The notes below the pieces were generated by a model. The model did not search any database, was not told the DNA's origin, and saw only the letters and a list, made by a program, of their open reading frames with translations. The position numbers were made by a program, and so were the translations under genes. Source: Sphingobium fontiphilum (lineage in GTDB: Bacteria > Pseudomonadota > Alphaproteobacteria > Sphingomonadales > Sphingomonadaceae). Taken from it: a stretch of 64,000 nucleotides of DNA. Location of the stretch: contig NZ_JACIEB010000006.1 in the NCBI RefSeq assembly GCF_014196635.1, positions 62,001 through 126,000 of the forward strand. Direction: 5' to 3'. Position 1 is the first letter of the stretch; the number at the start of each line of letters is the position of its first letter. Below, piece by piece: positions 1 to 64,000 of this stretch.

Positions 1-1
1 C

Positions 2-1588
2 GATTATACCAAGGACAACAGCAATGCGCGCGGCGGCCACCGCCTGATGCCGGGCCAGCTTTCGGGCACGCCGATGCTCAAGGACGTGTTCGACACGCAG
101 GGCGGCCTCACCGATCCCAAGCAATATGTGAAGTCCTATGGCCTGTCGATGAACATCAGCGCCGAACTGTCGGACAGCGTCACGCTGCGTTCGATCAGCG
201 CCTGGCGCAAGGATGACAGCGCGTCGCCGATCGACTTCGACGCCCTGCCCGCCATCGACGTCGACGTTCCCGCCTATTATTTCAACGAGCAGCTGAGCCA
301 GGAATTCCAGCTTCTCTATGACAATGGCCCGCTGAAGGGCATGGTCGGCTTCTATTATCTCGACGCCAGGGCCGACACCCTGTTCGACGTGCGCCTGTTC
401 ACCACCCTCGCTGGCCTGACCGCCTTTACCCAGGCCAATGTCGACACCGAAACCTATGCCATTTTCGGCGACTTCACCTTTGACGTGACGGACCAGATCA
501 GCCTGTCGGCCGGTGGCCGTTACACATGGGACAAGCGCCGGGCCGACATTTTGCGCCAGAATTATCTGGGCGGCGGCTCGCCCGTGTTCGACGGCGCGGG
601 CGTTCCCTTCGGCGCGCCCGGCACCGATTTCAACGGCGAGCGCGAATATAAGAAGTTCACCCCGCGCTTTTCGGTCAGTTACAAGCCGAACCGCGACCAC
701 AATGTTTACGCCAGCTATTCGAAGGGCTTCAAGGGCGGCGGTTTCGACCCGCGCGGCGTGGGCGTGAACGCGCCCGACCTCAACCAGGACGGCATTCGTC
801 AGGACAGCGAAGTCGCCGCCTTCCTCAGCTTCGCGCCGGAACAGGTCGACAGCTATGAAGTCGGCTACAAGGGCAACTTCATGGGCGGCGCGCTTTATGT
901 CGCGGTCGCGGGCTTCTATGCCGATTACAAGGATGTGCAGATCCCCGGCTCGGTGGCATGCAGCGTCGGCGGCATCGCCTCCTTCTGCGGCATCGTGTCC
1001 AACGCGGGCAAGGCGACGTTCAAGGGGCTGGAGTTTGAGAGCAACGCGCGCCTTGGCCGTGATGTGCTGACCGGCGGCGACCGCATCAACCTGTCGACCG
1101 CCATCGGCTATATCGACGCGAAATATAAGGAATATATCTCCAATATCGGCGGCGTTCCGACCGATGTCGCCGATTTCCGCAAGGTGCAGAACACCCCCAA
1201 ATGGACCGCCAGCGGCACGCTGAGCTATACCGCGCCGGTCGGCGAGGGCAGCATCTATGTCGGCAGCACCCTGTCCTGGCGTTCCAAGACCTATCAGTTC
1301 GAAATCCCCAACCCCTATATCGACCAGAAGGGTTTTGCGCTGTGGGACGCCAGCATCGTTTACACCGCGCCCGACGACCGCTGGAGCCTCGGGCTCCATG
1401 GCAAGAACCTGCTGGACAAGGAATATAAGACCTCCGGCTACACCTTCGTCGCGGCCAACCCCACGACCGGCGCGATCATCAACAACGCGGCGGGTTTTCC
1501 GACCCCATCGCTGGGCAAGGAAGGCACGCTGACCGCCTTCTACGGCAATCCGCGCCAGGTTTTCGTGACCGGCACGCTGAAGTTCTGA
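2..1588 (+). CDS. TonB-dependent receptor, C-terminal part (5' end outside window)
   Basis: This outer-membrane beta-barrel protein would take up a large or scarce substrate using TonB energy. The frame is open from the first bases, so the gene begins upstream and the plug domain is missing. What remains is barrel: alternating aromatic and polar strands, motifs such as YASYSKGFKGGGFDPRG and the late NLLDKEYKTSG block, and a C-terminal phenylalanine (VTGTLKF) typical of the outer-membrane assembly signal. An internal ATG near 47 is not the true start. An MFS carrier follows 71 bp downstream on the same strand, so the pair may handle one substrate across both membranes; that link is inferred. 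The substrate cannot be read from the sequence. Confidence 0.93.
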   Translation, partial: DYTKDNSNARGGHRLMPGQLSGTPMLKDVFDTQGGLTDPKQYVKSYGLSMNISAELSDSVTLRSISAWRKDDSASPIDFDALPAIDVDVPAYYFNEQLSQEFQLLYDNGPLKGMVGFYYLDARADTLFDVRLFTTLAGLTAFTQANVDTETYAIFGDFTFDVTDQISLSAGGRYTWDKRRADILRQNYLGGGSPVFDGAGVPFGAPGTDFNGEREYKKFTPRFSVSYKPNRDHNVYASYSKGFKGGGFDPRGVGVNAPDLNQDGIRQDSEVAAFLSFAPEQVDSYEVGYKGNFMGGALYVAVAGFYADYKDVQIPGSVACSVGGIASFCGIVSNAGKATFKGLEFESNARLGRDVLTGGDRINLSTAIGYIDAKYKEYISNIGGVPTDVADFRKVQNTPKWTASGTLSYTAPVGEGSIYVGSTLSWRSKTYQFEIPNPYIDQKGFALWDASIVYTAPDDRWSLGLHGKNLLDKEYKTSGYTFVAANPTTGAIINNAAGFPTPSLGKEGTLTAFYGNPRQVFVTGTLKF

Positions 1589-1659
1589 TCCGGCAGAGTC
1601 CCCCTCTTACCCCCGACGCCGCCCTTGCCCTTTGGACAGGGGCGGCGCACGGAGATTGC

Positions 1660-2928
1660 ATGACCCAGGCATCGTCCCCCGCCCCCGCCCGAAACAACCC
1701 TGTCTATTCGGGCGTGGTGCTGGCGATGCTGTTGCTGGTCTATACCTTCAACTTCCTTGACCGGCAGATCCTCGGCATCCTCGCCGGCCCCATAAAGGCC
1801 GAACTGGAACTGACCGATACCCAGTTGGGGGCGTTGGGCGGCATCGCTTTCGCGCTGCTCTATTCCACCCTCGCCATCCCGCTGGCGCTGCTGGCGGACC
1901 GCACCAGCCGCACCTGGGTCATCACCGTGTCCCTCGCCATCTGGAGCGGCTTCACCGCGCTGTGCGGCCTGGCGGGCAATTTCATGCAGATGTTCCTGTG
2001 CCGCATCGGCGTGGGCGTCGGCGAAGCGGGCGGCGTCGCGCCATCCTATGCGGTCATTTCCGACTATTTCCCGCCGCACCAGCGCGCTCGTGCGCTCTCC
2101 ATCTATTCGCTCGGCATCCCCTTGGGGTCGGCGGGCGGCGTGCTGCTGGGCGGCTATATCGCGCAGACGGTGGAATGGCGCACCGCCTTCATCGTCGTCG
2201 GCCTGCTCGGCATCGTCATCGCGCCGCTGTTCCGGCTGGTGGTGCGGGAACCGGCCCGGCCGGTGCCGACGGGCGACGCCGTGCCGGTCAGCGCCGTGTT
2301 CGGCATATTGGCGGCCAAGCGCAGCTTCTGGCTGCTGGCGCTGGGCGCGGCGAGCAGTTCGATGTGCGGCTATGGCGTCGCCTTCTGGCTGCCCAGCCTG
2401 CTGATGCGCAGCTTTGGCCTCGACCTCATCGGCGCGGGCCAGTTTCTGGGCGGGCTGCTGCTGATCGGCGGGGTTGCGGGCGTGCTGGCGGGCGGATGGC
2501 TTGGCGACGCCATGGGCGGGCGCGACAAGGCCTGGTATGCCTGGGTGCCCGCGATCAGCTATGTCGTGGGGATGCCATTGTTCGTGATCGGCGTGCTGTC
2601 GAACAGCGTCACCTTGGCCTTCGCCCTGTTCCTGATCCCGCAGGCTTTGGTCTATGTCTGGCTCGGCCCGGTGCTGACCGCCATCCAGCACCTCGTCCCC
2701 GCCCATATGCGCGCCAGCGCGGCGGCGACATTCCTGCTCATCAACAATCTGGTGGGCCTGGGCCTTGGCAGTTGGGCGGTCGGCTCGCTCTCCGACGCGC
2801 TGACCCCCGCCTTTGGGAATGAGGCGCTGCGCTACGCCATCGTCGCGGCGCTGGGCTTCTACCTGCTCGCCGGCCTCTTCATGGCGCTGGCGGGCAAGGC
2901 GCTGCGCCGGGATTGGGTCAGCGCCTGA
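1660..2928 (+). CDS. MFS transporter, spinster-like
   Basis: A 422-residue inner-membrane carrier with about twelve hydrophobic segments. The start has the motif NFLDRQILGILAGPIK and the loop after helix 2 has LADRTSR, both usual in the spinster-like branch of the major facilitator superfamily that is abundant in sphingomonads. The ATG is preceded by GGAG at a five-base spacing. It lies 71 bp after the TonB receptor, with which it may be cotranscribed. It ends only 9 bp from the convergent prfC stop. The cargo is unknown. Confidence 0.88.
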   Translation: MTQASSPAPARNNPVYSGVVLAMLLLVYTFNFLDRQILGILAGPIKAELELTDTQLGALGGIAFALLYSTLAIPLALLADRTSRTWVITVSLAIWSGFTALCGLAGNFMQMFLCRIGVGVGEAGGVAPSYAVISDYFPPHQRARALSIYSLGIPLGSAGGVLLGGYIAQTVEWRTAFIVVGLLGIVIAPLFRLVVREPARPVPTGDAVPVSAVFGILAAKRSFWLLALGAASSSMCGYGVAFWLPSLLMRSFGLDLIGAGQFLGGLLLIGGVAGVLAGGWLGDAMGGRDKAWYAWVPAISYVVGMPLFVIGVLSNSVTLAFALFLIPQALVYVWLGPVLTAIQHLVPAHMRASAAATFLLINNLVGLGLGSWAVGSLSDALTPAFGNEALRYAIVAALGFYLLAGLFMALAGKALRRDWVSA

Positions 2929-2937
2929 TCGCGCCGA

Positions 2938-4515
2938 TCAGCGTTCCTTGGTCGCGCTGAACTTGACCTTGGGGTGGCGTTCCTGCTGATAGCCGATGTC
3001 CCACGCGCTTTTCGCCATGAAGACAAGGTTGCCGTCGCGGTCGCGGGCCATGTTCGCGCCATTATAGGCGACCAGATCCTTGACTGCGGCTTCTTCCCCG
3101 CTGATCCAGCGGGCGGTGTCGAAGGGCGAAGGCTCCAGCCCCGCCGCGACCTTATATTCCGCCTCCAGCCGCGAAATCAGCACTTCAAGCTGCAACTGGC
3201 CAACGACGCCGACGATCCAGTTGCTGCCGATTTCGGGGTAGAAGACCTGGATAACCCCCTCTTCGGACAGGTCGTCCAGCGCCTTGCGCAACTGTTTGGT
3301 CTTGGTCGGGTCTTTCAACTGCACGCGGCGCAATATTTCCGGCGCGAAATTGGGCAGGCCGGTGAAGCGCAGGCCCGGCTTTTCGGAGAGCGTATCGCCC
3401 ACGCGCAGCGCGCCATGATTGGGAATGCCGATGATGTCGCCGGGGAAAGCCTCGTCCGCCAGTTCGCGGTCCTGCGCGAAGAAGAGGATCGGCGAATGGA
3501 CGGCCAGCGGCTTGCCCGACCCGCTGGGGGTCAGCTTCATGCCGCGTTTGAACTTGCCCGAAACCAGCCGCATGAAGGCGATGCGGTCGCGATGCATCGG
3601 GTCCATATTCGCCTGAACCTTGAAGATGAAGCCGGTGACCTCGCTCTGATCGGGTTCGACCGCCGCGGGCTCGGCGGGCTGCGAACGGGGCGGCGGGGCA
3701 TGGGCGGACAGCGCGTCGATCAGCTCGGTAACGCCGAACAGCTTGAGCGCCGACCCGAAATAGACCGGAGTCAGGTCGCCATGGCGGTAGCGGCCAAGGT
3801 CGAATTCGGCATAGCCGCCCTGCGCCAGCTCCGCTTCCTCGCGCAGCCTTTCCAGCCCCTGCGCCGACAGCACATCGGCCAGTTTCGGGTCGTCGAGGCC
3901 GTTGAAAAGCTGTTCCTTGCCCTCAAATTCGCGTGACGGGCCGGTCGGCTGGCGCAGGCGGTTGGTGGCGAAGTCGTAAATCCCCTCAAACTCGCCGCCC
4001 ATGCCCACGGGCCAACTCATCGGGCATACGTCGAGCTGCAACTGGTCGGCCACTTCGTCCAGCAGGCCGAAAATCTCGCGCCCTTCGCGGTCGACCTTGT
4101 TGACGAAAGTGATGATCGGCACGTTGCGCAGGCGGCATACCTCGAACAGCTTGCGGGTCTGCGGCTCGATGCCCTTGGCGGCGTCGATCACCATGACGGC
4201 GCTGTCGACGGCGGTCAGCGTGCGATAGGTGTCCTCGCTGAAATCCTCGTGCCCCGGGGTGTCGAGCAGGTTGAAGGTGATCGTCTCGCCATCGCGGGTC
4301 CGCTCGAACGTCATCACCGACGAGGTGACGGAAATGCCGCGCTGCTGCTCGATCTTCATCCAGTCGGACCGGGCGCGCCGGTTCGCCCCGCGCGCCTTGA
4401 CCTCACCGGCCAGATGGATCGCGCCGCCTTCCAGCAGCAGCTTTTCAGTGAGCGTGGTCTTGCCTGCGTCGGGGTGGGAAATAATGGCGAAGGTGCGGCG
4501 GGATGGGATGGTCAT
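2938..4515 (-). CDS. prfC: peptide chain release factor 3
   Basis: RF3 is the GTPase that removes RF1 and RF2 from the ribosome after termination. The 525-residue length matches the family. The GTPase motifs are in order: P-loop SHPDAGKTT at residues 13-21, switch region with QQRGIS near 57-62, DTPGH at 85-89 and NKVD at 139-142. An EF-Tu-like second domain and the RF3 C-terminal domain follow. The start MTIPSRRT is close to the P-loop, as in other family members. It faces the MFS gene tail to tail. Confidence 0.97.
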   Translation of the reverse strand: MTIPSRRTFAIISHPDAGKTTLTEKLLLEGGAIHLAGEVKARGANRRARSDWMKIEQQRGISVTSSVMTFERTRDGETITFNLLDTPGHEDFSEDTYRTLTAVDSAVMVIDAAKGIEPQTRKLFEVCRLRNVPIITFVNKVDREGREIFGLLDEVADQLQLDVCPMSWPVGMGGEFEGIYDFATNRLRQPTGPSREFEGKEQLFNGLDDPKLADVLSAQGLERLREEAELAQGGYAEFDLGRYRHGDLTPVYFGSALKLFGVTELIDALSAHAPPPRSQPAEPAAVEPDQSEVTGFIFKVQANMDPMHRDRIAFMRLVSGKFKRGMKLTPSGSGKPLAVHSPILFFAQDRELADEAFPGDIIGIPNHGALRVGDTLSEKPGLRFTGLPNFAPEILRRVQLKDPTKTKQLRKALDDLSEEGVIQVFYPEIGSNWIVGVVGQLQLEVLISRLEAEYKVAAGLEPSPFDTARWISGEEAAVKDLVAYNGANMARDRDGNLVFMAKSAWDIGYQQERHPKVKFSATKER

Positions 4516-4558
4516 GGCCGCGCATATAGCAAGCTTTGCCGCCCGCGCCAGATGCCGG

Positions 4559-5440
4559 TCAATCGACCAGCGTCACATCCATGCGGAAGCTGCGGCTGTC
4601 CCCCGGCTCCAGGCGCATGATCCCTTGTTTGGACCACACATCGCCTGCGAACCCCTCCACATCAGCCATGCCCGCCCAGGGTTCGACGCACAGATAATGG
4701 GCGCCCGGCTTTTGCCACAGGCCCAGCCACGGCGTGTCGGGAAAGTCGATCTTCAGCCGCTCCCGCCCCGGCACGCCCCAGAGCAGCGAGCGGCTCTCCA
4801 GTTCATCCCAGATCAGCGCGTCGCGTTCGAACATGGCGTGGATGGGGGCAAGCGTGTCGCCAGCCACGGGGGATGATATGCGATCATGCGCGATCAGGCC
4901 CGGTTCTTCACCGACGCGGCGGATCGGTGCGGGTTCTTCCCGTTCAAAGACGATGCGATGATCCTCCACCGCCCCCCCAAAGGGCAGCGGCCAGGCGAAA
5001 GCAGGGTGATAACCGAAACTGAACGGCATCGCCGCCGCGCCCCTGTTGGAAATGGTGGCGGTCATCCGCAGGCCGCGCCCTTCGACCGCGAAAGCCATGT
5101 CCAGCCGGAAATCAAAGGGATAGACGGCCCGACTCTCCGCGTCGGCCTCCAGCCGGAAGGTCACGGCATCGCCCGCCCGCGCCACAACGCCGAAGTCGCG
5201 CCGCCGGGCAAAGCCATGCTGGGCCATGGGATATTCAACGCCGTCGATCCGATAGACATCGCCGCGCGACCGGCCGACAAAGGGGAAAAGCAAAGGCGCA
5301 TGGCCCGTCCACCAGCGGGGATCGGCATCTGTCATCCATTCGCGCCCGGCCCCGTCGCGTATCGACCAGAGTTCCGCGCCCAGCGGGTTGATGGCAGCGG
5401 TCAGCCCTTCGGCGGCGATAGTGACAAAGGGTTCGGACAT
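4559..5440 (-). CDS. aldose 1-epimerase family protein
   Basis: A 293-residue cytoplasmic protein of the galactose-mutarotase fold. The motif QHGFAR carries one conserved histidine and FGYHPAFAWPL the second; NPLGAELWSI near the N-terminus and CVEPWAG near the C-terminus are also family-like. The likely start is the ATG of MSEPFVT, with GGAG ten bases upstream. A TTG three codons further up is possible but less likely. It resembles the LacX or hexose-6-phosphate mutarotase subgroup, and the sugar is not known. prfC lies 43 bp downstream on the same strand. Confidence 0.87.
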   Translation of the reverse strand: MSEPFVTIAAEGLTAAINPLGAELWSIRDGAGREWMTDADPRWWTGHAPLLFPFVGRSRGDVYRIDGVEYPMAQHGFARRRDFGVVARAGDAVTFRLEADAESRAVYPFDFRLDMAFAVEGRGLRMTATISNRGAAAMPFSFGYHPAFAWPLPFGGAVEDHRIVFEREEPAPIRRVGEEPGLIAHDRISSPVAGDTLAPIHAMFERDALIWDELESRSLLWGVPGRERLKIDFPDTPWLGLWQKPGAHYLCVEPWAGMADVEGFAGDVWSKQGIMRLEPGDSRSFRMDVTLVD

Positions 5441-5470
5441 GGCTTTCAATCTCCCGGAGCACCGTCAATC

Positions 5471-5547
5471 CTAGTGTGGTGGATTTGAAATTCGCCACAT
5501 TGAGCGGCCAGGCGCGGAGCGAATTTCAAATCCTTAAACCACACTAG
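5471..5547 (+). repeat. structured palindromic repeat, copy 1
   Basis: A 77-bp near-palindrome. The outer stem CTAGTGTGGT pairs with ACCACACTAG and the inner stem GGATTTGAAATTCGC with GCGAATTTCAAATCC. A TTAA bulge sits between the stems on the right arm. The 23-nt loop begins CACATTG and ends CGGA. It is the partner of the copy at 5561-5636. Confidence 0.85.
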
Positions 5548-5560
5548 AATCATATAGTTG

Positions 5561-5636
5561 CTAGTGACCCTTTTGAATCTGAAGTTCGCTCCGACCTATC
5601 CATCCAATGTGGCGAACTTCAGATTCGGGTCACTAG
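5561..5636 (-). repeat. structured palindromic repeat, copy 2 (inverted)
   Basis: A 76-bp near-palindrome in the opposite orientation to copy 1. Read on the minus strand it has the same plan: a 10-bp outer stem (CTAGTGACCC), a 15-bp inner stem (GAATCTGAAGTTCGC), a 22-nt loop beginning CACATTG and ending CGGA, and a 4-nt bulge (AAAA) on the right arm. The stem bases differ from copy 1 but stay paired, so the structure is conserved more than the sequence. Confidence 0.85.
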
Positions 5637-5730
5637 CTGGTAATGCCATGGCTTCAAACCCGGAAGGGAACCGCGACCTGCGCCCGATGGTTACACTATC
5701 GCAACCGCCACATGATCAGGAAACGCCCCT

Positions 5731-6261
5731 ATGCTGACCCGCGCTCTCGCCCTTTCCCTGCTGCTCGCCACCCCCGCCATGGCCGCGCAGGAGCGGGCAC
5801 AGGAGCCGGAGAAGAAGGACGACACCCTTAGAAAGGCGGGCGACATCGCCACCCAGCCCGCCCGCGACATCGGCCTCGACAAGGATCAGATTCCAGCCGT
5901 GCTGACAGCCGCCGCCGAAGACCCCTATGCCGCGCCGCCCAGCCGCAGTTGCAAGGGGCTGAACCGGTCGCTGGGCGAGCTCAACGCCGTTCTGGGCGAC
6001 GATTTCACCGTGGGCGAAAAGGCGAACGAAAATCGCACGGGCAAGATCGCCGAAGCCGTGGGCAAGACGGTGGTCAATTCCCTGATCCCGTTCCGCGGCC
6101 TTGTCCGCGAGATCAGCGGCGCGGCCCCCGCCGAACGCCGGTTGCAGGCGGCGGTGACGGCCGGGATCGCCCGGCGCGGCTATCTGCGCGGGATGGCCAG
6201 CGCCAAAGGATGCAAGATCGCGCCGATCATGCCGGCAGCGCCCGATGCGAAGGACAAATGA
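5731..6261 (+). CDS. exported hypothetical protein
   Basis: A 176-residue protein with a clear signal peptide (MLTRALALSLLLATPAMA, cleavage after AMA). The mature part is charged at first (EPEKKDD), then has two cysteines (SRSCKG and AKGCKI) that could form a disulfide in the periplasm. There is no recognised enzyme motif. The ATG has AGGAA eight bases upstream. Its stop codon directly abuts the stop codon of the convergent DUF4386 gene with no space for a terminator. Function unknown. Confidence 0.8.
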   Translation: MLTRALALSLLLATPAMAAQERAQEPEKKDDTLRKAGDIATQPARDIGLDKDQIPAVLTAAAEDPYAAPPSRSCKGLNRSLGELNAVLGDDFTVGEKANENRTGKIAEAVGKTVVNSLIPFRGLVREISGAAPAERRLQAAVTAGIARRGYLRGMASAKGCKIAPIMPAAPDAKDK

Positions 6262-6948
6262 TCAGGCCCGGTCTGCGTGCCGCACACCGAACAGGACCAG
6301 CCAGCCCGCAAGAGCCGCTTCGCCGATCAGCGGCAACAAGCCGACCGGACCGGGGATCAGCAGGCGAAGCTCCGGCGACAGCATCGCCGTGACCCGCAAC
6401 AGCAGATGGGCAAGCCCGCCTACAGTCATCAGCGCGCCGATCAATGCCGGGACTTGCCGGGAACGGATAGCAAGAACCCCTATCAACAGGCAATAAAAGC
6501 CAAAGAAGACAAGGCTGATCGCATAAATCTGACCATGTAGCGACAGCGACAACGGGATGAGGGCGGCGCGATCCGTCATGTTGCTGCCCATCAGCACCAG
6601 CGGGGCCATATGGAAAATGCCGGCGCAGGCCAGCACCGCAATACCCGTCAGGCTGAATCCGGCGGCAGCCAGCGACAGCAATCGCCCGCCATTGCGAAAC
6701 AGGCCATAGAGCAGCGCCGTCACCGCGATATAACAGCACAGCATGAAGAGGTCGGCTACCTCGCCCGCACGATACAGCGTCGGATGAGCCGCGATGGCGC
6801 GCATCGTGGCGGCGCCGTCGCCATCCACGACCAACCGCCCCCGCACGCCGACTTCGGCAAATATGCCGCCGATGATCGTGCCCAGATAGAGAAGTCCGGC
6901 CAGCCGCGCCTGAACAGCCGAAACCGGCGTCAAATCAGCCGAAGACAT
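6262..6948 (-). CDS. DUF4386 family membrane protein
   Basis: A 228-residue inner-membrane protein with about six hydrophobic helices and the DUF4386 pattern: an N-terminal RLAGLLYLGTIIGGIFAE helix, the segment LYRAGEVADLFMLCCYIAVTALLY, and a third helix pair around LHGQIYAISLVFFGFYCLLIG. Family function is unknown. It overlaps the upstream DUF6326 gene by 14 bp, which suggests coupled translation and a joint role. It is probably controlled from the palindromic promoter at 7401-7418. Confidence 0.82.
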   Translation of the reverse strand: MSSADLTPVSAVQARLAGLLYLGTIIGGIFAEVGVRGRLVVDGDGAATMRAIAAHPTLYRAGEVADLFMLCCYIAVTALLYGLFRNGGRLLSLAAAGFSLTGIAVLACAGIFHMAPLVLMGSNMTDRAALIPLSLSLHGQIYAISLVFFGFYCLLIGVLAIRSRQVPALIGALMTVGGLAHLLLRVTAMLSPELRLLIPGPVGLLPLIGEAALAGWLVLFGVRHADRA

Positions 6949-7378
6949 GAAGCGATGCCCTGGATGGCCAGCGCCACGCCGTCACGACGATCCCGATGGT
7001 CAGCGCGACCTCGATCACGCCCAGCGTCAGGTAAAATGGCGGCGCGCCTCCCGACATGGTGAGCAGCATGATCGCGGTGTAAAGACAGCCGAGCAGGATA
7101 TTGAGCCAGCGATTGATCGCCGTCGGCAGCACCAGAGCCAGGAAGATCATCACCGACGGGATCGCCATCATCACGGAGACGGCAACCAATATCGTGGGTG
7201 TCGCCGGGCCCAGCGGCCCGATGATGCCCTCATTCATCGCCATGACGCGACCCGGCCGGAACATGCCGAAAAAGTCGCCATAGACATAGCAGAACATGGT
7301 CGACGCCCACAGGGCGCTCAGGCGCAGCGGCGCGGGGGCGTGAAAGGGTTCAACTCCGACAGGCTCGACTTGGGACAT
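6935..7378 (-). CDS. DUF6326 family membrane protein
   Basis: A 147-residue protein with four predicted transmembrane helices. The first is LSALWASTMFCYVYGDFFGMF, and the segment NRWLNILLGCLYTAIML is typical of this small family. Function is unknown. It is the first gene of a two-gene operon with DUF4386. A GAGGAGCG Shine-Dalgarno sequence lies before the ATG, and an inverted repeat containing a good -10 box lies just upstream. Confidence 0.8.
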   Translation of the reverse strand: MSQVEPVGVEPFHAPAPLRLSALWASTMFCYVYGDFFGMFRPGRVMAMNEGIIGPLGPATPTILVAVSVMMAIPSVMIFLALVLPTAINRWLNILLGCLYTAIMLLTMSGGAPPFYLTLGVIEVALTIGIVVTAWRWPSRASLHVFG

Positions 7379-7400
7379 GGCGACGCTCCTCTGACATATC

Positions 7401-7418
7401 GTATTATATCACTAATAC
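7401..7418 (-). promoter_or_regulatory. palindromic operator with -10 box for the DUF6326-DUF4386 operon
   Basis: The inverted repeat GTATTA-N6-TAATAC sits 23-40 bp before the DUF6326 start codon. On the minus strand it contains TATAAT, a consensus -10 box, so a dimeric repressor bound here would block RNA polymerase. No clear -35 box is seen. No regulator gene is adjacent. Confidence 0.55.
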
Positions 7419-7453
7419 ACATGGTCAGAGGGCGCAAGCCCGCCGCGCGCAGA

Positions 7454-9871
7454 TCAGCCGCGCAGCGTTCCGCCCAGCTTTGCCGCAGCCTTCACCACCG
7501 CCGTGCTGATCGCGTCCAGCTCTTCCTGGGAGAAACTCTTTTCGCCAGGTTGCAAAGTCACTTCGATGGCCAGGCTCTTGTGGCCCTCCTCGACGCCTGC
7601 GCCGGTGAAGATGTCGAACAGCCGCGCCTCGACAATGGCCTTCTTGTCCGCACCCTTCACCGCCCGCACCAGCGCGTCCGCCTCGACCGCTTCGGGCACG
7701 ATGAAGGCGAAGTCGCGCTTCACCGCCTGCAAGGCGGGCGGGGCATAGGGCGCGCGCATGAAGCCGGTCTTGCGCCTGGCCGGAATGGCGTCGAGGAAAA
7801 TCTCGCCAGCGACGACCATGCCGGTCAGGCCGAATTGCTTGGCCAGGCTGGGATGCAGCACGCCATATTCGGCCAGAACCACTTTCGGCCCCAGACGCAG
7901 CGTGCCCGACTGGCCGGGATGATAGGCGGCCGATGCCTCCCCGAAATTCTGGAGATTGGCGACCGGCGCGCCCGCCGCACCGAGCAGGGCGATGACTTCA
8001 GCCTTGGCGTCGAAGGCGGTAAATCCCTGCGCCTTGCCGCTCTGCCAGCCGCGCGGCGCCTTCTCGCCCGCGAGCACGAAGCCAACCGCCGCGCGTTCCT
8101 TGTCCGCGCCATAGCGGCGGCCTAGTTCGAACAGGCGGATGGACGGCGCGCCGCGATCCATGTTGCGGCGCGTGGCCGACAACAGGCCCGGCAGCAGCGA
8201 GGGCCGCATGACTTTCAGATCCTCCGAAATCGGGTTGGCCAGCGTCCATGCGCCGCCGCCGACCGATGCGGCTTCCTTTTCGGAAATGAACGACCAGTTG
8301 ATCGCTTCCGACAGGCCACGCGCGGCGGCGGTGCGGCGCACGCGGCGCTCCATCAACTGTTCGGGCGTGGCGGTCGGCCGGGCGACGCCCGGCTCGCGCG
8401 GCAGCGGCGTGGACGGCACATGGTCCAGCCCGACGATGCGCACCACTTCTTCCACCAGATCGGGCCAGCCATCGACGTCGCGCCGCCATGTCGGCACGGT
8501 GACGGTCCAGTCGCCCGCAATCGAAACGGGCATCCCGTCCTGATATTCGACCCGCGACTCATCGCCCTCGACCGTGAAGCCCAGGCTTTGCAGAATGCGC
8601 TTCTGCTCGGCGGCGGGCACGTCGACGCCGGCCAGACCCAGGCAGCGGGCAGGATCATAGCTAACCTTCTTGGGCGTCAGCGGCGGTTGCCCGGCGCGGG
8701 TCGCCTCGCTCGCCGTCCCGCCGCACAGCTTCATCACCAGATCGGCGGCGATCGACAGGCCATCGTCGAGGAAAGCGGGGTCGACGCCACGCTCGAACCG
8801 ACCGCGCGCATCGCTGGTCAGCGTCAGCTTCTGCCCGGTCATGGCGATATGTTCGGGCGTGAAATAGGCGCACTCGATCAGCACCTGCGTGGTGGCATCC
8901 GTCGCCCCCGAATGTTCGCCGCCCATGATGCCGCCAATATCGTGCACAGCTTCATCATCGGCGATCACGGTCATGGTCGGATCGACGGTATAGGTCTTGC
9001 CGTTGAGCGCCAGCACCTGCTCGCCGCTGCGCCCCTTGCGCGCGACCAGCGGGCCTTTCAACATCGCCATGTCATAGACGTGCAGCGGACGGCCCAGATC
9101 GATCATGATATAGTTGGTGATGTCGACGAGCGTGCTGATCGGCTTCTGTCCGATCGCCTTCAACCGCCGCGCCATCCATTCGGGCGACTGACCGTTGGTG
9201 ACGCCGGTGACGGTGCGCGCAAAGAAGGCCGGGCAGCCTTCGGGATCGTCCGTCCTTACATCCGGGCCGGGGCCGACGCCCTCGATCACCGGCACGACAA
9301 TGGCGTTCAGCGTCCCCAGCCCCTTGGCCGCCAGATCGCGGGCGATGCCGCGCACGCCCATGCAATCCTGCCTGTTGGGGGTGATGGACACGTCGATCAC
9401 AGGATCGTCGAGGCCCGCCCAGGCGGCATAATTCTGCCCCACCGGCGCATGGGCAGCCAGTTCGATGATGCCGTCATGCTCGTCGCCCAGTTCCAGTTCG
9501 CGGAAAGAGCACATCATGCCGTTGGACTCGACGCCGCGAATGGCCGTCTTTTTCAGCACCATGCCATTGGCGGGCACGACCGCGCCCTCCACGCCGAACA
9601 CACCGACCAGCCCAGCGCGGGCATTGGGCGCGCCGCATACGACCTGCAACGGGTTACCGTCGCCATGATCGACGGTCAGCACCTGCAACTTGTCGGCCTG
9701 CGGATGGCGCTCCGCGCTCAACACCTTGGCAATCTTGAACGCGCCGAGCTTTTCGGCGGGATTTTCGACGCCCTCGACCTCCAGACCGATGTCGGTCAGG
9801 GCTTTCAGGATCATCGGCAGGTCGGCGTCGGTGGCAAGGTGCGTCTTGAGCCAGCTCAGGGTGAACTTCAT
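7454..9871 (-). CDS. pheT: phenylalanyl-tRNA synthetase beta subunit
   Basis: The beta chain of the alpha2-beta2 enzyme that charges tRNA-Phe. At 805 residues it is full length. The N-terminal tRNA-binding OB fold (about 40-150, motif [10 protein letters not shown]) is followed by the B3/B4 editing region, the B5 domain and the C-terminal anticodon-binding FDX-ACB domain, which starts near [20 protein letters not shown]. Its ATG overlaps the pheS stop by 4 bp (ATGA), so the subunits are translationally coupled. Confidence 0.97.
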
Positions 9872-10959
9872 GCGCCCACTCCCCCGCTCAGCGTCGGCAC
9901 ATCGAGCGCCGAGAAGCCATAATGGCGCAACCAGCGCAGGTCGCCGTCAAAGAAAGCGCGCAAGTCGTTCATCCCATATTTCAGCATGGCGAGGCGGTCG
10001 ACGCCGGTGCCAAAGGCAAAGCCCTGCCATTCATCGGGGTCGAGACCGCACGCCTCGATCACGCGGCGGTTGACCATGCCGCTGCCCAGCACCTCCAGCC
10101 AGCCGCCGCCGGGCGCATCACCATCGCCGCCGATAACGCGCTGGCCATTGGTCAGGGTATAGCCGACATCGACCTCGACCGACGGTTCGGTGAAGGGGAA
10201 ATAACTGGGGCGCAAGCGCAGAACGATGTCTTCCCGCTCGAAGAAAGCCTTGAGGAAGGTTTCCAGCGTCCATTTGAGGTGGCCGAGCGTGATGCCCTTG
10301 TCGATCACCAGGCCCTCGATCTGGTGGAACATCGGCGTGTGCGTCGCGTCGCTGTCGCTGCGATAGACGCGGCCGGGCGCGATGATGCGGATCGGCGGTT
10401 CCTGATCCTTCATCGTGCGGATCTGCACCGGCGAGGTGTGGGTCCGCAACAGCATCGCCTTGCCCGGCGGGTTTTGCGGGAAATAGAAAGTGTCGTGCAT
10501 CGCCCGCGCCGGGTGGGTCTCGGGAATGTTGAGCGCGGTGAAATTATGCCAGTCGTCCTCGATTTCCGGGCCTGTGGCGACCGAGAAGCCCAGGTCCGCG
10601 AAAATTTCGGTCAACTCGTCCATCACCTGGCTGACGGGATGGACCGATCCCTGCGGGCCGATATCGGCGGGCAGGGTCATGTCGATGCGCTCGGCGGCCA
10701 GCTTCGCGGTCAGCGCCGCTTCCTCCAGCGCCGCCTTGCGCGCGGCGAGCGCGGCCGTCACGGCCTCGCGCAGGTCCTGGATCGGCGGGCCTTTCTCCAG
10801 CCGCTCCTCCGCCGACATCGGGCCAAGCGTCTTGAGCAGCCCGGTGACGACGCCATTCTTGCCGATGGCGCCGACGCGCAGCGCCTCCAGAGCGTCAGTC
10901 GTGGCGGCGGCGTCGATATCGGCCAGCAGGCCGGCCTTCAGTGCGCTGATTTCGGTCAT
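9868..10959 (-). CDS. pheS: phenylalanyl-tRNA synthetase alpha subunit
   Basis: The catalytic class II subunit, 363 residues. The coiled-coil N-terminus is followed by class II motifs, including [19 protein letters not shown], the motif 2 region with [10 protein letters not shown] and RVYRSD, and the C-terminal [14 protein letters not shown]. The start [10 protein letters not shown] is preferred; the frame runs 24 codons further upstream, but that part has no family similarity. It forms an operon with pheT. The desaturase stop lies 84 bp upstream of its start codon. Confidence 0.97.
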
Positions 10960-11043
10960 GGTCTTTTCGCAATGCGTGAACGTGTCGCCCCGCGCCTTAG
11001 CGGGGCGGGACGAACATGAAAAGGGCGGCATGAAAAGGGCGGT

Positions 11044-12174
11044 TCAGCCCCGCGCGCGCGAACGGAAGGAGGACATGACCAGACGGCGGATGAGGCCCAT
11101 GAGGTCGGGATAGCTCGCCCGGCCATAGGCCGACCCGGCGGGCAGCGCCGCGACCAGCCGCCGGTGCGCCTCGCCCAGCGCGTGATAGGGCATTCCGGGC
11201 AGCAAATGGTGGAGCGCATGATATCGCAGGCCAACGGGCGCCCACAGGCCGGGCAGCAGGCCGGGCGGCGGCACGTTGACGCTGTCCAGATATTGGGCGG
11301 TCAGGCTCATTTCTTCGCCCTCATTATCCCACAGATGGGCCACCAGCGTGCGGACCTGGTTGATCGCCATCGCCCCGGCGATGACGCCCAGATAAATGGC
11401 ATAGGCGCGCAGCGGCGCGATACCAGCGATCACCAGCCCCAGCAGGGTGATGGCGAACAGGCTGGCCGCCACGTCCCAGCGCCGCCAGAACCGGCCATAG
11501 GCCGGGTCCGGCGCGGCGCGCACGAATTGCGGGTTGATGGCGAGCGCCGACAACCGCTCGCGCACCACACGGCGCAGGCCGGGGATGAAAAGGCTCAGCG
11601 GATTAAGGATGACGAGGCGGATGAGAAAGCCCAGCGGTGCGAGCAGCGCGGTCAGCATGAACACCGCCAGCGTCCCCGGCCCCATGTGCGACAGGGGCAG
11701 ATATTCCGGGTCCGCCGCCGTGCCATAACGCTGCCGCTGGTGGTGCAGCGTATGGACCCCTTCATACATGAAGGACGGCACCATCATCGGCACGCCGATC
11801 AGCGCGTTCCACGCGGTGCGAAAACCGGGGACTGCGCCGGGTTTCATGTGCGAGATTTCGTGGATGAACAGGGTCGCGCGATACAAGGCCAGCATCGCCA
11901 CGGCCGCCGCCGCCAGCGCCAGCCAGAGCGGCTTGGCAAGGATGGTCAGCGCCAGCGCGCCATAGCCCAGCGCCGCCGAACCGAAACAATCGGTCCAGTA
12001 AAGCAGCCGGTTATGCCGCCCCAACTCCTTGTTCAGCCTGGCGGCGGCACGCAACATCGCCATATCCTCGCCAGGCCCTTTTCCGGGCCTGGGCGATGGC
12101 ACAGGGGCCGTCCCGCTTTGCATCGCTTCACCCAGATACATCATGCTTCCCATGTTCGTCCGCCAACCGGCCAT
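11044..12174 (-). CDS. membrane fatty acid desaturase family protein
   Basis: A diiron membrane enzyme of up to 376 residues that would introduce a double bond or hydroxyl into an acyl chain or carotenoid-like lipid. The three histidine boxes are intact: HEISH at residues 105-109, HTLHH at 141-145 and HALHH at 319-323, separated by hydrophobic helices. The start is uncertain: methionines at residues 1, 8, 11 and 12 all lie before conserved sequence and none has a strong Shine-Dalgarno. It sits between the LysE gene and pheS on the same strand. The substrate is not evident. Confidence 0.86.
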   Translation of the reverse strand: MAGWRTNMGSMMYLGEAMQSGTAPVPSPRPGKGPGEDMAMLRAAARLNKELGRHNRLLYWTDCFGSAALGYGALALTILAKPLWLALAAAAVAMLALYRATLFIHEISHMKPGAVPGFRTAWNALIGVPMMVPSFMYEGVHTLHHQRQRYGTAADPEYLPLSHMGPGTLAVFMLTALLAPLGFLIRLVILNPLSLFIPGLRRVVRERLSALAINPQFVRAAPDPAYGRFWRRWDVAASLFAITLLGLVIAGIAPLRAYAIYLGVIAGAMAINQVRTLVAHLWDNEGEEMSLTAQYLDSVNVPPPGLLPGLWAPVGLRYHALHHLLPGMPYHALGEAHRRLVAALPAGSAYGRASYPDLMGLIRRLVMSSFRSRARG

Positions 12175-12221
12175 CGCCGACCGCCACTATATGCGTTCGC
12201 TTCGTGACATCTTGATCGACA

Positions 12222-12842
12222 TCAGGCGCGCGCGCCCAGCAGCGCCCCGCCAAAGCCGATGAACAACGCGCCGGTCAGACGGTTGAACATCTTCTGACGA
12301 CTCTGCCCTTTCAGCCAGCCCGCCAATCGCAGGCCGCCGAGCGCATAGACGCCATACCAGAAGCTCTCAATGACCACGAAGCTGATCACCAATATGCTTA
12401 ACTGGGGGGCAAATGCGGCACGGGTGTCGATGAATTGTGGAAATAATGCGGCGGCGAAGATGATCAGCTTGGGATTGGACAGGCCCGTCAGAAGCCCCGC
12501 GCCATAGAGCGCCCAGCCCGAACGGTGCGGCCCGTCATCGTCCATGTCCCCGGCGGACACCGGCGCGCGCCAGGCCTTGATCCCCAGCCAGATGAGATAG
12601 GCGACACCGGCATAGCGCAGCACATCGAACAGGCGCGGCGACGCCTCCAGCACCGCGCCGAGGCCAAATGCCGACGCGATCAGGCACAGCAGCACCGCGC
12701 TCATCAACCCCGCCATGGTCGCCATCGCCTTGCGCGGGCCATGATGGATGGATTGCGCCATGACATGCAGCATGTTCGGCCCCGGCGTCGCCGAAATCAG
12801 GAACACGGCGGTGACGTAGAGACACCAGAGATGCATCGACAT
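12222..12842 (-). CDS. LysE/RhtB family amino-acid exporter
   Basis: A cytoplasmic-membrane exporter of about 206 residues with the family signature ISATPGPNMLHVMAQ at the first helix, G-rich middle helices (YLIWLGIKAWRA) and a terminal helix pair. The frame stays open upstream to 13040, but that part crosses the rplT terminator and rplT itself, so the start is placed at MSMHLWCLYV. The second methionine at 12836 has GAGG eight bases upstream and may be used instead. It probably exports an amino acid or a similar metabolite. Confidence 0.86.
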   Translation of the reverse strand: MSMHLWCLYVTAVFLISATPGPNMLHVMAQSIHHGPRKAMATMAGLMSAVLLCLIASAFGLGAVLEASPRLFDVLRYAGVAYLIWLGIKAWRAPVSAGDMDDDGPHRSGWALYGAGLLTGLSNPKLIIFAAALFPQFIDTRAAFAPQLSILVISFVVIESFWYGVYALGGLRLAGWLKGQSRQKMFNRLTGALFIGFGGALLGARA

Positions 12843-12913
12843 GGCCTCAAGTCCTTTTCCTGCCCAGCGCAGCCATGCCCCGGCGCGTGCCGACGCCAAA
12901 GGGCCAGTAAACG

Positions 12914-12952
12914 AAAAGAGGCGCCGGAGCATCTGCCCCGGCGCCTCTTTTT
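12914..12952 (-). terminator. rho-independent terminator of rpmI-rplT
   Basis: A perfect 14-bp inverted repeat (AAAAGAGGCGCCGG / CCGGCGCCTCTTTT) with a 10-nt loop, flanked by A and T runs. It lies 27 bp after the rplT stop and before the LysE start, and could work in both directions. Confidence 0.88.
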
Positions 12953-12978
12953 CAACCCTTCCCGGTTGGGGAAGCGGA

Positions 12979-13341
12979 TCAGGCCGCGGGCAGAGCCGCC
13001 TTCGCCTGCGCGATGATCGCGCTGAAGGCTTCGCCTTCATGCATCGCGATATCGGCCAGAACCTTCCGGTCCAGTTCGACGCCGGCCAGCTTCAGGCCGT
13101 GCATGAACTGCGAATAGGTCAGACCCTCCGCGCGGACACCGGCGTTGATGCGCTGGATCCAAAGGCCACGGAAGGACCGCTTCTTGACCTTGCGGTCGCG
13201 ATAGGCGTACTGGCCCGCCTTTTCGACGGCCTGACGGGCGATACGGATCGTATTCTTGCGACGGCCATAATAGCCCTTCGCCTGATCCAGAATCCGCTTA
13301 TGCTTCGCCTTGGTGGTCGTACCACGCTTGACACGCGCCAT
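12979..13341 (-). CDS. rplT: 50S ribosomal protein L20
   Basis: A 120-residue ribosomal protein that binds 23S rRNA and is needed early in 50S assembly. The sequence begins [18 protein letters not shown] and has [19 protein letters not shown] and [11 protein letters not shown], all diagnostic of L20. It lies 14 bp after rpmI in a two-gene operon closed by the terminator at 12914-12952. L20 often represses its own operon; no leader structure was established here. Confidence 0.98.
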
Positions 13342-13355
13342 TGGTCAGACCTCCC

Positions 13356-13559
13356 TTACTTCAGGCCATAGGGCGCCCACAGGCGCACATGGGCAACATC
13401 GGAATCCGACAGCACGGAGGTGCCGCGATTCTGGCGGATATATTTGGCATTGTGGCTGATCAGGCGGTGACGCTTGCCAGCGACGCCGTGCTTGACCTTG
13501 CCGGAAGCGGTGAATTTGAAGCGCTTCTTCACACCGCTCTTGGTCTTGAGCTTGGGCAT
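13356..13559 (-). CDS. rpmI: 50S ribosomal protein L35
   Basis: A 67-residue basic protein, [20 protein letters not shown], with the L35 pattern [16 protein letters not shown]. An AGGAGA Shine-Dalgarno lies six bases before the ATG. It is the first gene of rpmI-rplT. The usual upstream neighbour infC is absent; instead a 161-bp gap separates it from the divergent AsmA gene. Confidence 0.97.
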
Positions 13560-13720
13560 TTTCGTCTCCTTGTTTCAGCGCGACGATTACAGACAGCCCC
13601 GGCAGCCCTGGTTAGCCGGGCGGTCCTTCCGAATATCGCGAAGGGCGGCGCTTAGTCGCATGAGGGTATAAAAGCAAGGCGATTCGGAGCCAAAGCGGCG
13701 TCCGGGGCGTTCATGCGCCC

Positions 13721-15835
13721 ATGGCGGATACAGAACCCATCCCTGCCCCCGTCGCCCCGGCCGCATTGCGTGCGACAAACATAGAAGCGGCCCCTTCCTG
13801 GATCGGCGCGGCGCGCGTGCGCTGGAGGCGTCTGCCGCTGCCCGCGCGCATAGTGCTGTGGATCGTCGGCATCCTCTTCGCCATCTGGCTGATCCTGTTC
13901 ATCACCAAAGGGCGATTCCTCAAAACGCCCTTTGAACGGATCATGTCCGCCTCGCTGGAGCGGCCCGTGCGGGTGGGGGGCGATTTTCAGCTCTATTTCG
14001 CACCGATTACCATCAAGTTTTTGGCGCAGGACATGACCATCGCCAACCTGCCCTGGGCCAGCCGACCCGCCTTTTTTCAGGCGGGGCAGATCGACATGCG
14101 GATCGCGCCGCTCAGCCTGATGTTCGGGGATCGCTACCGGGTGCGCACGCTCGATCTGCAAAAGGCGGCAATCGACCTCGAATGGTCAAAGGACGGCAAT
14201 TCCAATACATGGACGTTTGGCGCGCCCGACGCCAAGGCCGAACCGCTCACCCTTCCCTTGATCCAGCGCGCGCTGATAACAGGCACGACCATGCGCTATC
14301 GCGATCCCGCGATGCAGATAGCCACCGACATCTCCGTGGATACGGTGAAGGCGCAGGACACCCGCTTTGCCAGCGATATTCGCTTCACTGGCGCCGGCAC
14401 CATGCGCGGCAAGCCCTTTTCGATGCGGGGCGGACTGTTGTCGCCCAATGAAACGGTGACCGGCGGGCGAAACCAGCTTGCCGTCGCGGCACAAGCTGGC
14501 GCGACCGAACTGGACATCACCGGCACCCTGCCGGGTGCGACGGTGATCGAGGGCGCCGACCTGAAGCTGAAGGCCAGCGGCCCCAATATCAGCCTTCTCT
14601 TCGACTATCTGGGCATCGTCACGCCCGATACCCGTGCTTATCATGTGACTTCAGCCCTGACCAAGGTCGGCGGGGAATGGCGCTTTACCCATATCAAGGG
14701 GCGCTTTGGCGACAGCGACATTGCCGGGCGGATGACCGTATCCCTGCCCGACAATCGCCCGCTGCTGAAAGCGAACCTGTCGACACAGAGGCTCGACATC
14801 CTCGATGCCGGGCCATTCATCGGTTATGATCCCGAAAGACTGGAGGCGCAGGGCGCGGCGGGCGCGATCACCACCGTCGGCGGCCAGAAACGGCTGTTGC
14901 CCGACGCGCCGCTGCGGATAGAGGCAATCCGCAATTTCGACGCCGACGTGCGCTATACGGTCAAATCGGTGCGCGCTGACAATGTGCCTGTCTCCAACAT
15001 CGCACTGGCGCTGAAGCTGGACCACAGTCTGCTGACCCTGTCGCCGCTGACCTTCGACATGGCGGGCGGGCATATCAGTTCCGATATCGCCATCGACGCG
15101 CGGGTCAAACCGGTCGACACCCGCTATGACATCCGCCTGTCGCCCACGCCCATGGGCCGGTTGCTGGCCGGATGGGGCGTGGAAGAATCGGGCACCACCG
15201 GTACGATCAAGGCGCGGGTGCAAATGACCGGCATCGGCAACAGCGTCCATGATTCACTGGCCGCCGCCAATGGGCGCATTGCCGTCATCCTGCCCGCAGG
15301 CAGCATGTGGGCGCGCAACATCCAGTTGTCGGAACTGGACGTCGGCACCTTCATCTCCAAAATGTTTTCCGGCAAATTGAAGAAGCCGGTGCAGATCAAT
15401 TGCGGCCTGATCGCCTTTACCGTGCGCAACGGAGTCGCGGCGGCCGACCCGATCCTGATCGACACGCAGAAGAATGTGATGCTGGGCCGGGGCAGCTTTT
15501 CCTTCCGCGACGAGAGCATCGACCTGCGTTTCCGCGCCGATGGCAAGAAGTTCAGCCTGTTTTCGGGCCAGTCGCCCGTGGGCATCGGCGGCCATTTCGC
15601 CGCGCCCAGCTATGACATCATCAGCCCCGAATTGGTCGCGCGCGGCGGCGCAGCGGTGGCGCTGGGCGCGGTGGCCAGCCCTCTGGCCAGCGTGCTCGCC
15701 TTCGTCGACATTGGCGACGCAAAGAGCGCGGCCTGCGGCCCGGTGCTGGCGGGCGCCAACGCCGCCGCGCAGCGTGCGAAGGGCGGCAAACCGCGCAACG
15801 ATGTGGGGCGCGGCACCACCAGCAAGAAGGAGTAG
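13721..15835 (+). CDS. AsmA family protein
   Basis: A 704-residue envelope protein with a cytoplasmic N-terminus, one transmembrane helix (about residues 44-62, IVLWIVGILFAIWLILFI) and a large periplasmic repeated-beta region. PFERIMSASLERPVRVGGDF is the usual AsmA start after the helix, and the C-terminal FRADGKKFSLFSGQSPVGIG block is AsmA-2-like. The family is linked to phospholipid movement and outer-membrane biogenesis. The start lacks a strong Shine-Dalgarno, so another nearby start is possible. Confidence 0.88.
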   Translation: MADTEPIPAPVAPAALRATNIEAAPSWIGAARVRWRRLPLPARIVLWIVGILFAIWLILFITKGRFLKTPFERIMSASLERPVRVGGDFQLYFAPITIKFLAQDMTIANLPWASRPAFFQAGQIDMRIAPLSLMFGDRYRVRTLDLQKAAIDLEWSKDGNSNTWTFGAPDAKAEPLTLPLIQRALITGTTMRYRDPAMQIATDISVDTVKAQDTRFASDIRFTGAGTMRGKPFSMRGGLLSPNETVTGGRNQLAVAAQAGATELDITGTLPGATVIEGADLKLKASGPNISLLFDYLGIVTPDTRAYHVTSALTKVGGEWRFTHIKGRFGDSDIAGRMTVSLPDNRPLLKANLSTQRLDILDAGPFIGYDPERLEAQGAAGAITTVGGQKRLLPDAPLRIEAIRNFDADVRYTVKSVRADNVPVSNIALALKLDHSLLTLSPLTFDMAGGHISSDIAIDARVKPVDTRYDIRLSPTPMGRLLAGWGVEESGTTGTIKARVQMTGIGNSVHDSLAAANGRIAVILPAGSMWARNIQLSELDVGTFISKMFSGKLKKPVQINCGLIAFTVRNGVAAADPILIDTQKNVMLGRGSFSFRDESIDLRFRADGKKFSLFSGQSPVGIGGHFAAPSYDIISPELVARGGAAVALGAVASPLASVLAFVDIGDAKSAACGPVLAGANAAAQRAKGGKPRNDVGRGTTSKKE

Positions 15836-15855
15836 GCGCGGTTACCGCGTAACCG

Positions 15856-16839
15856 TCAGCCGCACTCCACCGTGACGTGCGCCATGCGGGGCATCGCCGC
15901 CACCTTCGCACGGATGGCGGGGCCGTCAGCGCCCGGCTCCAGGCTGATGATGACGGCATGGGCATGGGGACCGATGCGCCAGATGTGGAGATCCCGCAGC
16001 CGCGCGCCCTCGCCCTCCACCGTCGCCCGCACCCGCGCCAGCAGCGCCGGTTCGGCGGTATCCAGCAATATGCCGACCGTATCCTGCATCAACCCCCAGG
16101 CCCAGCGCGCAATGACCACCGCGCCCAGCAGGCCGACCGCAGGGTCCAGCCACAACCAGCCCCAGTAACGCCCGGCCAGCAGCGCGACGATGGCCAGCAC
16201 GGAGGTCAGCGCATCGGTCAGCACATGGATATAGGCGGCACGCAGATTATTGTCGGCATGGCCGTGGGCGTGCCCATGGCCGTCATCATGCCCATGGTCA
16301 TGACTGTGATCATGGCCCAGCAGCACGGCGCTGACCAGATTGATGACCAGGCCGATCACCGCCACAAGAGTCGCCTCGCCAAATTCGACATTCACCGGCT
16401 GGAACAGGCGCACGCCCGATTCGATCGCGATAAAAAGCGCCGTCACCGCCAGCAACAGGGCGGAAGCAAAACCCGCCAGATCGCCGACCTTGCCCGTGCC
16501 GAAGGTGAAACGCGCGCTGCGGGCATGGCGGCGGGCATAGCCATAGGCGGCGGCGGCCACAGCCAGCGCCCCGGCATGGGTCGCCATGTGGAAACCGTCG
16601 GCCAACAGCGCCATGGAACCCGTCCACCAACCCGCCGCGATCTCCACCACCATGGTGAGAGCGGTCAGCCAGACGACCCACAAAGTCCGCCGCGCGTTCC
16701 GGTCATGCCCGGCGGTCAGGTAGATATGATCGAAAAAATGTTCCTCGCCCCCATCGGCAGCGCCAAAGGCGGCCAAATCCGGGGCGGGTATGTGATCGTG
16801 ATCGTGGCGATGATGGCTGTGATCGTGGGCCATGGTCAT
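15856..16839 (-). CDS. dmeF: CDF cation efflux transporter, DmeF type
   Basis: A 327-residue inner-membrane divalent-metal/proton antiporter, likely exporting cobalt and nickel. It has a His-rich N-terminus (MTMAHDHSHHRHDHDH), six helices with LLADGFHMATHAGA in helix 2 and HVLTDALTS in helix 5, and a long His/Asp-rich loop between helices 4 and 5 (GHDHSHDHGHDDGHGHAHG). The start is the ATG that overlaps the dmeR stop by 4 bp (ATGA). The frame is open further upstream but there it runs over dmeR. Pairing with an RcnR-like regulator supports the DmeF assignment. Confidence 0.88.
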   Translation of the reverse strand: MTMAHDHSHHRHDHDHIPAPDLAAFGAADGGEEHFFDHIYLTAGHDRNARRTLWVVWLTALTMVVEIAAGWWTGSMALLADGFHMATHAGALAVAAAAYGYARRHARSARFTFGTGKVGDLAGFASALLLAVTALFIAIESGVRLFQPVNVEFGEATLVAVIGLVINLVSAVLLGHDHSHDHGHDDGHGHAHGHADNNLRAAYIHVLTDALTSVLAIVALLAGRYWGWLWLDPAVGLLGAVVIARWAWGLMQDTVGILLDTAEPALLARVRATVEGEGARLRDLHIWRIGPHAHAVIISLEPGADGPAIRAKVAAMPRMAHVTVECG

Positions 16840-17108
16840 TTCCCGTAACGACGGATGATGGCCAGCATCTCTTCCGTCGCCGCGCTGCGCTGTGCATCGG
16901 TCAGGCCTGGCCTGGCGACATGCTCGCGCATATGCTGTTCGATCAGTTCGTCCATCAGCCCGCCGACAGCCCCCCGCACCGACGCAACGAGTTGCAGCAG
17001 TTGCGAACAATCGGCCTGGCCCGAAAGTTGATTTTCCACGGCCTGGACCTGCCCGGCGATGCGGCGGACCCGGCCGAGCAGTTTTTGACGATCTTCAACA
17101 ATGTGCAT
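16836..17108 (-). CDS. dmeR: metal-sensing transcriptional repressor, RcnR/DmeR type
   Basis: A 90-residue all-helical regulator of the CsoR/RcnR family. Ligands H2, C34, H59 and H63 reproduce the His-Cys-His-His pattern of RcnR shifted by one residue, which points to nickel or cobalt rather than copper. It is translationally coupled to dmeF. An inverted repeat with a central C/G run overlaps its start codon and ribosome-binding site and is the likely self-operator. Confidence 0.88.
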   Translation of the reverse strand: MHIVEDRQKLLGRVRRIAGQVQAVENQLSGQADCSQLLQLVASVRGAVGGLMDELIEQHMREHVARPGLTDAQRSAATEEMLAIIRRYGK

Positions 17109-17130
17109 AGGATAGTCCCCTACCCTATGC
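17105..17130 (-). promoter_or_regulatory. probable DmeR operator
   Basis: A 26-bp inverted repeat. Left arm GCATAGGATA and right arm TACCCTATGC match at 9 of 10 positions, around a GTCCCC centre. RcnR-type repressors bind sites with a central G/C tract flanked by TA-rich half sites. The element covers the dmeR start codon and its AGGGGA ribosome-binding site. Confidence 0.65.
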
Positions 17131-17146
17131 CGCCACGCAGTTCAAC

Positions 17147-17674
17147 CTAGCGTTTCTTCGCCAAGCGCCCCAGAAAGTCGCGCTTGCCGACCGCCACGCC
17201 CTGCGCGCGCAATATGTCGTAGGCGGTCGTGGCGTGGAACAGAAAATTGGGGAAAGAAAAGGAAAGCAGGAAATTTTCAGCCAGAAAATCGACATGCGCC
17301 TCGCCAAAGGCAAAGCGCATGTCGCCACCCTCCAGCGCATCGATTTCAGCGGGCGTCAGGGCGGCAAGCTGCGCCAGCGCCCCTTCCACCCGTTCGCGCA
17401 GGGCGGGAAAACTGTCGGGCGGGGTGCTGTCGTCGGGCCGGAATATGCCAGCCTTCACGCCATCTATCGCACCCAGCGAGTGAACGACAGTTGATTTCAC
17501 CTGATAGGAAAAGGGCAGCATGTCGGGCGCCAGGCGCGCTTCGATGATGGTTTCGGGCGCTACGCCGGTCTGCGCGCAATGCGCCTCCGCCTTGTCCAGC
17601 AAATGCAGCATGGTCCCCAATATCTGCTGAAAAAGGGGGACGGTGACGGTGTAAAGCGACAGGGCCATGGGCAT
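17147..17674 (-). CDS. DUF1993 family protein
   Basis: A 175-residue cytoplasmic protein with the DUF1993 pattern: MALSLYTVTVPLFQQIL at the start, ARLAPDMLPFSYQV in the middle and FSFPNFLFHATTAYDILRA near the end. This family has a DinB-like helical bundle; its role is unknown. The chosen ATG (MPMALSL) has GGAG five bases upstream; MALSL two codons later or an upstream ATG are alternatives. It is divergent from crtY. Confidence 0.87.
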   Translation of the reverse strand: MPMALSLYTVTVPLFQQILGTMLHLLDKAEAHCAQTGVAPETIIEARLAPDMLPFSYQVKSTVVHSLGAIDGVKAGIFRPDDSTPPDSFPALRERVEGALAQLAALTPAEIDALEGGDMRFAFGEAHVDFLAENFLLSFSFPNFLFHATTAYDILRAQGVAVGKRDFLGRLAKKR

Positions 17675-17769
17675 TTCTTCTCCGGTGCTCATCTCGATGG
17701 CGGGAGGATAATGGGGCGGTGCGCCCTTATCCAGTGGCTTTGCCCGGCCAAACCGTTAGTCAGGGGCGA

Positions 17770-18927
17770 ATGACCAGCATGACATGCGACATCGCCATCG
17801 TCGGCGGCGGCCTCGCCGGAGGACTGATCGCCCTGGCCCTCGCGACGCGACACCCCGACGCCCGGCTCCTGCTGGTCGAGGGCGCGCCGACATTGGGCGG
17901 CAATCATGTCTGGTCCTTCTTCGACGCGGATATCGCGCCCGATCATCGCTGGCTGGTCGATCCGTTGGTCAGCGCGCGCTGGCCCGGCGGCCACGACGTG
18001 CGCTTCCCCGATCTTCGTCGCCACCTGTCCGCCCCCTATAACAGCATCGTTTCCAGCGAATATGATGGGCGCCTGCGCACCATTCTGGGCGACCGGATTC
18101 TTGCCTCCGCAACCGCCGAGAGAGTAACGGCGGGCAGCGTTATGCTGGCCGACGGCCGCATCATAGATGCAGCCGCGGTGATCGACGCGCGGGGCGCGGG
18201 CGACCTGTCGGCCCTGCGCTGCGGCTGGCAGAAATTCGTGGGACAGGTGATCGAACTCGACCGTCCCCATGGGGTCGACCATCCGGTCATCATGGATGCG
18301 ACGGTCGAACAGGTGGACGGCTATCGCTTCGTCTACCTGCTGCCGATGGGCGAGCGGCGCATTTTCGTTGAGGACACCTATTACAGCGACGCGCCAACGC
18401 TGGAGGTGTCGGCCATTGAACGGCGAATCGCCGATTATGCGGCGCACGCCGGCTGGGCGGGGGCGCGGGTCATCCATGGCGAGACCGGCGTGCTGCCGGT
18501 TGTCTATGGCGGCGATTTTGATCGTTTCTGGCCCGCCGCCGATCCGGTTGCGCGGGCCGGCGCGCGAGCCGGGCTGTTCCAGCCGATGACCGGCTATTCC
18601 CTGCCCGACGCCGTCCGCTTCGCCTGTGCGCTGGCGGATCGATGGCCGATGGATGGCCCGGCGCTCGCCCGCTTTTCGCGACAATGGGCCGCCGACCACT
18701 GGCGCCGGGGCGGCTATTACCGCCTGCTGGGCAAGATGTTGTTCGGGGCCGCCAAGCCGGACATGCGCTGGCGCATCTTCGACCGATTCTATCGCCTGCC
18801 CGAACCGCTGATCGGCCGCTTTTATGCCGGGCGCTCGACGCAAGCTGACCGTTTGCGCATCTTGTGCGGCAAGCCGCCCGTCCCCATAAGAGCCGCCATG
18901 CGTGCTTTGTTGGGATATTCCGCCTGA
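17770..18927 (+). CDS. crtY: lycopene beta-cyclase
   Basis: CrtY cyclises both ends of lycopene to beta-carotene at the membrane. The 385-residue protein has an N-terminal dinucleotide-binding motif (IAIVGGGLAGGLIALALA), the cyclase-typical FFDADIAPDHRWLVDPLVS region, FVYLLPMGERRIFVEDTYY and GVLPVVYGGDF. The ATG at MTSMTCDIAIV has AGGGG four bases upstream, which is why it is preferred to the earlier ATG. It is the first gene of the crt operon and overlaps crtI by one base (TGATG). Confidence 0.94.
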   Translation: MTSMTCDIAIVGGGLAGGLIALALATRHPDARLLLVEGAPTLGGNHVWSFFDADIAPDHRWLVDPLVSARWPGGHDVRFPDLRRHLSAPYNSIVSSEYDGRLRTILGDRILASATAERVTAGSVMLADGRIIDAAAVIDARGAGDLSALRCGWQKFVGQVIELDRPHGVDHPVIMDATVEQVDGYRFVYLLPMGERRIFVEDTYYSDAPTLEVSAIERRIADYAAHAGWAGARVIHGETGVLPVVYGGDFDRFWPAADPVARAGARAGLFQPMTGYSLPDAVRFACALADRWPMDGPALARFSRQWAADHWRRGGYYRLLGKMLFGAAKPDMRWRIFDRFYRLPEPLIGRFYAGRSTQADRLRILCGKPPVPIRAAMRALLGYSA

Positions 18928-20414
18928 TGGCGAAGACAGCCATTGTCATCGGCGCCGGTTTCGGCGGCCTCGCCCTTGCCATCCGTCTGCAATCGGCGGG
19001 GATCGAGACCACTCTGGTCGAAGCGCGCGACCGTCCCGGCGGGCGCGCCTATGTCTGGCACCGCGACGGCTTCACCTTCGACGCCGGGCCGACCGTCGTC
19101 ACCGATCCCGACTGCCTGGCCGAACTCTGGCGCCTGTCGGGGCACGACATGGCGCAGGACGTCGACCTGATGCCGGTCATGCCCTTTTACCGGCTCAACT
19201 GGCCTGACGGCACCAATTTCGACTATTCCAACGACGAAGCCGGGCTTCGGGCCGAAATCGCCCGGCTCGATCCCGCCGATGTCGCGGGCTATGAACGCTT
19301 CCTCGAATATTCGGCGGGCGTGTTCGAAGAAGGCTATCGCAAGCTCGGCGCGGTCGCCTTCCTCGACTTTGCCTCGATGATAAAGGCCGCGCCCGCGCTG
19401 GCCAAATATCAGGCATGGCGATCCGTCTACTCGATGGTCTCCTCGTTCGTGCGCAACGAAAAGCTGCGCGAGGCGCTGTCCTTCCACACGCTGCTGGTCG
19501 GCGGCAATCCGATGGCGACCAGCGCCATATACGCCCTGATCCACAAGCTCGAAAAGGATGGCGGCGTGTGGTTCGCGCGCGGAGGCACCAATGCGCTGGT
19601 GCAGGGCATGGCGACCCATTTCGAGCGGCTGGGCGGCGTGATGCGGCTGGGCGACAAGGTGGTGGAGATCGAAACCCATGGCGACCGCGCCGTTGCCGTG
19701 CGCACGGCCAGCGGATGGCGGGCGGAGGCGGACTCCATCGCCAGCAACGCCGACCTGATGCACAGCTATCGCGACCTGCTGGGCCATCATCCGCGCGGGG
19801 AAAAGCAGGGCGAAAAGCTGGCGAACAAAAACTGGTCGCCCAGCCTGTTCGTGCTTCATTTCGGCATCAAGGGCACATGGCCCGGCATTCCCCACCACAT
19901 GATCCTGTTCGGTCCGCGCTATAAGGGGCTGCTGGCCGACATATTCGACCATGGCGTGCTGGCGCAGGATTTTTCGCTCTACCTCCACCATCCCACGATC
20001 AGCGACCCGTCGATGGCGCCGGAGGGGCATTCGACCTTCTACGCGCTTGCCCCGGTCCCGCACATGGGCAAGCTGCCGATCGACTGGGATCAAGTGGGGC
20101 CGCTCTATGCCGGACGCATCCTCGACGAGATCCAGCACCGGCTGATCCCCGACATCCGGTCGCGCATTGTGACGCAATTCCATTATGCCCCGCCCGATTT
20201 CGAGCGCGACCTGGCCGCGCACAAGGGCAGCGCCTTCAGCCTGGAGCCGCTGCTGACCCAAAGCGCCTGGTTCCGCGCCCATAATCGCGACGATGTCATC
20301 CCCAATCTCTATCTGGTAGGGGCCGGAACCCATCCCGGTGCCGGCATCCCCGGCGTGGTGGGCAGCGCCAAGGCGACGGCGGCGCTGATGCTGGACGATC
20401 TGGGCAGGGCGTGA
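18927..20414 (+). CDS. crtI: phytoene desaturase
   Basis: CrtI is an FAD enzyme that converts phytoene to lycopene. The 495-residue protein starts with the FAD-binding motif AIVIGAGFGGLALAIRLQ and ends with the family signature LYLVGAGTHPGAGIPGV. Its ATG overlaps the crtY stop, and its stop overlaps the next start in the same TGATG way, so the operon is tightly coupled. Confidence 0.96.
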   Translation: MAKTAIVIGAGFGGLALAIRLQSAGIETTLVEARDRPGGRAYVWHRDGFTFDAGPTVVTDPDCLAELWRLSGHDMAQDVDLMPVMPFYRLNWPDGTNFDYSNDEAGLRAEIARLDPADVAGYERFLEYSAGVFEEGYRKLGAVAFLDFASMIKAAPALAKYQAWRSVYSMVSSFVRNEKLREALSFHTLLVGGNPMATSAIYALIHKLEKDGGVWFARGGTNALVQGMATHFERLGGVMRLGDKVVEIETHGDRAVAVRTASGWRAEADSIASNADLMHSYRDLLGHHPRGEKQGEKLANKNWSPSLFVLHFGIKGTWPGIPHHMILFGPRYKGLLADIFDHGVLAQDFSLYLHHPTISDPSMAPEGHSTFYALAPVPHMGKLPIDWDQVGPLYAGRILDEIQHRLIPDIRSRIVTQFHYAPPDFERDLAAHKGSAFSLEPLLTQSAWFRAHNRDDVIPNLYLVGAGTHPGAGIPGVVGSAKATAALMLDDLGRA

Positions 20415-20995
20415 TGAAGAGACTGGCGGTTTACTGCGGTTCAGCGACGCCGGCGGACCTGACCTATATCGACGCGGCGCGCCATGTCGGCCGCACATTG
20501 GCGCAGCGCGGCATCGGCGTCGTCTATGGCGGCGGGCGCCTCGGCCTCATGGGCGCGGTGGCCGACGCCGCGCTGGAGGCGGGTGGCGAGGTGATCGGCG
20601 TCATCCCGCAGGCGCTGGTCGGCGCGGAAGTCGCGCACAAGGGCTGTTCGCAGCTTCACGTCGTGGAGACCATGCACCAGCGCAAGCAGATGTTCACCGA
20701 CCTGTCGGACGGTTTCGTCACCCTGCCCGGCGGCGTCGGAACGATGGACGAATTGTGGGAAGCGATCAGTTGGGCGCAGCTTGGCTATCATAAAAAGCCC
20801 GTAGGCCTGCTGAATGTCGCGGGCTTTTACGACCAGTTGATCGGCTTCAACCGGCACATGACGCAGGTCGGCTTCATCCGGCCGCAACATGCCGGCATCA
20901 TGCTCCACGCCGACGCCATCGAGGATCTGCTGGAGGCGATGGCCGCCTATCAGCCGCACGAGACGATCTTCGCGATGAAGGCGGCCAACCTCTGA
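20414..20995 (+). CDS. LOG family protein (TIGR00730)
   Basis: A 193-residue Rossmann-fold protein with the signature PGGVGTMDELWEAISWAQLG near residues 109-128 and the N-terminal VYCGSA. LOG proteins release the base from nucleoside 5'-monophosphates (cytokinin-activating or AMP-nucleosidase-like); they are often misnamed lysine decarboxylases. Its place between crtI and crtB, with a one-base overlap to crtI, is unusual for a carotenoid operon. Any role in carotenoid synthesis is unproven. Confidence 0.9.
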   Translation: MKRLAVYCGSATPADLTYIDAARHVGRTLAQRGIGVVYGGGRLGLMGAVADAALEAGGEVIGVIPQALVGAEVAHKGCSQLHVVETMHQRKQMFTDLSDGFVTLPGGVGTMDELWEAISWAQLGYHKKPVGLLNVAGFYDQLIGFNRHMTQVGFIRPQHAGIMLHADAIEDLLEAMAAYQPHETIFAMKAANL

Positions 20996-21012
20996 GCTTC
21001 GACCGGCCCGCA

Positions 21013-21969
21013 TTGGTCGCCCACGCCCGCGACAGTATCGCGCGCGGGTCGAAATCCTTCGCCATGGCGTCGAAACTGTTCGACCGGGTCACGCGCGAGC
21101 GCGCCTGGCTGCTTTATGGCTGGTGCCGCGAATGCGACGACATCATGGACGGGCAGGACCACGGCGGCGCGATGAACGCGGTCGCAGACGCGCAGGCGCG
21201 GCTGTCGACCATCCGTGTGCTGACCGATATGGCGCTGGCGGGTGAACCCAGCGGCGACCCGGCGTTCGACGGGCTGGCCGTGGTGATGCGCGAATGCGCC
21301 ATCCCCCATGGCTTCGCCCATGACCTGATCGACGGCTTCGCGCTCGACGCGCGCGAATGGCGGCCCCGCACGCAGGACGATCTGATGCGCTATTGCTATC
21401 ATGTCGCGGGCGCGGTCGGCTGCATGATGGCGGTGCTGATGGGCGTCGATCCGGCGGACGAGGCGACTTTGGACCGCGCCTGCGACCTCGGCCTTGCCTT
21501 TCAGCTCGCCAATATCGCCCGCGACGTGGCGGAGGATGACGCGGCCGACCGCTGTTACCTGCCCGTCCAATGGCTGGTGGAGGCGGATATTCCGCCCGGC
21601 GAGCATATGAAGCCATGGGCGCGGCCAAAGCTGGCGGTTCTGGGCCAGCGGCTGGCGATGCTGGCCGCCGCGCATGAAGACAGCGCCCGCCATGGGACCG
21701 GCGCCCTGCCCCCGCGGGCGGCCTGGGCCGTGCTGGCGGCGGCAGGCATTTACGGCGACATCGCCCGCGCCGTCTCCGCACGCGGCGCGCAGGCATGGGA
21801 CAGCCGCATCGTCACGCCCAGATCCGACAAGCTGCTCTGGCTGCTGCGCGCCGGGCTTCAGGTGCCCGTCCGCGCCATCCGCTGGCCGGCCGCCACGCCA
21901 AGGCCGGATTTGTGGACAAGGCCGCGCGGGCGGGTTGAAGCATTGTCCCAGCCCCATTCATCGCCCTGA
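21013..21969 (+). CDS. crtB: phytoene synthase
   Basis: CrtB condenses two geranylgeranyl diphosphates to phytoene. The two metal-binding aspartate motifs are present: CRECDDIMDG and ANIARDVAEDD. The start is uncertain. The first listed codon, TTG at 21013, has no Shine-Dalgarno. A CTG at 20992 overlaps the LOG stop in the style of ATGA and has AAGG eight bases upstream, while the first ATG (21064) lies inside the conserved region. The stop codon lies within an inverted repeat. About 318 residues. Confidence 0.92.
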   Translation: MVAHARDSIARGSKSFAMASKLFDRVTRERAWLLYGWCRECDDIMDGQDHGGAMNAVADAQARLSTIRVLTDMALAGEPSGDPAFDGLAVVMRECAIPHGFAHDLIDGFALDAREWRPRTQDDLMRYCYHVAGAVGCMMAVLMGVDPADEATLDRACDLGLAFQLANIARDVAEDDAADRCYLPVQWLVEADIPPGEHMKPWARPKLAVLGQRLAMLAAAHEDSARHGTGALPPRAAWAVLAAAGIYGDIARAVSARGAQAWDSRIVTPRSDKLLWLLRAGLQVPVRAIRWPAATPRPDLWTRPRGRVEALSQPHSSP

Positions 21970-22038
21970 ACTTGTTTCAGCGTCCATTCCACCCATCTGA
22001 ACGAAGGCTTGCCGCGCATGGATGCTGAAACAAGTTCA
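21967..22038 (+). repeat. inverted repeat containing the crtB stop codon
   Basis: Arms of 21 bp, TGAACTTGTTTCAGCGTCCAT and its complement at 22018-22038, match at 20 of 21 positions around a 30-nt loop. The crtB TGA is the first three bases of the left arm. Repeats with this core (ACTTGTTTCAGCATCC) are widespread between genes in sphingomonads. It may end crtB transcription, although there is no T run. Confidence 0.8.
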
Positions 22039-22075
22039 GCATGACGATTGGAAAGCCGCCGTTCCTTGCTCGCCC

Positions 22076-23029
22076 CTACCGCCGCAACCACTGCGTCGCC
22101 ATGAACCAGCCGCCTATGCCCATCGCCATGGCGACACAGGTGGCGACCACGCCCCAGAAGGCCCAGCGTTCATGGGCGAAGGGAATGCCCTCGACATTCA
22201 TGCCGAGCAGGCCGGTAAGGAAGGTCAGCGGCAGGAAGACCAGCGCCACCACCGATATGATGAGCGCCTGCCGGTTGATCCGCTCGGCGCGCAGGTCGGT
22301 CAGTTCCTCATGCGCCAGCGCCGATCGTTCGCGCACCGCCTCCAGTTCCTCCGCCATGCGCGCGCAGCGATCGGCCGCTTCCTGAAGGTGCAGCCGGTCA
22401 TCGGGGTGAACCCACGGCACATCGGCCATCGCCAGCAGGTCGAGCGCCTGCCGCTGGGGCGCGATGAAGCGGCGATAGGATATGGCGGTGGCGCGGATGC
22501 GCGAGACCCGGCGACGGGCGTGAATCGGCGCATGATCGCCAAGGTCGCTTTCGATCTCGTCCAGATCGTCGCCGAGATCCGCGACGTCGGGGTCCAGTTC
22601 GGCGGTAATATGCTGCGCCATGTCGGTGATGAGGTCGCCCGGATCGCGCAGCCGCCCCGCCATCATGTCGGCCACCACCGCGTCGAGAATGGCAAGTTCG
22701 CGATAGCCGACAGACACGACCCGCGCATGATCCGCCCATAGCCGGATCGACACCAGCGGATCGCCGCCATTCCCCTGCGCAGCGCCCAGCCCGCGCAGGT
22801 TGATGAGCGCGCCCTCCCCCATCACCAGACAGCGGGGCCGCGTCTCCTGCGCCAGCAGGGCCGAGGCGGCGGCATCCGGCACATCACAGCGTTCGACCAC
22901 CGCGCGCGCATCCTCCGCGCCCGCATCGACATGGATCCACACAAAGGCCGGGCGCGTCTGCAAGGCGCGATAGGCGTCGAGATGCAGTTCATGCGCGCCT
23001 TCGTCATCATAGACGAAAATGCGGCTCAT
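22076..23029 (-). CDS. CorA/ZntB family divalent cation transporter
   Basis: A 317-residue membrane protein: a long soluble N-terminal domain, a helical stalk (residues about 150-250) and two C-terminal helices. The pore signature GMN occurs as LLGMNVEGIPF after the first helix, closer to ZntB than to CorA. It would carry zinc or another divalent cation. Its ATG overlaps the stop of the upstream CysG-like gene by 4 bp. Confidence 0.87.
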   Translation of the reverse strand: MSRIFVYDDEGAHELHLDAYRALQTRPAFVWIHVDAGAEDARAVVERCDVPDAAASALLAQETRPRCLVMGEGALINLRGLGAAQGNGGDPLVSIRLWADHARVVSVGYRELAILDAVVADMMAGRLRDPGDLITDMAQHITAELDPDVADLGDDLDEIESDLGDHAPIHARRRVSRIRATAISYRRFIAPQRQALDLLAMADVPWVHPDDRLHLQEAADRCARMAEELEAVRERSALAHEELTDLRAERINRQALIISVVALVFLPLTFLTGLLGMNVEGIPFAHERWAFWGVVATCVAMAMGIGGWFMATQWLRR

Positions 23030-23784
23030 TCCGCCATCTCCAGCCAGAGCGTCAGCCCTTCCCCCGACGCGTCCGGCATGGCGTCGGCGATGATCCGCAC
23101 GGCGTCGGCGCGGGCGCGGTGCAAGATGGCGGGCGGGACGGCGGGGTGATGATAAACCACGTCCGCCTCCCCCAGCAGCCGCGCGGCGCGCAGCGTCAGA
23201 TCGTCGGGATCGGCTGACAAAAGGCGGATCGGCACCGTCCCCTGTGTGGCGGCGGCGCCATCCGCGCTGAGCCAGCCGGGCACAGCGTCGGCTGCGTCAG
23301 CACGCAGCGGGTCCAGCACGCCGCCCGGCGCCAGCGCCGCGTCGATGGCGCGACGCCGGTCCGCCGCGCCCGGCCAGCGCGCCTTCATCGCTCCACGCGC
23401 CTGCGCCAGCGCATCGGCCAGCGCGCCCAGTCGCGCGGGCAACATCGCCTCCAGCCTTTGCCGCAGCGCCTTGGCCAGCCCCGCCGAAGCGCCGCCGGTG
23501 CCGATGGCGATCAGCACCGGATCGCGATCGACGATGGCGGGAAGGGTGAAGTCGCAATGTTCCGGTCGGTCGGTCGCGTTGACAAGCACGCCGCGCGCGC
23601 GCAGCCTTTGCGCCGTCGCCTCATCCCCGTCCGACACGATGGCGATGGCGGCCTCCGCTTCCTCGCCCACGATCACCGCCCCCGCCCGCTCCAGCAGGCG
23701 GCGCTTGGCGTCAGCCGCCTCGCCCATGCCGGTCAGGATCACGGCCCTGCCCGTCAGTCGCAGAAAGACGGGCAGGCTGTGCAT
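23026..23784 (-). CDS. truncated siroheme synthase-like protein (precorrin-2 dehydrogenase domain)
   Basis: A 252-residue protein resembling the N-terminal half of CysG. The NAD-binding domain has NATDRPEHCDFTLPAIVDR and IAIGTGGASAGLAKALR, both typical. The glycine motif is altered (ILTGMGEAADAKRRLL). After the dimerisation region comes a short stretch, IRLLSADPDDLTLRAARLL, that mimics the start of the CysG methyltransferase domain but has lost its glycines and stops within about 50 residues. It may make sirohydrochlorin only, or have another role. It overlaps the lysA stop by one base. Confidence 0.8.
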   Translation of the reverse strand: MHSLPVFLRLTGRAVILTGMGEAADAKRRLLERAGAVIVGEEAEAAIAIVSDGDEATAQRLRARGVLVNATDRPEHCDFTLPAIVDRDPVLIAIGTGGASAGLAKALRQRLEAMLPARLGALADALAQARGAMKARWPGAADRRRAIDAALAPGGVLDPLRADAADAVPGWLSADGAAATQGTVPIRLLSADPDDLTLRAARLLGEADVVYHHPAVPPAILHRARADAVRIIADAMPDASGEGLTLWLEMAE

Positions 23785-25055
23785 CAGCGGACGCTTTTCA
23801 GCCAGTCGGGGATGATGTCGCCCGCGATCAGCGTCTCGACCGGCGGGCGGGCGCGGACCACCGCCCATTTGTCGCCCGACACCAGCACTTCAGGGGTCAG
23901 CGCGCGGCTGTTGTAGGTTCCCGCCATGGTCGCGCCATAGGCCCCGGCGGTCATGAAGGCGACCAGATCGTCGGCCGCCACCACATCCATGTCGCGATCC
24001 ATGGCGAAGGTGTCGCCCGTCTCGCACACCGGCCCGACGACATTGGCGGCGGCGCGCTGGCCCGAAGGCTTGACCGCGCGAATATCGTGCCATGCGTCGT
24101 AAAGGCTGGGCCGCATCAGATCGTTCATCGCCGCGTCGACGATGACGAAGGGGGCCTGCGCGCCCTGCTTCACGCGGATGACGCGCGACAGCAGCGCGCC
24201 GGCATTGCCGACGATCACCCGGCCCGGTTCGAACAGCAGGCGCACATTCCACCCCTGCGTCACGCGCGTCACCATCGCGCCATAATCGGCCGGGCTGGGC
24301 GGCACAGGCAAAGCGGGGTCATAGGGAACGCCCAGGCCGCCGCCCAGGTCAGCGGTGCGGATGTCGTGCCCCGCAGCGCGCAGCGCGGCGACCAGCGCGC
24401 CGACCTTCACGAACGCCGCCTCAAGCGGGGCAAGATCGGTCAACTGGCTGCCGATATGGACGGCAACGCCCTGCACGTCGAGACCCGGCAGGTTGCGCGC
24501 GGCGGCATAGCTGGCCAGCGCCCGGTCATAAGGGATGCCGAACTTGTTTTCCGACTTGCCGGTCGAAATCTTGGCATGGGTGCCCGCATCGACATCGGGG
24601 TTGATGCGATAGGCGACTGGCGCGCGCTTCCCCATCGACAGGGCGACTTCCGACAGCATTTCCGCTTCGGGCTCGCTCTCCAGATTGAACTGGAAAATGC
24701 CCAGCTCCAGCGCCAGGCGCATTTCATCGGCCGTCTTGCCCACGCCGGAAAAGACGATGCGGCTGGCCGGGATGCCCGCAGCCACCGCGCGCCGCAATTC
24801 TCCGCCGGAGACGACGTCAGCGCCCAGCCCCAGCTTCGCCAGCGTGGCGAGCACGGCGGCATTGGGATTGGCCTTGACCGCAAAGGCGATCAGCGGGTCG
24901 TCGAGCGCCGACAGGGCGTCGCTGAACACGCCGACATGGCGGGTCAGAGTCGCGGTCGAATAGACATAAACAGGCGTGCCCACGGCTTCGGCAATGGCCG
25001 CCATCGGCACCTGCTCCACCCGCATGGCGCCGTCGACATAGTCAAAATGGTCCAA
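23784..25055 (-). CDS. lysA: diaminopimelate decarboxylase
   Basis: LysA is a PLP enzyme for the last step of lysine synthesis. The 423-residue protein has the PLP lysine in FAVKANPN, the phosphate-binding ADLGGGLGVPY and the conserved VCETGD containing the partner-subunit cysteine. The small lipoprotein and argH lie upstream in the usual order argH-lipoprotein-lysA. The CysG-like and ZntB-like genes are coupled downstream. Confidence 0.96.
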   Translation of the reverse strand: MDHFDYVDGAMRVEQVPMAAIAEAVGTPVYVYSTATLTRHVGVFSDALSALDDPLIAFAVKANPNAAVLATLAKLGLGADVVSGGELRRAVAAGIPASRIVFSGVGKTADEMRLALELGIFQFNLESEPEAEMLSEVALSMGKRAPVAYRINPDVDAGTHAKISTGKSENKFGIPYDRALASYAAARNLPGLDVQGVAVHIGSQLTDLAPLEAAFVKVGALVAALRAAGHDIRTADLGGGLGVPYDPALPVPPSPADYGAMVTRVTQGWNVRLLFEPGRVIVGNAGALLSRVIRVKQGAQAPFVIVDAAMNDLMRPSLYDAWHDIRAVKPSGQRAAANVVGPVCETGDTFAMDRDMDVVAADDLVAFMTAGAYGATMAGTYNSRALTPEVLVSGDKWAVVRARPPVETLIAGDIIPDWLKSVR

Positions 25056-25088
25056 TGATCCGTTCCTTGAAATAGGCTCGCCGGCCGC

Positions 25089-25334
25089 TCAGCCTTCCGG
25101 CGGCAGGTCGAAGGGGTCGTCGCGCCGCTTTTCCGACTGACGCAGCAATTCCACATTGCGTTCGGGCCGCGCCTGGCTCGACGGGTCGGTCAGCTCAGCG
25201 GCGGTGGGCGCTGCCGCCGCCCCCACCGGCACGGCGGGCAGGCGCTGGCCCTCGACGGGTTTCAACGGCTGGCGACCGCCACAGGCCGACAGGAAAACGA
25301 TCAGCGCCAGCGCGGCCATGCGATGCTTCATCAT
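25089..25334 (-). CDS. small lipoprotein between argH and lysA
   Basis: An 81-residue protein with a lipoprotein signal peptide; the lipobox LSAC puts the lipidated cysteine at residue 18. The rest is proline- and alanine-rich and ends with [13 protein letters not shown]. Lipoproteins of this type occur next to lysA in many proteobacteria, comparable with LptM (YifL) in position, but LptM identity is not shown. The ATG overlaps the argH stop by 4 bp. Confidence 0.82.
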
Positions 25335-26704
25335 GCGTCTCCCAATGCGGCGCGCGCCTGCGCGATGCGGGCGCGCACCTGCGCGGGCGCAGTGCCGCCA
25401 TGGCTCATCCGGCTGGCGACCGATGCGTCGACGGTCAGCACCGCATAGACACGCTCGTCGATGCGCGGGTCGATGCCCTTGAGCGTCTCGATCGGCAGGT
25501 CGGCCAGCGGCACGCCAGCCGCCTCCGCCGTCGCCACCGCCCGGCCGGTGATATGGTGCGCCTCGCGAAAGGGAATGTCGCCCTCGCGCACCAGCCAGTC
25601 GGCAAGGTCGGTGGCGGTGGCGAAACCGCTTTCGGCCAGCGCCCGCATACGGTCCGTGCGGAACGTCACCGTTTCGATCATTCCCGTCATCGCCGCGATG
25701 GACAGGCCGAGCATGTCATGCGCCTCGAACACCGGCGGCTTGTCGTCCTGCATATCCTTGGAATAAGCGAGCGGCAGGCCTTTCATGGTGACGCACAGCG
25801 CCGTCATGCAGCCCATGACGCGCCCGGCATGGCCGCGCACCAGTTCGGCGGCGTCCGGGTTGCGCTTCTGCGGCATGATCGAACTGCCGGTCGAATAGGC
25901 GTCGGGCAGCTTGACGAAGCCGAAGGGCTGGCTGGCCCAGATCACGAACTCTTCCGCCAGTCGCGACAGGTGCAGCGCCAGTTGCGTGCCCGCCATCAGA
26001 TAATCGAGCGCGAAATCGCGGTCGGACACGCTGTCCAGGCTGTTGTCGGTTGGCCGGTCAAAGCCCAGCGCGGCAGCCGTCATGTGCCGGTCGAGCGGAA
26101 AGCCGGTGCCGGCCAGCGCGGCGGCGCCCAGCGGGCATTCGTTCATGCGGACGCGCGCATCGGCAAAGCGGCTGCGGTCGCGGCGGATCATCTCATAATA
26201 GGCCATCAGGTGATGGCCCAGCGTCACCGGCTGCGCCGACTGCAAATGGGTGAAACCGGGCATCACCGCGTCGACATGCTCTTCCGCCCGCGCCAGCAGC
26301 GCGCGTTGCAGCGCCAGCAGGCCCGCGTCCACTTCATCCATGGCGTCGCGCACCCACAGGCGGAAATCGGTCGCCACCTGATCGTTGCGGCTGCGCGCGG
26401 TATGCAGCCGCCCAGCCGTGGGGCCGATCAGTTCGGCAAGGCGCGACTCCGTGACCATGTGGATGTCTTCCAGGTCCAGATCGACCGGCACGCCGTTCGC
26501 CGCATAGTCGTCGGCAATGGCGTTGAGGCCGGTGGTGATCGCCTGCGCGTCCTCGCCATCGACGATGCCCTGCGCGGCCAGCATGGCGACATGCGCCTTC
26601 GATCCCGCTATGTCCTGTTTCCACAGGCGCTTGTCGAACGGGATGGAGGCATTTATCTCGCGCATGACCGCGGCGGGGCCAGCGGCGAAACGGCCGCCCC
26701 ACAT
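25331..26704 (-). CDS. argH: argininosuccinate lyase
   Basis: ArgH splits argininosuccinate to arginine and fumarate. The fumarase-family signature is present as [12 protein letters not shown], with TARSRNDQ near the N-terminus. The first ATG is at MWGGRFAAG (457 residues), but it has no Shine-Dalgarno. Homologues usually carry about ten more residues; in this frame an ATT codon at 26734 preceded by AGGAG at seven bases fits such a start. The frame stays open to 26872 but overlaps the divergent TlpA gene there. Confidence 0.95.
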
Positions 26705-26720
26705 ATTATTGGAGGTTGGC

Positions 26721-27338
26721 GTGCGATCCGAAATGAGACTGCTCCTGTCGGGTGCGATGATGATGGCTCTACTGGCCGGATGCGATAGGCAATCCGGGCC
26801 TTCGGGGCAAGCCAATGCGACGCAGGCCGCCAGCGGCGAAGCGACCGGCGGCGAGGCGACCGGCAATGCCAACGCAGCGGCCGACGGCGACGAAATCTAC
26901 CGAATCGACCGCAGCAAGGCGGGCGCCCCTGCCCCCGACTTCCCGTTCAGCGGGCCGGGCGGGCAAAAGACGTTGCAGGATTTTGCCGGACGCCCGCTGC
27001 TCGTCAATCTGTGGGCGACATGGTGCGCGCCCTGCATCGCGGAAATGCCGACGCTCGACCGGGTGGCGGAAAGCCATGCAAAGGATGGCCTCGCCGTCCT
27101 CACCATTTCGCAGGACAGCCAGGGCGCGAAGCTGGTCGAACCCTTTTTCGCCAAGCATAAACTGCCTCATCTCGAAGCCTGGACCGACGCCGAAAACGAG
27201 TTCGGGTTCCATTACGCCACCGGCCTGCTGCCCACGACCGTGCTCTATGGCAGCGATGGCAAGGAGGTCGCGCGGGTGATCGGCGCGATGGACTGGGAAG
27301 GCGAGGAAGCCCAGGCCTTGATCGCCGAATTGTTGTAG
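26721..27338 (+). CDS. TlpA-like thioredoxin-fold lipoprotein
   Basis: A 205-residue membrane-anchored thiol-disulfide protein. The signal peptide ends in LLAGC, giving a lipid-linked cysteine at residue 21; an Ala/Gly/Thr-rich linker follows. The TlpA/AhpC-TSA domain has the active site WCAPC (cysteines 102 and 105) and a cis-Pro loop near GLLPTTVLY. The GTG at 26721 is chosen because a perfect GGAGG lies five bases upstream; the ATG at 26733 is too far from it. It likely reduces periplasmic proteins. It is divergent from argH. Confidence 0.88.
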
Positions 27339-27424
27339 GCAGCCCGCATCAACCCCATATGCCCTTTGCAGGCCGGGACACTAACATGGGTGAGCGCGGC
27401 CATGCGCCCGCAGGAGAGCAGAAT

Positions 27425-28609
27425 ATGCAGGATGATCCCGTCGTCATCGCCGGCTATGCACGCACGCCCATGGGCGGGTTTCAGGGCGTATTCGCCGACA
27501 TCAAGGCCACCGACCTGGGCGCCGCCGCCGTGCGCGCGGCGGTGGAGCGCGCCAAAGCCCCAGCCGACGCGATAGAGCGCATCTATATGGGCTGCGTCCT
27601 GCCCGCCGGGCTGGGCCAGGCGCCGGCGCGTCAGGCCGCCTTGCTCGCGGGCCTGCCGATGTCGGTGGAGGCGACCACGGTCAACAAGATGTGCGGATCG
27701 GGGATGCAGGCGGCGATCATGGCGCAGGAGGCGCTGGCGTCGGGCGCGGTCGACATCGTCGTCGCCGGCGGCATGGAAAGCATGACCAACGCCCCTTATG
27801 CCCTGCCCAAGCATCGCGGCGGCGCGCGCATCGGCCATGACCGCATCATCGACACGATGATGATGGACGGGTTGGAGGACGCCTATGAACCCGGCAAGGC
27901 GATGGGCGTGTTCGCCGAGGAAGCGGTGCGCGAATATCAGTTCACGCGAGAGGATCAGGATCGCTTCGCCATCCGTTCGCTCGAACGGGCCAATGCCGCC
28001 ATCGCCGGCGGCGCCTTTGCGGGCGAGATCACGCCGGTCACGGTCGCCCGGCGCGGCGGCGATGTGGTCGTCGACACCGACGAACAGCCGGGCAAGGCGA
28101 AACCGGACAATATCCCCAACCTCAAACCCGCCTTCGTCAAGGATGGCACCATCACCCCTGCCAACGCATCGTCCATCTCCGACGGCGCGGCGGCGCTGGT
28201 GATGACGCGGGCCAGCGTCGCGGCAAGGTTGGGGATGCCGGTTCTCGCCATGGTGCGCGCCAGCGCCGCCCATGCCCATGAGCCCGCGAAATTTACCACT
28301 GCACCGGTGCCCGCCATCCGCAAGGTGCTGGGAAAGGCAGGCTGGAACGCCGACGAAGTCGACCTGTTCGAAGTGAACGAGGCCTTTGCCGTGGTCGCCA
28401 TGATCGCCGCGCGCGATATTGGCATCCCCGACGAGAAACTGAACGTCAATGGCGGCGCGACGGCGCTGGGCCATCCCATCGGCGCGTCGGGCGCGCGCAT
28501 CATCGCCACGCTGATCGCCGCGCTCCAGAACCGGGGCCTCAAGCGCGGGATCGCGTCGCTGTGCATCGGCGGCGGCGAAGCCACGGCGATGGCGATCGAA
28601 CTGGACTGA
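27425..28609 (+). CDS. acetyl-CoA acetyltransferase (thiolase)
   Basis: A 394-residue thiolase that condenses or cleaves acetoacetyl-CoA. The nucleophile is C90 in VNKMCGSGMQA; the other catalytic motifs are NEAFAV, GHPIGASGARI and the C-terminal CIGGGEATA. The start at MQDDPVVIAGYARTP has AGGAG eight bases upstream; upstream methionines in the same frame lack this. It could serve acetoacetyl-CoA formation for polymer or ketone metabolism, or degradation; context does not decide. Confidence 0.93.
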   Translation: MQDDPVVIAGYARTPMGGFQGVFADIKATDLGAAAVRAAVERAKAPADAIERIYMGCVLPAGLGQAPARQAALLAGLPMSVEATTVNKMCGSGMQAAIMAQEALASGAVDIVVAGGMESMTNAPYALPKHRGGARIGHDRIIDTMMMDGLEDAYEPGKAMGVFAEEAVREYQFTREDQDRFAIRSLERANAAIAGGAFAGEITPVTVARRGGDVVVDTDEQPGKAKPDNIPNLKPAFVKDGTITPANASSISDGAAALVMTRASVAARLGMPVLAMVRASAAHAHEPAKFTTAPVPAIRKVLGKAGWNADEVDLFEVNEAFAVVAMIAARDIGIPDEKLNVNGGATALGHPIGASGARIIATLIAALQNRGLKRGIASLCIGGGEATAMAIELD

Positions 28610-28639
28610 CCGTGTACGCGGGGAAGGCCCCGCGCCCGA

Positions 28640-29926
28640 TCAATCCTCCAATATGCGGCTGTGTGCCTGCGTATCGCGCATCCGGGCATAGACGATCAGG
28701 GAAATGGCGATCATGCCCGTAACATAGACATAAAAGGCCTGTTCCATCCCCCTATCCTTGAACCACAGGGCAACCAGTTCCGCCGTGCCGCCGAACAGCG
28801 TGTTGGCCAGCGCATAGGGCAAGGCGACGCCCAGCGCGCGGATATGGGCGGGGAACAGCTCCGCCTTCACCACCGCATTGATCGACGTATAGCCGGTGAC
28901 GATCACCAGCCCCGCCATCACCAGCAGCCCGGCAATGACCGGATCGCGCGTGACCGCCAGTGTCGCGAATATGGGATAGGTGCACGCCACGCCCAGGACG
29001 CCGAAGCCGATCATCAACGGCTTGCGCCCGATCCGGTCGGACAACGCGCCCGCCACCGGCTGCAACAGCATGAAGACGAACAGGGTGACGGCGTTGATCT
29101 GCGACGCCGCCTCGCGGCTGAGGCCACTCGTATTCACCAGGAATTTCTGCATATAGATGGAATAGGCGTAGAAGGCGATGGTGCCCCCCGCGGTCAGCAG
29201 CATCACCGTCAGCGTTTCGCGCGGATGGCGCGTCACCAATTCCCAGAAGCCAGATTTCGGTGCGCCCTCCGCCTTCGCCGCGGCAAAGCTCTGCGTTTCG
29301 GACAGGCCCCGCCGCAACCAGAAGACGATGATAGCCAGCGCCCCGCCGATGGCGAAGGGAATACGCCAGCCCCAGGCGTCGAGCGCCGCTTCGCTGAGCA
29401 GGGATTGCAGCACCAGCAGCACGCAGATGGCGACAAGCTGTCCGGCGATCAGCGTGACATATTGAAAGCTGGAGAAGAAACCGCGTCGGCTTTTCCCGGC
29501 CATTTCGGATAGATAGGTCGCACTCGCCCCATATTCGCCGCCGATGGAGAGCCCCTGCATCAACCGCGCGACCACCAGCAGGGCGGGCGCGGCGACGCCG
29601 ATCAGCTCATAACCCGGCGTCACCGCGATCAGCAGCGATCCCGCGCACATCAGCGACACGGACAAAGTCAACCCGCTCTTGCGCCCATGCCGGTCGGCAT
29701 AGACGCCCATCAGCCATGCGCCGATCGGCCGCATCAGGAAACCGACGGCGAACACGCCGGCCGCGCCCAGCAATTGCGCCGTGCGATCCCCGCTGGGGAA
29801 GAAATGGGGCGCGAAATAGAGGGTGAAGGCCGCATAGGCATACCAGTCATACCATTCCACCAGATTGCCGGTGGAACCGCCGATAATGGCTTTCAGGCGC
29901 GCGCGTTGATCGGGGGCGCTGGTCAT
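28640..29926 (-). CDS. MFS transporter, metabolite:H+ symporter (MHS) family
   Basis: A 428-residue carrier with twelve helices. The N-terminal GNLVEWYDWYAYAAFTLYFAP and the loops ADRHGRKSGL and GRLMQGLSIGGEYGA (here ARLMQGLSIGGEYGA) are typical of the MHS family, which includes the alpha-ketoglutarate and proline/betaine permeases. The substrate is probably a small organic acid. It overlaps the upstream protease gene by 4 bp. Confidence 0.9.
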   Translation of the reverse strand: MTSAPDQRARLKAIIGGSTGNLVEWYDWYAYAAFTLYFAPHFFPSGDRTAQLLGAAGVFAVGFLMRPIGAWLMGVYADRHGRKSGLTLSVSLMCAGSLLIAVTPGYELIGVAAPALLVVARLMQGLSIGGEYGASATYLSEMAGKSRRGFFSSFQYVTLIAGQLVAICVLLVLQSLLSEAALDAWGWRIPFAIGGALAIIVFWLRRGLSETQSFAAAKAEGAPKSGFWELVTRHPRETLTVMLLTAGGTIAFYAYSIYMQKFLVNTSGLSREAASQINAVTLFVFMLLQPVAGALSDRIGRKPLMIGFGVLGVACTYPIFATLAVTRDPVIAGLLVMAGLVIVTGYTSINAVVKAELFPAHIRALGVALPYALANTLFGGTAELVALWFKDRGMEQAFYVYVTGMIAISLIVYARMRDTQAHSRILED

Positions 29927-30528
29927 GGCGTCAGGATCATCTCACCATTTTCCACCCGCCAGCTTGAAAGCCGCGACAACAGGTTCATGCCAATCACATT
30001 GACCCCGCCGAACGAGGCGGAAACGGCGACCGGCAGGTCGCTGGCGCTGATCGGCCCCAATGTCAGCATGGCGATGCTGGACCGCTGCGCCGTGATCGTG
30101 CCGTTGGCGGTGTTCATCATCATCGGTGGAGCCAGACGATCGATGTTGAGGCCGGCCGCCATCGCCGTTTCTTCCGACAGGGCGGTGACGGTCGCGCCGC
30201 TGTCGATCAGGAAACGGGCGGTCGTGCCGTTGATCTGCGCCTCCACCCAATAATGGCCGTCCGCGCCCGGCGCGATCCGCAGCGACTGGCCGCTGACCTT
30301 CTGGTCGGGCTTGCCCGCCACTTCATTGCGCACGCGATTGGCGACAAAGCCCAGTTCGTTGCGGAAGCTGAACAGGATGAGCACGCCTGCGAAGATGGCG
30401 ACCCAGGCCAGCACCATGCCCATCGCGCCGCGCCACGGCACCCGCCGCGCCAGCAGGGCGGACCCGACCAGCACCAGCAGCACGAGCAGATAAACGCCCC
30501 GCATCATCTGGTCGGTGGTCATGTCCAT
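29923..30528 (-). CDS. retropepsin-like aspartic protease (TIGR02281 type)
   Basis: A 201-residue inner-membrane protein. Two N-terminal helices (residues about 12-28 and 35-54) are followed by a periplasmic clan AA aspartic protease domain with the catalytic motif FLIDSGATVTALS near residue 107. The later GMNLLSRLSSW and the C-terminal MILTP match the family. One catalytic motif implies an active dimer. It is coupled to the MHS gene and immediately follows the MBL hydrolase. Confidence 0.88.
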   Translation of the reverse strand: MDMTTDQMMRGVYLLVLLVLVGSALLARRVPWRGAMGMVLAWVAIFAGVLILFSFRNELGFVANRVRNEVAGKPDQKVSGQSLRIAPGADGHYWVEAQINGTTARFLIDSGATVTALSEETAMAAGLNIDRLAPPMMMNTANGTITAQRSSIAMLTLGPISASDLPVAVSASFGGVNVIGMNLLSRLSSWRVENGEMILTP

Positions 30529-31319
30529 CAGTCGGTTCGCGTCCCTTGCGCCAGGTCGATCACCATGCCGTCATAACCGGGCTCGACGCCCGGCGGCAAT
30601 GTCGCCCGTAATGTCGCATAGTCCATGCTCTGGTCCATATGGGTCAATATGGCGCGGCCGGGGCGGCAACGCGCGATGGCGTCCAGCGTCAGCGACAAAT
30701 GCGGATGGGTGGGATGCGGCCGTTCGCGCAGGGCATCGACCACCCATATATCGACGCCGGCGAACAGGGCGTCCATGGCGGGCGTCGCTTCATGGAAATC
30801 GGTCGCGTAACCGATAGACCTATCCCCATGGCTGAAGCGGAAGCCGGTCGAGAAAATTTCGCCATGGGGCATGTCGGTGCAAGCGATCGAGATGTCGCCG
30901 ATGGTCAGCCGGTCGGGCAGGTCCATGCCATGGATGGTCGGGTGATAGCCGTTGCTGCCCTCAAACGCATAGGCGAAGCGGCGACGCAGCAGCGCCATGG
31001 TCTGCCGCTTTGCATAGCCGGGCACGGGGCTGCGGCGGTGATGATAGATTTGCCGCACATCGTCCAGGCCATGGCTGTGATCGGCATGGTCATGCGTCCA
31101 CAGGATCGCGTCGATGTCGATGATGTCGGCGGCCAGCAACTGGGCGCGCATGTCGGGCGAGGTATCGACCAATATGCGCGTGGTCGGGCTTTCGACGATG
31201 ATCGACACGCGCGTCCGCCGGTTCTTTGGTTCGGCGGGGTCGCAATCGCCCCAGTCATTGCCGATGCGCGGCACGCCCGACGATGTGCCGCAGCCCAGCA
31301 GGGTCAGCTTCAGGCTCAT
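30528..31319 (-). CDS. MBL-fold metallohydrolase (PhnP-like)
   Basis: A 263-residue cytoplasmic hydrolase of the metallo-beta-lactamase fold. The N-terminal GCGTSSGVPRIG and the metal motif HDHADHSHGLDD are those of the PhnP/phosphodiesterase-like branch. A conserved MPHGE and a C-terminal LTHMDQSMDY supply further ligands. It is joined to tatD by a 4-bp overlap and to the protease gene by a one-base overlap, an arrangement common in alphaproteobacteria downstream of metG-tatD. Confidence 0.92.
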   Translation of the reverse strand: MSLKLTLLGCGTSSGVPRIGNDWGDCDPAEPKNRRTRVSIIVESPTTRILVDTSPDMRAQLLAADIIDIDAILWTHDHADHSHGLDDVRQIYHHRRSPVPGYAKRQTMALLRRRFAYAFEGSNGYHPTIHGMDLPDRLTIGDISIACTDMPHGEIFSTGFRFSHGDRSIGYATDFHEATPAMDALFAGVDIWVVDALRERPHPTHPHLSLTLDAIARCRPGRAILTHMDQSMDYATLRATLPPGVEPGYDGMVIDLAQGTRTD

Positions 31320-32089
31320 GCCGCCTTGGCGAACAGGGTGCGGAAATTGGCCGATGTCGCCGCCGCCAGCGTCTCGACGCTTTCGCCGCGCAACTCCGCC
31401 AGGAACTTCGCCGTGTCCGCGACGAAGGCCGGTTCACAGCTTTTACCCCGGTGCGGCACCGGCGCGAGAAAAGGCGAATCCGTCTCGATCAGCAGGTGGT
31501 CGAGCGGCAGGCGCGCGGCCGTTGCCTGCAAATCCTTCGCGCTGCGAAAGGTCACGATCCCCGAAATGCTGATGTAGAAGCCCAGCTCCATCGCCGCATC
31601 GGCAAAGGCGCCGCTGGCGGTGAAGCAATGGATGACGCCGCCATAGGCGCCCTTGCCCATCTCGTCCCGCATGATCGCCAGCGTGTCCGCCTCCGCATCG
31701 CGGGTGTGGACGACCAGCGGCAGGCCGGTGTCGCGCGATGCCGCGATATGGCTGCGAAAACTGGCCTGCTGCCGCGCGCGATCGCTATGATCGTAATAAT
31801 AGTCGAGGCCGGTTTCGCCGATGCCCACGACGCGCGGATGGGCGGCGCGCGCGACCAGCTTGGCGGTGTCGATATGGGGGTGCTCGTCCGCCTCGTGTGG
31901 GTGAATGCCGACCGTCGCCCACACATCGGGCTCGCGCACGGCGGTATCAAGGACATCATCCCATTCGCTTTCGCGGGTGGCGATGTTCAGCATCGTTTCC
32001 ACCCCGCGCGCGCGGGCGCGGGCGAGAACATCGGCCTGATGCTCGATCAACCCCTTGTAATTCAAGTGACAATGGCTGTCGATCAGCAT
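31316..32089 (-). CDS. tatD: TatD family DNase/hydrolase
   Basis: A 257-residue metal-dependent hydrolase with the motif MLIDSHCHLNY at the start, VGIHPHEAD, GIGETGLDYYYD and IETDSPFLAP, all from the TatD family of 3'-5' DNases. The start at MLIDSHCHL is favoured because upstream sequence overlaps metG; the gap to the metG stop is only four bases. It probably acts on DNA ends or damaged nucleic acid. Confidence 0.93.
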   Translation of the reverse strand: MLIDSHCHLNYKGLIEHQADVLARARARGVETMLNIATRESEWDDVLDTAVREPDVWATVGIHPHEADEHPHIDTAKLVARAAHPRVVGIGETGLDYYYDHSDRARQQASFRSHIAASRDTGLPLVVHTRDAEADTLAIMRDEMGKGAYGGVIHCFTASGAFADAAMELGFYISISGIVTFRSAKDLQATAARLPLDHLLIETDSPFLAPVPHRGKSCEPAFVADTAKFLAELRGESVETLAAATSANFRTLFAKAA

Positions 32090-32093
32090 CGCT

Positions 32094-33662
32094 TCACGCC
32101 TCGTCCGACGGCAGTTCAAGCCGGGGAAACAGCGGCTTGGGCGCGGCCAGCACAAAATCGCTTTCGGCGAGGTCCGAATACCAGTGGTCGCCAATCGCGT
32201 CATAGGTCCGCTTGTCGGCGGGCACGCCCATATGGTCGAGCAAGGCGGTGGCGCTGGCCGGGATGACCGGCAGGATGGCGACCGCCAGTTGCGCGATGGC
32301 GATATAGAGCGTCGCCAGCACCGTTTCCATCCGCTGCGGGTCGGTCTTGCGCAGCGCCCAGGGCGCCTGCGCGTCGATATAGGCGTTGCAGGCGAAGGCC
32401 GCGCGCAGCCAGGCGTCGATGGCGACCGAAGGCGCGAGGTCGTTGAAAGCGGCGGGCATGTCCGTGCGGACGGCCCGGTCGATCAGCCTGAACAATTTCG
32501 CATCGGCTGCATCATGGCCGGTGATGGCGGGCAGCCGCCCTTCCAGATTCTTGGCGATGAAGCTCAGGGTGCGCTGGGCGAGATTGCCGAAGGCGTTGCC
32601 GAGGTCACTGTTCGACCGCGCGACGATCGCCTCCGCGCTATAGCTGCCGTCATTGCCGAAGGTGACTTCCGACAGCAGGAAATAGCGCAACTGATCGACG
32701 CCGAAACGCTCGGCCAGTTCCATCGGATCGGCGACATTGCCCAGCGATTTCGACATCTTCTCGCCCCGGTTGAGCAGGAAGCCATGGCCGAACACCTGTT
32801 GGGGCAGCGGCAGCTTCGCACTTATCAGGAAGGCGGGCCAGTAAACGGTGTGGAACCGCACGATATCCTTGCCGATGATATGGATGATCTCGCCGCCGTC
32901 CGCCCAATAGCGCGCCATGCGCTCGGCATCGTCGGGATAGCCGCAGCCGGTGATGTAATTGGTCAGCGCGTCGACCCACACATACATGACATGGCCGTCC
33001 GCGCCCGGCACCTTCACCCCCCAGTCGAAACTGGTGCGCGATACGCTAAGGTCCGACAGGCCGCCTTCGACAAAGCGCAAAATCTCGTTGCGGCGGCTTT
33101 CCGGGCGGATGAAGTCGGGCTGGCTTTCATAGAGGGCGAGCAGCCGGTCCTGATAGGCGGACAGGCGAAAGAACCAGCTTTCCTCGACGGTCCATTCCAC
33201 CGGCGTGCCCTGGGGCGAGAGCTTCGCGCCCCCTTCCCCCTCGACGATTTCCTTTTCGTCGTAAAAGGCTTCGTCGCGGACCGAATACCAGCCTTCATAG
33301 CGGCCCAGATACAGGTCGCCGTTCTTCTCCATCGCCTGCCAGATCGCCTGGCTGGCGCGATGATGGTCGGCCTCGCTGGTGCGGATGAACCGGTCGTAAC
33401 TGATGTTGAGCCGGTCATCCATATCCTGGAAATAGCCGGACATCTCGTCGGCCAGTTCGCGCGGTTCGATGCCGCGCGCCCGCGCCGTCTGGGCCATTTT
33501 CAGCCCATGTTCGTCAGTGCCGGTCTGAAAGAAGACATCGCGGCCCATCATCCGCTGGAACCGGGCGATGGCGTCGGTGGCGATCACCTCATAGGCATGG
33601 CCGATATGCGGGCGGCCATTGGGATAGGATATGGCGGTGGTGATGGTATAGGGCTTGGACAT
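32094..33662 (-). CDS. metG: methionyl-tRNA synthetase
   Basis: A 522-residue class I synthetase for Met-tRNA. The HIGH motif is HIGH at residues 19-22 and KMSKS is near residue 301 (EKMSKSLGNV). The short form lacks a C-terminal EMAP-like domain. No four-cysteine zinc knuckle is seen, consistent with the metal-free alphaproteobacterial type. It heads the metG-tatD-MBL run; a hairpin lies between holB and metG. Confidence 0.96.
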   Translation of the reverse strand: MSKPYTITTAISYPNGRPHIGHAYEVIATDAIARFQRMMGRDVFFQTGTDEHGLKMAQTARARGIEPRELADEMSGYFQDMDDRLNISYDRFIRTSEADHHRASQAIWQAMEKNGDLYLGRYEGWYSVRDEAFYDEKEIVEGEGGAKLSPQGTPVEWTVEESWFFRLSAYQDRLLALYESQPDFIRPESRRNEILRFVEGGLSDLSVSRTSFDWGVKVPGADGHVMYVWVDALTNYITGCGYPDDAERMARYWADGGEIIHIIGKDIVRFHTVYWPAFLISAKLPLPQQVFGHGFLLNRGEKMSKSLGNVADPMELAERFGVDQLRYFLLSEVTFGNDGSYSAEAIVARSNSDLGNAFGNLAQRTLSFIAKNLEGRLPAITGHDAADAKLFRLIDRAVRTDMPAAFNDLAPSVAIDAWLRAAFACNAYIDAQAPWALRKTDPQRMETVLATLYIAIAQLAVAILPVIPASATALLDHMGVPADKRTYDAIGDHWYSDLAESDFVLAAPKPLFPRLELPSDEA

Positions 33663-33699
33663 GGGGCCTTCCCTAAAAGCTGCGCGAAAAAGAAGGAAC

Positions 33700-33719
33700 G
33701 GCTTTTTGCCCGAAAAGCC
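33700..33719 (-). terminator. hairpin between holB and metG
   Basis: A perfect 7-bp inverted repeat GGCTTTT / AAAAGCC with a 6-nt loop. On the minus strand a U-rich stretch (CTTCTTTTTC) follows a few bases later. It may end transcription of the mltB-holB block, but the run is not immediately adjacent. Confidence 0.4.
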
Positions 33720-33743
33720 CCGCTGACGAAAAAATATCGGCCT

Positions 33744-34727
33744 TTATCGCCCGCCGCCGCGCGCGGGGGCCAGTGCGGCGACATGGCCCGCCAGTTCGAA
33801 CACCACCGACTGCGGCTCCAGCGTCAATATGACCGCCCCGGCCGCCAGCTTGCGCGCTTCGTCCCAATGGTCGAGCGCACGGCCCAGCGACGCCCCTCGC
33901 CGTGTCCGCGCCGCGCGCGCAAGGAAGGCTGGCGCGCGCTCCAGAAAGGCCTGATACCGGGCGCGGGCGGGTTTTGTCCCCAATTGCTTTGCCAGCGCGA
34001 GCCGCTCGCTATTGTCCGGGTCGCCATGGGCCGCGATCCGTTCCAGCGCGGATTCCAGCCCGGCGATGTCCAGCCCGGCATAGGCCATGGCCCGCCCCGG
34101 CGATCCCTCCGCCGCGCGCAGCAGCGCGTCGAGCTCCGTCCCCTGGATGTCGGGCTGCTGCGCGCCCAGCACGGCGCGCATCGCCGCATCATCCAACGCA
34201 TCGAACCGCAACAGGCGGCACCGCGAGCGGATGGTCGGCAAGAGCCGCGCCGGGGCGTGCGACACCAGCAGGAAAACCATGTCGGTCGGCGGCTCCTCCA
34301 ATGTCTTGAGCAGTGCGTTGGCGGCGGGCGCTTCCATGTCGTCGGCGCTGTCGATCACCACCACCCGCCGGGTCGACAGCGACGGCGCGGTGGAAATCAG
34401 GCGCGACAGCCCGCGTATCTGGTCAACGCTGATATTGCGCGCCTGATCGCCATTATCCTTGGTCAGGCAGATGAGGTCCGCATAATCGGGATGTGCGCCC
34501 GCCGCGATCAGCCGGGCGATGGGGTGATCGTCCGCCACCGACAGGCCGTCGTCGCCGGGCGGCGGCCCGGCCGCCTCCGCCAGCAGGCGCAGCGCCATGG
34601 CTCTGGCGAACATGCCCTTCCCCACGCCCAGCGGCCCGGCCAGGATCCAGCCATGATGCAGCCGCCCGGCCCGCGCCTGCTCCAGCATGGCGCGCGCCTG
34701 CCGCTCATGGCCGATGGGAAAGGTCAT
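33744..34727 (-). CDS. holB: DNA polymerase III delta-prime subunit
   Basis: A 327-residue clamp-loader subunit of the AAA+ fold. The modified P-loop region is AGPLGVGKGMFARA, and NALLKTLEEPP and TIRSRCRLL carry the sensor and SRC motifs. The zinc module found in enterobacterial proteins is absent. Its ATG overlaps the tmk stop by 4 bp, giving the common tmk-holB-metG order. Confidence 0.92.
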   Translation of the reverse strand: MTFPIGHERQARAMLEQARAGRLHHGWILAGPLGVGKGMFARAMALRLLAEAAGPPPGDDGLSVADDHPIARLIAAGAHPDYADLICLTKDNGDQARNISVDQIRGLSRLISTAPSLSTRRVVVIDSADDMEAPAANALLKTLEEPPTDMVFLLVSHAPARLLPTIRSRCRLLRFDALDDAAMRAVLGAQQPDIQGTELDALLRAAEGSPGRAMAYAGLDIAGLESALERIAAHGDPDNSERLALAKQLGTKPARARYQAFLERAPAFLARAARTRRGASLGRALDHWDEARKLAAGAVILTLEPQSVVFELAGHVAALAPARGGGR

Positions 34728-35350
34728 GGCAGCAGGTCCGCGATGGCGTCCATCAGCCGCGCGGTGACATCCTCCGCCGCGCCCGATGCGTCGATCAGGC
34801 GGACGCGAGCGGGTTCCGCCGCCGCGTGACCGGCAAAGGCGCGGGCGACGGCGTTGTGAAACGCCCGGTCGCGCCCGCCGATACGGTCCCCCGCCCCGCC
34901 GTCGCGGGCATGGGCGCGCGCCTGCGCCTCCGCTTCGGGCAGGGTGAGCACCAATGTCCGGTCGGGCAGCAGCCCTTCGCTGCCAAAGCGGTGCAGCGCC
35001 AGGATGTCGCCATCATTCAGCCCGCCCGCCCCGCTTTGATAGGCGCGGCTCGAATCAAGGAAACGGTCGGACAGTACCCATGCTCCCCGCAAAAGCGCAG
35101 GCCGGATCGTCTTTTCGACATGGTCGGCGCGCGCCGCCGCGAACAGCAGGGCTTCGGCCCGCACGCTCCAGCGGTCGGCCTCGCCGGTCAGCAGCAACTG
35201 GCGGATCGCCTCCGCCCCGGCGCTGCCGCCCGGTTCGCGGGTTTCGACCACCGCGATCCCGCGCGCCCGCAACGCCGCCGCCAGCGCGCGGATCTGGGTG
35301 GACTTGCCCGCCCCCTCGCCCCCTTCCAGAGAGAGGAAACGCCCGGTCAC
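34724..35350 (-). CDS. tmk: thymidylate kinase
   Basis: A 208-residue kinase that converts dTMP to dTDP. The P-loop is GGEGAGKST and the dTMP-binding DR motif is DRFLDSSRAYQ; TREPGG is also typical. The GTG that overlaps the dacA stop by 4 bp (GTGA) is preferred; an ATG nine codons upstream in dacA is possible. It is coupled on both sides, to dacA and holB. Confidence 0.94.
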   Translation of the reverse strand: MTGRFLSLEGGEGAGKSTQIRALAAALRARGIAVVETREPGGSAGAEAIRQLLLTGEADRWSVRAEALLFAAARADHVEKTIRPALLRGAWVLSDRFLDSSRAYQSGAGGLNDGDILALHRFGSEGLLPDRTLVLTLPEAEAQARAHARDGGAGDRIGGRDRAFHNAVARAFAGHAAAEPARVRLIDASGAAEDVTARLMDAIADLLP

Positions 35351-36510
35351 ACGAAGAAGGACTTGAGGCCGTTCCACAGGCGGCCGAACAGGCCCGCTTC
35401 CGCCACATCCTCACCGGCGACCAGCGGCAGCACCTGCGGCGCGGTGTCGGGGGTGGAGATGATGAGCTGGGCGATCTGCTGCCCCTTGGCGATGGGCGCC
35501 TTGATCGGGCCGGTATAGGCGACCTTGACGGTGATGTTGGCCGATGCCGTGCGCGGCAGGGTGACGGCCATGTTCTGCGGCGCGACCAGCGGCACGCTCG
35601 ACGCGCTGCCCAGTTGCACCTCGGCGGTTTCGACCACCGCGCCCTTCTTGAACAGGGGCTGCGACTTCCAAGCCTTGAACCCCCAGTCCATGAAGCGCAC
35701 CGATTCGGCAATGCGGCCGTTGAAGCTGGTGAGACCAGCGACCACCATCACCAGACGGCGGCCGTCCTGTTCGGCCGAACCGGTGAAGCCATAGCCCGCT
35801 TCTTCCGTGTGACCGGTCTTCAACCCGTCGGCCCCCGCGATCTTGCCCAAAATGGGATTGCGGTTCGCCTGGGTGATGTCCGACCCGCCCATCGTCTTGC
35901 CCCAGGTGAAGGAGGTCGTGGCGTAAAATTTCTTGTAGAGGTCGGGCGTCTCGTTGACGGTCGCTTCAGCAAGGCGAGCGAGGTCGCGCGCCGTCACATA
36001 GGTCACGCCTTCATCGGGCCAGCCATTGCTGTTGCCGAAATGGCTGTTGTCCAGTTTCAGCCGCTTGGCTTCCTCGTTCATCAGGCCCGCGAACGCCTGT
36101 TCCGTGCCCGCAATCCCTTCGGCCAGAACGACGCAGGCGTCATTGCCCGACAGGGTGACGATGCCGTGCAGCAGATTTTCGACCGAAACCTGCTCGCCAG
36201 CCGACAGGAACATGGTCGATCCCGCCTGCGGCCCGTGCCATTTCGCCCAGGTTTCGGGGCGAACCGTGAATTTCGTATCGAGCTTCAACTGCCCCTGCTG
36301 GATCAGGCGGAAGGCGACATGCGCGGTCATCATCTTCGCCATGGAGGCGGGCGGCATCGGCGTGTCGCCGCCCTTGTCATACAGGATCGCGCCCGACGAC
36401 AAATCCTTCATGAACGCGATCGGCGCTTCGCTGGTATAGGGCGGCGCGCCCGCCGACACGGGCTGCACCAGCAATCCGGCAAGAAGGACGGCGGCGAAGG
36501 TTTTTTTCAT
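35347..36510 (-). CDS. dacA: D-alanyl-D-alanine carboxypeptidase (DacA-like PBP)
   Basis: A 387-residue periplasmic penicillin-binding protein that trims peptidoglycan stem peptides. A signal peptide (MKKTFAAVLLAGLLVQPVSA) precedes the S11 catalytic domain with SMAK (active serine), SGN in LSGNDAC and KTG in GLKTGHTEEAG. A C-terminal beta domain ends in an amphipathic segment (LWNGLKSFFV) that would hold it to the membrane. It lies between rlpA and tmk, so cell-wall and nucleotide genes share an operon. Confidence 0.94.
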   Translation of the reverse strand: MKKTFAAVLLAGLLVQPVSAGAPPYTSEAPIAFMKDLSSGAILYDKGGDTPMPPASMAKMMTAHVAFRLIQQGQLKLDTKFTVRPETWAKWHGPQAGSTMFLSAGEQVSVENLLHGIVTLSGNDACVVLAEGIAGTEQAFAGLMNEEAKRLKLDNSHFGNSNGWPDEGVTYVTARDLARLAEATVNETPDLYKKFYATTSFTWGKTMGGSDITQANRNPILGKIAGADGLKTGHTEEAGYGFTGSAEQDGRRLVMVVAGLTSFNGRIAESVRFMDWGFKAWKSQPLFKKGAVVETAEVQLGSASSVPLVAPQNMAVTLPRTASANITVKVAYTGPIKAPIAKGQQIAQLIISTPDTAPQVLPLVAGEDVAEAGLFGRLWNGLKSFFV

Positions 36511-36556
36511 GGAAGGATGAACCCTGATAGTGATGATGGCGGCGCGTCGCGCCCGT

Positions 36557-37408
36557 CTATGACCCGTCATTAGCCATGATCCGCGCGTCGGCATAGCCCC
36601 TCGATGCGGCCCGGTCGACGCCCGCGCGCGCGGCGGACAGGTCGGCATAGGGGCCAAGCCGCACCCGCCACACGCCATCGCCCTTCACCACATTCCCGCC
36701 GACATGACCGGCCAGGTCGCGCGCGCGGTCGGCAGAGGAAAAGGCGGCGACCTGCACAACATAGCCCGCCCGGCCGGGCACATATACAGGATCGTGCGTC
36801 GACGCCTCGCCGCCTTGCCAGCCGCCACCCATGCGCCGCCGCAGCGCGTCGAGCGCGCCATGGCTGGCCGGCGCGCGCTCGCTCGCGGGCAGATGGGCGC
36901 GCAACCGCGCCCGGTCGCTTTCGGGCGGCTCCACCCGGCGCACCCGCACCGCGCTGCTCCCCCGCCCCATGACGCCCAGCAGCCGCGCCGCCCCCGCCGA
37001 CAGGTCGATGATCCGATCGCCGGAGAAAGGTCCGCGATCATTGATCCGCACCAAAATCGTCCGCCCCGTATCCAGCGCCGTCACCTCGACATAGCTGGGC
37101 AGCGGCAATGTGCGATGAGCCGCCGTAATGCCTTCAGGCAGAAACGGCTCGCCTCTTGCCGTCATGCTGCCGCGCAGTTCATGCCCATACCAGCTCGCCA
37201 GCCCCACCGCGTCATAATCATGGTCGTCAGCCGGGGTATAGGTGACGCCGCGCACCCGATAGGGCGGGCCGATCTTGACCGGCAGGTCGGACACGGCGCG
37301 CGCCGCAGGCCTGTCCCCGCCGGGCCGCCGCCCGCCGTCCGATCCCCCGCATGACGCCAGCAGCGCGGCCGCCGCCGCCGCGCCGACCAGCCTATTGCCG
37401 CACCGCAT
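36557..37408 (-). CDS. rlpA: septal ring lytic transglycosylase RlpA
   Basis: A 283-residue outer-membrane lipoprotein. The signal peptide ends in LLASC. The double-psi beta-barrel domain has GLASWYGHELRG, TAAHRTLPLPS, VRINDRGPF and the catalytic-type DLSAGAARLLG; a C-terminal SPOR domain (YVVQVAAFSSADRARDLA) binds denuded glycan at the septum. The ATG at 37408 overlaps the end of mltB by 17 bp; another ATG 27 bases further up is possible. Confidence 0.92.
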   Translation of the reverse strand: MRCGNRLVGAAAAAALLASCGGSDGGRRPGGDRPAARAVSDLPVKIGPPYRVRGVTYTPADDHDYDAVGLASWYGHELRGSMTARGEPFLPEGITAAHRTLPLPSYVEVTALDTGRTILVRINDRGPFSGDRIIDLSAGAARLLGVMGRGSSAVRVRRVEPPESDRARLRAHLPASERAPASHGALDALRRRMGGGWQGGEASTHDPVYVPGRAGYVVQVAAFSSADRARDLAGHVGGNVVKGDGVWRVRLGPYADLSAARAGVDRAASRGYADARIMANDGS

Positions 37409-38444
37409 CGGCCAGCAATCCCACCGACAGCGCATAGAAATTGGAGCAGTTATAATCGAGGATCGCGCGATAATTGCCGGTCAGAAGGTAAGCGGTCTTG
37501 CCCGGCCCGTCCGGTTCCAGCAGCGTCGCCATGATGGTGTCGGCGGGCCACATGCCCGACTGCGGCACGATGCCCAGCCGCCGCCATTCCGCCATGGTCA
37601 GCCAGCGGCTGTGGCGGTTGAAAACGCGCGGGCAGCGGGCGGGGGTGGTTTTCGCCTTCACCGCGTCGCGGTCCAGCCCGGCGGGAACCGACACGGCGAG
37701 GCCCCATGGCTCGCCGCGCCGCCATCCGGCATCGACGAAATAATTGGCGATGGAGGCCAGCGCATCGGCCTGGCTGGTCCAGATGTCGGCTCGCCCGTCG
37801 CCATCGCCATCGCGCGCCAGCCGCAGATAGACGGACGGCAGGAATTGCGGATAACCCGTCGCCCCCGCCCAGCTTCCCACCAACCGGCTGCGCGGCACGC
37901 CGCTGTCCAGCATCTTGATCGTGGCCAGCAATTCCGGTTCGAACAGCGTCCGCCGCCGCCCTTCCCACGCCAGCGTCGCCAGACTGCGGATCAGGTCGAA
38001 ATCACCGGTATAGGAACCATAATTGGTTTCATGCCCGAAAATGGCGACCATGATTTCCTTTGGCACGCCCGTCTCCGCCTCGATCCGCGCCAGCCGCGCG
38101 CGATTGGCGGCATAGGCGGCCCGGCCCCCGCTGATCCGCGCCGCGTCGACATGCTGGCGGCGATAGGGCTCGAAAGCGGGAATCGGCGAATAGGCGCCGC
38201 CGCCGGGCTGATTCTGGTCGAGTTGGATGACGCGGGGATTGGGCGTCAGCGTGGGATAAAGCGCGTCGAGCGTCGAATCGCTGATCCCCATCGCCCGCGC
38301 CCTGGGCCGCAGGCTCTCCAGATAGGCGCGGAAGCCCTCATCGACGGGCGCCTGCGCCTGTGAAACCGGCGCGGGCGCGACCGAAAAGGCGGCGGTCAGC
38401 AGCAGCCCGGCCAGCAAGATGGATCGCAACGAACGAAATGCCAT
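37392..38444 (-). CDS. mltB: lytic murein transglycosylase B
   Basis: A 350-residue periplasmic enzyme that cuts peptidoglycan glycan strands with 1,6-anhydro product formation. It has a signal peptide (cleavage near PVSQAQA) and the MltB/SLT_2 domain; the catalytic glutamate is in AIFGHETNYGSYTG. GYPQFLPSVYLRLARDGDGDG is also typical. There is no lipobox, so it is soluble. It heads the mltB-rlpA-dacA-tmk-holB block. Confidence 0.93.
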   Translation of the reverse strand: MAFRSLRSILLAGLLLTAAFSVAPAPVSQAQAPVDEGFRAYLESLRPRARAMGISDSTLDALYPTLTPNPRVIQLDQNQPGGGAYSPIPAFEPYRRQHVDAARISGGRAAYAANRARLARIEAETGVPKEIMVAIFGHETNYGSYTGDFDLIRSLATLAWEGRRRTLFEPELLATIKMLDSGVPRSRLVGSWAGATGYPQFLPSVYLRLARDGDGDGRADIWTSQADALASIANYFVDAGWRRGEPWGLAVSVPAGLDRDAVKAKTTPARCPRVFNRHSRWLTMAEWRRLGIVPQSGMWPADTIMATLLEPDGPGKTAYLLTGNYRAILDYNCSNFYALSVGLLADAVRQ

Positions 38445-38523
38445 ACGCCCTTTGTGACACAGAGGGCGGGCGCGACAAAAGCCCCTTATCGCACCTGTCC
38501 CCCGCCCGACCCGATTTTAGGAC

Positions 38524-38551
38524 TTGGCAGCGCGCGCGCGGGCGTTAGGGA
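38524..38551 (+). promoter_or_regulatory. possible tRNA-Ser promoter
   Basis: TTGGCA at 38524-38529, 16 bp, then TAGGGA at 38546-38551, 24 bp before the tRNA. The -10 box is weak. Confidence 0.4.
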
Positions 38552-38574
38552 GGGCTGACCAGCGGCGCCGCGAT

Positions 38575-38662
38575 GGAAGGGTGGCAGAGTGGTCGATTGC
38601 AGCGGTCTTGAAAACCGCCGATGCGCAAGTATCCGTGGGTTCGAATCCCACCCCTTCCGCCA
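38575..38662 (+). tRNA. tRNA-Ser (anticodon TGA)
   Basis: An 88-nt class II tRNA with CCA encoded. The acceptor stem is GGAAGGG / CCCTTCC, the anticodon loop CTTGAAA reads TGA, there is a long variable arm, and the T arm is GTGGGTTCGAATCCCAC. A possible promoter (TTGGCA-N16-TAGGGA) begins at 38524. The next ORF on the other strand ends at the base after CCA. Confidence 0.97.
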
Positions 38663-39094
38663 TTACTTCAGCGGCAGCACGTTGGTTCCAACGCCTGATG
38701 CCCAAAGCCGCGCAGTAAATGCCGCAGGATCTTTGCTCGGAGGATCATCTAGGTCGTCCCTAATCTCCCACACAAGTCGCGACCAAAGGTCGTCGTGTTT
38801 GCCTTGCGACTTTTTCTCATTCGAGAAAGCCACTTCATCACAATAATCATGCAGCGCCTTGATAACGCCAGCCGAACCAATGAGATGTAGGTTGTTTACG
38901 GCATTAGCAAATCTGATCTGGGTATCGGGCGGAGGCGTCTTTCCCACGATGCCGCTTACTGCGGCGAAAAACTCCTCATAATAGGATAGTTTCTTTGCCC
39001 GCCAGATCGCTTCCCTCTCCTTCTGCTTGGTGACATAGATCGCGCCAGCGGAGGCTACGATTGCGGCGAGCGCAGAAATGAGAGTGGCGAGCAT
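38663..39094 (-). CDS. hypothetical protein with one N-terminal membrane helix
   Basis: A 143-residue protein not recognised. The N-terminal helix (TLISALAAIVASAGAIYV) is followed by a charged amphipathic stretch (KQKEREAIWRAKKLSYYEEFF) and a helical soluble domain. It has lower GC and more AT-ending codons than its neighbours. Its stop codon TAA directly touches the last base of tRNA-Ser. This suggests that it came with an element inserted at the tRNA, of which little else remains. Confidence 0.65.
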   Translation of the reverse strand: MLATLISALAAIVASAGAIYVTKQKEREAIWRAKKLSYYEEFFAAVSGIVGKTPPPDTQIRFANAVNNLHLIGSAGVIKALHDYCDEVAFSNEKKSQGKHDDLWSRLVWEIRDDLDDPPSKDPAAFTARLWASGVGTNVLPLK

Positions 39095-39280
39095 AACGGA
39101 TCGTATCGCCTGATTGGGCCCTGGAACAGCATATTACGCGCGGATGCGTAGAATGCTCGGCGGCGTCAGACGAGAGAGCACACTATTGGTCCGCCCCCGG
39201 CCCCGATCATGCCAAGGGAAGGCAGCGATAGCTCTCATTCCCGGCGCGACGGGCGATGGAGCCGCGTCAGCGCGACCGGC

Positions 39281-40852
39281 CTATTCCCATTCGATCGTGC
39301 CGGGCGGCTTGGACGTGTAGTCGTAGACCACGCGGTTGATGCCCTTCACCTCGTTGATGATGCGGGTGGCGACGCGGCTCAGGAAAGCGGCGTCGAAGGG
39401 GTAGATGTCGGCGGTCATGCCGTCGGTGGAGGTCACGGCGCGCAGCGCGCAGACGCTGTCATAGGTGCGATAATCGCCCATTACGCCCACGGTCCGCACC
39501 GGCAACAGCACGGCGAAGGCCTGCCAGATCGCGTCATACAGCCCTGCCGACCGGATTTCCTCCAGATAGACCGCGTCGGCCTTGCGCAATATGTCGCAGC
39601 GCTCCTTGGTCACTTCGCCGGGGATGCGGATGGCGAGGCCAGGGCCGGGGAAGGGATGGCGACCCACGAAGATTTCGGGCAGGCCCAGTTCCCGGCCCAG
39701 CACGCGCACTTCGTCCTTGAACAGCTCGCGCAAGGGTTCGACCAGCTTCATGTTCATGCGTTCGGGCAGGCCGCCGACATTATGGTGCGACTTGATCGTC
39801 ACGCTGGGGCCGCCGGTGAAGCTGACGCTCTCAATCACGTCGGGATAGAGCGTGCCCTGCGCCAGGAAATCGGCGCCGCCGATCTTCGCGGCTTCTTCCT
39901 CGAACAGGGCGATGAATTCGCCGCCGATGAACTTGCGCTTCTTTTCCGGGTCGGTGAGGCCGGCGAGACCGCCGAGGAAACGCTCCTCCGCATTCACATG
40001 CACCAGTTTGATGCCATAATGTTCGCGGAACAGGCTGACGACCTGTTCGGCCTCGCCCAGCCGCATCAGGCCATGATCGACGAACACGCACGTCAACTGG
40101 TCGCCGATCGCTTCGTGGATGAGGACCGCGGCCACCGCGCTGTCGACGCCGCCCGACAGGCCGCAGATGACCCTGCCCTCGCCCACCTGCTCGCGAATTT
40201 CGGCGATCTTCACCTGTCGGAACTCGGCCATCGTCCAGTCGCCGGGGCAACCGCAGACATGGCGCACGAAATTGGCGATCAGCTTGCCGCCATCGGGCGT
40301 ATGGGCCACCTCCGGGTGGAATTGCGTGCCATAGAATTTGCGGTCTTCGTCAGCGATGACGGCAAAGGGGGCGCCGTCCGACACGGCGACGATCCTGAAG
40401 CCCGGCGCGAATTTGGTGACCTTGTCGCCATGGCTCATCCACACCTGATGCCGCTCGCCCACGCCCCACAGCCCGTCGAACAACGCGCAGGGTTCGGTGA
40501 CGGTCAGGAAAGCGCGGCCAAATTCGCCGCCTTCACCCGTTTCATGGCCGGGGCGGACTTCGCCGCCCAGTTGGTGGCTCATCACCTGCTGGCCGTAGCA
40601 GATGCCCAGGATCGGCACGCCTGCATCGAACAGCATCTGGGGGGCGCGCGGGCTGCCCTCTTCCGGCACGCCTGCGGGTGAGCCGGAAAGGATGACGCCC
40701 TTGGGCTTCATGCGCTGAAAGGCGGCTTCGGCCTGGGTGAAGGGGGCGATTTCCGAATAGACGCCGGCTTCGCGGACACGGCGGGCGATGAGCTGCGTCA
40801 CCTGGCTGCCGAAATCCACGATAAGGATGGAATCCTGAAGGGGCAGCGTCAT
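39281..40852 (-). CDS. guaA: GMP synthase (glutamine-hydrolysing)
   Basis: GuaA makes GMP from XMP using glutamine. The 523-residue protein has a class I amidotransferase domain with the nucleophile in [11 protein letters not shown] and the histidine motif THPDGG region upstream of the ATP-pyrophosphatase domain, whose PP-loop is [11 protein letters not shown]. The C-terminal dimerisation domain ends in KPPGTIEWE, as in all GuaA. Its start is [10 protein letters not shown]. Confidence 0.97.
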
Positions 40853-40951
40853 CGAATCGCCTTTGCTGGAGCGGGGAAAAGGGGGTGAAGGGCGGTTAAT
40901 CGCCCCGGCCCCGAATGTCCAGCAAGGCGGCCCCGCGCCAGCACGGATGCG

Positions 40952-42136
40952 TCAGGCCGGGCCGAGATAGACCCATTTGACCCCCAAACCGATAAGGCGC
41001 GTATCCTTATTGTGGCTGTTCCGTTCTGACAGACGTTGCGCAAAAGGAACATCCAGACGCAGAACCGGGCGTTCTGCCGTTTGTGCAAGCGGAGGAATTT
41101 CCGCCACCAAACGCCAGCCGCCGCCGTCGCGCAGATATTCCAGATCAAGTTTTTCGGGGCCCAGCCATGCTTGCACTTCATGCATGCGGTGATTATCGAT
41201 ACTGTTGAGAATGCGCACGGCCAAGCGATATGCCGTGCCTTCAACCATCCGGCAATCCATGGTCAATTCCGCCCGGTCGGTTGTCCAGCGCATGCCGCCC
41301 CAGGTCAGCACGTGTTGACGCATATTCCAGCCGGAATGGCGGGTCTGCTCACTGAAATCGGCGAAATAATGATTGGCGACCGGCGGAAGCCGCTCGGCCG
41401 GCGCATATTTCCCCAACCGTTGCGACGCATGGACATATATGATCCGGTCGATCCGTGTCATCATGGCCAAGCGGGCGGCGGTTTCAGGCCGCAGACGCTC
41501 CTTGTATCGGCCTACGTTGTCGCGCGGGGTCGCGATGGGAATATTCCATCCGAAACGATTACAAAGGCGCTCGACCGATTCATCCATCTGCTCAACGATG
41601 CCGACGAAATCCATACGATCAAGATTCGCCAATGCGCACGACAGGATGTTGTTATCTTCAGCCTTACTATCAATCATCTCCTTCAGCGCATCGAAGGAAA
41701 TCGGCCGGGCGGGCTCTCTCAAAAACTTCAGGTCGGGCACGTCCTGCTGCGCCAGCCACCGACTTTGATAGTTGGAGAGGTAATAGGCGTGATCCGTTTG
41801 CATGAAATCATCGAAAGACACCTCGGGCCGCACTGCCCCCAATTTGACGGCATAGTGAAAGGCGCTGACCGCCAGTTTGAGCGGATCGCGCAGGAAGGTG
41901 ATGATCCGCGTCGGCTTTCCCAGAAAATCGGCCATCGCCAGCGGGATATGGCCGCCGATAAAGGCCAGTTTCGCACTGTCCGGATGAGGGCGCCGCACTT
42001 CCGCCCAATATTGCTGCGCCTGCCAGGCCGCCAGCGTATCGGCGAGGCTGATATTATCCTCGATCAGTCGATGAACAGATGTGCCTGCCGTCTTGGGAAT
42101 GTGAAAGAAGAAAACCGATCCCACTGCGTTGGTCAC
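40952..42136 (-). CDS. sulfotransferase family protein with extra C-terminal domain
   Basis: About 394 residues. The N-terminal part has a PAPS-binding sulfotransferase pattern: FFFHIPKTAGTSVHRLI for the 5'-phosphosulfate loop and ITFLRDPLKLAVSAFHY for the 3'-phosphate site, as in the sulfotransferase family 2 group that modifies carbohydrates. The last 130 residues (from about HVLTWGGMRWTTDR) look like a beta-rich domain of unknown role. The GTG at 42136, with AAGG ten bases upstream, is preferred. A TTG at 42232 would add 32 residues but has no ribosome-binding site. The acceptor is unknown. Confidence 0.72.
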   Translation of the reverse strand: MTNAVGSVFFFHIPKTAGTSVHRLIEDNISLADTLAAWQAQQYWAEVRRPHPDSAKLAFIGGHIPLAMADFLGKPTRIITFLRDPLKLAVSAFHYAVKLGAVRPEVSFDDFMQTDHAYYLSNYQSRWLAQQDVPDLKFLREPARPISFDALKEMIDSKAEDNNILSCALANLDRMDFVGIVEQMDESVERLCNRFGWNIPIATPRDNVGRYKERLRPETAARLAMMTRIDRIIYVHASQRLGKYAPAERLPPVANHYFADFSEQTRHSGWNMRQHVLTWGGMRWTTDRAELTMDCRMVEGTAYRLAVRILNSIDNHRMHEVQAWLGPEKLDLEYLRDGGGWRLVAEIPPLAQTAERPVLRLDVPFAQRLSERNSHNKDTRLIGLGVKWVYLGPA

Positions 42137-42241
42137 ATCGATATCGCCTTGCTGTTTCAGGGAAGCGCTGCTGATCTTCCTTGGCAGAACAAGACTATGG
42201 CGTCCACCGGTCAACGGCCATTGTCGGCGCAATCGAACGGA

Positions 42242-42805
42242 CTAGCGCGCGACCACATCCCGGCTCAGATAGACTTGCGCGACGCGACCGTCCCTGACGG
42301 TGCAGGTGAAGCGACGTAGCGCGCCGCTGGCCGCATTCCATGACGCCCTGCTCTCGACTTTGCCGTCGATATTGAAACCGCCGTCAATCGGCTGGGGCTC
42401 GTCCATGGACCGGACCTCGGCATAGCCGCCATTGGCCGACGCCTCGTCCCGCGCGGCCAGGGCGCAGGCGTTGGCGGCCTCCTCCAGGGCGTCGCCGGCA
42501 GTCGGCGCCGCGCCATCGTCGTGCGGCAGGGCGTCCACGCCGTCCGGACGGTCGTCTGACGGCGGGGGCTGCCCGTCGAGCGCATCGTCATGTGCAGCCC
42601 GACGGTCCTTCGACGCTGACGACGCCACAATGGCGACCGCCCCCAGCAGCGCCGCAATGCCGATCGCATCGCCCAGACCGAAATCATCATGCCGATGGTG
42701 GTGACGATCATAATGGCGCGGACGCGCCTGCGCGGGGGTGATGCTGCCCGCCAGCATCGCTGCGACCATGATGCCGCCCGTCATCTGTGCCATCTTTCCA
42801 GCCAT
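42242..42805 (-). CDS. exported hypothetical protein, His/Asp-rich N-terminus
   Basis: A 187-residue protein with a signal peptide (cleavage near TPAQA) followed by RPRHYDRHHHRHDDFG, a short hydrophobic stretch (DAIGIAALLGAVAIVAS), an acidic low-complexity linker and a C-terminal domain with two cysteines (ANACALAARDEA and RRFTCTVRDG). Similar proteins are frequent in sphingomonads but have no assigned role. The histidine cluster may bind metal; that is inference. Confidence 0.75.
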   Translation of the reverse strand: MAGKMAQMTGGIMVAAMLAGSITPAQARPRHYDRHHHRHDDFGLGDAIGIAALLGAVAIVASSASKDRRAAHDDALDGQPPPSDDRPDGVDALPHDDGAAPTAGDALEEAANACALAARDEASANGGYAEVRSMDEPQPIDGGFNIDGKVESRASWNAASGALRRFTCTVRDGRVAQVYLSRDVVAR

Positions 42806-42883
42806 CGTTCATGTCCTGTCCCGTCGCGATAGACCGTTACCTAAACGCGACCGGCTGTCACGATGCTGAACGATACGCTCCGT

Positions 42884-45061
42884 TTAGGGCGTGGACTCCC
42901 CGATCTTCAACCCGGTGAACCGCGCGACAAAGGCATAGCTGTCGGCAAATTCCTCGATCAGCTTGTCGGTGGGCTTGCCCGATCCATGGCCTGCGCGCGT
43001 TTCGATACGAATGAGGTGCGGTTTCGACCCGAGATCGGCAGCCTGCAACGCGGCGGCATATTTGAAGCTGTGGCCCGGAACGACACGGTCGTCAGTGTCC
43101 GCCGTCGTCACCATGATCGCGGGATAATCGCGGCCCGACGCAATATTATGATAGGGCGAATAAGACAGCAGGCGGTGGAAATCCTCTTCCTTGCCCGGCG
43201 ATCCATAATCGTCGGTCCAGTAGCGCCCGGCGGTGAACCGGTCGAAGCGCAGCATGTCCATCACCCCTACGCCCGGCAGCGCGGCGGCGAACAGGTCGGG
43301 CCGCTGGTTGACCACCGCGCCGACCAGAAGCCCGCCATTGGAACGCCCCTCCACCGCCAGCCCGTCGGCGGTGGTGTAACCATTGGCCTTCAGATATTCG
43401 CCCGCAGCGATGAAATCGTCGAACACATTCTGCTTGTTGGCGAGCCGCCCGGCATCATGCCAGGCCTTCCCATATTCGCCGCCGCCGCGCAAATTGGCGA
43501 TGGCATAGACGCCGCCCTGTTCCAGCCAGGCGAGCCGGGTTGGCGAAAAGCTGGGCGTGACCGAGATGTTGAAGCCGCCATAGCCGTAAAGGATGGTCGG
43601 CGCCGCCCGCTTCGCGTCGGCCAGCGCCTTCTTGCGCACCACGAACATGGGGATTTTCGTTCCGTCCTTCGACGGATAGAAAAGCTGTTCGGTCACGAAA
43701 TCATCGGGGTTGAAGGCCAGCTTGGGCTGCGCGAACAGGCTTGTCTCCCCTGTCGCCGTGTCGAAGCGATAGATGGTCGAGGGCGTCGTGAAGCTTGAAA
43801 AATTGAAGAAGGTTTCAGGATCGCCGCTCTTGCCGCCAAAGCCCGCCGCCGATCCGACGCCGGGCAGCGGCACGTCGCCAACTTTGCGGCCATCCAGTTC
43901 GACCAGTTCAGCCAGGGTCGCCGCATCGGACATATAGGCCAGGATCAGCCGCTGCCCGACCATCGACCCGCCCGCCAGCGTATCGACCCGTTCCTGCACG
44001 ACCTGTTTCGGGCGAGCGCGGGGATGCAGGGCGTCCAGCGTGACGACGCGCAGGCGCGGCGCGCCCCTGTCCGTAATGAAATAGAGCGTCGCCCCCTGAT
44101 TGCCGATCATCCGCCAGTCATTTTTCAGCCCCTTGACCAGGGTTCGCGGCTTGATCGGGCCGCCATCCAGCCGGGCGACGTGCAGTTCATAACGGGCATC
44201 GGTGCCCTGCGACGATGTGATGAGCAGCCACTGGCCGTCGTCGCCCACCTCCGCGCTGTGGCCGAGCTTCGGCCGGTCGGGCGTGGCATAGATCAACCGA
44301 TCTTCGGACTGGGGGGTGCCGAGGCGGTGATAATAGACCTGCTGGTTCTCGTTCAGGCTCTGAAACGCCTGTCCCTCCGCCGGGGCGGCAAAGCGGGAAT
44401 AGAAAAAGCCCTCGCCCTTCCCGTCCCAGGCCAGTTCGGAAAATTTGACCCACTCGATCCGCTCGTCCAGCAACTTGCCGCTGTCCACATCCAATATATG
44501 GAGCGTGCGCCAGTCGGTGCCGCCGTCCTGCACGGCATAAAGCAGATATTTGCCGGTCGGCGCAGGCTTCCATTCGGCCAGCGCCGTCGCGCCATCCTTT
44601 GCCCAGCCGTTCGGATCGACCAGCATCTTCTGCTCGCCCGTCAGGCCTTCGCGCATGAACAGCGGGCTCTGGTTTTGCAAACCACTGTTATAGCTGTAAA
44701 AATAGCGGCTGCCCGCCTTGCGCGGCAGGCCGTATCGGCCATAATCATATAACGCCTGCATCCGCTTCTTGAGCGCATCGCGGCCCGGCACCGTCGCCAG
44801 ATAAGCCCGTGTCACCTCATTTTGGGCGCTGACCCAATCATGCACGGCCTGATCGGCGCGCACGTCATTTTCCAGCCAGCGATAGGGGTCGGCAACCTTT
44901 ACGCCGAATTGGTCCTCCACCACATCGCCGCGCTGCGTCTGTGGATAGCGGATCGCCTGCTGCGCACTGTGCTGCGCGACGGCGGCATCGGGATTGGCCA
45001 GCGCGGGCGCGGAGGAAAGCGCCGCCAGCAAGGGCAGCGCCAGATAATGATGGGGGGACAT
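42884..45061 (-). CDS. prolyl oligopeptidase family serine peptidase
   Basis: A 725-residue exported S9A peptidase. The signal peptide ends near APALA. A seven-bladed propeller comes next, then the alpha/beta-hydrolase domain with the nucleophile motif EGRSNGGLLVGA, the aspartate in TADTDDRVVPGHS and the histidine in RAGHGSGKP. It would cleave short proline-containing peptides in the periplasm. The ATG at MSPHHYLALP has GAGG six bases upstream; an ATG two codons earlier and a TTG five codons earlier are alternatives. Confidence 0.94.
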   Translation of the reverse strand: MSPHHYLALPLLAALSSAPALANPDAAVAQHSAQQAIRYPQTQRGDVVEDQFGVKVADPYRWLENDVRADQAVHDWVSAQNEVTRAYLATVPGRDALKKRMQALYDYGRYGLPRKAGSRYFYSYNSGLQNQSPLFMREGLTGEQKMLVDPNGWAKDGATALAEWKPAPTGKYLLYAVQDGGTDWRTLHILDVDSGKLLDERIEWVKFSELAWDGKGEGFFYSRFAAPAEGQAFQSLNENQQVYYHRLGTPQSEDRLIYATPDRPKLGHSAEVGDDGQWLLITSSQGTDARYELHVARLDGGPIKPRTLVKGLKNDWRMIGNQGATLYFITDRGAPRLRVVTLDALHPRARPKQVVQERVDTLAGGSMVGQRLILAYMSDAATLAELVELDGRKVGDVPLPGVGSAAGFGGKSGDPETFFNFSSFTTPSTIYRFDTATGETSLFAQPKLAFNPDDFVTEQLFYPSKDGTKIPMFVVRKKALADAKRAAPTILYGYGGFNISVTPSFSPTRLAWLEQGGVYAIANLRGGGEYGKAWHDAGRLANKQNVFDDFIAAGEYLKANGYTTADGLAVEGRSNGGLLVGAVVNQRPDLFAAALPGVGVMDMLRFDRFTAGRYWTDDYGSPGKEEDFHRLLSYSPYHNIASGRDYPAIMVTTADTDDRVVPGHSFKYAAALQAADLGSKPHLIRIETRAGHGSGKPTDKLIEEFADSYAFVARFTGLKIGESTP

Positions 45062-45081
45062 CGGCATCCTCGTCAAAACAG

Positions 45082-45114
45082 ATCAGGCCGCAGCCTAGGG
45101 GGCTGCGGCCTGAT
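45082..45114 (-). terminator. rho-independent terminator after rplQ
   Basis: A perfect 14-bp stem, ATCAGGCCGCAGCC / GGCTGCGGCCTGAT, with a 5-nt loop. On the minus strand it is followed by CTGTTTTG. It lies 52 bp after the rplQ stop and 20 bp before the prolyl oligopeptidase start, so it ends the rpsM-rplQ operon. Confidence 0.82.
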
Positions 45115-45166
45115 TGTGAACCTCTGACCTTTGCTGCTCCATCAATTCAGACGGAGCGGAAAAGGG

Positions 45167-45592
45167 TCAGGCGTTTTCCAGCTCATCCTCATCGGCGCCC
45201 ATGACCGGGCCAGAATCCTGACCCTTGGCGCTCACGTCGCGATCGACCAGTTCAATGATGGCGATCGGCGCGGCGTCAGAGGCGCGGAAGCCGGCCTTGA
45301 TAACGCGGGTATAGCCGCCGTCGCGATTCTTGTAGCGTTCCGCCAGCACGTCGAACAGCTTGGCCAACTGCGCGTCGTCCTGAAGGCGCGACTGCGCCAG
45401 ACGGCGATTCGACAGGCCGCCACGCTTGGCGAGCGTGATCAGCTTTTCGACATAGGGGCGCAGTTCGCGCGCCTTGGCGATCCCGGTGGTGATCTGCTCG
45501 TGCTTGATGAGGGCAGCCGCCAGATTGCGGAGCAGGGCGGTGCGATGACCGGCGCTGCGCTGCAGCTTGCGATGACCAACCTTATGACGCAT
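45167..45592 (-). CDS. rplQ: 50S ribosomal protein L17
   Basis: A 141-residue protein with the L17 start [20 protein letters not shown] and the motif LVKHEQI-like [19 protein letters not shown]. The C-terminal extension is acidic ([10 protein letters not shown]). It is the last gene of the alpha operon, separated from rpoA by 173 bp that hold a palindromic repeat. Confidence 0.97.
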
Positions 45593-45676
45593 GTCTTCTT
45601 CCTTCGTTCGTTAGGGGGCCGTGTGAGGTACCCCGGACCAGGCGACCGTTGGAGGTCGTCGCCCATTCACCTATTG

Positions 45677-45757
45677 CGTCATCCCAGCGAAGGCTGGGAT
45701 CTCGTGCGCCAAGGTCGCCCTTGGCGGCCTGAGACCCCAGCTTTCGCTGGGGTGACG
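45677..45757 (+). repeat. paired-hairpin palindromic repeat between rpoA and rplQ
   Basis: Two 27-bp inverted arms (CGTCATCCCAGCGAAGG... and its counterpart ending GGGGTGACG) match at 24 of 27 positions. Each arm is also a small hairpin (ATCCCAGC/GCTGGGAT on the left, ACCCCAGC/GCTGGGGT on the right), with compensating changes between arms. A third hairpin, GCCAAGG/CCTTGGC, lies in the centre. This type of repeat is common between genes in sphingomonads. Confidence 0.85.
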
Positions 45758-45765
45758 GTGTTGGA

Positions 45766-46830
45766 TCAGCCCAGCAGCTCCTGTTCGAGCTTCTTGGCCA
45801 TTTCCTCGATATTTTCCGGCGGCCAGCCGGGAATGTCCATGCCCAGGCGCAAGCCCATGGACGACAGCACTTCCTTGATTTCGTTCAGCGACTTGCGGCC
45901 GAAATTGGGGGTGCGCAACATCTCCGCTTCGGTCTTCTGAACCAGATCGCCGATATAGATGATATTGTCGTTCTTGAGGCAGTTGGCGCTGCGGACCGAC
46001 AGTTCCAGTTCGTCCACCTTCTTGAGCAGATAGCGGTTGATCTGGTTGGTGTCGCTTTCGCCTTCGCTCGCCGAAGACACCGAACCGACGCCGGCGGCCG
46101 GGGCGGCGCTGGGCAGCGCATCTTCGAAGTGGACGAACAGCTGGAGCTGGTCCTGCAGGATGCGCGCGGCATAGGCGACCGCGTCTTCCGGCGTCACTGT
46201 GCCGTCGGTTTCGACGGTCAGCGACAGCTTGTCATAGTCCAGTTCCTGGCCGACGCGGGTGTTGTCGACCTTGTAGGCGACCTGACGAACGGGCGAATAG
46301 AGCGCATCGACCGGGATCAGACCGATCGGCGCATCGGCCGGACGGTTGGCGACGGCGGGGACATAGCCCTTGCCGACATCGGCGGTCAGTTCCATGTTCA
46401 GGCTCGCGCCCTGATCCAGGTGACAGATCACCAGATCGGGGTTCATCACCTGAATGTCGCCGGAAACGGCGATATCGCCCGCCTTCACCACGGCCGGACC
46501 GGTGGCGGACAATTGCAGGCGCTTGGGGCCATCGCCTTCCATCTTGAGCGCGACCTGCTTGATGTTGAGGACGATGTCGGTGACGTCCTCACGCACGCCG
46601 GCGAGCGACGAGAATTCGTGCAGGACGTTCTCGATCTTGATCGAAGTGACCGCCGCGCCCTGGAGCGAGGAAAGAAGAACCCGGCGCAGCGCGTTGCCGA
46701 GCGTCAGGCCAAAGCCGCGCTCCAGCGGTTCGGCGACGAACACCGCCTTGCGCTTGCCGTCACCCGAAGCCTTGATTTCGAGGGCGTTGGGCTTCTTCAA
46801 TTCCTGCCAGTTCTTCATGTTGACAGTCAT
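45766..46830 (-). CDS. rpoA: RNA polymerase alpha subunit
   Basis: A 354-residue core polymerase subunit. The N-terminal dimerisation domain contains [19 protein letters not shown] and the C-terminal domain [14 protein letters not shown]-like sequence ([19 protein letters not shown]). The ATG of [11 protein letters not shown] has an AGGGGAA Shine-Dalgarno; in-frame codons further up are not family-like. It belongs to rpsM-rpsK-rpoA-rplQ. Confidence 0.98.
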
Positions 46831-46950
46831 GTAATTCCCCTGGGGATGTGGCCGAACCGCTTTTCCTGAACCCAACAGGACGTTCCGGCCGATGCAAATG
46901 GGTGAACGGGCGACGCGTCCGCCGCCCGCCTGAAAACGCCAGCCGCTGGT

Positions 46951-47340
46951 TTAGACGCGGCGACGCTTGGAAGGACGCACGCCGTTGTGCGGGATCGGCG
47001 TCACGTCACGGATCGAGGTGATGTGGAAGCCCACGGCCTGCAGAGCGCGCAGCGCCGATTCACGACCCGACCCGGGGCCCTTCACTTCGACTTCCAGAGT
47101 GCGGACGCCATGTTCGGCGGCCTTGCGGCCGGCGTCTTCGGCGCACACCTGGGCGGCGTACGGGGTCGACTTGCGGCTGCCCTTGAAGCCCATCATGCCG
47201 GCCGAGGACCAGCTGATCGCGTTGCCCTGGGCATCGGTGATGGTGATCATGGTGTTGTTGAAGCTGGCGTTGACGTGCGCCACGCCGGCCGAGATGTTCT
47301 TGCGTTCGCGGCGCTTGATGCGCTGGGGTTCGCGTGCCAT
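46951..47340 (-). CDS. rpsK: 30S ribosomal protein S11
   Basis: A 129-residue protein with the universal S11 motifs: [49 protein letters not shown] and the C-terminal [18 protein letters not shown]. It lies between rpsM and rpoA on the same strand. Confidence 0.98.
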
Positions 47341-47442
47341 TTTTTGCTCTTCCTACAGAAACTTGTGATGCTGGAGGCGTCTCGCATGGGGAGAGCTGCC
47401 TCCGGCGGAGAAAAAGTACAAATCCGTCCCCCGGACGGATTT

Positions 47443-47811
47443 TTACTTTTTCTTACCAGCGATCGGCTTCGCCTTGCCCTTGCGGGTGCGCGCATTGGTG
47501 TGCGTGCGCTGACCGCGAACCGGCAGGCCCTTGCGATGACGCAGACCGCGATAGCAGGCCAGGTCCATCAGGCGCTTGATGTTCATCGCGGTGTTGCGGC
47601 GCAGGTCGCCTTCGACGGTGAGGTCGGCGTCGATCGTTTCGCGGATCTGCAGCACTTCGGCGTCGGACAGGTCCTGAACGCGGCGGCCGTGGTCGATGCC
47701 CAGCTTGTCGGCGATGTCGACGGCGGTCTTGCGGCCGATGCCGTGAATGTAGGTGAGCGCGATGATCACGCGCTTGTTGGTCGGGATGTTAACACCCGCA
47801 ATACGTGCCAT
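47443..47811 (-). CDS. rpsM: 30S ribosomal protein S13
   Basis: A 122-residue protein starting [20 protein letters not shown], with [10 protein letters not shown] and the C-terminal [20 protein letters not shown], diagnostic of S13. GGAGACA precedes the ATG. The open frame upstream has no S13 similarity. It is the first gene of the operon; adk and secY, its usual upstream neighbours, are not here. Confidence 0.98.
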
Positions 47812-47912
47812 GGTAATCTTGTCTCCTGCTCCACGGGGCGGTTGGCGCCGCCCCATCTCAAAGCGTCCGGCCGCGCCAGACAGGCAACGGCGATTCACAA
47901 CCCCCGGGACGC
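47812..47912 (-). other. 5' leader of rpsM
   Basis: About 100 bp between the attenuator-like hairpin and the rpsM start codon. It contains GC-rich pairs such as GGGGCGGCGCC but no second clear structure. It ends with the GGAGACA ribosome-binding site. Confidence 0.4.
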
Positions 47913-47942
47913 AAAAAAGACGGTCAGTGCCAGAGCACTGCC
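47913..47942 (-). promoter_or_regulatory. terminator-like hairpin in the rpsM leader
   Basis: On the minus strand, GGCAGTGC / GCACTG-A-CC form an 8-bp stem with a TCTG loop and one bulged base, followed by GTC and six T residues. It lies about 20 nt after the predicted transcription start and 100 nt before rpsM, so it may be an attenuator. It could instead be a weak plain terminator. Confidence 0.45.
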
Positions 47943-47968
47943 GCTTGTCAGCGTATCGGGATGCGCGC

Positions 47969-47997
47969 GCTTTACCGATTCGTCCCATGGCTGTCAA
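47969..47997 (-). promoter_or_regulatory. promoter of rpsM-rpsK-rpoA-rplQ
   Basis: On the minus strand, a consensus -35 box TTGACA (47992-47997) is separated by exactly 17 bp from TAAAGC (47969-47974). The leader to rpsM would be about 150 nt. It overlaps the promoter area of the divergent lipoprotein gene. Confidence 0.6.
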
Positions 47998-48096
47998 CCA
48001 ATCCGCCCATCCACGCCTGAAACGGCCTGCCCCGCCCCGCGCGTTTCCCATCCATTTCCGGTTGAGCGACACAGGCCGCTCGGGCAAGGAGGGGGG

Positions 48097-48672
48097 ATGC
48101 CATCATATCCGCACTGTCTCGCCCCTTCGCGCCTGCTCGCTTCCGGCCTGGCGCTGACGGCCCTCGTTCCGCTCGGATCATGCACCGGCGAACAGCGCCC
48201 CGCTCCGGCTGCGGCGCCCGCACCGCCCCCAAGCCCCGCTCCGGCACCCTCCGCAGCGCCGCCGCCCGGGCCGCCCCCGGCAGCGAATTGGCAGGACCGC
48301 GCTCTGACCGTCGGAACATGGACCTACCGTGCTGACGCCTCCGGATCGTCGGCGCATTTTGGCCCCGTCGGCGGCGCTCCCCTTTTGCGCATTCGCTGCG
48401 ACAAGGCGGGCGGGCGAATCCAGTTCGCACGGAATGGCGTCGCGACCGGCCCGATGATCGTGCGAACCAGCTTCGCGGTCGCCCAATGGCCCACCGCCGC
48501 CAGCACCGGCACGACGCCGGAAACGATCGCCACGCGCGCGTCGATGGACGCCACGCTGGACCAGATCGCCTATAGTCGCGGGCGCTTTTCGGTGGAGTTG
48601 CCCGGCCTTGCGCCATTGACGGTGCCGCCATGGGCGGAAGTGGGGCGGGTGATCGAGGATTGCCGGAATTAA
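48097..48672 (+). CDS. lipoprotein with proline/alanine linker
   Basis: A 191-residue protein. The signal peptide ends with the lipobox LGSC; a Pro/Ala-rich linker of about 35 residues follows, then a folded domain with two cysteines ([10 protein letters not shown] and VIEDCRN) that could be disulfide-bonded. The start is chosen because AAGGAGGGGGG lies directly before the ATG. The frame is open far upstream, but there it lies opposite rpsM. Function unknown. Confidence 0.82.
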
Positions 48673-48823
48673 GGGCTGCGACACGGCCCATGTCGGGACG
48701 CAGCATTATGATTCGAAAAAAGATTATTACAAGCCTTGATCGTCGCCCGATGATGGCGGACACATCATGCGTGGCCGGCGCAGGGCACGCCGAAAACCGG
48801 TCGCAAAGAGCTTCAACTTAGCG

Positions 48824-48837
48824 AAAGGAGGTGATCC
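48824..48837 (+). promoter_or_regulatory. extreme Shine-Dalgarno, 14-nt match to the 16S rRNA 3' end
   Basis: AAAGGAGGTGATCC is the exact complement of the last 14 bases of bacterial 16S rRNA (GGATCACCTCCTTT). Its GGAGG core lies seven bases before the ATG at 48839. Most genes match 4-7 bases. Confidence 0.8.
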
Positions 48838-48838
48838 G

Positions 48839-48895
48839 ATGTCTCATGGTTCAGCAATGGGGTCGGTCAAGTCCATTCGGGAAGCGCGCTGCTGA
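48839..48895 (+). CDS. 18-residue leader-type ORF
   Basis: A short ORF encoding 18 residues (MSHGSAMGSVKSIREARC). Its ribosome-binding site is the strongest possible. A 7-bp hairpin (CGACGCT / AGCGTCG, 48897-48916) starts just after its stop codon, and a 52-codon ORF begins 62 bases downstream. The arrangement resembles a leader peptide controlling a downstream gene or RNA structure. The peptide itself is not recognised. Confidence 0.5.
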   Translation: MSHGSAMGSVKSIREARC

Positions 48896-48957
48896 GCGAC
48901 GCTGAAACAAGCGTCGATTTCCCCTAATTCCAAAAGTGACAGGCCTCCGATGCGCTG

Positions 48958-49116
48958 ATGCGCAACGGAGCGGTCGCCGGGGCGAAAGAGCGCGATCCAC
49001 GTTTCCCATGGGCGGCACTTCCGGCCGCTGACCATGCACATGATGGGCCGTCGGGCGCCGACCCGGCGGCCCCTCTCATTGGCATGGTCGATGAAGAAAC
49101 CCTTGAAAGGCGCTGA
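48958..49116 (+). CDS. possible 52-residue small protein
   Basis: The ORF begins MRNGAVAGAKERDPRFPWAA and ends MVDEETLERR. It has a weak ribosome-binding site (AGG about 15 bases upstream). It lies after the leader-type ORF and hairpin. The opposite strand carries another 65-residue ORF over the same bases, so it is uncertain which, if either, is translated. It ends 19 bp before the convergent Anbu stop. Confidence 0.3.
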   Translation: MRNGAVAGAKERDPRFPWAALPAADHAHDGPSGADPAAPLIGMVDEETLERR

Positions 49117-49135
49117 TCAACGAAGCCCTTGCGCT

Positions 49136-49873
49136 TCAATCCAGCACGTTGGGCAGGGATTCGAACCCCTTGCGCAGCGCCGCCGACCAGCTTTGCGAGA
49201 TCATCGCGAACTGTTCATTATCGGCTTCTATGCGGGTGCGGATGCCAAAGGCGCAACTGTCGCGCTCGATGACGGTCAGGTCCAGCGGCATTCCCACTGA
49301 AAGGTTCGAACGCAGGGTGGAATCCATCGACACCAGCACCGCCTTCACCGCATCCTCCAGGGAGGTTTCGGGGCGGATGATCCGGTCGAGGATCGGCTTG
49401 CCATATTTATGCTCGCCAATCTGGAAGAAGGGCGTGTCGGCCGTCGCCTCGATGAAATTGCCGGCCGAATAGACCAGGTAGAGGCGGGGCTTGCCGCCCT
49501 TGCGCTGGCCCGAAATCAGGATCGAGGCGTCGGCGGCGGCGCCCTGCATCTCGATGGTGTTGCGATAGCGATTCTGCATCGCGCACATCGCCTCCCCCAC
49601 AATCTGGGCGACGCGGTGCATGGTCGGGCAATTGAGGATGGTTTCGATTTCCGGGTCGTGCGCCGAATCCTTGATGGCGCGCGACAGCACTGTCTTCACC
49701 CCCTGGGTGATCGACAGGTTGCCCGAACACATCAGCGTGATCGCGCGTTCCCCCGGCACTTCATAGGTGAAGCTCTTCCTGAAACGGGCGATATTATCCA
49801 TCCCCGCATTGGTGCGAGTATCGGACAGCATGACCAGACCCTGGTCAACGCGGACTGCCACGCAATAGGTCAT
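49136..49873 (-). CDS. proteasome-type protease, Anbu family
   Basis: A 245-residue peptidase of the ancestral beta-subunit group, related to HslV and the 20S proteasome. After removal of Met1, Thr1 would be the nucleophile. D17 (SDTRTN) and K32 (RFRKSF) of the mature chain fit the catalytic set. The C-terminal SWSAALRKGFESLPNVLD is family-like. It is the last gene of the operon with the transglutaminase, alpha-E and ATP-grasp proteins. The conserved grouping suggests that it works on the product of the ligases, though its substrate is unknown. Confidence 0.92.
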   Translation of the reverse strand: MTYCVAVRVDQGLVMLSDTRTNAGMDNIARFRKSFTYEVPGERAITLMCSGNLSITQGVKTVLSRAIKDSAHDPEIETILNCPTMHRVAQIVGEAMCAMQNRYRNTIEMQGAAADASILISGQRKGGKPRLYLVYSAGNFIEATADTPFFQIGEHKYGKPILDRIIRPETSLEDAVKAVLVSMDSTLRSNLSVGMPLDLTVIERDSCAFGIRTRIEADNEQFAMISQSWSAALRKGFESLPNVLD

Positions 49874-49892
49874 TACCCCCCGGCTCCCTGAT

Positions 49893-50777
49893 TCACCCGG
49901 CCTTATTCAGATTTCCGGCCGATGACGACATATTCTGTTGTTGCTGACGTTGCAGCTGTCGTTCCTCGACCCCGTCCTCCGCCTGCGCGATCCGGACGTC
50001 CGCGTCAATCCAGATGTTGCCCGCCAGTGTCACCGAACCACGAACCGGCGCGGCCTGATCGGCGTCGAGACCGGATGCTACGCGCAGATAATGGTCGGTC
50101 ACGCACACCCGATTGGAGGGGTCGAAGCCGACCCAGCCCAGCCCCGGAACCAGCGCCTCCGCCCAGCCATGCGTTTCGTGCAGAACATCGCCTTCCTGCG
50201 CCAGCAGATAGCCCGAAACATAGCGCGCCGGAATGCCCATGACCCGCGCGCCCGCAATGAATATCTGCGCCTGATCCTGGCACACACCCGCGCCCACCGC
50301 GAACGCCTCGGCAGCCGTCGTGTTCGCGCCCGTCACGCCCGCGCGATAGGTCACGCTGTCGCTGATCGCCGCCGACAGGGCATGGAGCCGGGCCAGCGCG
50401 CCGATGTCCGGATCTATGGCCAGCGCCATCTGCTCGATCGCCGGCGACGCGGCGGTCAATGGGGTCGAACGCAGGAAATAGCGCGGGTCGACGCGCGTCG
50501 CCGGCCATCCCAGCACGCCATGTGTCTCGCGTGTTTCGACCAGCCCTTCCGCGACGATCACCGCCTCGTCCTGACGGTCATGGCGAATCCAGATCGCCTC
50601 CATCTCGCCATGGGCGTTGCGGGTGAAGTCCGTCACCGGCTGGTCGTTGATGCTCACCCGCCAGTCGATGACCGTCTGCGCCGCGCTGTCCACCGGCATC
50701 AGCTTCAGGCGCATCGCCACGCGCCCGGCCGTCGCTTCATAACGATAGACGGTCTGGTGGCGGACCAGCAGTTTCAT
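49893..50777 (-). CDS. transglutaminase-like cysteine peptidase
   Basis: A 294-residue protein. The N-terminal beta domain (MKLLVRHQTVYRYE) is the usual bacterial transglutaminase-N region. The catalytic triad is complete: Cys in GAGVCQDQAQIFIAGAR, His in HETHGWAEALV and Asp in GFDPSNRVC. A Gln-rich tail (RQLQRQQQQN) follows. It probably cuts or forms amide bonds in the peptide made by the neighbouring ligase. It lies 14 bp before the alpha-E stop. Confidence 0.93.
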   Translation of the reverse strand: MKLLVRHQTVYRYEATAGRVAMRLKLMPVDSAAQTVIDWRVSINDQPVTDFTRNAHGEMEAIWIRHDRQDEAVIVAEGLVETRETHGVLGWPATRVDPRYFLRSTPLTAASPAIEQMALAIDPDIGALARLHALSAAISDSVTYRAGVTGANTTAAEAFAVGAGVCQDQAQIFIAGARVMGIPARYVSGYLLAQEGDVLHETHGWAEALVPGLGWVGFDPSNRVCVTDHYLRVASGLDADQAAPVRGSVTLAGNIWIDADVRIAQAEDGVEERQLQRQQQQNMSSSAGNLNKAG

Positions 50778-50791
50778 GCCCCCTGCCCTCC

Positions 50792-51724
50792 CTATCCGAA
50801 ATGATAGGCCTGGGCGATTTCCGCACCCAGTCGATTGGACGCGGCAAGCCCGCTCTGCACCGTTTCGTGCAAGCCGATGCGGAAAATCTCGCCGCTGTCG
50901 AGCGCGCCCAGTTCAGTGACCATCGCCTCGATCGTGTCATTGCACTCCGCGCGCGCATTGTGCCAGCCGGCCAGCCGGTTCAGGCGAAAGGCGAGCTGGT
51001 CGTAACAATAGGCGACGCTGCGCGGGAACAGGCGGTTGAGCATCAGGAAATCGGTGATCTGCCAGGGCGTATAGGTGCCGCCATAGACATGGTGATAGGC
51101 GCGGCTGCCTGACAAGGCGTGAAGCACCGACGTCCATTGATAATGGTCGCGGCTGCCGCCAATCACTTCGGTTTCAGGCAGCAGCACATAATATTTGATG
51201 TCGAGCAGACGCAGCGTCATCTGCGCCCGCTCCAGCGCGCTGCCCACGCGCAGGAAATCATGGCCCGCATTGCGCAACTGGCCCGAATCGGCCGCCCCGC
51301 GAAAGGTCATCACCCGCGTCTTCACCCAGTCGATCAGGCTGGGCAGTTGCTGGCGCGCTTCGGAGAGGTCATAGCTGTCGAGCTTGCGCCAGCCGTCATT
51401 CAGCGCCTCCCACATGTCCTGCGTCAACATGGTGCGCGCCGACTTGGCGTTGGCCCGCGCCTTGAGCAAACAGGATCGGATCGAGGACGGATTGTCGAGA
51501 TCCAGCATCAGGAAGGATACGACATCGCTTTCGGTGACGGTCGTGCCTTCGGGGAAATGGCAATCGGCGCCGGTCGCGCGCACGACCGATCGCCATTCGT
51601 CGCGATGGTGCGCGCCCGGCAGGATGGCCATGCGCTGTCCCATGGTCAGCAGGCGCGCGGTCGATTCGGCGCGCTCCATATAACGCGCCAACCAGAACAT
51701 GTTTTCGGCGGTGCGGCTCAGCAT
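50792..51724 (-). CDS. alpha-E domain protein (DUF403)
   Basis: A 310-residue all-helical protein with the alpha-E start MLSRTAENMFWLARYMERAE and the later motif FLMLDLDNPSSIRSCL. The family occurs only with a circularly permuted ATP-grasp partner and is thought to aid peptide ligation. It lies between the ATP-grasp and transglutaminase genes in one operon. Confidence 0.93.
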   Translation of the reverse strand: MLSRTAENMFWLARYMERAESTARLLTMGQRMAILPGAHHRDEWRSVVRATGADCHFPEGTTVTESDVVSFLMLDLDNPSSIRSCLLKARANAKSARTMLTQDMWEALNDGWRKLDSYDLSEARQQLPSLIDWVKTRVMTFRGAADSGQLRNAGHDFLRVGSALERAQMTLRLLDIKYYVLLPETEVIGGSRDHYQWTSVLHALSGSRAYHHVYGGTYTPWQITDFLMLNRLFPRSVAYCYDQLAFRLNRLAGWHNARAECNDTIEAMVTELGALDSGEIFRIGLHETVQSGLAASNRLGAEIAQAYHFG

Positions 51725-51800
51725 GGGAACACTTTCCGATTATTGCGGCTGTTGCGGACCGGCGGCGTGCGCCTGGATGAAAGGACAGGCAGCACCATCG

Positions 51801-53258
51801 TCAATCCTGCAGCACCCAGGTATCCTTCACCCCGCCGCCCTGGCTGGAGTTGACGACCAGCGATCCTTCGGTCAGCGCGACGCGCGTCAGCCCGCCGGGC
51901 ACGAGCCTGATCTGCTTGCCGACCAGGCAATAGGGGCGGAAATCGGCATGACGCCCGACGACGCTGGCGGGCCCGAGCGTCGGCACGGTCGACAGGTCGA
52001 GCGTGGGCTGGGCAATGAATTCGGACGGGTTCGCCTTGATCCGCTCGGCATAGGCGGCAACCTCGTCCTTGCTGGACTTGGGGCCGATCAGCATCCCGTA
52101 TCCGCCCGATCCATGCACTTCCTTGGCCACCAGTTCGTGCAGATGCTCCAGCACATAGGCGAGTTCATCGGGGCGCGAACATTGCCAGGTCTGGATATTG
52201 TCGAGGATCGGCTCCTCGCCCAGATAGAACCGGATCATTTCGGGCACATAGATATAGACCGCCTTGTCGTCGGCGATGCCCGACCCCGGCGCCGACGCCA
52301 GCGTCACGCCGCCATTGCGATAGACGTTGAAGATGCCCGGAATGCCCAGCAGGCTGTCGGGCTTGAAGACCAGCGGGTCGATATATTCGTCGTCGATCCG
52401 GCGATAGATGACATCCACGGCCTTTGGCCCCAGCGTGGTCTTCATCCACACCCGCCCTTCGTCGACGAACAGGTCGGCCGGCTCCACCAGTTCCACGCCC
52501 ATCAGATCGGCGAGGAAGCTATGCTCATAATAGGCGCTGTTGAGCGAACCGGGCGTCAGCACCACAACCACCGGTTCGCCCTTGCAGGCGGGGGGGGCCA
52601 CTTCCTGAAGGCTCTTGAGCAGTTCGGCGGGATAGTCGTCCACCGGCGCCACCAGACCATCGCTGAACAGGTCCGGGAACATGCGGGTCATGATCTCGCG
52701 ATTTTCCAGCATGTAGGAAACGCCCGACGGCGTGCGGCAATTATCCTCCAGCACCTCGAAACGGGCCGGGCCGGTGCGCACGATGTCGATGCCGACAATA
52801 TGGCTGTAAACCTTGCCCGGCGGGCTGAAGTCAGCCATCTCGGCCAGATAGGCGCTGTTTCTGTAAATGATGTCGGCGGGCATGACGCCGGCCTTCACAA
52901 TCTCGCCGCGGTGATAGACATCGTGGAGAAAGGCGTTCAAGGCCCGCGCCCGCTGGCGAATGCCCTTGTCCAATATGCGCCATTCGTGCGCAGTAAAAAT
53001 GCGCGGCAGCAGATCAAAGGGGATCAGCCTTTCCGGATCGCCGCCCTCGCCATAGACGGCAAAGGTGATGCCGATCCGCCGGAAAATGGCTTCTGCTTCA
53101 TCGAGACGACGGTTCAGGCCCGCGATCCCGGTTCGCTCGACCCAATTCTGCACCTCCGCATAGCAGGCGCGGACGGAACCGTCGGGTTCGAACATTTCAT
53201 GGAAGGGCAATGTGTGGTTCCTCCCTTCGGCCGGACGGCCGCTTGTGCATTGCAACAT
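51801..53258 (-). CDS. circularly permuted ATP-grasp ligase (DUF404/DUF407)
   Basis: A protein of up to 485 residues. Blocks such as GITFAVYGEGGDPERLIPFD, IVRTGPARFEVLEDNCRTPSGVSYMLENR and the C-terminal LSTVPTLGP and SSQGGGVKDTWVLQD are typical of the circularly permuted ATP-grasp proteins that form peptide bonds. The true start may be later, near MFEPDGSVRACY. It heads a four-gene operon. Several TTGCA motifs in the upstream 60 bp may be promoter or operator elements. Confidence 0.93.
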   Translation of the reverse strand: MLQCTSGRPAEGRNHTLPFHEMFEPDGSVRACYAEVQNWVERTGIAGLNRRLDEAEAIFRRIGITFAVYGEGGDPERLIPFDLLPRIFTAHEWRILDKGIRQRARALNAFLHDVYHRGEIVKAGVMPADIIYRNSAYLAEMADFSPPGKVYSHIVGIDIVRTGPARFEVLEDNCRTPSGVSYMLENREIMTRMFPDLFSDGLVAPVDDYPAELLKSLQEVAPPACKGEPVVVVLTPGSLNSAYYEHSFLADLMGVELVEPADLFVDEGRVWMKTTLGPKAVDVIYRRIDDEYIDPLVFKPDSLLGIPGIFNVYRNGGVTLASAPGSGIADDKAVYIYVPEMIRFYLGEEPILDNIQTWQCSRPDELAYVLEHLHELVAKEVHGSGGYGMLIGPKSSKDEVAAYAERIKANPSEFIAQPTLDLSTVPTLGPASVVGRHADFRPYCLVGKQIRLVPGGLTRVALTEGSLVVNSSQGGGVKDTWVLQD

Positions 53259-53419
53259 TAGTGCAACCGCCCGAAATTATTGCAAGCCCTAAAATTGCAG
53301 GGATTTTTGCGTATTGCTCCAACAGGAGAATGGGAAGCCTCCAATCGCGGAGCCAGCAAGGGATCAGGCGGTGAAAGTCGGGCTGTGAAGGCAGGATGAA
53401 AACAACCGCACCTCCCCTG

Positions 53420-53448
53420 TTGACCCATCGCCCGACCCTGCGTATAGC
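53420..53448 (+). promoter_or_regulatory. promoter of tRNA-Met
   Basis: TTGACC (53420-53425), a 17-bp spacer and TATAGC (53443-53448). The tRNA begins 18 bp further downstream, fitting a normal short leader. Confidence 0.65.
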
Positions 53449-53465
53449 GCGCCCTCACCCGAAGG

Positions 53466-53542
53466 GGCGGAGTAGCTCAGCTGGTTAGAGCAGCGGAATC
53501 ATAATCCGCGTGTCGGGGGTTCAAGTCCCTCCTCCGCTACCA
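53466..53542 (+). tRNA. tRNA-Met (anticodon CAT)
   Basis: A 77-nt tRNA with CCA encoded. The acceptor stem is GGCGGAG / CTCCGCT, the D arm GCTCAGCTGGTTAGAGC, the anticodon stem-loop GCGGA-ATCATAA-TCCGC and the T arm GGGGGTTCAAGTCCCTC. The sequence resembles elongator tRNA-Met; a lysidine-type tRNA-Ile(CAT) is not excluded. It is the likely insertion site of the integrase-bearing element next to it. Confidence 0.95.
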
Positions 53543-53678
53543 ACCCGGATTGTCCACCAGTGACCCACTGAGGCCACTGGCAGACATTTTTCGAGGAAAA
53601 TCAAATATTTTTCGCGTCCCGTTGCGTACGCCGGCGTCCCGGTGCGACCGGCTGCGGCCACCCACGGCGATTTGGATT

Positions 53679-53730
53679 GGGGGTATTTTGGGGGTATTTT
53701 TCGGCTGTCCCCAAAACAGGCGATACCCCC
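53679..53730 (+). repeat. repeated GGGGGTA boxes upstream of the integrase
   Basis: Two adjacent 11-bp direct repeats GGGGGTATTTT (53679-53689 and 53690-53700) and an inverted TACCCCC (53724-53730) that ends two bases before the integrase ATG. They may be arm-type binding sites for the integrase or an excisionase, and would let it repress itself. Confidence 0.6.
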
Positions 53731-53732
53731 AG

Positions 53733-55058
53733 ATGGCTTTGAAAGAACTTGAGGTCAAATACGCCACCAAGCGGCAGCGCCCCTACAAGCTGTCCGATGG
53801 AGAAGGCCTGCACCTGCTCGTCCAGCCGAACGGATCGAAGCTCTGGCGCCTGAAATACCGCTTCGACGGCAAGGAAAAACTGCTGAGCTTCGGCAAATAT
53901 CCGACCGTCACGCTGGCGATCGCCCGCGAGAAGCGGACCGAAGCCAAGCGGCTGCTCGATCAGGGTGAGGACCCCGCCGAGGCCAGGAAGCGGGCGAAGA
54001 AGCAGAGGGCCGCGCTCAAGCTGTTCGAAGAGATTGCGCGGGCCTGGCACGCCAATCGTATTGAAGGGCTGGACTCGGCCCATGCCCTGCGCGTCATCAA
54101 CCGGATGGAGCGCGACGTCTTTCCGGTCATCGGGAAGCGTCCGATCACGGAAATCGACCCGCCCGAGATTCTCGAGATGATCCGCGCGGTCGAAGCGCGC
54201 GGCGCCCTCGATATCGCCCGTCGCCTCAAGCAGAACGTCAGCCAGATCTATCGCTTCGCGATCGCGAGCGGCTGGGCGACCATCGATCCGACGCTCGGCC
54301 TCAACGATGCGCTCAAGCCCAAGCCGCCCGTCAGGCACATGGCGCGCGTGCCGCTCGCGGAGTTTCCGAAGCTGGTGCGAGCGATCTTCGCCTATGACGG
54401 CGAGGACACGCCGCGCCGCCGCGAGATCACCCGTGACGCGCTGCTGTTCACCTTGCTCACATGGGTCCGAACCAGCGAAACCCGCTTCGCGGCCAGGGAC
54501 GAGTTCGAGGATCTCTATGGACCGAACCCGCTATGGCGTCTGTCGCCGGAGCGCATGAAGATGGAACGTGAGCATCTTGTTCCGCTGTCCCGCCAGGCCG
54601 CAATGATCGTTCAGCGCCGCTTGCAGGCGACGAACGATGCGTTCCTCTTTCCCGGAGCCAAGCCTGGAAAGTCTATTTCCGAGAACACCATGATCTATGC
54701 CTGTTATCGGATGGGGTATCTCCATCGGCAGACGGTACATGGGTTTAGGGGGCTCGGCTCGACCTGGGCGAACGAAGCCGAACGCTACAAGCCGGATTGG
54801 ATCGAGATGGCGCTCGCTCACGAGGACGAGGATGAGGTGCGCGGCGCTTACAACAGTGCGCTCTATCTCACACCGCGAAGGCGGATGCTCCAAGACTGGG
54901 CCGACGTGATCGACGCGGCAACCGCAGTGTCGAATGTCGAGAAGAATCCTATCGAGTTCTCACAATTCATGCGCTGTTCCGCTCCCATCCAGCACCTGCC
55001 ACCAAGCGACCAGAGACAGCCGTATTGGCAACGCCCCCTTCGGGCGGCTTCGCGATGA
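53733..55058 (+). CDS. tyrosine-type integrase, P4 family (DUF4102 N-terminus)
   Basis: A 441-residue site-specific recombinase. The N-terminal arm-binding domain is clear (MALKELEVKYATKRQRPYKL, then LSDGEGLHLLVQPNGSKLW). The catalytic domain shows arginine in TWVRTSETRF, H-x-x-R in VHGFRGLGSTWANE, LAHEDED and the tyrosine in RGAYNSALY. The upstream in-frame codons from 53550 are not family-like. Its start is about 190 bp after the 3' end of tRNA-Met, the normal place for a P4 integrase of a genomic island. Confidence 0.93.
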   Translation: MALKELEVKYATKRQRPYKLSDGEGLHLLVQPNGSKLWRLKYRFDGKEKLLSFGKYPTVTLAIAREKRTEAKRLLDQGEDPAEARKRAKKQRAALKLFEEIARAWHANRIEGLDSAHALRVINRMERDVFPVIGKRPITEIDPPEILEMIRAVEARGALDIARRLKQNVSQIYRFAIASGWATIDPTLGLNDALKPKPPVRHMARVPLAEFPKLVRAIFAYDGEDTPRRREITRDALLFTLLTWVRTSETRFAARDEFEDLYGPNPLWRLSPERMKMEREHLVPLSRQAAMIVQRRLQATNDAFLFPGAKPGKSISENTMIYACYRMGYLHRQTVHGFRGLGSTWANEAERYKPDWIEMALAHEDEDEVRGAYNSALYLTPRRRMLQDWADVIDAATAVSNVEKNPIEFSQFMRCSAPIQHLPPSDQRQPYWQRPLRAASR

Positions 55059-55496
55059 GCCTCAAAAGTCAGAACCGCCGATTTAGAGGCGCGGTTTTCT
55101 GCCATAGTTGTTAGAAATATCAGCTACTTAGATGCATCCGCGAATAGTAGAATGAACTCCAAGAAACCGTATCTCACTACATCTCATCATAGCTGATTCC
55201 CCTTGCAACTCGACAAGGGAAACCGCCGGGACCGCCAATTACGCCGATACATCGTCTGGAAGGGCTCGATTGGGGCGAGCAGAACGCGCGCATCCGTCCC
55301 GATGGACGCGCTCAGCGTGACTAATTCAATGAAATATATGGGGTTATTTGCGTCGCCACGAAGCGTCAGCGGTGCAGGCTCATCAGTCCTTAATCAATGA
55401 GTGGGAGGAATAGTTCGCCAACAAATTGAATTGGACGATGAGCCCCAAGGCGCGGCAAATGGCGCCAAATCAAAAAATGCCGTGGGGAGGACAGTC
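55059..55496 (+). other. 438-bp gap between integrase and TonB receptor
   Basis: No recognised gene is seen. The first part is AT-richer than the surrounding DNA. A 65-codon ORF (55203-55400) shows no family likeness and may be a remnant. The copy of a 15-bp repeat (ATTGAATTGGACGAT) at 55425-55439 recurs at 61469-61483. No confident promoter was identified. Confidence 0.5.
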
Positions 55497-58105
55497 ATGG
55501 TCACAGCCTTTAGGACAAATTTGCTTTGTGCCACCGCGCTATCGATCGCGTGTGCGCTTGCAGTGCCGGCACATGCCCAGGACGCTGCATCGCAGGGCGA
55601 AAAGCCCGAGGCGCAGGAAGGTGGCCTTGAGACAATCGTCGTCACGGCGCAGAAGCGCGAACAGAATTTGCAGGATGTTCCAGCCGCCGTTTCCGCCATA
55701 GGCGGCGAGACGCTGCGCACGCGCGGCATCACGGAGACCTCAGACTTGATGGGCGCGATCCCCAGCCTGCAAGTCACCACTCCCTATGGTCGCACCCAAC
55801 CGAATTTCTCGCTGCGCGGGATTTCAGTGGCGAACGAATTTTCCGCCTCCACTGCGTCGCCGGTTGGCGTCTATGTCGATGAAGTCTATCAGAGCTTCCG
55901 GGCGAGCCATGGCCTGCAACTCTATGACATCGACCGGGTCGAGGTACTGCGCGGACCGCAAGGAACACTCTACGGTCGCAACACCACGGGTGGCGCGATC
56001 AGCTTCTTCACGCGCAAGCCGGATCTGGGAGAGGCCAATGGCTATCTGACCGCCGGCTATGCCAATTACGACACTTTCACGGTGCAGGGCGCCGCTGAAG
56101 CGACGCTGGTTCCCGACATCTTGGGCGTCCGCGTCGCCGGTACTTTTGCAAAAGGGGATGGTTGGCAGCGCAATGTACTGCCTGGGAATGAGCGCGACCT
56201 AGGGACCACCGATACGATCGGCGGTCGCATCTCGATCCGCTTCCGGCCCGATCCCGATCTCGACATCAATTTGAAGCTCTATGCCGCGAAGGACGATCCA
56301 TGGGGCACCGCGCCCTATGCAGGTGGTCAACTCGCGGGCGGGCAGGATGCGCTCGGCTATTCGCGTTACGATCCGCAACCTTTCCTAGGCGGGCGGTTGC
56401 TGCGTGACAATGAGGTCGCAGTTGATCGGGTAGGTAAGAACATCAGCAAGTCGAAAGGGATAGCCCTCAACATCAAATGGGATGTCAGCGACCAATTCTC
56501 CGTCACCTCGATTACCGGCTACGACACCGGCGACTATATCAACAATCCTGATGATTGCGATGGCGGCCCAGCCGATCTCTGCTCGATCGGCCTCACGTCG
56601 ACGAGCAAGAATTTCAACCAGGACCTGCGTTTCAGCTATTCGAACGACCGCCTCGATATCATTGCCGGCCTTTATTATGGCAGGGACAAGGTCAAGACGG
56701 TCAACTACCCGGACTTTTTCGGGGCGCTGAGGCCGCTGCTGCTTGGCGCCGGTCTTCCGGGCAGCTACAATAACGCCGCAATCGGAACGCCCGACGCGAT
56801 CCGCTATATCCCAGCCTTTGCCGCCAATCCGGCGTTGGGGCCTGGCGATGCCGGATTCTGCGACGCGATCGAGATCAATCCCAACGGCTTCCTTGATGCA
56901 CGCTCGCTGATTGCACTCCAGACCGACATCGCGATCAATAATACGGGCAATGGCGGCATGGGGGGTAGCTTTTCGGCGGGCTGCGCCGGGGCAGGCGCGC
57001 CTCCGTTCACCCCGATCCTCGGCGAACAGCGTTTTGACGTGTCGCGCCCCTCGAAGGCGATCTACGGCGACGTAACCTGGAAAGCGACCGAGCGGCTGAC
57101 CGTGGCGGTGGGTGCACGCTACACCCAGGATAAGGTCAATTACCTTAACGGCAGCACTTTCCTCTATGCGCTCGACGGTACGACGCCGGTTGTCAACCTG
57201 ATCCCCTACAGCAATCCATACAACCCCAATCTCGCGCCGCTTGAGCAGCGCGAAAAGGCAAACAGGCTAACCGGCCGTATCAATGTCAGCTATGAGTTCG
57301 CCGATGATATCATGGGCTATCTCCAGTACAGTCGCGGTTACCGCAGCGGCAGCTTCAACGGGCTTGCCTATCAGGGCGTCAATCAAGTCTATTATATCCA
57401 GCCTGAAAAGGTGAATGCATATGAGGCGGGGCTCAAAACCCGGCTGTTCGATCGCCGCGTCCAACTTAACCTCGCGGGCTTCTACTACGAGTATTCGAAT
57501 CACCAAGTAACGCAGGTGGTCGCCGCTACAACCTTCACGCGCAGCGCCAATGGTCGCCTGTTCGGTGGCGAGGCCGAACTCGCCTGGCAGGTGGCCGATA
57601 CGTTGCGTTTCGATGCTTCGCTGGGCTATCTCAACAGCAAGTACAAAGGCAATGTGATCGATCCGGCAAACCCGGCCAGCCCGACATTGAACGTCAACGG
57701 CAATCCCTTCCCGAACGCGCCGGAGGTTACGTTCCAGGCCGGATTCGACTGGGATATGATCGATGACGGCACCAACAAGCTGACCTTGCGCGGTGATGCG
57801 TCCTACATGGGCAAGTACTATTTTGATCCGTTCAAGAATTATGGGCAGACACCGTGCGATACACCCCCAGCGGGATCGAACATAACGCTCGCGGGTAAGG
57901 CGATTACATGCGCAAATCCGGGCTACTGGCTCGCCAATGCGCGATTAACCTATGCGCACGACAATATGTCGGTTAGCTTGTGGGCGAAGAATCTGTTCGA
58001 CAAATATTACTACACCTACGGCCTCAACATGGACGTGTTCGGCTACGATTATCTGAACCGCGGCATGCCGCGCACTTATGGCGTCGAAGCGACAGTCAAG
58101 TTCTG
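55497..58105 (+). CDS. TonB-dependent receptor
   Basis: An 868-residue outer-membrane receptor. The signal peptide (cleavage near PAHAQ) precedes a TonB-box-like ETIVVTAQKREQNLQ, the plug domain (VPAAVSAIGG, RGPQGTLYGRNTTGGAI) and a 22-strand barrel that ends with a C-terminal phenylalanine (VEATVKF). The ATG at MVTAFRTNLL has GGAGG six bases upstream; earlier in-frame codons lack one. It is followed by a strong terminator, so it may be transcribed separately from the enzymes. In position it corresponds to pegB of the PEG operon. Confidence 0.94.
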
Positions 58106-58118
58106 ATCGCTGCTGCGA

Positions 58119-58163
58119 CGGGGGCGGCGGGCATCCTCTCCCGCCCGCTGCCCCCGATTTTTT
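58119..58163 (+). terminator. rho-independent terminator after the TonB receptor
   Basis: A 13-bp stem with one G-U pair (CGGGGGCGGCGGG / CCCGCTGCCCCCG), a 12-nt loop and the run ATTTTTT. It lies 12 bp after the receptor stop and before the next operon. Confidence 0.85.
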
Positions 58164-58195
58164 CGACCTGACTTTCAGACCGAGGAGCATCCATA

Positions 58196-58336
58196 ATGCG
58201 TTCCACCGGCAACGGTCCCTCATTCATCGGCACGGCGTACAGAATCGAGCGCGCTGTGATCACTGAGATCGGCGCAGCTGAAAGCACCGCCCAGGCGAGC
58301 AGCGCCGAGCGGCCAGCGCGCCTCCGGACGATTTAA
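58196..58336 (+). CDS. 46-residue small ORF coupled to aldehyde dehydrogenase
   Basis: The ORF starts MRSTGNGPSFIGTAYRIERA and ends with a TAA one base before the GTG of the dehydrogenase. It has a strong Shine-Dalgarno (GAGGAG, eight bases before ATG), whereas the dehydrogenase has none. Translation of this ORF therefore probably carries ribosomes into the dehydrogenase. The peptide is not recognised; it may be only a coupling leader. Confidence 0.55.
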   Translation: MRSTGNGPSFIGTAYRIERAVITEIGAAESTAQASSAERPARLRTI

Positions 58337-58337
58337 C

Positions 58338-59762
58338 GTGGATGCGTCTCGGAACAGAACTGAGCTGGAACGAATTTTCGCGACCCAACGCGAAGGGACG
58401 CGTGAGCAGGTTTCGCGCAGCTACGAAGAACGCATGGACCTGCTCGGGCGCCTTGGCCGGATATTTGAGCAGCACAGAGACGAATTGGTCGATGCCGTTG
58501 CCGCCGATTTCGGCATTCGATCCCGCTACGAGACTATCCTGCTCGACCTGATGCTTGGCATATCGGAAATTAAATTTGCGCGCCGCAATCTGAAGACGTG
58601 GCTGAGGCCGCGGCGGGTGAAGACTGACATCTTCGGCCTTCCCGGTTCATCGCGCCTGGTCCCCCAGCCCCTAGGTGTGGTGGGCGTTCTCGGCACGTGG
58701 AACTATCCGCTCGGCACCATATTCGTTGGCGCGGCCGGTGCATTGGCGGCCGGCAACCGCGTGATCGCAAAGCCGAGCGAAGTTTCCGCCAACGCCGCCG
58801 AAGCCAGCGAGCGGCTTGTGCGCCGGTATTTCGCCGAAGAGGAATTCGCGATTGTCCAGGGCGGGCCCGACATGGCACAGGCGATGACGGCCCTACCTTT
58901 CGACCATATTCTCTTCACCGGTTCACCCGCGGTTGGCCGCAAAGTCTATGAAGCGGCGGCTGCCAACCTTACACCTGTTACTCTGGAACTTGGCGGCAAA
59001 TGCCCTGCCATCGTGGGCAAGGGTGCATCGCTTGCACAAGTCTGTGAAAGCTTAGTGTTCGGCAAGCTGCTCAACGCCGGCCAGACCTGCATCGCCGCTG
59101 ACTATGCCTTCGTCCATGTCGATCAGATGGAAAGCTTCGTCGCCGCACTCCGCGCTCAGGTTGCCAAATGCTACCCCAACGCGGCAAGCAACCCCGATTT
59201 CACCAGTATCATCAATGACCGACAGTTCGCGCGGCTCCAAGGTTTGCTCGATGATGCCGAAGCCAAGGGCGCGACGGTGCTCAACCTCTCGGACAACGGC
59301 GATGGAACGCTTCCTGAACGGCATCGGATCGTGCCGTTGGCGGTTCTCGACGTTACCGATGACATGGCGATGATGCAGGAGGAGATTTTCGGACCGATCC
59401 TGCCGATCATGCCATATCGCTCCGAAGACGAGCTCATTCGCTACGTAAACCGGCATGAGCGCCCGCTGGCGCTCTATTATTTTGGCGACGAAAGTGAGGA
59501 ACGGCGCAAGATCATTTCCGAAACGCACGCTGGCGGCGTGACTCTCAACGGCACGGTCATGCACGTCTTCCAGCGCCGGCTGCCTTTCGGTGGCATCGGA
59601 CAGAGCGGCATCGGTGCCTATACCGGCGTCGCCAGTTTCGAGCGCTTCACTCATTACAAGCCGGTGTTCTCTCAGCCGAAACTCAGCCTGCTTGGTCAAC
59701 TTCTGCCACCCTATTCGAGCAAGACCGAAGGACTACTCAACATCTTCGAAAAGATCCTCTGA
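58338..59762 (+). CDS. aldehyde dehydrogenase, coniferyl-aldehyde-dehydrogenase type
   Basis: A 474-residue NAD(P) enzyme that oxidises an aldehyde to the acid. Key motifs: PQPLGVVGVLGTWNYPLGT, the coenzyme site LFTGSPAVGRKV, the catalytic glutamate in VTLELGGKCP and cysteine in NAGQTCIAADY, and EEIFGPILPI. The C-terminal HVFQRRLPFGGIGQSGIGAY and the membrane-affine tail (LLGQLLPPYSSKTEGLLNIF) mark the class-3-like branch acting on aryl or long aliphatic aldehydes. The start is GTG, likely coupled to the small ORF. It corresponds to pegC in position. Confidence 0.92.
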   Translation: MDASRNRTELERIFATQREGTREQVSRSYEERMDLLGRLGRIFEQHRDELVDAVAADFGIRSRYETILLDLMLGISEIKFARRNLKTWLRPRRVKTDIFGLPGSSRLVPQPLGVVGVLGTWNYPLGTIFVGAAGALAAGNRVIAKPSEVSANAAEASERLVRRYFAEEEFAIVQGGPDMAQAMTALPFDHILFTGSPAVGRKVYEAAAANLTPVTLELGGKCPAIVGKGASLAQVCESLVFGKLLNAGQTCIAADYAFVHVDQMESFVAALRAQVAKCYPNAASNPDFTSIINDRQFARLQGLLDDAEAKGATVLNLSDNGDGTLPERHRIVPLAVLDVTDDMAMMQEEIFGPILPIMPYRSEDELIRYVNRHERPLALYYFGDESEERRKIISETHAGGVTLNGTVMHVFQRRLPFGGIGQSGIGAYTGVASFERFTHYKPVFSQPKLSLLGQLLPPYSSKTEGLLNIFEKIL

Positions 59763-59838
59763 CGTGGCTGCGGCGGTTGATGCTGGCATGTTGCATGACG
59801 CCGGGTCGCCAGCATGGGTCGAATGACAAGGGAAGCAA

Positions 59839-61473
59839 ATGGCTGACTATGTAATTATTGGAGGTGGGTCGTCGGGCGGCGTTATCGCCAGCCGGTTGTC
59901 CGAGGACCCCGATGTCACCGTTTGCCTGCTCGAGGCAGGCGGCCCAGGCACCTCGCCGCTTGTGTCCACGCCCGGCGCTTTTGCGGCGCTGATCCAAGAC
60001 TATCGGATCAATACGCTCAACTGGCGGTTCAACACCGACCCTTCAAAGGCGCTCAACGACCGCCGCCTCTACAATCCGCGCGGGAAGATGCTGGGTGGAT
60101 CGAGCGGTATGAACGGGATGGTCTATATCCGCGGCGACCGGTCGGATTTCGACCACTGGGCCGAACTCGGCAACGACGGCTGGGGTTACAACGATGTCCT
60201 GCCCTATTTCCGCAAGGCTGAGAATAATGAGCGCGGTGAGGATGAGTTTCACGGCTCGTCGGGACCGCTTCACGTATCCAACGGCAAGCGCGAATTCGAT
60301 GTCTATGATGCTTTCATCGAGGCGGCGACTGGACTGGACCATCAAGCCAATCCGGACTTCAATGGTGCCAGCCAGGAAGGTGTCGGCATCTATCAGTTTA
60401 CCGTGAAGGACGGGAAGCGCGCCAGCGTGAAGGCGTGTTACCTTGATCCGGTGATGGGCAGGCGCGGCAACCTCCGCGTCGAAGTACATGCCCGCGTCCA
60501 TCGTATCAGGTTTGAGGGCAACCGCGCGGTGGCAGTCGAGTATTCCCAGGACGGGCAGTTGAAGACGATCCCGTGCGAAAAGGAAGTCATTGTCAGCGGC
60601 GGCGCCTATAATTCGCCCCAACTGTTGATGCTTTCCGGTATCGGACCGCGTGATGAGTTGGAGAAGCATGGAATCGAAGTGATTCATGATATTCCCGGTG
60701 TCGGCCAGAATCTTCACGACCATCCTGACCTGATGCTGAGCTACCAGTCGAAGAAGCGGCTCGGGATCGCACTCAATGTCGTTGGCGCGCTCAAGACCGT
60801 GCGAGACCTATTCCAGTATCTCACGCAAAGGAAAAGCTGGCTGGCATCGCCGCCCACGGCTGCAGGCGGTTTCTTGCGATCCGCGCCGGGGCAGAACCGG
60901 GCGGACTGCCAGGTCCATGTCGTGCCGCTCGCCTATCGCGACCATGCGCGCGACTACAAGCTGATGACGAAATGGGGCTATACGATCATTCTCAATATTG
61001 GGCGCCCAAAGAGCCGCGGCTGGGTTGCCTTACATGACTCAAACCCCGAATCCGATCCCAAGATAGACCTCAATCTCTTGAGTCATCCCGACGACCTCAA
61101 GACGTTGCGCAATGCCTTCCGTGTCGTGCAGGAGATCCTGCATTCGGATCGCATGAAGGCGATGATGAAACGGCCTCTCTATCCTGACCGCTACCTTGAA
61201 ACTGATGAAGAGATCGACGCCTATATCCGGGCAGAAGCCAATCATGCTTATCATCCGGTGGGAACATGCAAGATGGGCACCGACGAGATGGCGGTGGTCG
61301 ACAACCGCCTGCGCGTTCACGGCCTCGCAAATATCCGCGTGGCCGATGCCTCGATCATGCCATCAGTCGTCAACGGCAACACCAATGCAACCTGCATCAT
61401 GATCGGCGAGAAAGCCGCCGACATGATCCGGCACGATAATATGAGCAGCAAGAATAGCATCGCAGAATATTGA
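59839..61473 (+). CDS. GMC-family alcohol dehydrogenase (FAD)
   Basis: A 544-residue flavoprotein that oxidises a primary alcohol to an aldehyde. The FAD motif is YVIIGGGSSGGVIASRLSE, then KMLGGSSGMNGMVYIRG, the GMC signature 2 GGAYNSPQLLMLSGIGP, and the catalytic His/Asn in HAYHPVGTCKMG and VVNGNTNATCIMI. AAGGGAA precedes the ATG. It matches PegA, the PEG dehydrogenase, in family and in order; choline dehydrogenase or AlkJ-like alkanol dehydrogenase are alternatives. Confidence 0.93.
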   Translation: MADYVIIGGGSSGGVIASRLSEDPDVTVCLLEAGGPGTSPLVSTPGAFAALIQDYRINTLNWRFNTDPSKALNDRRLYNPRGKMLGGSSGMNGMVYIRGDRSDFDHWAELGNDGWGYNDVLPYFRKAENNERGEDEFHGSSGPLHVSNGKREFDVYDAFIEAATGLDHQANPDFNGASQEGVGIYQFTVKDGKRASVKACYLDPVMGRRGNLRVEVHARVHRIRFEGNRAVAVEYSQDGQLKTIPCEKEVIVSGGAYNSPQLLMLSGIGPRDELEKHGIEVIHDIPGVGQNLHDHPDLMLSYQSKKRLGIALNVVGALKTVRDLFQYLTQRKSWLASPPTAAGGFLRSAPGQNRADCQVHVVPLAYRDHARDYKLMTKWGYTIILNIGRPKSRGWVALHDSNPESDPKIDLNLLSHPDDLKTLRNAFRVVQEILHSDRMKAMMKRPLYPDRYLETDEEIDAYIRAEANHAYHPVGTCKMGTDEMAVVDNRLRVHGLANIRVADASIMPSVVNGNTNATCIMIGEKAADMIRHDNMSSKNSIAEY

Positions 61474-61602
61474 ATTGGACGATTGGATCAATGCTGCAGA
61501 CACAGATGCTTACGAAAAGAAGTCCGGAGAGGCCTATCGCATGTCAGTTTATTATGTGTCGACTGCGCCATTGTGGGCGAGCGCCTTAGAGGAGCGCGGC
61601 TG

Positions 61603-63147
61603 ATGGACGTCCGTACGCAAATACGTCGCGCCGCACGTTATTTCGCCCAGCAAGAGGCTCTCGTTCACGGCCACAGGCGGTTGACTTTCTCGGAAGCCTG
61701 GTTGCGCGGCGTGAAGCTCGCAAATGCTCTTGCGGAGTGCGGCCTTCAACCGGGTGACCGGATTGCTACGCTGGAGAAGAACTCCATCGAGGCCGCCGAC
61801 ATCATACTGGCGGCTGCCATTGGAAACTATACGCGTGTTCCTCTCTATGCGCGCAACCGATGTGAAGCGCACGCCCATATGATCGCGAGTACCGGATCTC
61901 GGTTGGCGCTGGTCGATGAGGCATTGGCTTCGGAGTTGGCGGGGCTGGATGCCCAAGCTCCGACGCTTGAGCGGATCATTATCCGCGATCACAACTATGA
62001 GAATTGGTTGGCGACAGCCTCGGACCGGGATCCTGATCCCGTCGTCGCGCCGGAGGACTATTGTGTCATCCGCCACACCGGCGGCACGACGGGCAAACCC
62101 AAGGGCGTTGCCTATCGGCACCGTTCATGGATGACGATCTCCGCCGCATTTTTCAGCATCGGCCCCCAAGTGGCCCCAGGGGATGCCATTCTGCATGTCG
62201 GCCCGTTGTCCCATGCATCGGGCTTCCTGTTCGTGCCGGCCTGGTATTGCGGCGCCCGCAACGTGATGATGGACGGCTTCGATCCAGCGTCCTTTCTTGA
62301 CACTCTCGAGCAGGAACGGATCAGCCATGCCTTTGTAGCCCCCACCATGCTCAATGCCATAGTGCATCACGACGGGGCATATGGCCGCCACTTTCCGAAT
62401 TTGAAGTTTCTGCTGAGTGCTTCAGCGCCGATCTCCGAGCCGACGCTTCGCAAGTCGTGCCAGATATTCGGGAATCATGTTCTTCATTCGGGCTATGGAC
62501 AGACCGAAATCCTGCCCATCGCGTCTATGGGGCCCAACGAGTGGTTCGGCGAATTTGAAGGTTCTGCCCCAATTCGGGCGGTCGGACGTCCCATGAGTGG
62601 CGCCGATATCGAAATCCGTAACGAGGACGGAAAGGTGCTGGGACCAAACGAGCCCGGCGAGATCGTCGCACGGTTCGAAAATGGCCAGATGGAGGAATTC
62701 TGGAACGATCCGGAGGAAACCGCCCGGCGCATGGAAGATGGCTGGGTCAAAACCGGCGATGTCGGCATGATCGACACAAACGGATTTTTGTATCTGCTCG
62801 ATCGCAACAACGACATGATCGTGTCAGGCGGCTTCAATATCTATCCCACCGAAATCGAAAACGTAATTGCCGACCATCCCGGTGTACTCGAGGTCGCGGT
62901 CTTTGGCGTGCCCCATGAAAAATGGGGTGAAACGCCGCTTGCAATGGTGCGTGTCAAGCCCGGAGCACAAATCACGGAGACCGAGATAATAGATTTGGTG
63001 CGCCAGCGTCTGGGCTCCGCAAAAAAGCCAAGCAAGGTCGTTTTTACCGCCGAGCCACTGCCGTTGAGCAATGTCGGAAAGGTGCTTCGTTCAAAGCTTC
63101 GAGAGCCCTATTGGGCGGGCCAGGACCGGCGCATTTCGGGGGCATGA
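61603..63147 (+). CDS. acyl-CoA ligase (AMP-binding family)
   Basis: A 514-residue enzyme that activates a carboxylic acid to its CoA ester through an acyl-adenylate. Motifs in order: HTGGTTGKPKGVAYRH, HSGYGQTEI, TGDVGMID, LLDRNNDMIVSGGFNIYPTE and the catalytic lysine in PLSNVGKVLRSKL. The ATG at MDVRTQIRRA has GGAG eight bases upstream; earlier codons in the frame are not family-like. It follows the GMC gene after a 129-bp gap and corresponds to pegE. Confidence 0.94.
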   Translation: MDVRTQIRRAARYFAQQEALVHGHRRLTFSEAWLRGVKLANALAECGLQPGDRIATLEKNSIEAADIILAAAIGNYTRVPLYARNRCEAHAHMIASTGSRLALVDEALASELAGLDAQAPTLERIIIRDHNYENWLATASDRDPDPVVAPEDYCVIRHTGGTTGKPKGVAYRHRSWMTISAAFFSIGPQVAPGDAILHVGPLSHASGFLFVPAWYCGARNVMMDGFDPASFLDTLEQERISHAFVAPTMLNAIVHHDGAYGRHFPNLKFLLSASAPISEPTLRKSCQIFGNHVLHSGYGQTEILPIASMGPNEWFGEFEGSAPIRAVGRPMSGADIEIRNEDGKVLGPNEPGEIVARFENGQMEEFWNDPEETARRMEDGWVKTGDVGMIDTNGFLYLLDRNNDMIVSGGFNIYPTEIENVIADHPGVLEVAVFGVPHEKWGETPLAMVRVKPGAQITETEIIDLVRQRLGSAKKPSKVVFTAEPLPLSNVGKVLRSKLREPYWAGQDRRISGA

Positions 63148-63213
63148 CCGACGCAGCCATCCTAGCCACATCCTCTATTCCGGTGACCGCCTGCCGGCGC
63201 GCGGGAGACTGCA

Positions 63214-64000
63214 ATGGACTATGAATACATCCTGGTTGAGCAACGCGGCCCAGCGCTTTGGGTGACCCTCAACCGGCCGGCAGCGTTGAACAGTCTGTCG
63301 TTGGCTTTGGCCGAGGAACTCGCCGCAGCGATCGAGGCAGCGGAAGCAGATGCGACGGTGCGCGCTTGCATTCTTACCGGCGCCGGACGGGCGTTTTGCG
63401 CTGGCGCGGATCTGCTCGCAATTGGCGATGGAACAGGCGGACAAACTCTCGCCGAACGCTTAAATCTGTTTCTGCCGCCGCTCGGTCAGGCTTTTAACAG
63501 GATCGAGACGTCGCGCCTTCCGATAATTGCGGCGGTCAACGGCCTTACGCTCGCCGGCGGCTTGGAACTGGTGTTGTGCTGTGATCTCGTCATTGCCGCG
63601 CACCCGGCCAGATTTGGCGACGCCCATGCAAATTACGGCCTGTTGCCCGGCGGTGGAGGGTCGGTTCGACTCCCTAGGAAGATCGGCGAAGCGCGTGCGA
63701 AACATCTGATGATGACCGGCGGGACCATCTCGGCTGCCGAGATGAAGGAAGCCGGACTCGTGACCCAACTGGTTGCTCCCGAGGATCTCATTGCGGCAGC
63801 GCAAGCGCTGGTAGAATCTCTTGCAGAAAAGAGCCGGCCAGGGCTCGCCTACATGAAGCAGCTAGTCCGCGCTGCGCAGGATAGCTCGCTCGAAGTCGGG
63901 CTGCGTCAGGAACTCGAAACCATGGCTGCTTACGCCTTGTCCAACGACATTGTCGAAGGACTGGCGGCATTCCGGGAGAAGCGGAAGCCCGATTTTTCCG
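63214..64000 (+). CDS. enoyl-CoA hydratase/isomerase family protein (3' end outside window)
   Basis: The crotonase-fold protein is complete except for a few C-terminal residues (262 codons present). It shows TLNRPAALNSLS, the oxyanion motif AFCAGADLLA, NGLTLAGGLELVLCCD and ARFGDAHANYGLLPGGGGSV, with the ending EGLAAFREKRKPDFS near the expected C-terminus. GGGAG lies six bases before the ATG. It could hydrate the enoyl-CoA made after the ligase, placing beta-oxidation downstream of the oxidation steps. Confidence 0.93.
   Translation, partial: MDYEYILVEQRGPALWVTLNRPAALNSLSLALAEELAAAIEAAEADATVRACILTGAGRAFCAGADLLAIGDGTGGQTLAERLNLFLPPLGQAFNRIETSRLPIIAAVNGLTLAGGLELVLCCDLVIAAHPARFGDAHANYGLLPGGGGSVRLPRKIGEARAKHLMMTGGTISAAEMKEAGLVTQLVAPEDLIAAAQALVESLAEKSRPGLAYMKQLVRAAQDSSLEVGLRQELETMAAYALSNDIVEGLAAFREKRKPDFS

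Follow-up and report, generated by a model that had tools for sequence, protein, structure and literature searches.

The window, that is, the whole stretch of 64,000 nucleotides analysed, carries towards its end a tRNA-Met gene, a tyrosine integrase gene and the first five genes of a putative catabolic cluster, which continues on the contig beyond the window. The features are given in window coordinates or, where they lie outside the window, in coordinates of the contig (C6).

53466..53542, + strand: tRNA-Met (CAT) gene, the integration site (ARAGORN)
53526..53542, + strand: attL, the 17-bp 3' end of the tRNA gene, forming a direct-repeat pair with attR
53733..55058, + strand: tyrosine integrase with an arm-type DNA-binding domain (Pfam; start codon placed)
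55497..58106, + strand: TBDT1, a TonB-dependent receptor (Pfam)
58196..58336, + strand: 46-aa open reading frame (ORF) between the TBDT1 and ALDH genes, possibly no gene
58338..59762, + strand: ALDH, aldehyde dehydrogenase (Pfam)
59839..61473, + strand: GMC alcohol dehydrogenase (GMC oxidoreductase; Pfam)
61603..63147, + strand: AMP-dependent acyl-CoA ligase (Pfam)
63214..64008 (= C6:126008), + strand: ECH, crotonase-type enoyl-CoA hydratase (Pfam), its final 8 bases outside the window
C6:126040-127290, outside the window: SCP2-like thiolase
C6:127328-128473, outside the window: acyl-CoA dehydrogenase (ACAD)
C6:128579-129481, outside the window: MFE-2-type SDR
C6:129679-131826, outside the window: TBDT2, a second TonB receptor, interrupted
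C6:131991-133040, - strand, outside the window: LysR regulator
C6:133073-134218, outside the window: alpha-methylacyl-CoA racemase (CaiB family)
After the racemase, up to attR: LuxR/LuxI/PhyH, S26 peptidase (TraF-like), ParB, relaxase, TraG and trb-type genes
C6:165994-166010, outside the window: attR, the second 17-bp copy

The gene content is read directly from the DNA. The five window genes follow the order TonB receptor, ALDH, GMC, ligase and hydratase described in an earlier note on this DNA; all are open, run in one direction and lie far above the Pfam cut-offs. They make up about half of the whole cluster, and six more genes follow downstream of the window end. The earlier note ended at the window edge and so missed these six genes and the conjugation genes. 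The counterpart of the 46-aa ORF on pYT40 has 47 aa, is annotated as hypothetical and lacks a Pfam match. The G+C content drops from 60–70% to about 57–61%.

The cluster is the cargo of a 50.5-kb integrative conjugative element (ICE) inserted in the tRNA-Met gene, which bears out the earlier suggestion of an integrase-flanked island. At the borders, an integrase and direct repeats at both ends in the tRNA gene were observed, and the identity with four other copies ends at C6:166009/166010 in 4/4. The conjugation set comprises a DUF3363 relaxase, a TraG-type coupling protein, an S26 peptidase, members of the TrbE, TrbL, VirB8, TrbG and TrbI families, and a secretion ATPase; the nuclease domain of the relaxase has a score of 24.1 (cut-off 24.6), and its DUF3363 part scores 486. 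Excision and self-transfer of the ICE would have indirect support in its spread between genera. Known catabolic ICEs with trb-type genes are alike in tRNA integration, integrase, relaxase, coupling protein and T4SS, whereas the cargo here is a putative branched-alcohol pathway, with LuxI on board. In excerpts of one report, the LuxI copy in N. subterraneum (NovI_Nsub2) is described as a maker of C8, C10 and C12 AHLs, and novR-novI-phyH as a recurrent quorum-sensing arrangement of sphingomonads (PMC5012321); because of this arrangement, a role of the PhyH protein beside LuxI in a phytanate route was set aside. An excerpt of another report describes a 27.6-kb region of S. granuli TFA as 97% like Erythrobacter litoralis HTCC2594 (PMC4741004).

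The CaiB-family protein is, by sequence comparison, an alpha-methylacyl-CoA racemase. It matches MCR/AMACR structures at 1.2e-99 and the best CoA-transferase at 1.2e-32, on which a class III CoA-transferase was rejected, and in the alignment the catalytic residues His126, Asp156 and Glu241 of MCR are all identical. The SDR matches the MFE-2 dehydrogenase domains 2et6 (5.5e-155) and 1gz6 (1.7e-110), and the best entry not named MFE-2 is 3qlj, at 5e-45. The thiolase matches SCP2-thiolase type 1 at 1e-65, near-tied with its second-best solved match, the acetyl-CoA acetyltransferase 7yvy, at 2e-63. In the NCBIfam comparison, all matches of ALDH, GMC, ligase and ECH fall under the cut-offs. The predicted GMC model, from an alignment with seven sequences left out, reaches a pLDDT of 92.5, and its nearest solved folds are alcohol oxidases, fatty acid photodecarboxylase and choline oxidase.

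Compared with peroxisomal branched-chain beta-oxidation (AMACR, MFE-2, SCPx thiolase), the racemase and the MFE-2-type domain are clearly alike and the SCP2-like thiolase less clearly; the thiolase part of this resemblance seems weak, because the 7yvy match almost equals the SCP2-thiolase match. The bacterial cluster differs in adding upstream alcohol and aldehyde oxidation, in an acyl-CoA dehydrogenase that replaces the oxidase, and in a separate crotonase hydratase. Crotonases are usually 3S and MFE-2 dehydrogenases 3R, so that the two do not match; the crotonase is the sole hydratase found in the cluster, which holds no hotdog (3R) hydratase fused or adjacent to the SDR.

By protein identity, an uncharacterised Roseobacteraceae cluster on plasmids of Sulfitobacter alexandrii and Phaeobacter sp. 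G2 is a nearer relative than the peg operon. Identities reach 68–69% for GMC, 59–63% for ACAD, 59–60% for the thiolase, 48–49% for the racemase, 46% for ALDH and 40–44% for ECH, and the CaiB protein of the Sulfitobacter cluster is likewise predicted to be of the racemase type. This cluster differs in a LIV-type ABC importer and a TetR regulator, and none of its annotated neighbours is a TonB receptor. Its ligases are only 25% and its SDRs only 29–30% identical, and the MFE-2 feature is thus not conserved there.

From these families we infer a reaction order and an alpha-branch in the substrate. TBDT1 would carry the substrate, or a precursor of it, through the outer membrane. The primary alcohol would be oxidised in the first step by GMC, an FAD-dependent enzyme; ALDH would convert the aldehyde to the acid, and the AMP-ligase would activate the acid to the acyl-CoA. 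The racemase would then set the configuration at the alpha-branched carbon, and ACAD, the hydratase, the MFE-2-type dehydrogenase and the SCP2-like thiolase would carry out one turn of beta-oxidation, with release of propionyl-CoA (or another 2-branched unit) at the thiolase step, as with branched acids in peroxisomes. The sequence from alcohol through aldehyde and acid to acyl-CoA, followed by beta-oxidation, had already been proposed in the earlier note and is judged right, as is its view that an alkyl or aryl-alkyl alcohol fits better than PEG. An alpha-branched primary alcohol, probably bulky and hydrophobic, is the most likely substrate; a large or scarce substrate would account for the presence of a TonB receptor. 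No P450, AlkB or esterase gene was found among the ORFs scanned in the cluster, and since the cluster holds no alcohol-producing gene, the alcohol must arrive ready-made or be formed by host genes.

Other substrates were weighed against this assignment. A pathway for the side chain of a sterol-like compound (a steroid C26 alcohol) or an aryl-alkyl compound (2-methyl-3-arylpropanol, e.g. from synthetic fragrances) is rather unlikely. It would agree with the best solved relative of ALDH by sequence, a steroid aldehyde dehydrogenase (9nxl), with the nearest NCBIfam model of ECH, EchA19, and with the cooperation of MFE-2, racemase and SCP2-thiolase on sterol side chains in animals. However, these are family-level matches, with EchA19 at 225 bits (cut-off 400), the fragrance variant is argued from chemistry alone, and the cluster ORFs include no recognisable ring-degradation genes.

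An alkHJK-type alkanol pathway is unlikely, whether its substrates were linear alkanols or 2-ethyl-branched ones, for example 2-ethylhexanol, which derives from the plasticiser DEHP. In two alkB operons (S. fribergensis pSfKp5.2 and Pseudomonas sp. 7-41), ALDH, GMC and ligase occur together in an alkHJK-like module, with identities of 44% for GMC and 37–38% for ALDH, the latter nearer than PegC. 2-Ethylhexanoate is alpha-branched, and among the matches listed the carriers include a strain named Sphingobium sp. DEHP117, and Pelagimonas phthalicica holds a 68% GMC. DEHP degradation via 2-ethylhexanol is described for a Mycolicibacterium in an excerpt of one report (PMC10134610). Against this, the alkane hydroxylase and rubredoxin that stand beside alkHJ(K) in an alk (alkBFGHJKL) operon are absent from the cluster ORFs, as is an OmpW-type porin, whereas a racemase, an SCP2-like thiolase and an SDR are present. 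In addition, a phthalate ester hydrolase was not recognised among the cluster genes, a TonB receptor should be needless for a small alcohol, and a strain name proves nothing.

The first four genes had been matched to the polyethylene-glycol operon of Sphingopyxis (pegB-C-D-A-E, pegR). The match holds for family and relative order (TonB receptor, ALDH, GMC, ligase) and fails for membership or close kinship. The operon of the PEG degrader Sphingopyxis macrogoltabida EY-1, picked by gene order (EY-1 L174) without a peg label, gives identities of 43% for PegA, 31% for PegC, 26% for PegE and 26% for PegB; the receptor ORF of EY-1 covers just the barrel, and for the plug part, located in G187, the identity is 35% over 245 aa. 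With one ligase as the exception, alkane-operon proteins are as similar as, or more similar than, the Peg proteins. In the protein comparison, the Peg label did not survive for the enzymes: ALDH is 46% identical to a Sulfitobacter 'coniferyl aldehyde dehydrogenase', 37–38% to alkane-operon ALDHs and 31% to PegC, and for GMC the identity is 69% with a Sulfitobacter protein, 44% with GMCs of alkane operons and 43% with PegA. The gene order is also unspecific, as ALDH and GMC adjoin in the two alkB operons as well. Compared with the peg operon, the cluster has a beta-oxidation set, a racemase and a LysR gene as its nearest regulator, and no permease (pegD) or AraC gene (pegR) occurs among the cluster ORFs, as the earlier note had stated; reading beyond the window end brought the anticipated beta-oxidation genes (thiolase, ACAD, SDR) and neither pegD nor pegR. 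A PEG-operon variant acting on polyethers is therefore very improbable: the four families stand in the relative order of EY-1, but the low identities and the missing MFS permease and AraC gene rule out membership, and PEG acids (alkoxyacetates) call for no racemase, SDR or thiolase. Peg operons are reported on mobile DNA in sphingomonads, and the type strain NBRC 15033 is reported to have lost pegA (PMC4675939). The 203N plasmid was rejected as a source of pegA, as none of its three GMC genes lies in a peg-like order.

The ICE itself recurs. Among the matches listed, at least 23 loci have a GMC of 99–100% identity and the carriers span genera, with at least one strain bearing a collection number in the record title (N. 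subterraneum DSM 12447). The copies compared number 26, namely 20/23 loci, pYT40, G152, G678, two G172 copies and the window; L078 (indel-rich) and the fragments L082 and L086 were omitted. L048, L052, L064, G678 and G172b are partial and break off early; 4/26 copies cover the racemase gene in full and most only in part. Near-identity was observed directly: in the five complete copies (the window's included), the 31.2-kb backbone is identical, and the other four differ from the window copy at 61 positions, none in the backbone, 25 in TBDT1 and 14 in GMC (39/61 in the two genes). The spread of the ICE among sphingomonads is probably very recent.

The concentration and recurrence of the changes are likewise direct observations, counted as sites and alleles relative to the window copy, not as independent events. 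In the short-form copies (n=16), TBDT1 and GMC hold 31/55 coding changes on 25% of the coding length (p=7e-7), and five codons were hit more than once, with 0.26 coincidences expected. The N/S ratio of the two genes is 36/11, against 19/19 in eight other cluster genes (p=0.013); GMC alone differs from these eight at p=0.047, and TBDT1 alone, with 12/6 in the short form, is by itself not unusual. On a tree built from the other sites, sites with at least three steps number four in TBDT1, seven in GMC, two in intergenic DNA and none in the other genes covered. Over the 26 copies, the repeatedly changed codons are GMC 122, 301 and 409 and TBDT1 366 and 845, all kept after removal of three possible recombinants (L053, YT40, L060); GMC 167 is a further recurrent codon, and GMC 364 and 510, with under three steps once these copies are removed, are less certain. 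The natural GMC variants have P or S at 122, S, V or I at 301, and I or M at 409. TBDT1 is free of stops in 26/26 copies (L052 partial, with three gaps).

Recombination between copies is real, as L053, YT40 and L060 share ACS, ECH and THL alleles across the two element forms. That it alone produced the recurrent sites is unlikely. Nineteen sites are polymorphic in both forms, against 0.24 expected, and without the three copies 13 remain (TBDT1 5, GMC 5, beside TBDT1 3), against 0.09 expected; fixed short/long differences (2682, 7366, 7790, 7906) fall among these sites, and one residue is reached via several codons (ATA, ATT and ATC at GMC 409; CTC, CTG and TTG at TBDT1 845). A diversity-generating element is not supported, as the changes are not limited to adenines. 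The pattern suggests adaptation that is recent and has happened repeatedly.

Evasion of phages or bacteriocins that exploit TonB receptors, instead of adaptation to a substrate, is an improbable sole cause. TBDT2 is broken in 16/23 copies by at least nine different lesions, and the TBDT1 sites 366, 674/676 and 845/846 map to, or next to, long loops in a predicted model of low confidence (mean pLDDT 55, usable for rough topology only), which would suit such escape; the parallel GMC changes at codons 122, 301 and 409 are left unexplained by it. Receptor escape and substrate adaptation may act jointly. Under substrate adaptation, the receptor and GMC would have been altered repeatedly at the same residues after the ICE had spread, with repeated loss of TBDT2, as uptake and the first step adapted to one or more substrates, possibly man-made. 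The whole proposal, an ICE-borne pathway for an alpha-branched alcohol that spread recently and whose receptor and first enzyme are adapting, is given a probability of about 0.5. More tentatively, one catabolic ICE may have swept many sphingomonad species so fast that the backbone of the complete copies compared gained no substitution, with parallel local optimisation of the same few receptor and first-enzyme residues for an alpha-branched alcohol that appeared recently and may be man-made.

The literature searched (DEHP117, 2-ethylhexanol, branched-chain enzymes, ICEs, strain names) yielded no description of the cluster or the element, in line with the earlier suggestion of an unreported pathway. 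Matching to the peg operon by gene order alone is misleading. If the proposal is true, a widespread pollutant or natural product would be degraded by a pathway without a name in that literature, and adaptive residues could be read straight from the ICE copies. The variants at GMC 122/301/409 and TBDT1 366/845 offer natural forms of enzyme and receptor for comparison, and the ICE copies would amount to a replicated natural evolution experiment.

The five genes of the predicted alcohol-catabolic cluster, encoding a TonB receptor (TBDT1), an aldehyde dehydrogenase (ALDH), a GMC alcohol dehydrogenase (GMC), a ligase (ACS) and an enoyl-CoA hydratase (ECH), are located at the window end where the earlier note placed them, with a tRNA-Met and a tyrosine integrase on their 5' side. 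The beta-oxidation genes sought past the window end are present, in the order thiolase (THL), acyl-CoA dehydrogenase (ACAD) and SDR, followed by a second TonB receptor (TBDT2), a LysR regulator on the opposite strand and a CaiB-family protein (the racemase). Then come LuxR, LuxI, PhyH, an S26 peptidase (TraF-like), ParB, a DUF3363 relaxase and a TraG-type coupling protein; among the part of the ORFs scanned, further conjugation families include a secretion ATPase, TrbE, TrbL, VirB8, CagX/TrbG and TrbI. The window corresponds to C6:62001-126000, and the final 17 bases of the tRNA are found a second time on that contig, at C6:165994-166010. Identity ends at C6:166009 or 166010 in all four aligned genomes, the DNA beyond differing in each, and at the left border it starts at or within the tRNA in the copies reaching that far. 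With these borders, and a length of 50,485 bp from attL through attR, the element is by its sequence anatomy an ICE. Two of its genes are located as follows.

C6:129679-131826 (L004:14679-16826 in the window's genome), beyond the window: TBDT2, the second TonB receptor
L005:958-1572: LuxI of the ICE, its start matching the primer of NovI_Nsub2

The cloning primer of NovI_Nsub2 from N. subterraneum matches the LuxI start at L005:958 exactly, and NovI_Nsub2 and the cluster locus L061 share one contig, JRVC01000011.1. NovI_Nsub2 is reported to make C8, C10 and C12 AHLs and to be 100% identical to the Sphingopyxis H050 protein, in a paper whose text gave no hit for 'integrative' (PMC5012321); H050 is reported to come from drinking water (PMC6771000). 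Quorum sensing may control the transfer of the ICE. The open-access literature searched, PEG literature included, yielded no description of this cluster, nor did the literature searched yield expression or enzyme data for its genes.

In a scan of GTDB genome contigs, at least 79 GMC loci were found, at least 23 of them with 99–100% GMC identity. Carriers at this identity, among the matches listed, include Sphingopyxis, Novosphingobium, Sphingobium, Sphingomonas, Erythrobacter, Aurantiacibacter, Sandaracinobacteroides, Hankyongella and other Sphingomonadaceae, together with MAGs labelled Bradyrhizobium, Azonexus and Dechloromonas, which may be misbinned. Such a GMC occurs in 11/80 genomes from the genus to which Sphingopyxis sp. 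H050 belongs, 5/195 from that of N. subterraneum, 1/60 from that of Erythrobacter HI0063, and 3/396 of an order-wide draw, own genome included. The cluster also resides on a plasmid of Porphyrobacter sp. YT40 (pYT40, locus L036), close to IS6100 copies and a predicted tet(G) efflux gene (L036:408-1580). In G172, a genome of the Sphingopyxis group, two catabolic-cluster copies lie in the same orientation 17.5 kb apart (L169, L170), the second read only up to its SDR gene. GMC relatives of 69–70% identity in sphingomonads are solitary or in other gene settings (L037, L044, L065-L068); examples come from Sphingobium sp. TCM1 and from the Sphingomonas bisphenolicum plasmid pBAR2.

The element exists in two forms. 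That of the window is the short one; in the long one, the integrase and TBDT1 are separated by genes for TetR, an amidohydrolase, a TonB receptor, a cyclase and BKACE. At L036:9558-15116, amidohydrolase, cyclase and BKACE form a module that has a TonB receptor and a TetR gene of its own. Among 18 carrier genomes searched, the amidohydrolase is present in six, all long form, and was not found at E <= 1e-60 in one long-form copy (L075) and 11 others.

The earlier note had called the cluster Peg-like, on account of its first four genes. S. macrogoltabida EY-1 degrades PEG and PPG (PMC4669395). The genome taken to be its own (G131) contains TonB, ALDH, MFS permease, GMC and ligase genes arranged as in peg; an AraC gene lies 5' of a second GMC–ligase pair, and genome G187 is nearly alike. 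Each of the two has two peg-like loci (L173, L174, L177, L178), one preceded by an AraC-type gene. The reference for peg gene order is the earlier note, together with general background. In the proposed comparison with PegA, PegC and PegE, the EY-1 GMC, ALDH and ligase share 43%, 31% and 26% identity with those of the window, and alkane-operon proteins share 44%, 37–38% and 25–27%. The EY-1 peg receptor shares 26% in its barrel part; in G187, the plug region of the receptor shares 35% over 245 aa. Identities to a Sulfitobacter cluster are 69% for GMC, 63% for ACAD, 60% for thiolase, 49% for racemase, 46% for ALDH and 40% for ECH, but 25% for ligase and 29% for SDR. Judged from all these identities, the cluster resembles peg in its gene families and their order without being closely related by descent.

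By sequence, the CaiB protein is nearest to alpha-methylacyl-CoA racemases (1e-99, versus 1e-32 for the best CoA-transferase), and so is its Sulfitobacter counterpart (4e-99, versus 3e-41 for the next relative). The SDR matches MFE-2 dehydrogenase domains, and the top match of the thiolase is SCP2-thiolase (1e-65), with acetyl-CoA acetyltransferase close behind (2e-63). Peroxisomes handle 2-methyl-branched acids with racemase, MFE-2 dehydrogenase and SCP2 thiolase. As GMC, ALDH and ligase precede these genes, it is simplest to suppose that an alpha-branched primary alcohol would be converted by those three to a CoA ester, which would then lose propionyl-CoA, in a presumed order of steps. The nearest solved relative of the ALDH, a steroid aldehyde dehydrogenase, hints at a bulky substrate, short of proof. 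We infer both the function of the cluster and its substrate class from sequence. The cluster combines a crotonase with an MFE-2 dehydrogenase, which this reading does not account for.

The four complete copies differ from the window copy at 16 (G152), 12 (G105), 15 (G104) and 18 (G106) positions. These 61 differences fall in TBDT1 (25), GMC (14), TBDT2 (10), between cluster genes (10), ligase (1) and LysR (1), and none in the 31.2 kb that follow the cluster. In 16 short-form copies scored against the window copy, nonsynonymous/synonymous changes number 12/1 in GMC, 12/6 in TBDT1, 4/2 in TBDT2, 3/1 in the integrase, 3/3 in ACS, 3/0 in ECH, 2/0 in LysR, 1/1 in thiolase and 0/1 in ALDH; ACAD, SDR and the racemase gene, the last partly covered in most copies, have none. 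TBDT1 and GMC thus account for 31/55 coding changes while making up 25% of the coding sequence (p = 7e-7). Across 26 copies, their ratio of 36/11 compares with 19/19 for ALDH, ACS, ECH, THL, ACAD, SDR, LysR and racemase (p = 0.013), or with 42/60 when the integrase and TBDT2 are added (p = 8e-5); GMC alone against the same eight genes gives p = 0.047, all counts being small owing to low divergence and all alleles being scored against the window copy.

In the window's genome, a stop early in the gene interrupts TBDT2. Of the 23 copies whose TBDT2 sequence is usable, 16 have a broken gene, with at least nine distinct lesions among them, and intact copies exist; part of these lesions, those in MAGs or drafts, may be errors. 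No stop interrupts TBDT1 in any of 26 copies, one of which (L052, a MAG) is partial with three gaps.

On a tree of sites outside TBDT1, GMC and TBDT2, over a range that lacks the integrase and the greater part of the racemase gene, at least three changes are needed at four TBDT1 sites (codons 366, 845), seven GMC sites (codons 122, 167, 301 twice, 364, 409, 510) and two intergenic sites, one being L004:2469, 28 bases 5' of the TBDT1 start, and at no site of any other gene in that range. Because this tree is weakly resolved, tree-free tests were added. Nineteen sites (18 without MAGs) are polymorphic in both forms versus 0.24 expected: five in TBDT1, six in GMC, three beside TBDT1 and five in ACS/ECH/THL. 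At the last five, alleles are common to L053 and YT40 or L060 across the two forms and look like recombined tracts between copies, one of which may extend back to GMC codons 409 and 510. After removal of L053, YT40 and L060, 13 such sites remain versus 0.09 expected (TBDT1 five, GMC five, beside TBDT1 three), and TBDT1 codons 366 and 845 and GMC codons 122, 167, 301 and 409 still need at least three changes. The three positions beside TBDT1 are L004:2469, 5188 and 5198 (window 55469, 58188 and 58198), the last within a short ORF of 46 aa; all three may have a regulatory role.

GMC residue 409 is Met, or Ile via three codons, and TBDT1 residue 845 is Met, Ile, or Leu via three codons. Pro122 and Ile409 are invariant in an alignment of 32 GMC sequences; among the copies, Ser122 occurs in 17/26 and Met409 in 15/25. 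In the GMC model (mean pLDDT 92.5), residues 301-302, 382 and 409 are situated on strands of one sheet, which we take to back the substrate pocket in GMC enzymes; residue 510 lies four residues before Asn514, presumably the catalytic Asn. Selection on TBDT1 could come from phages, but the parallel change in GMC points to the substrate.
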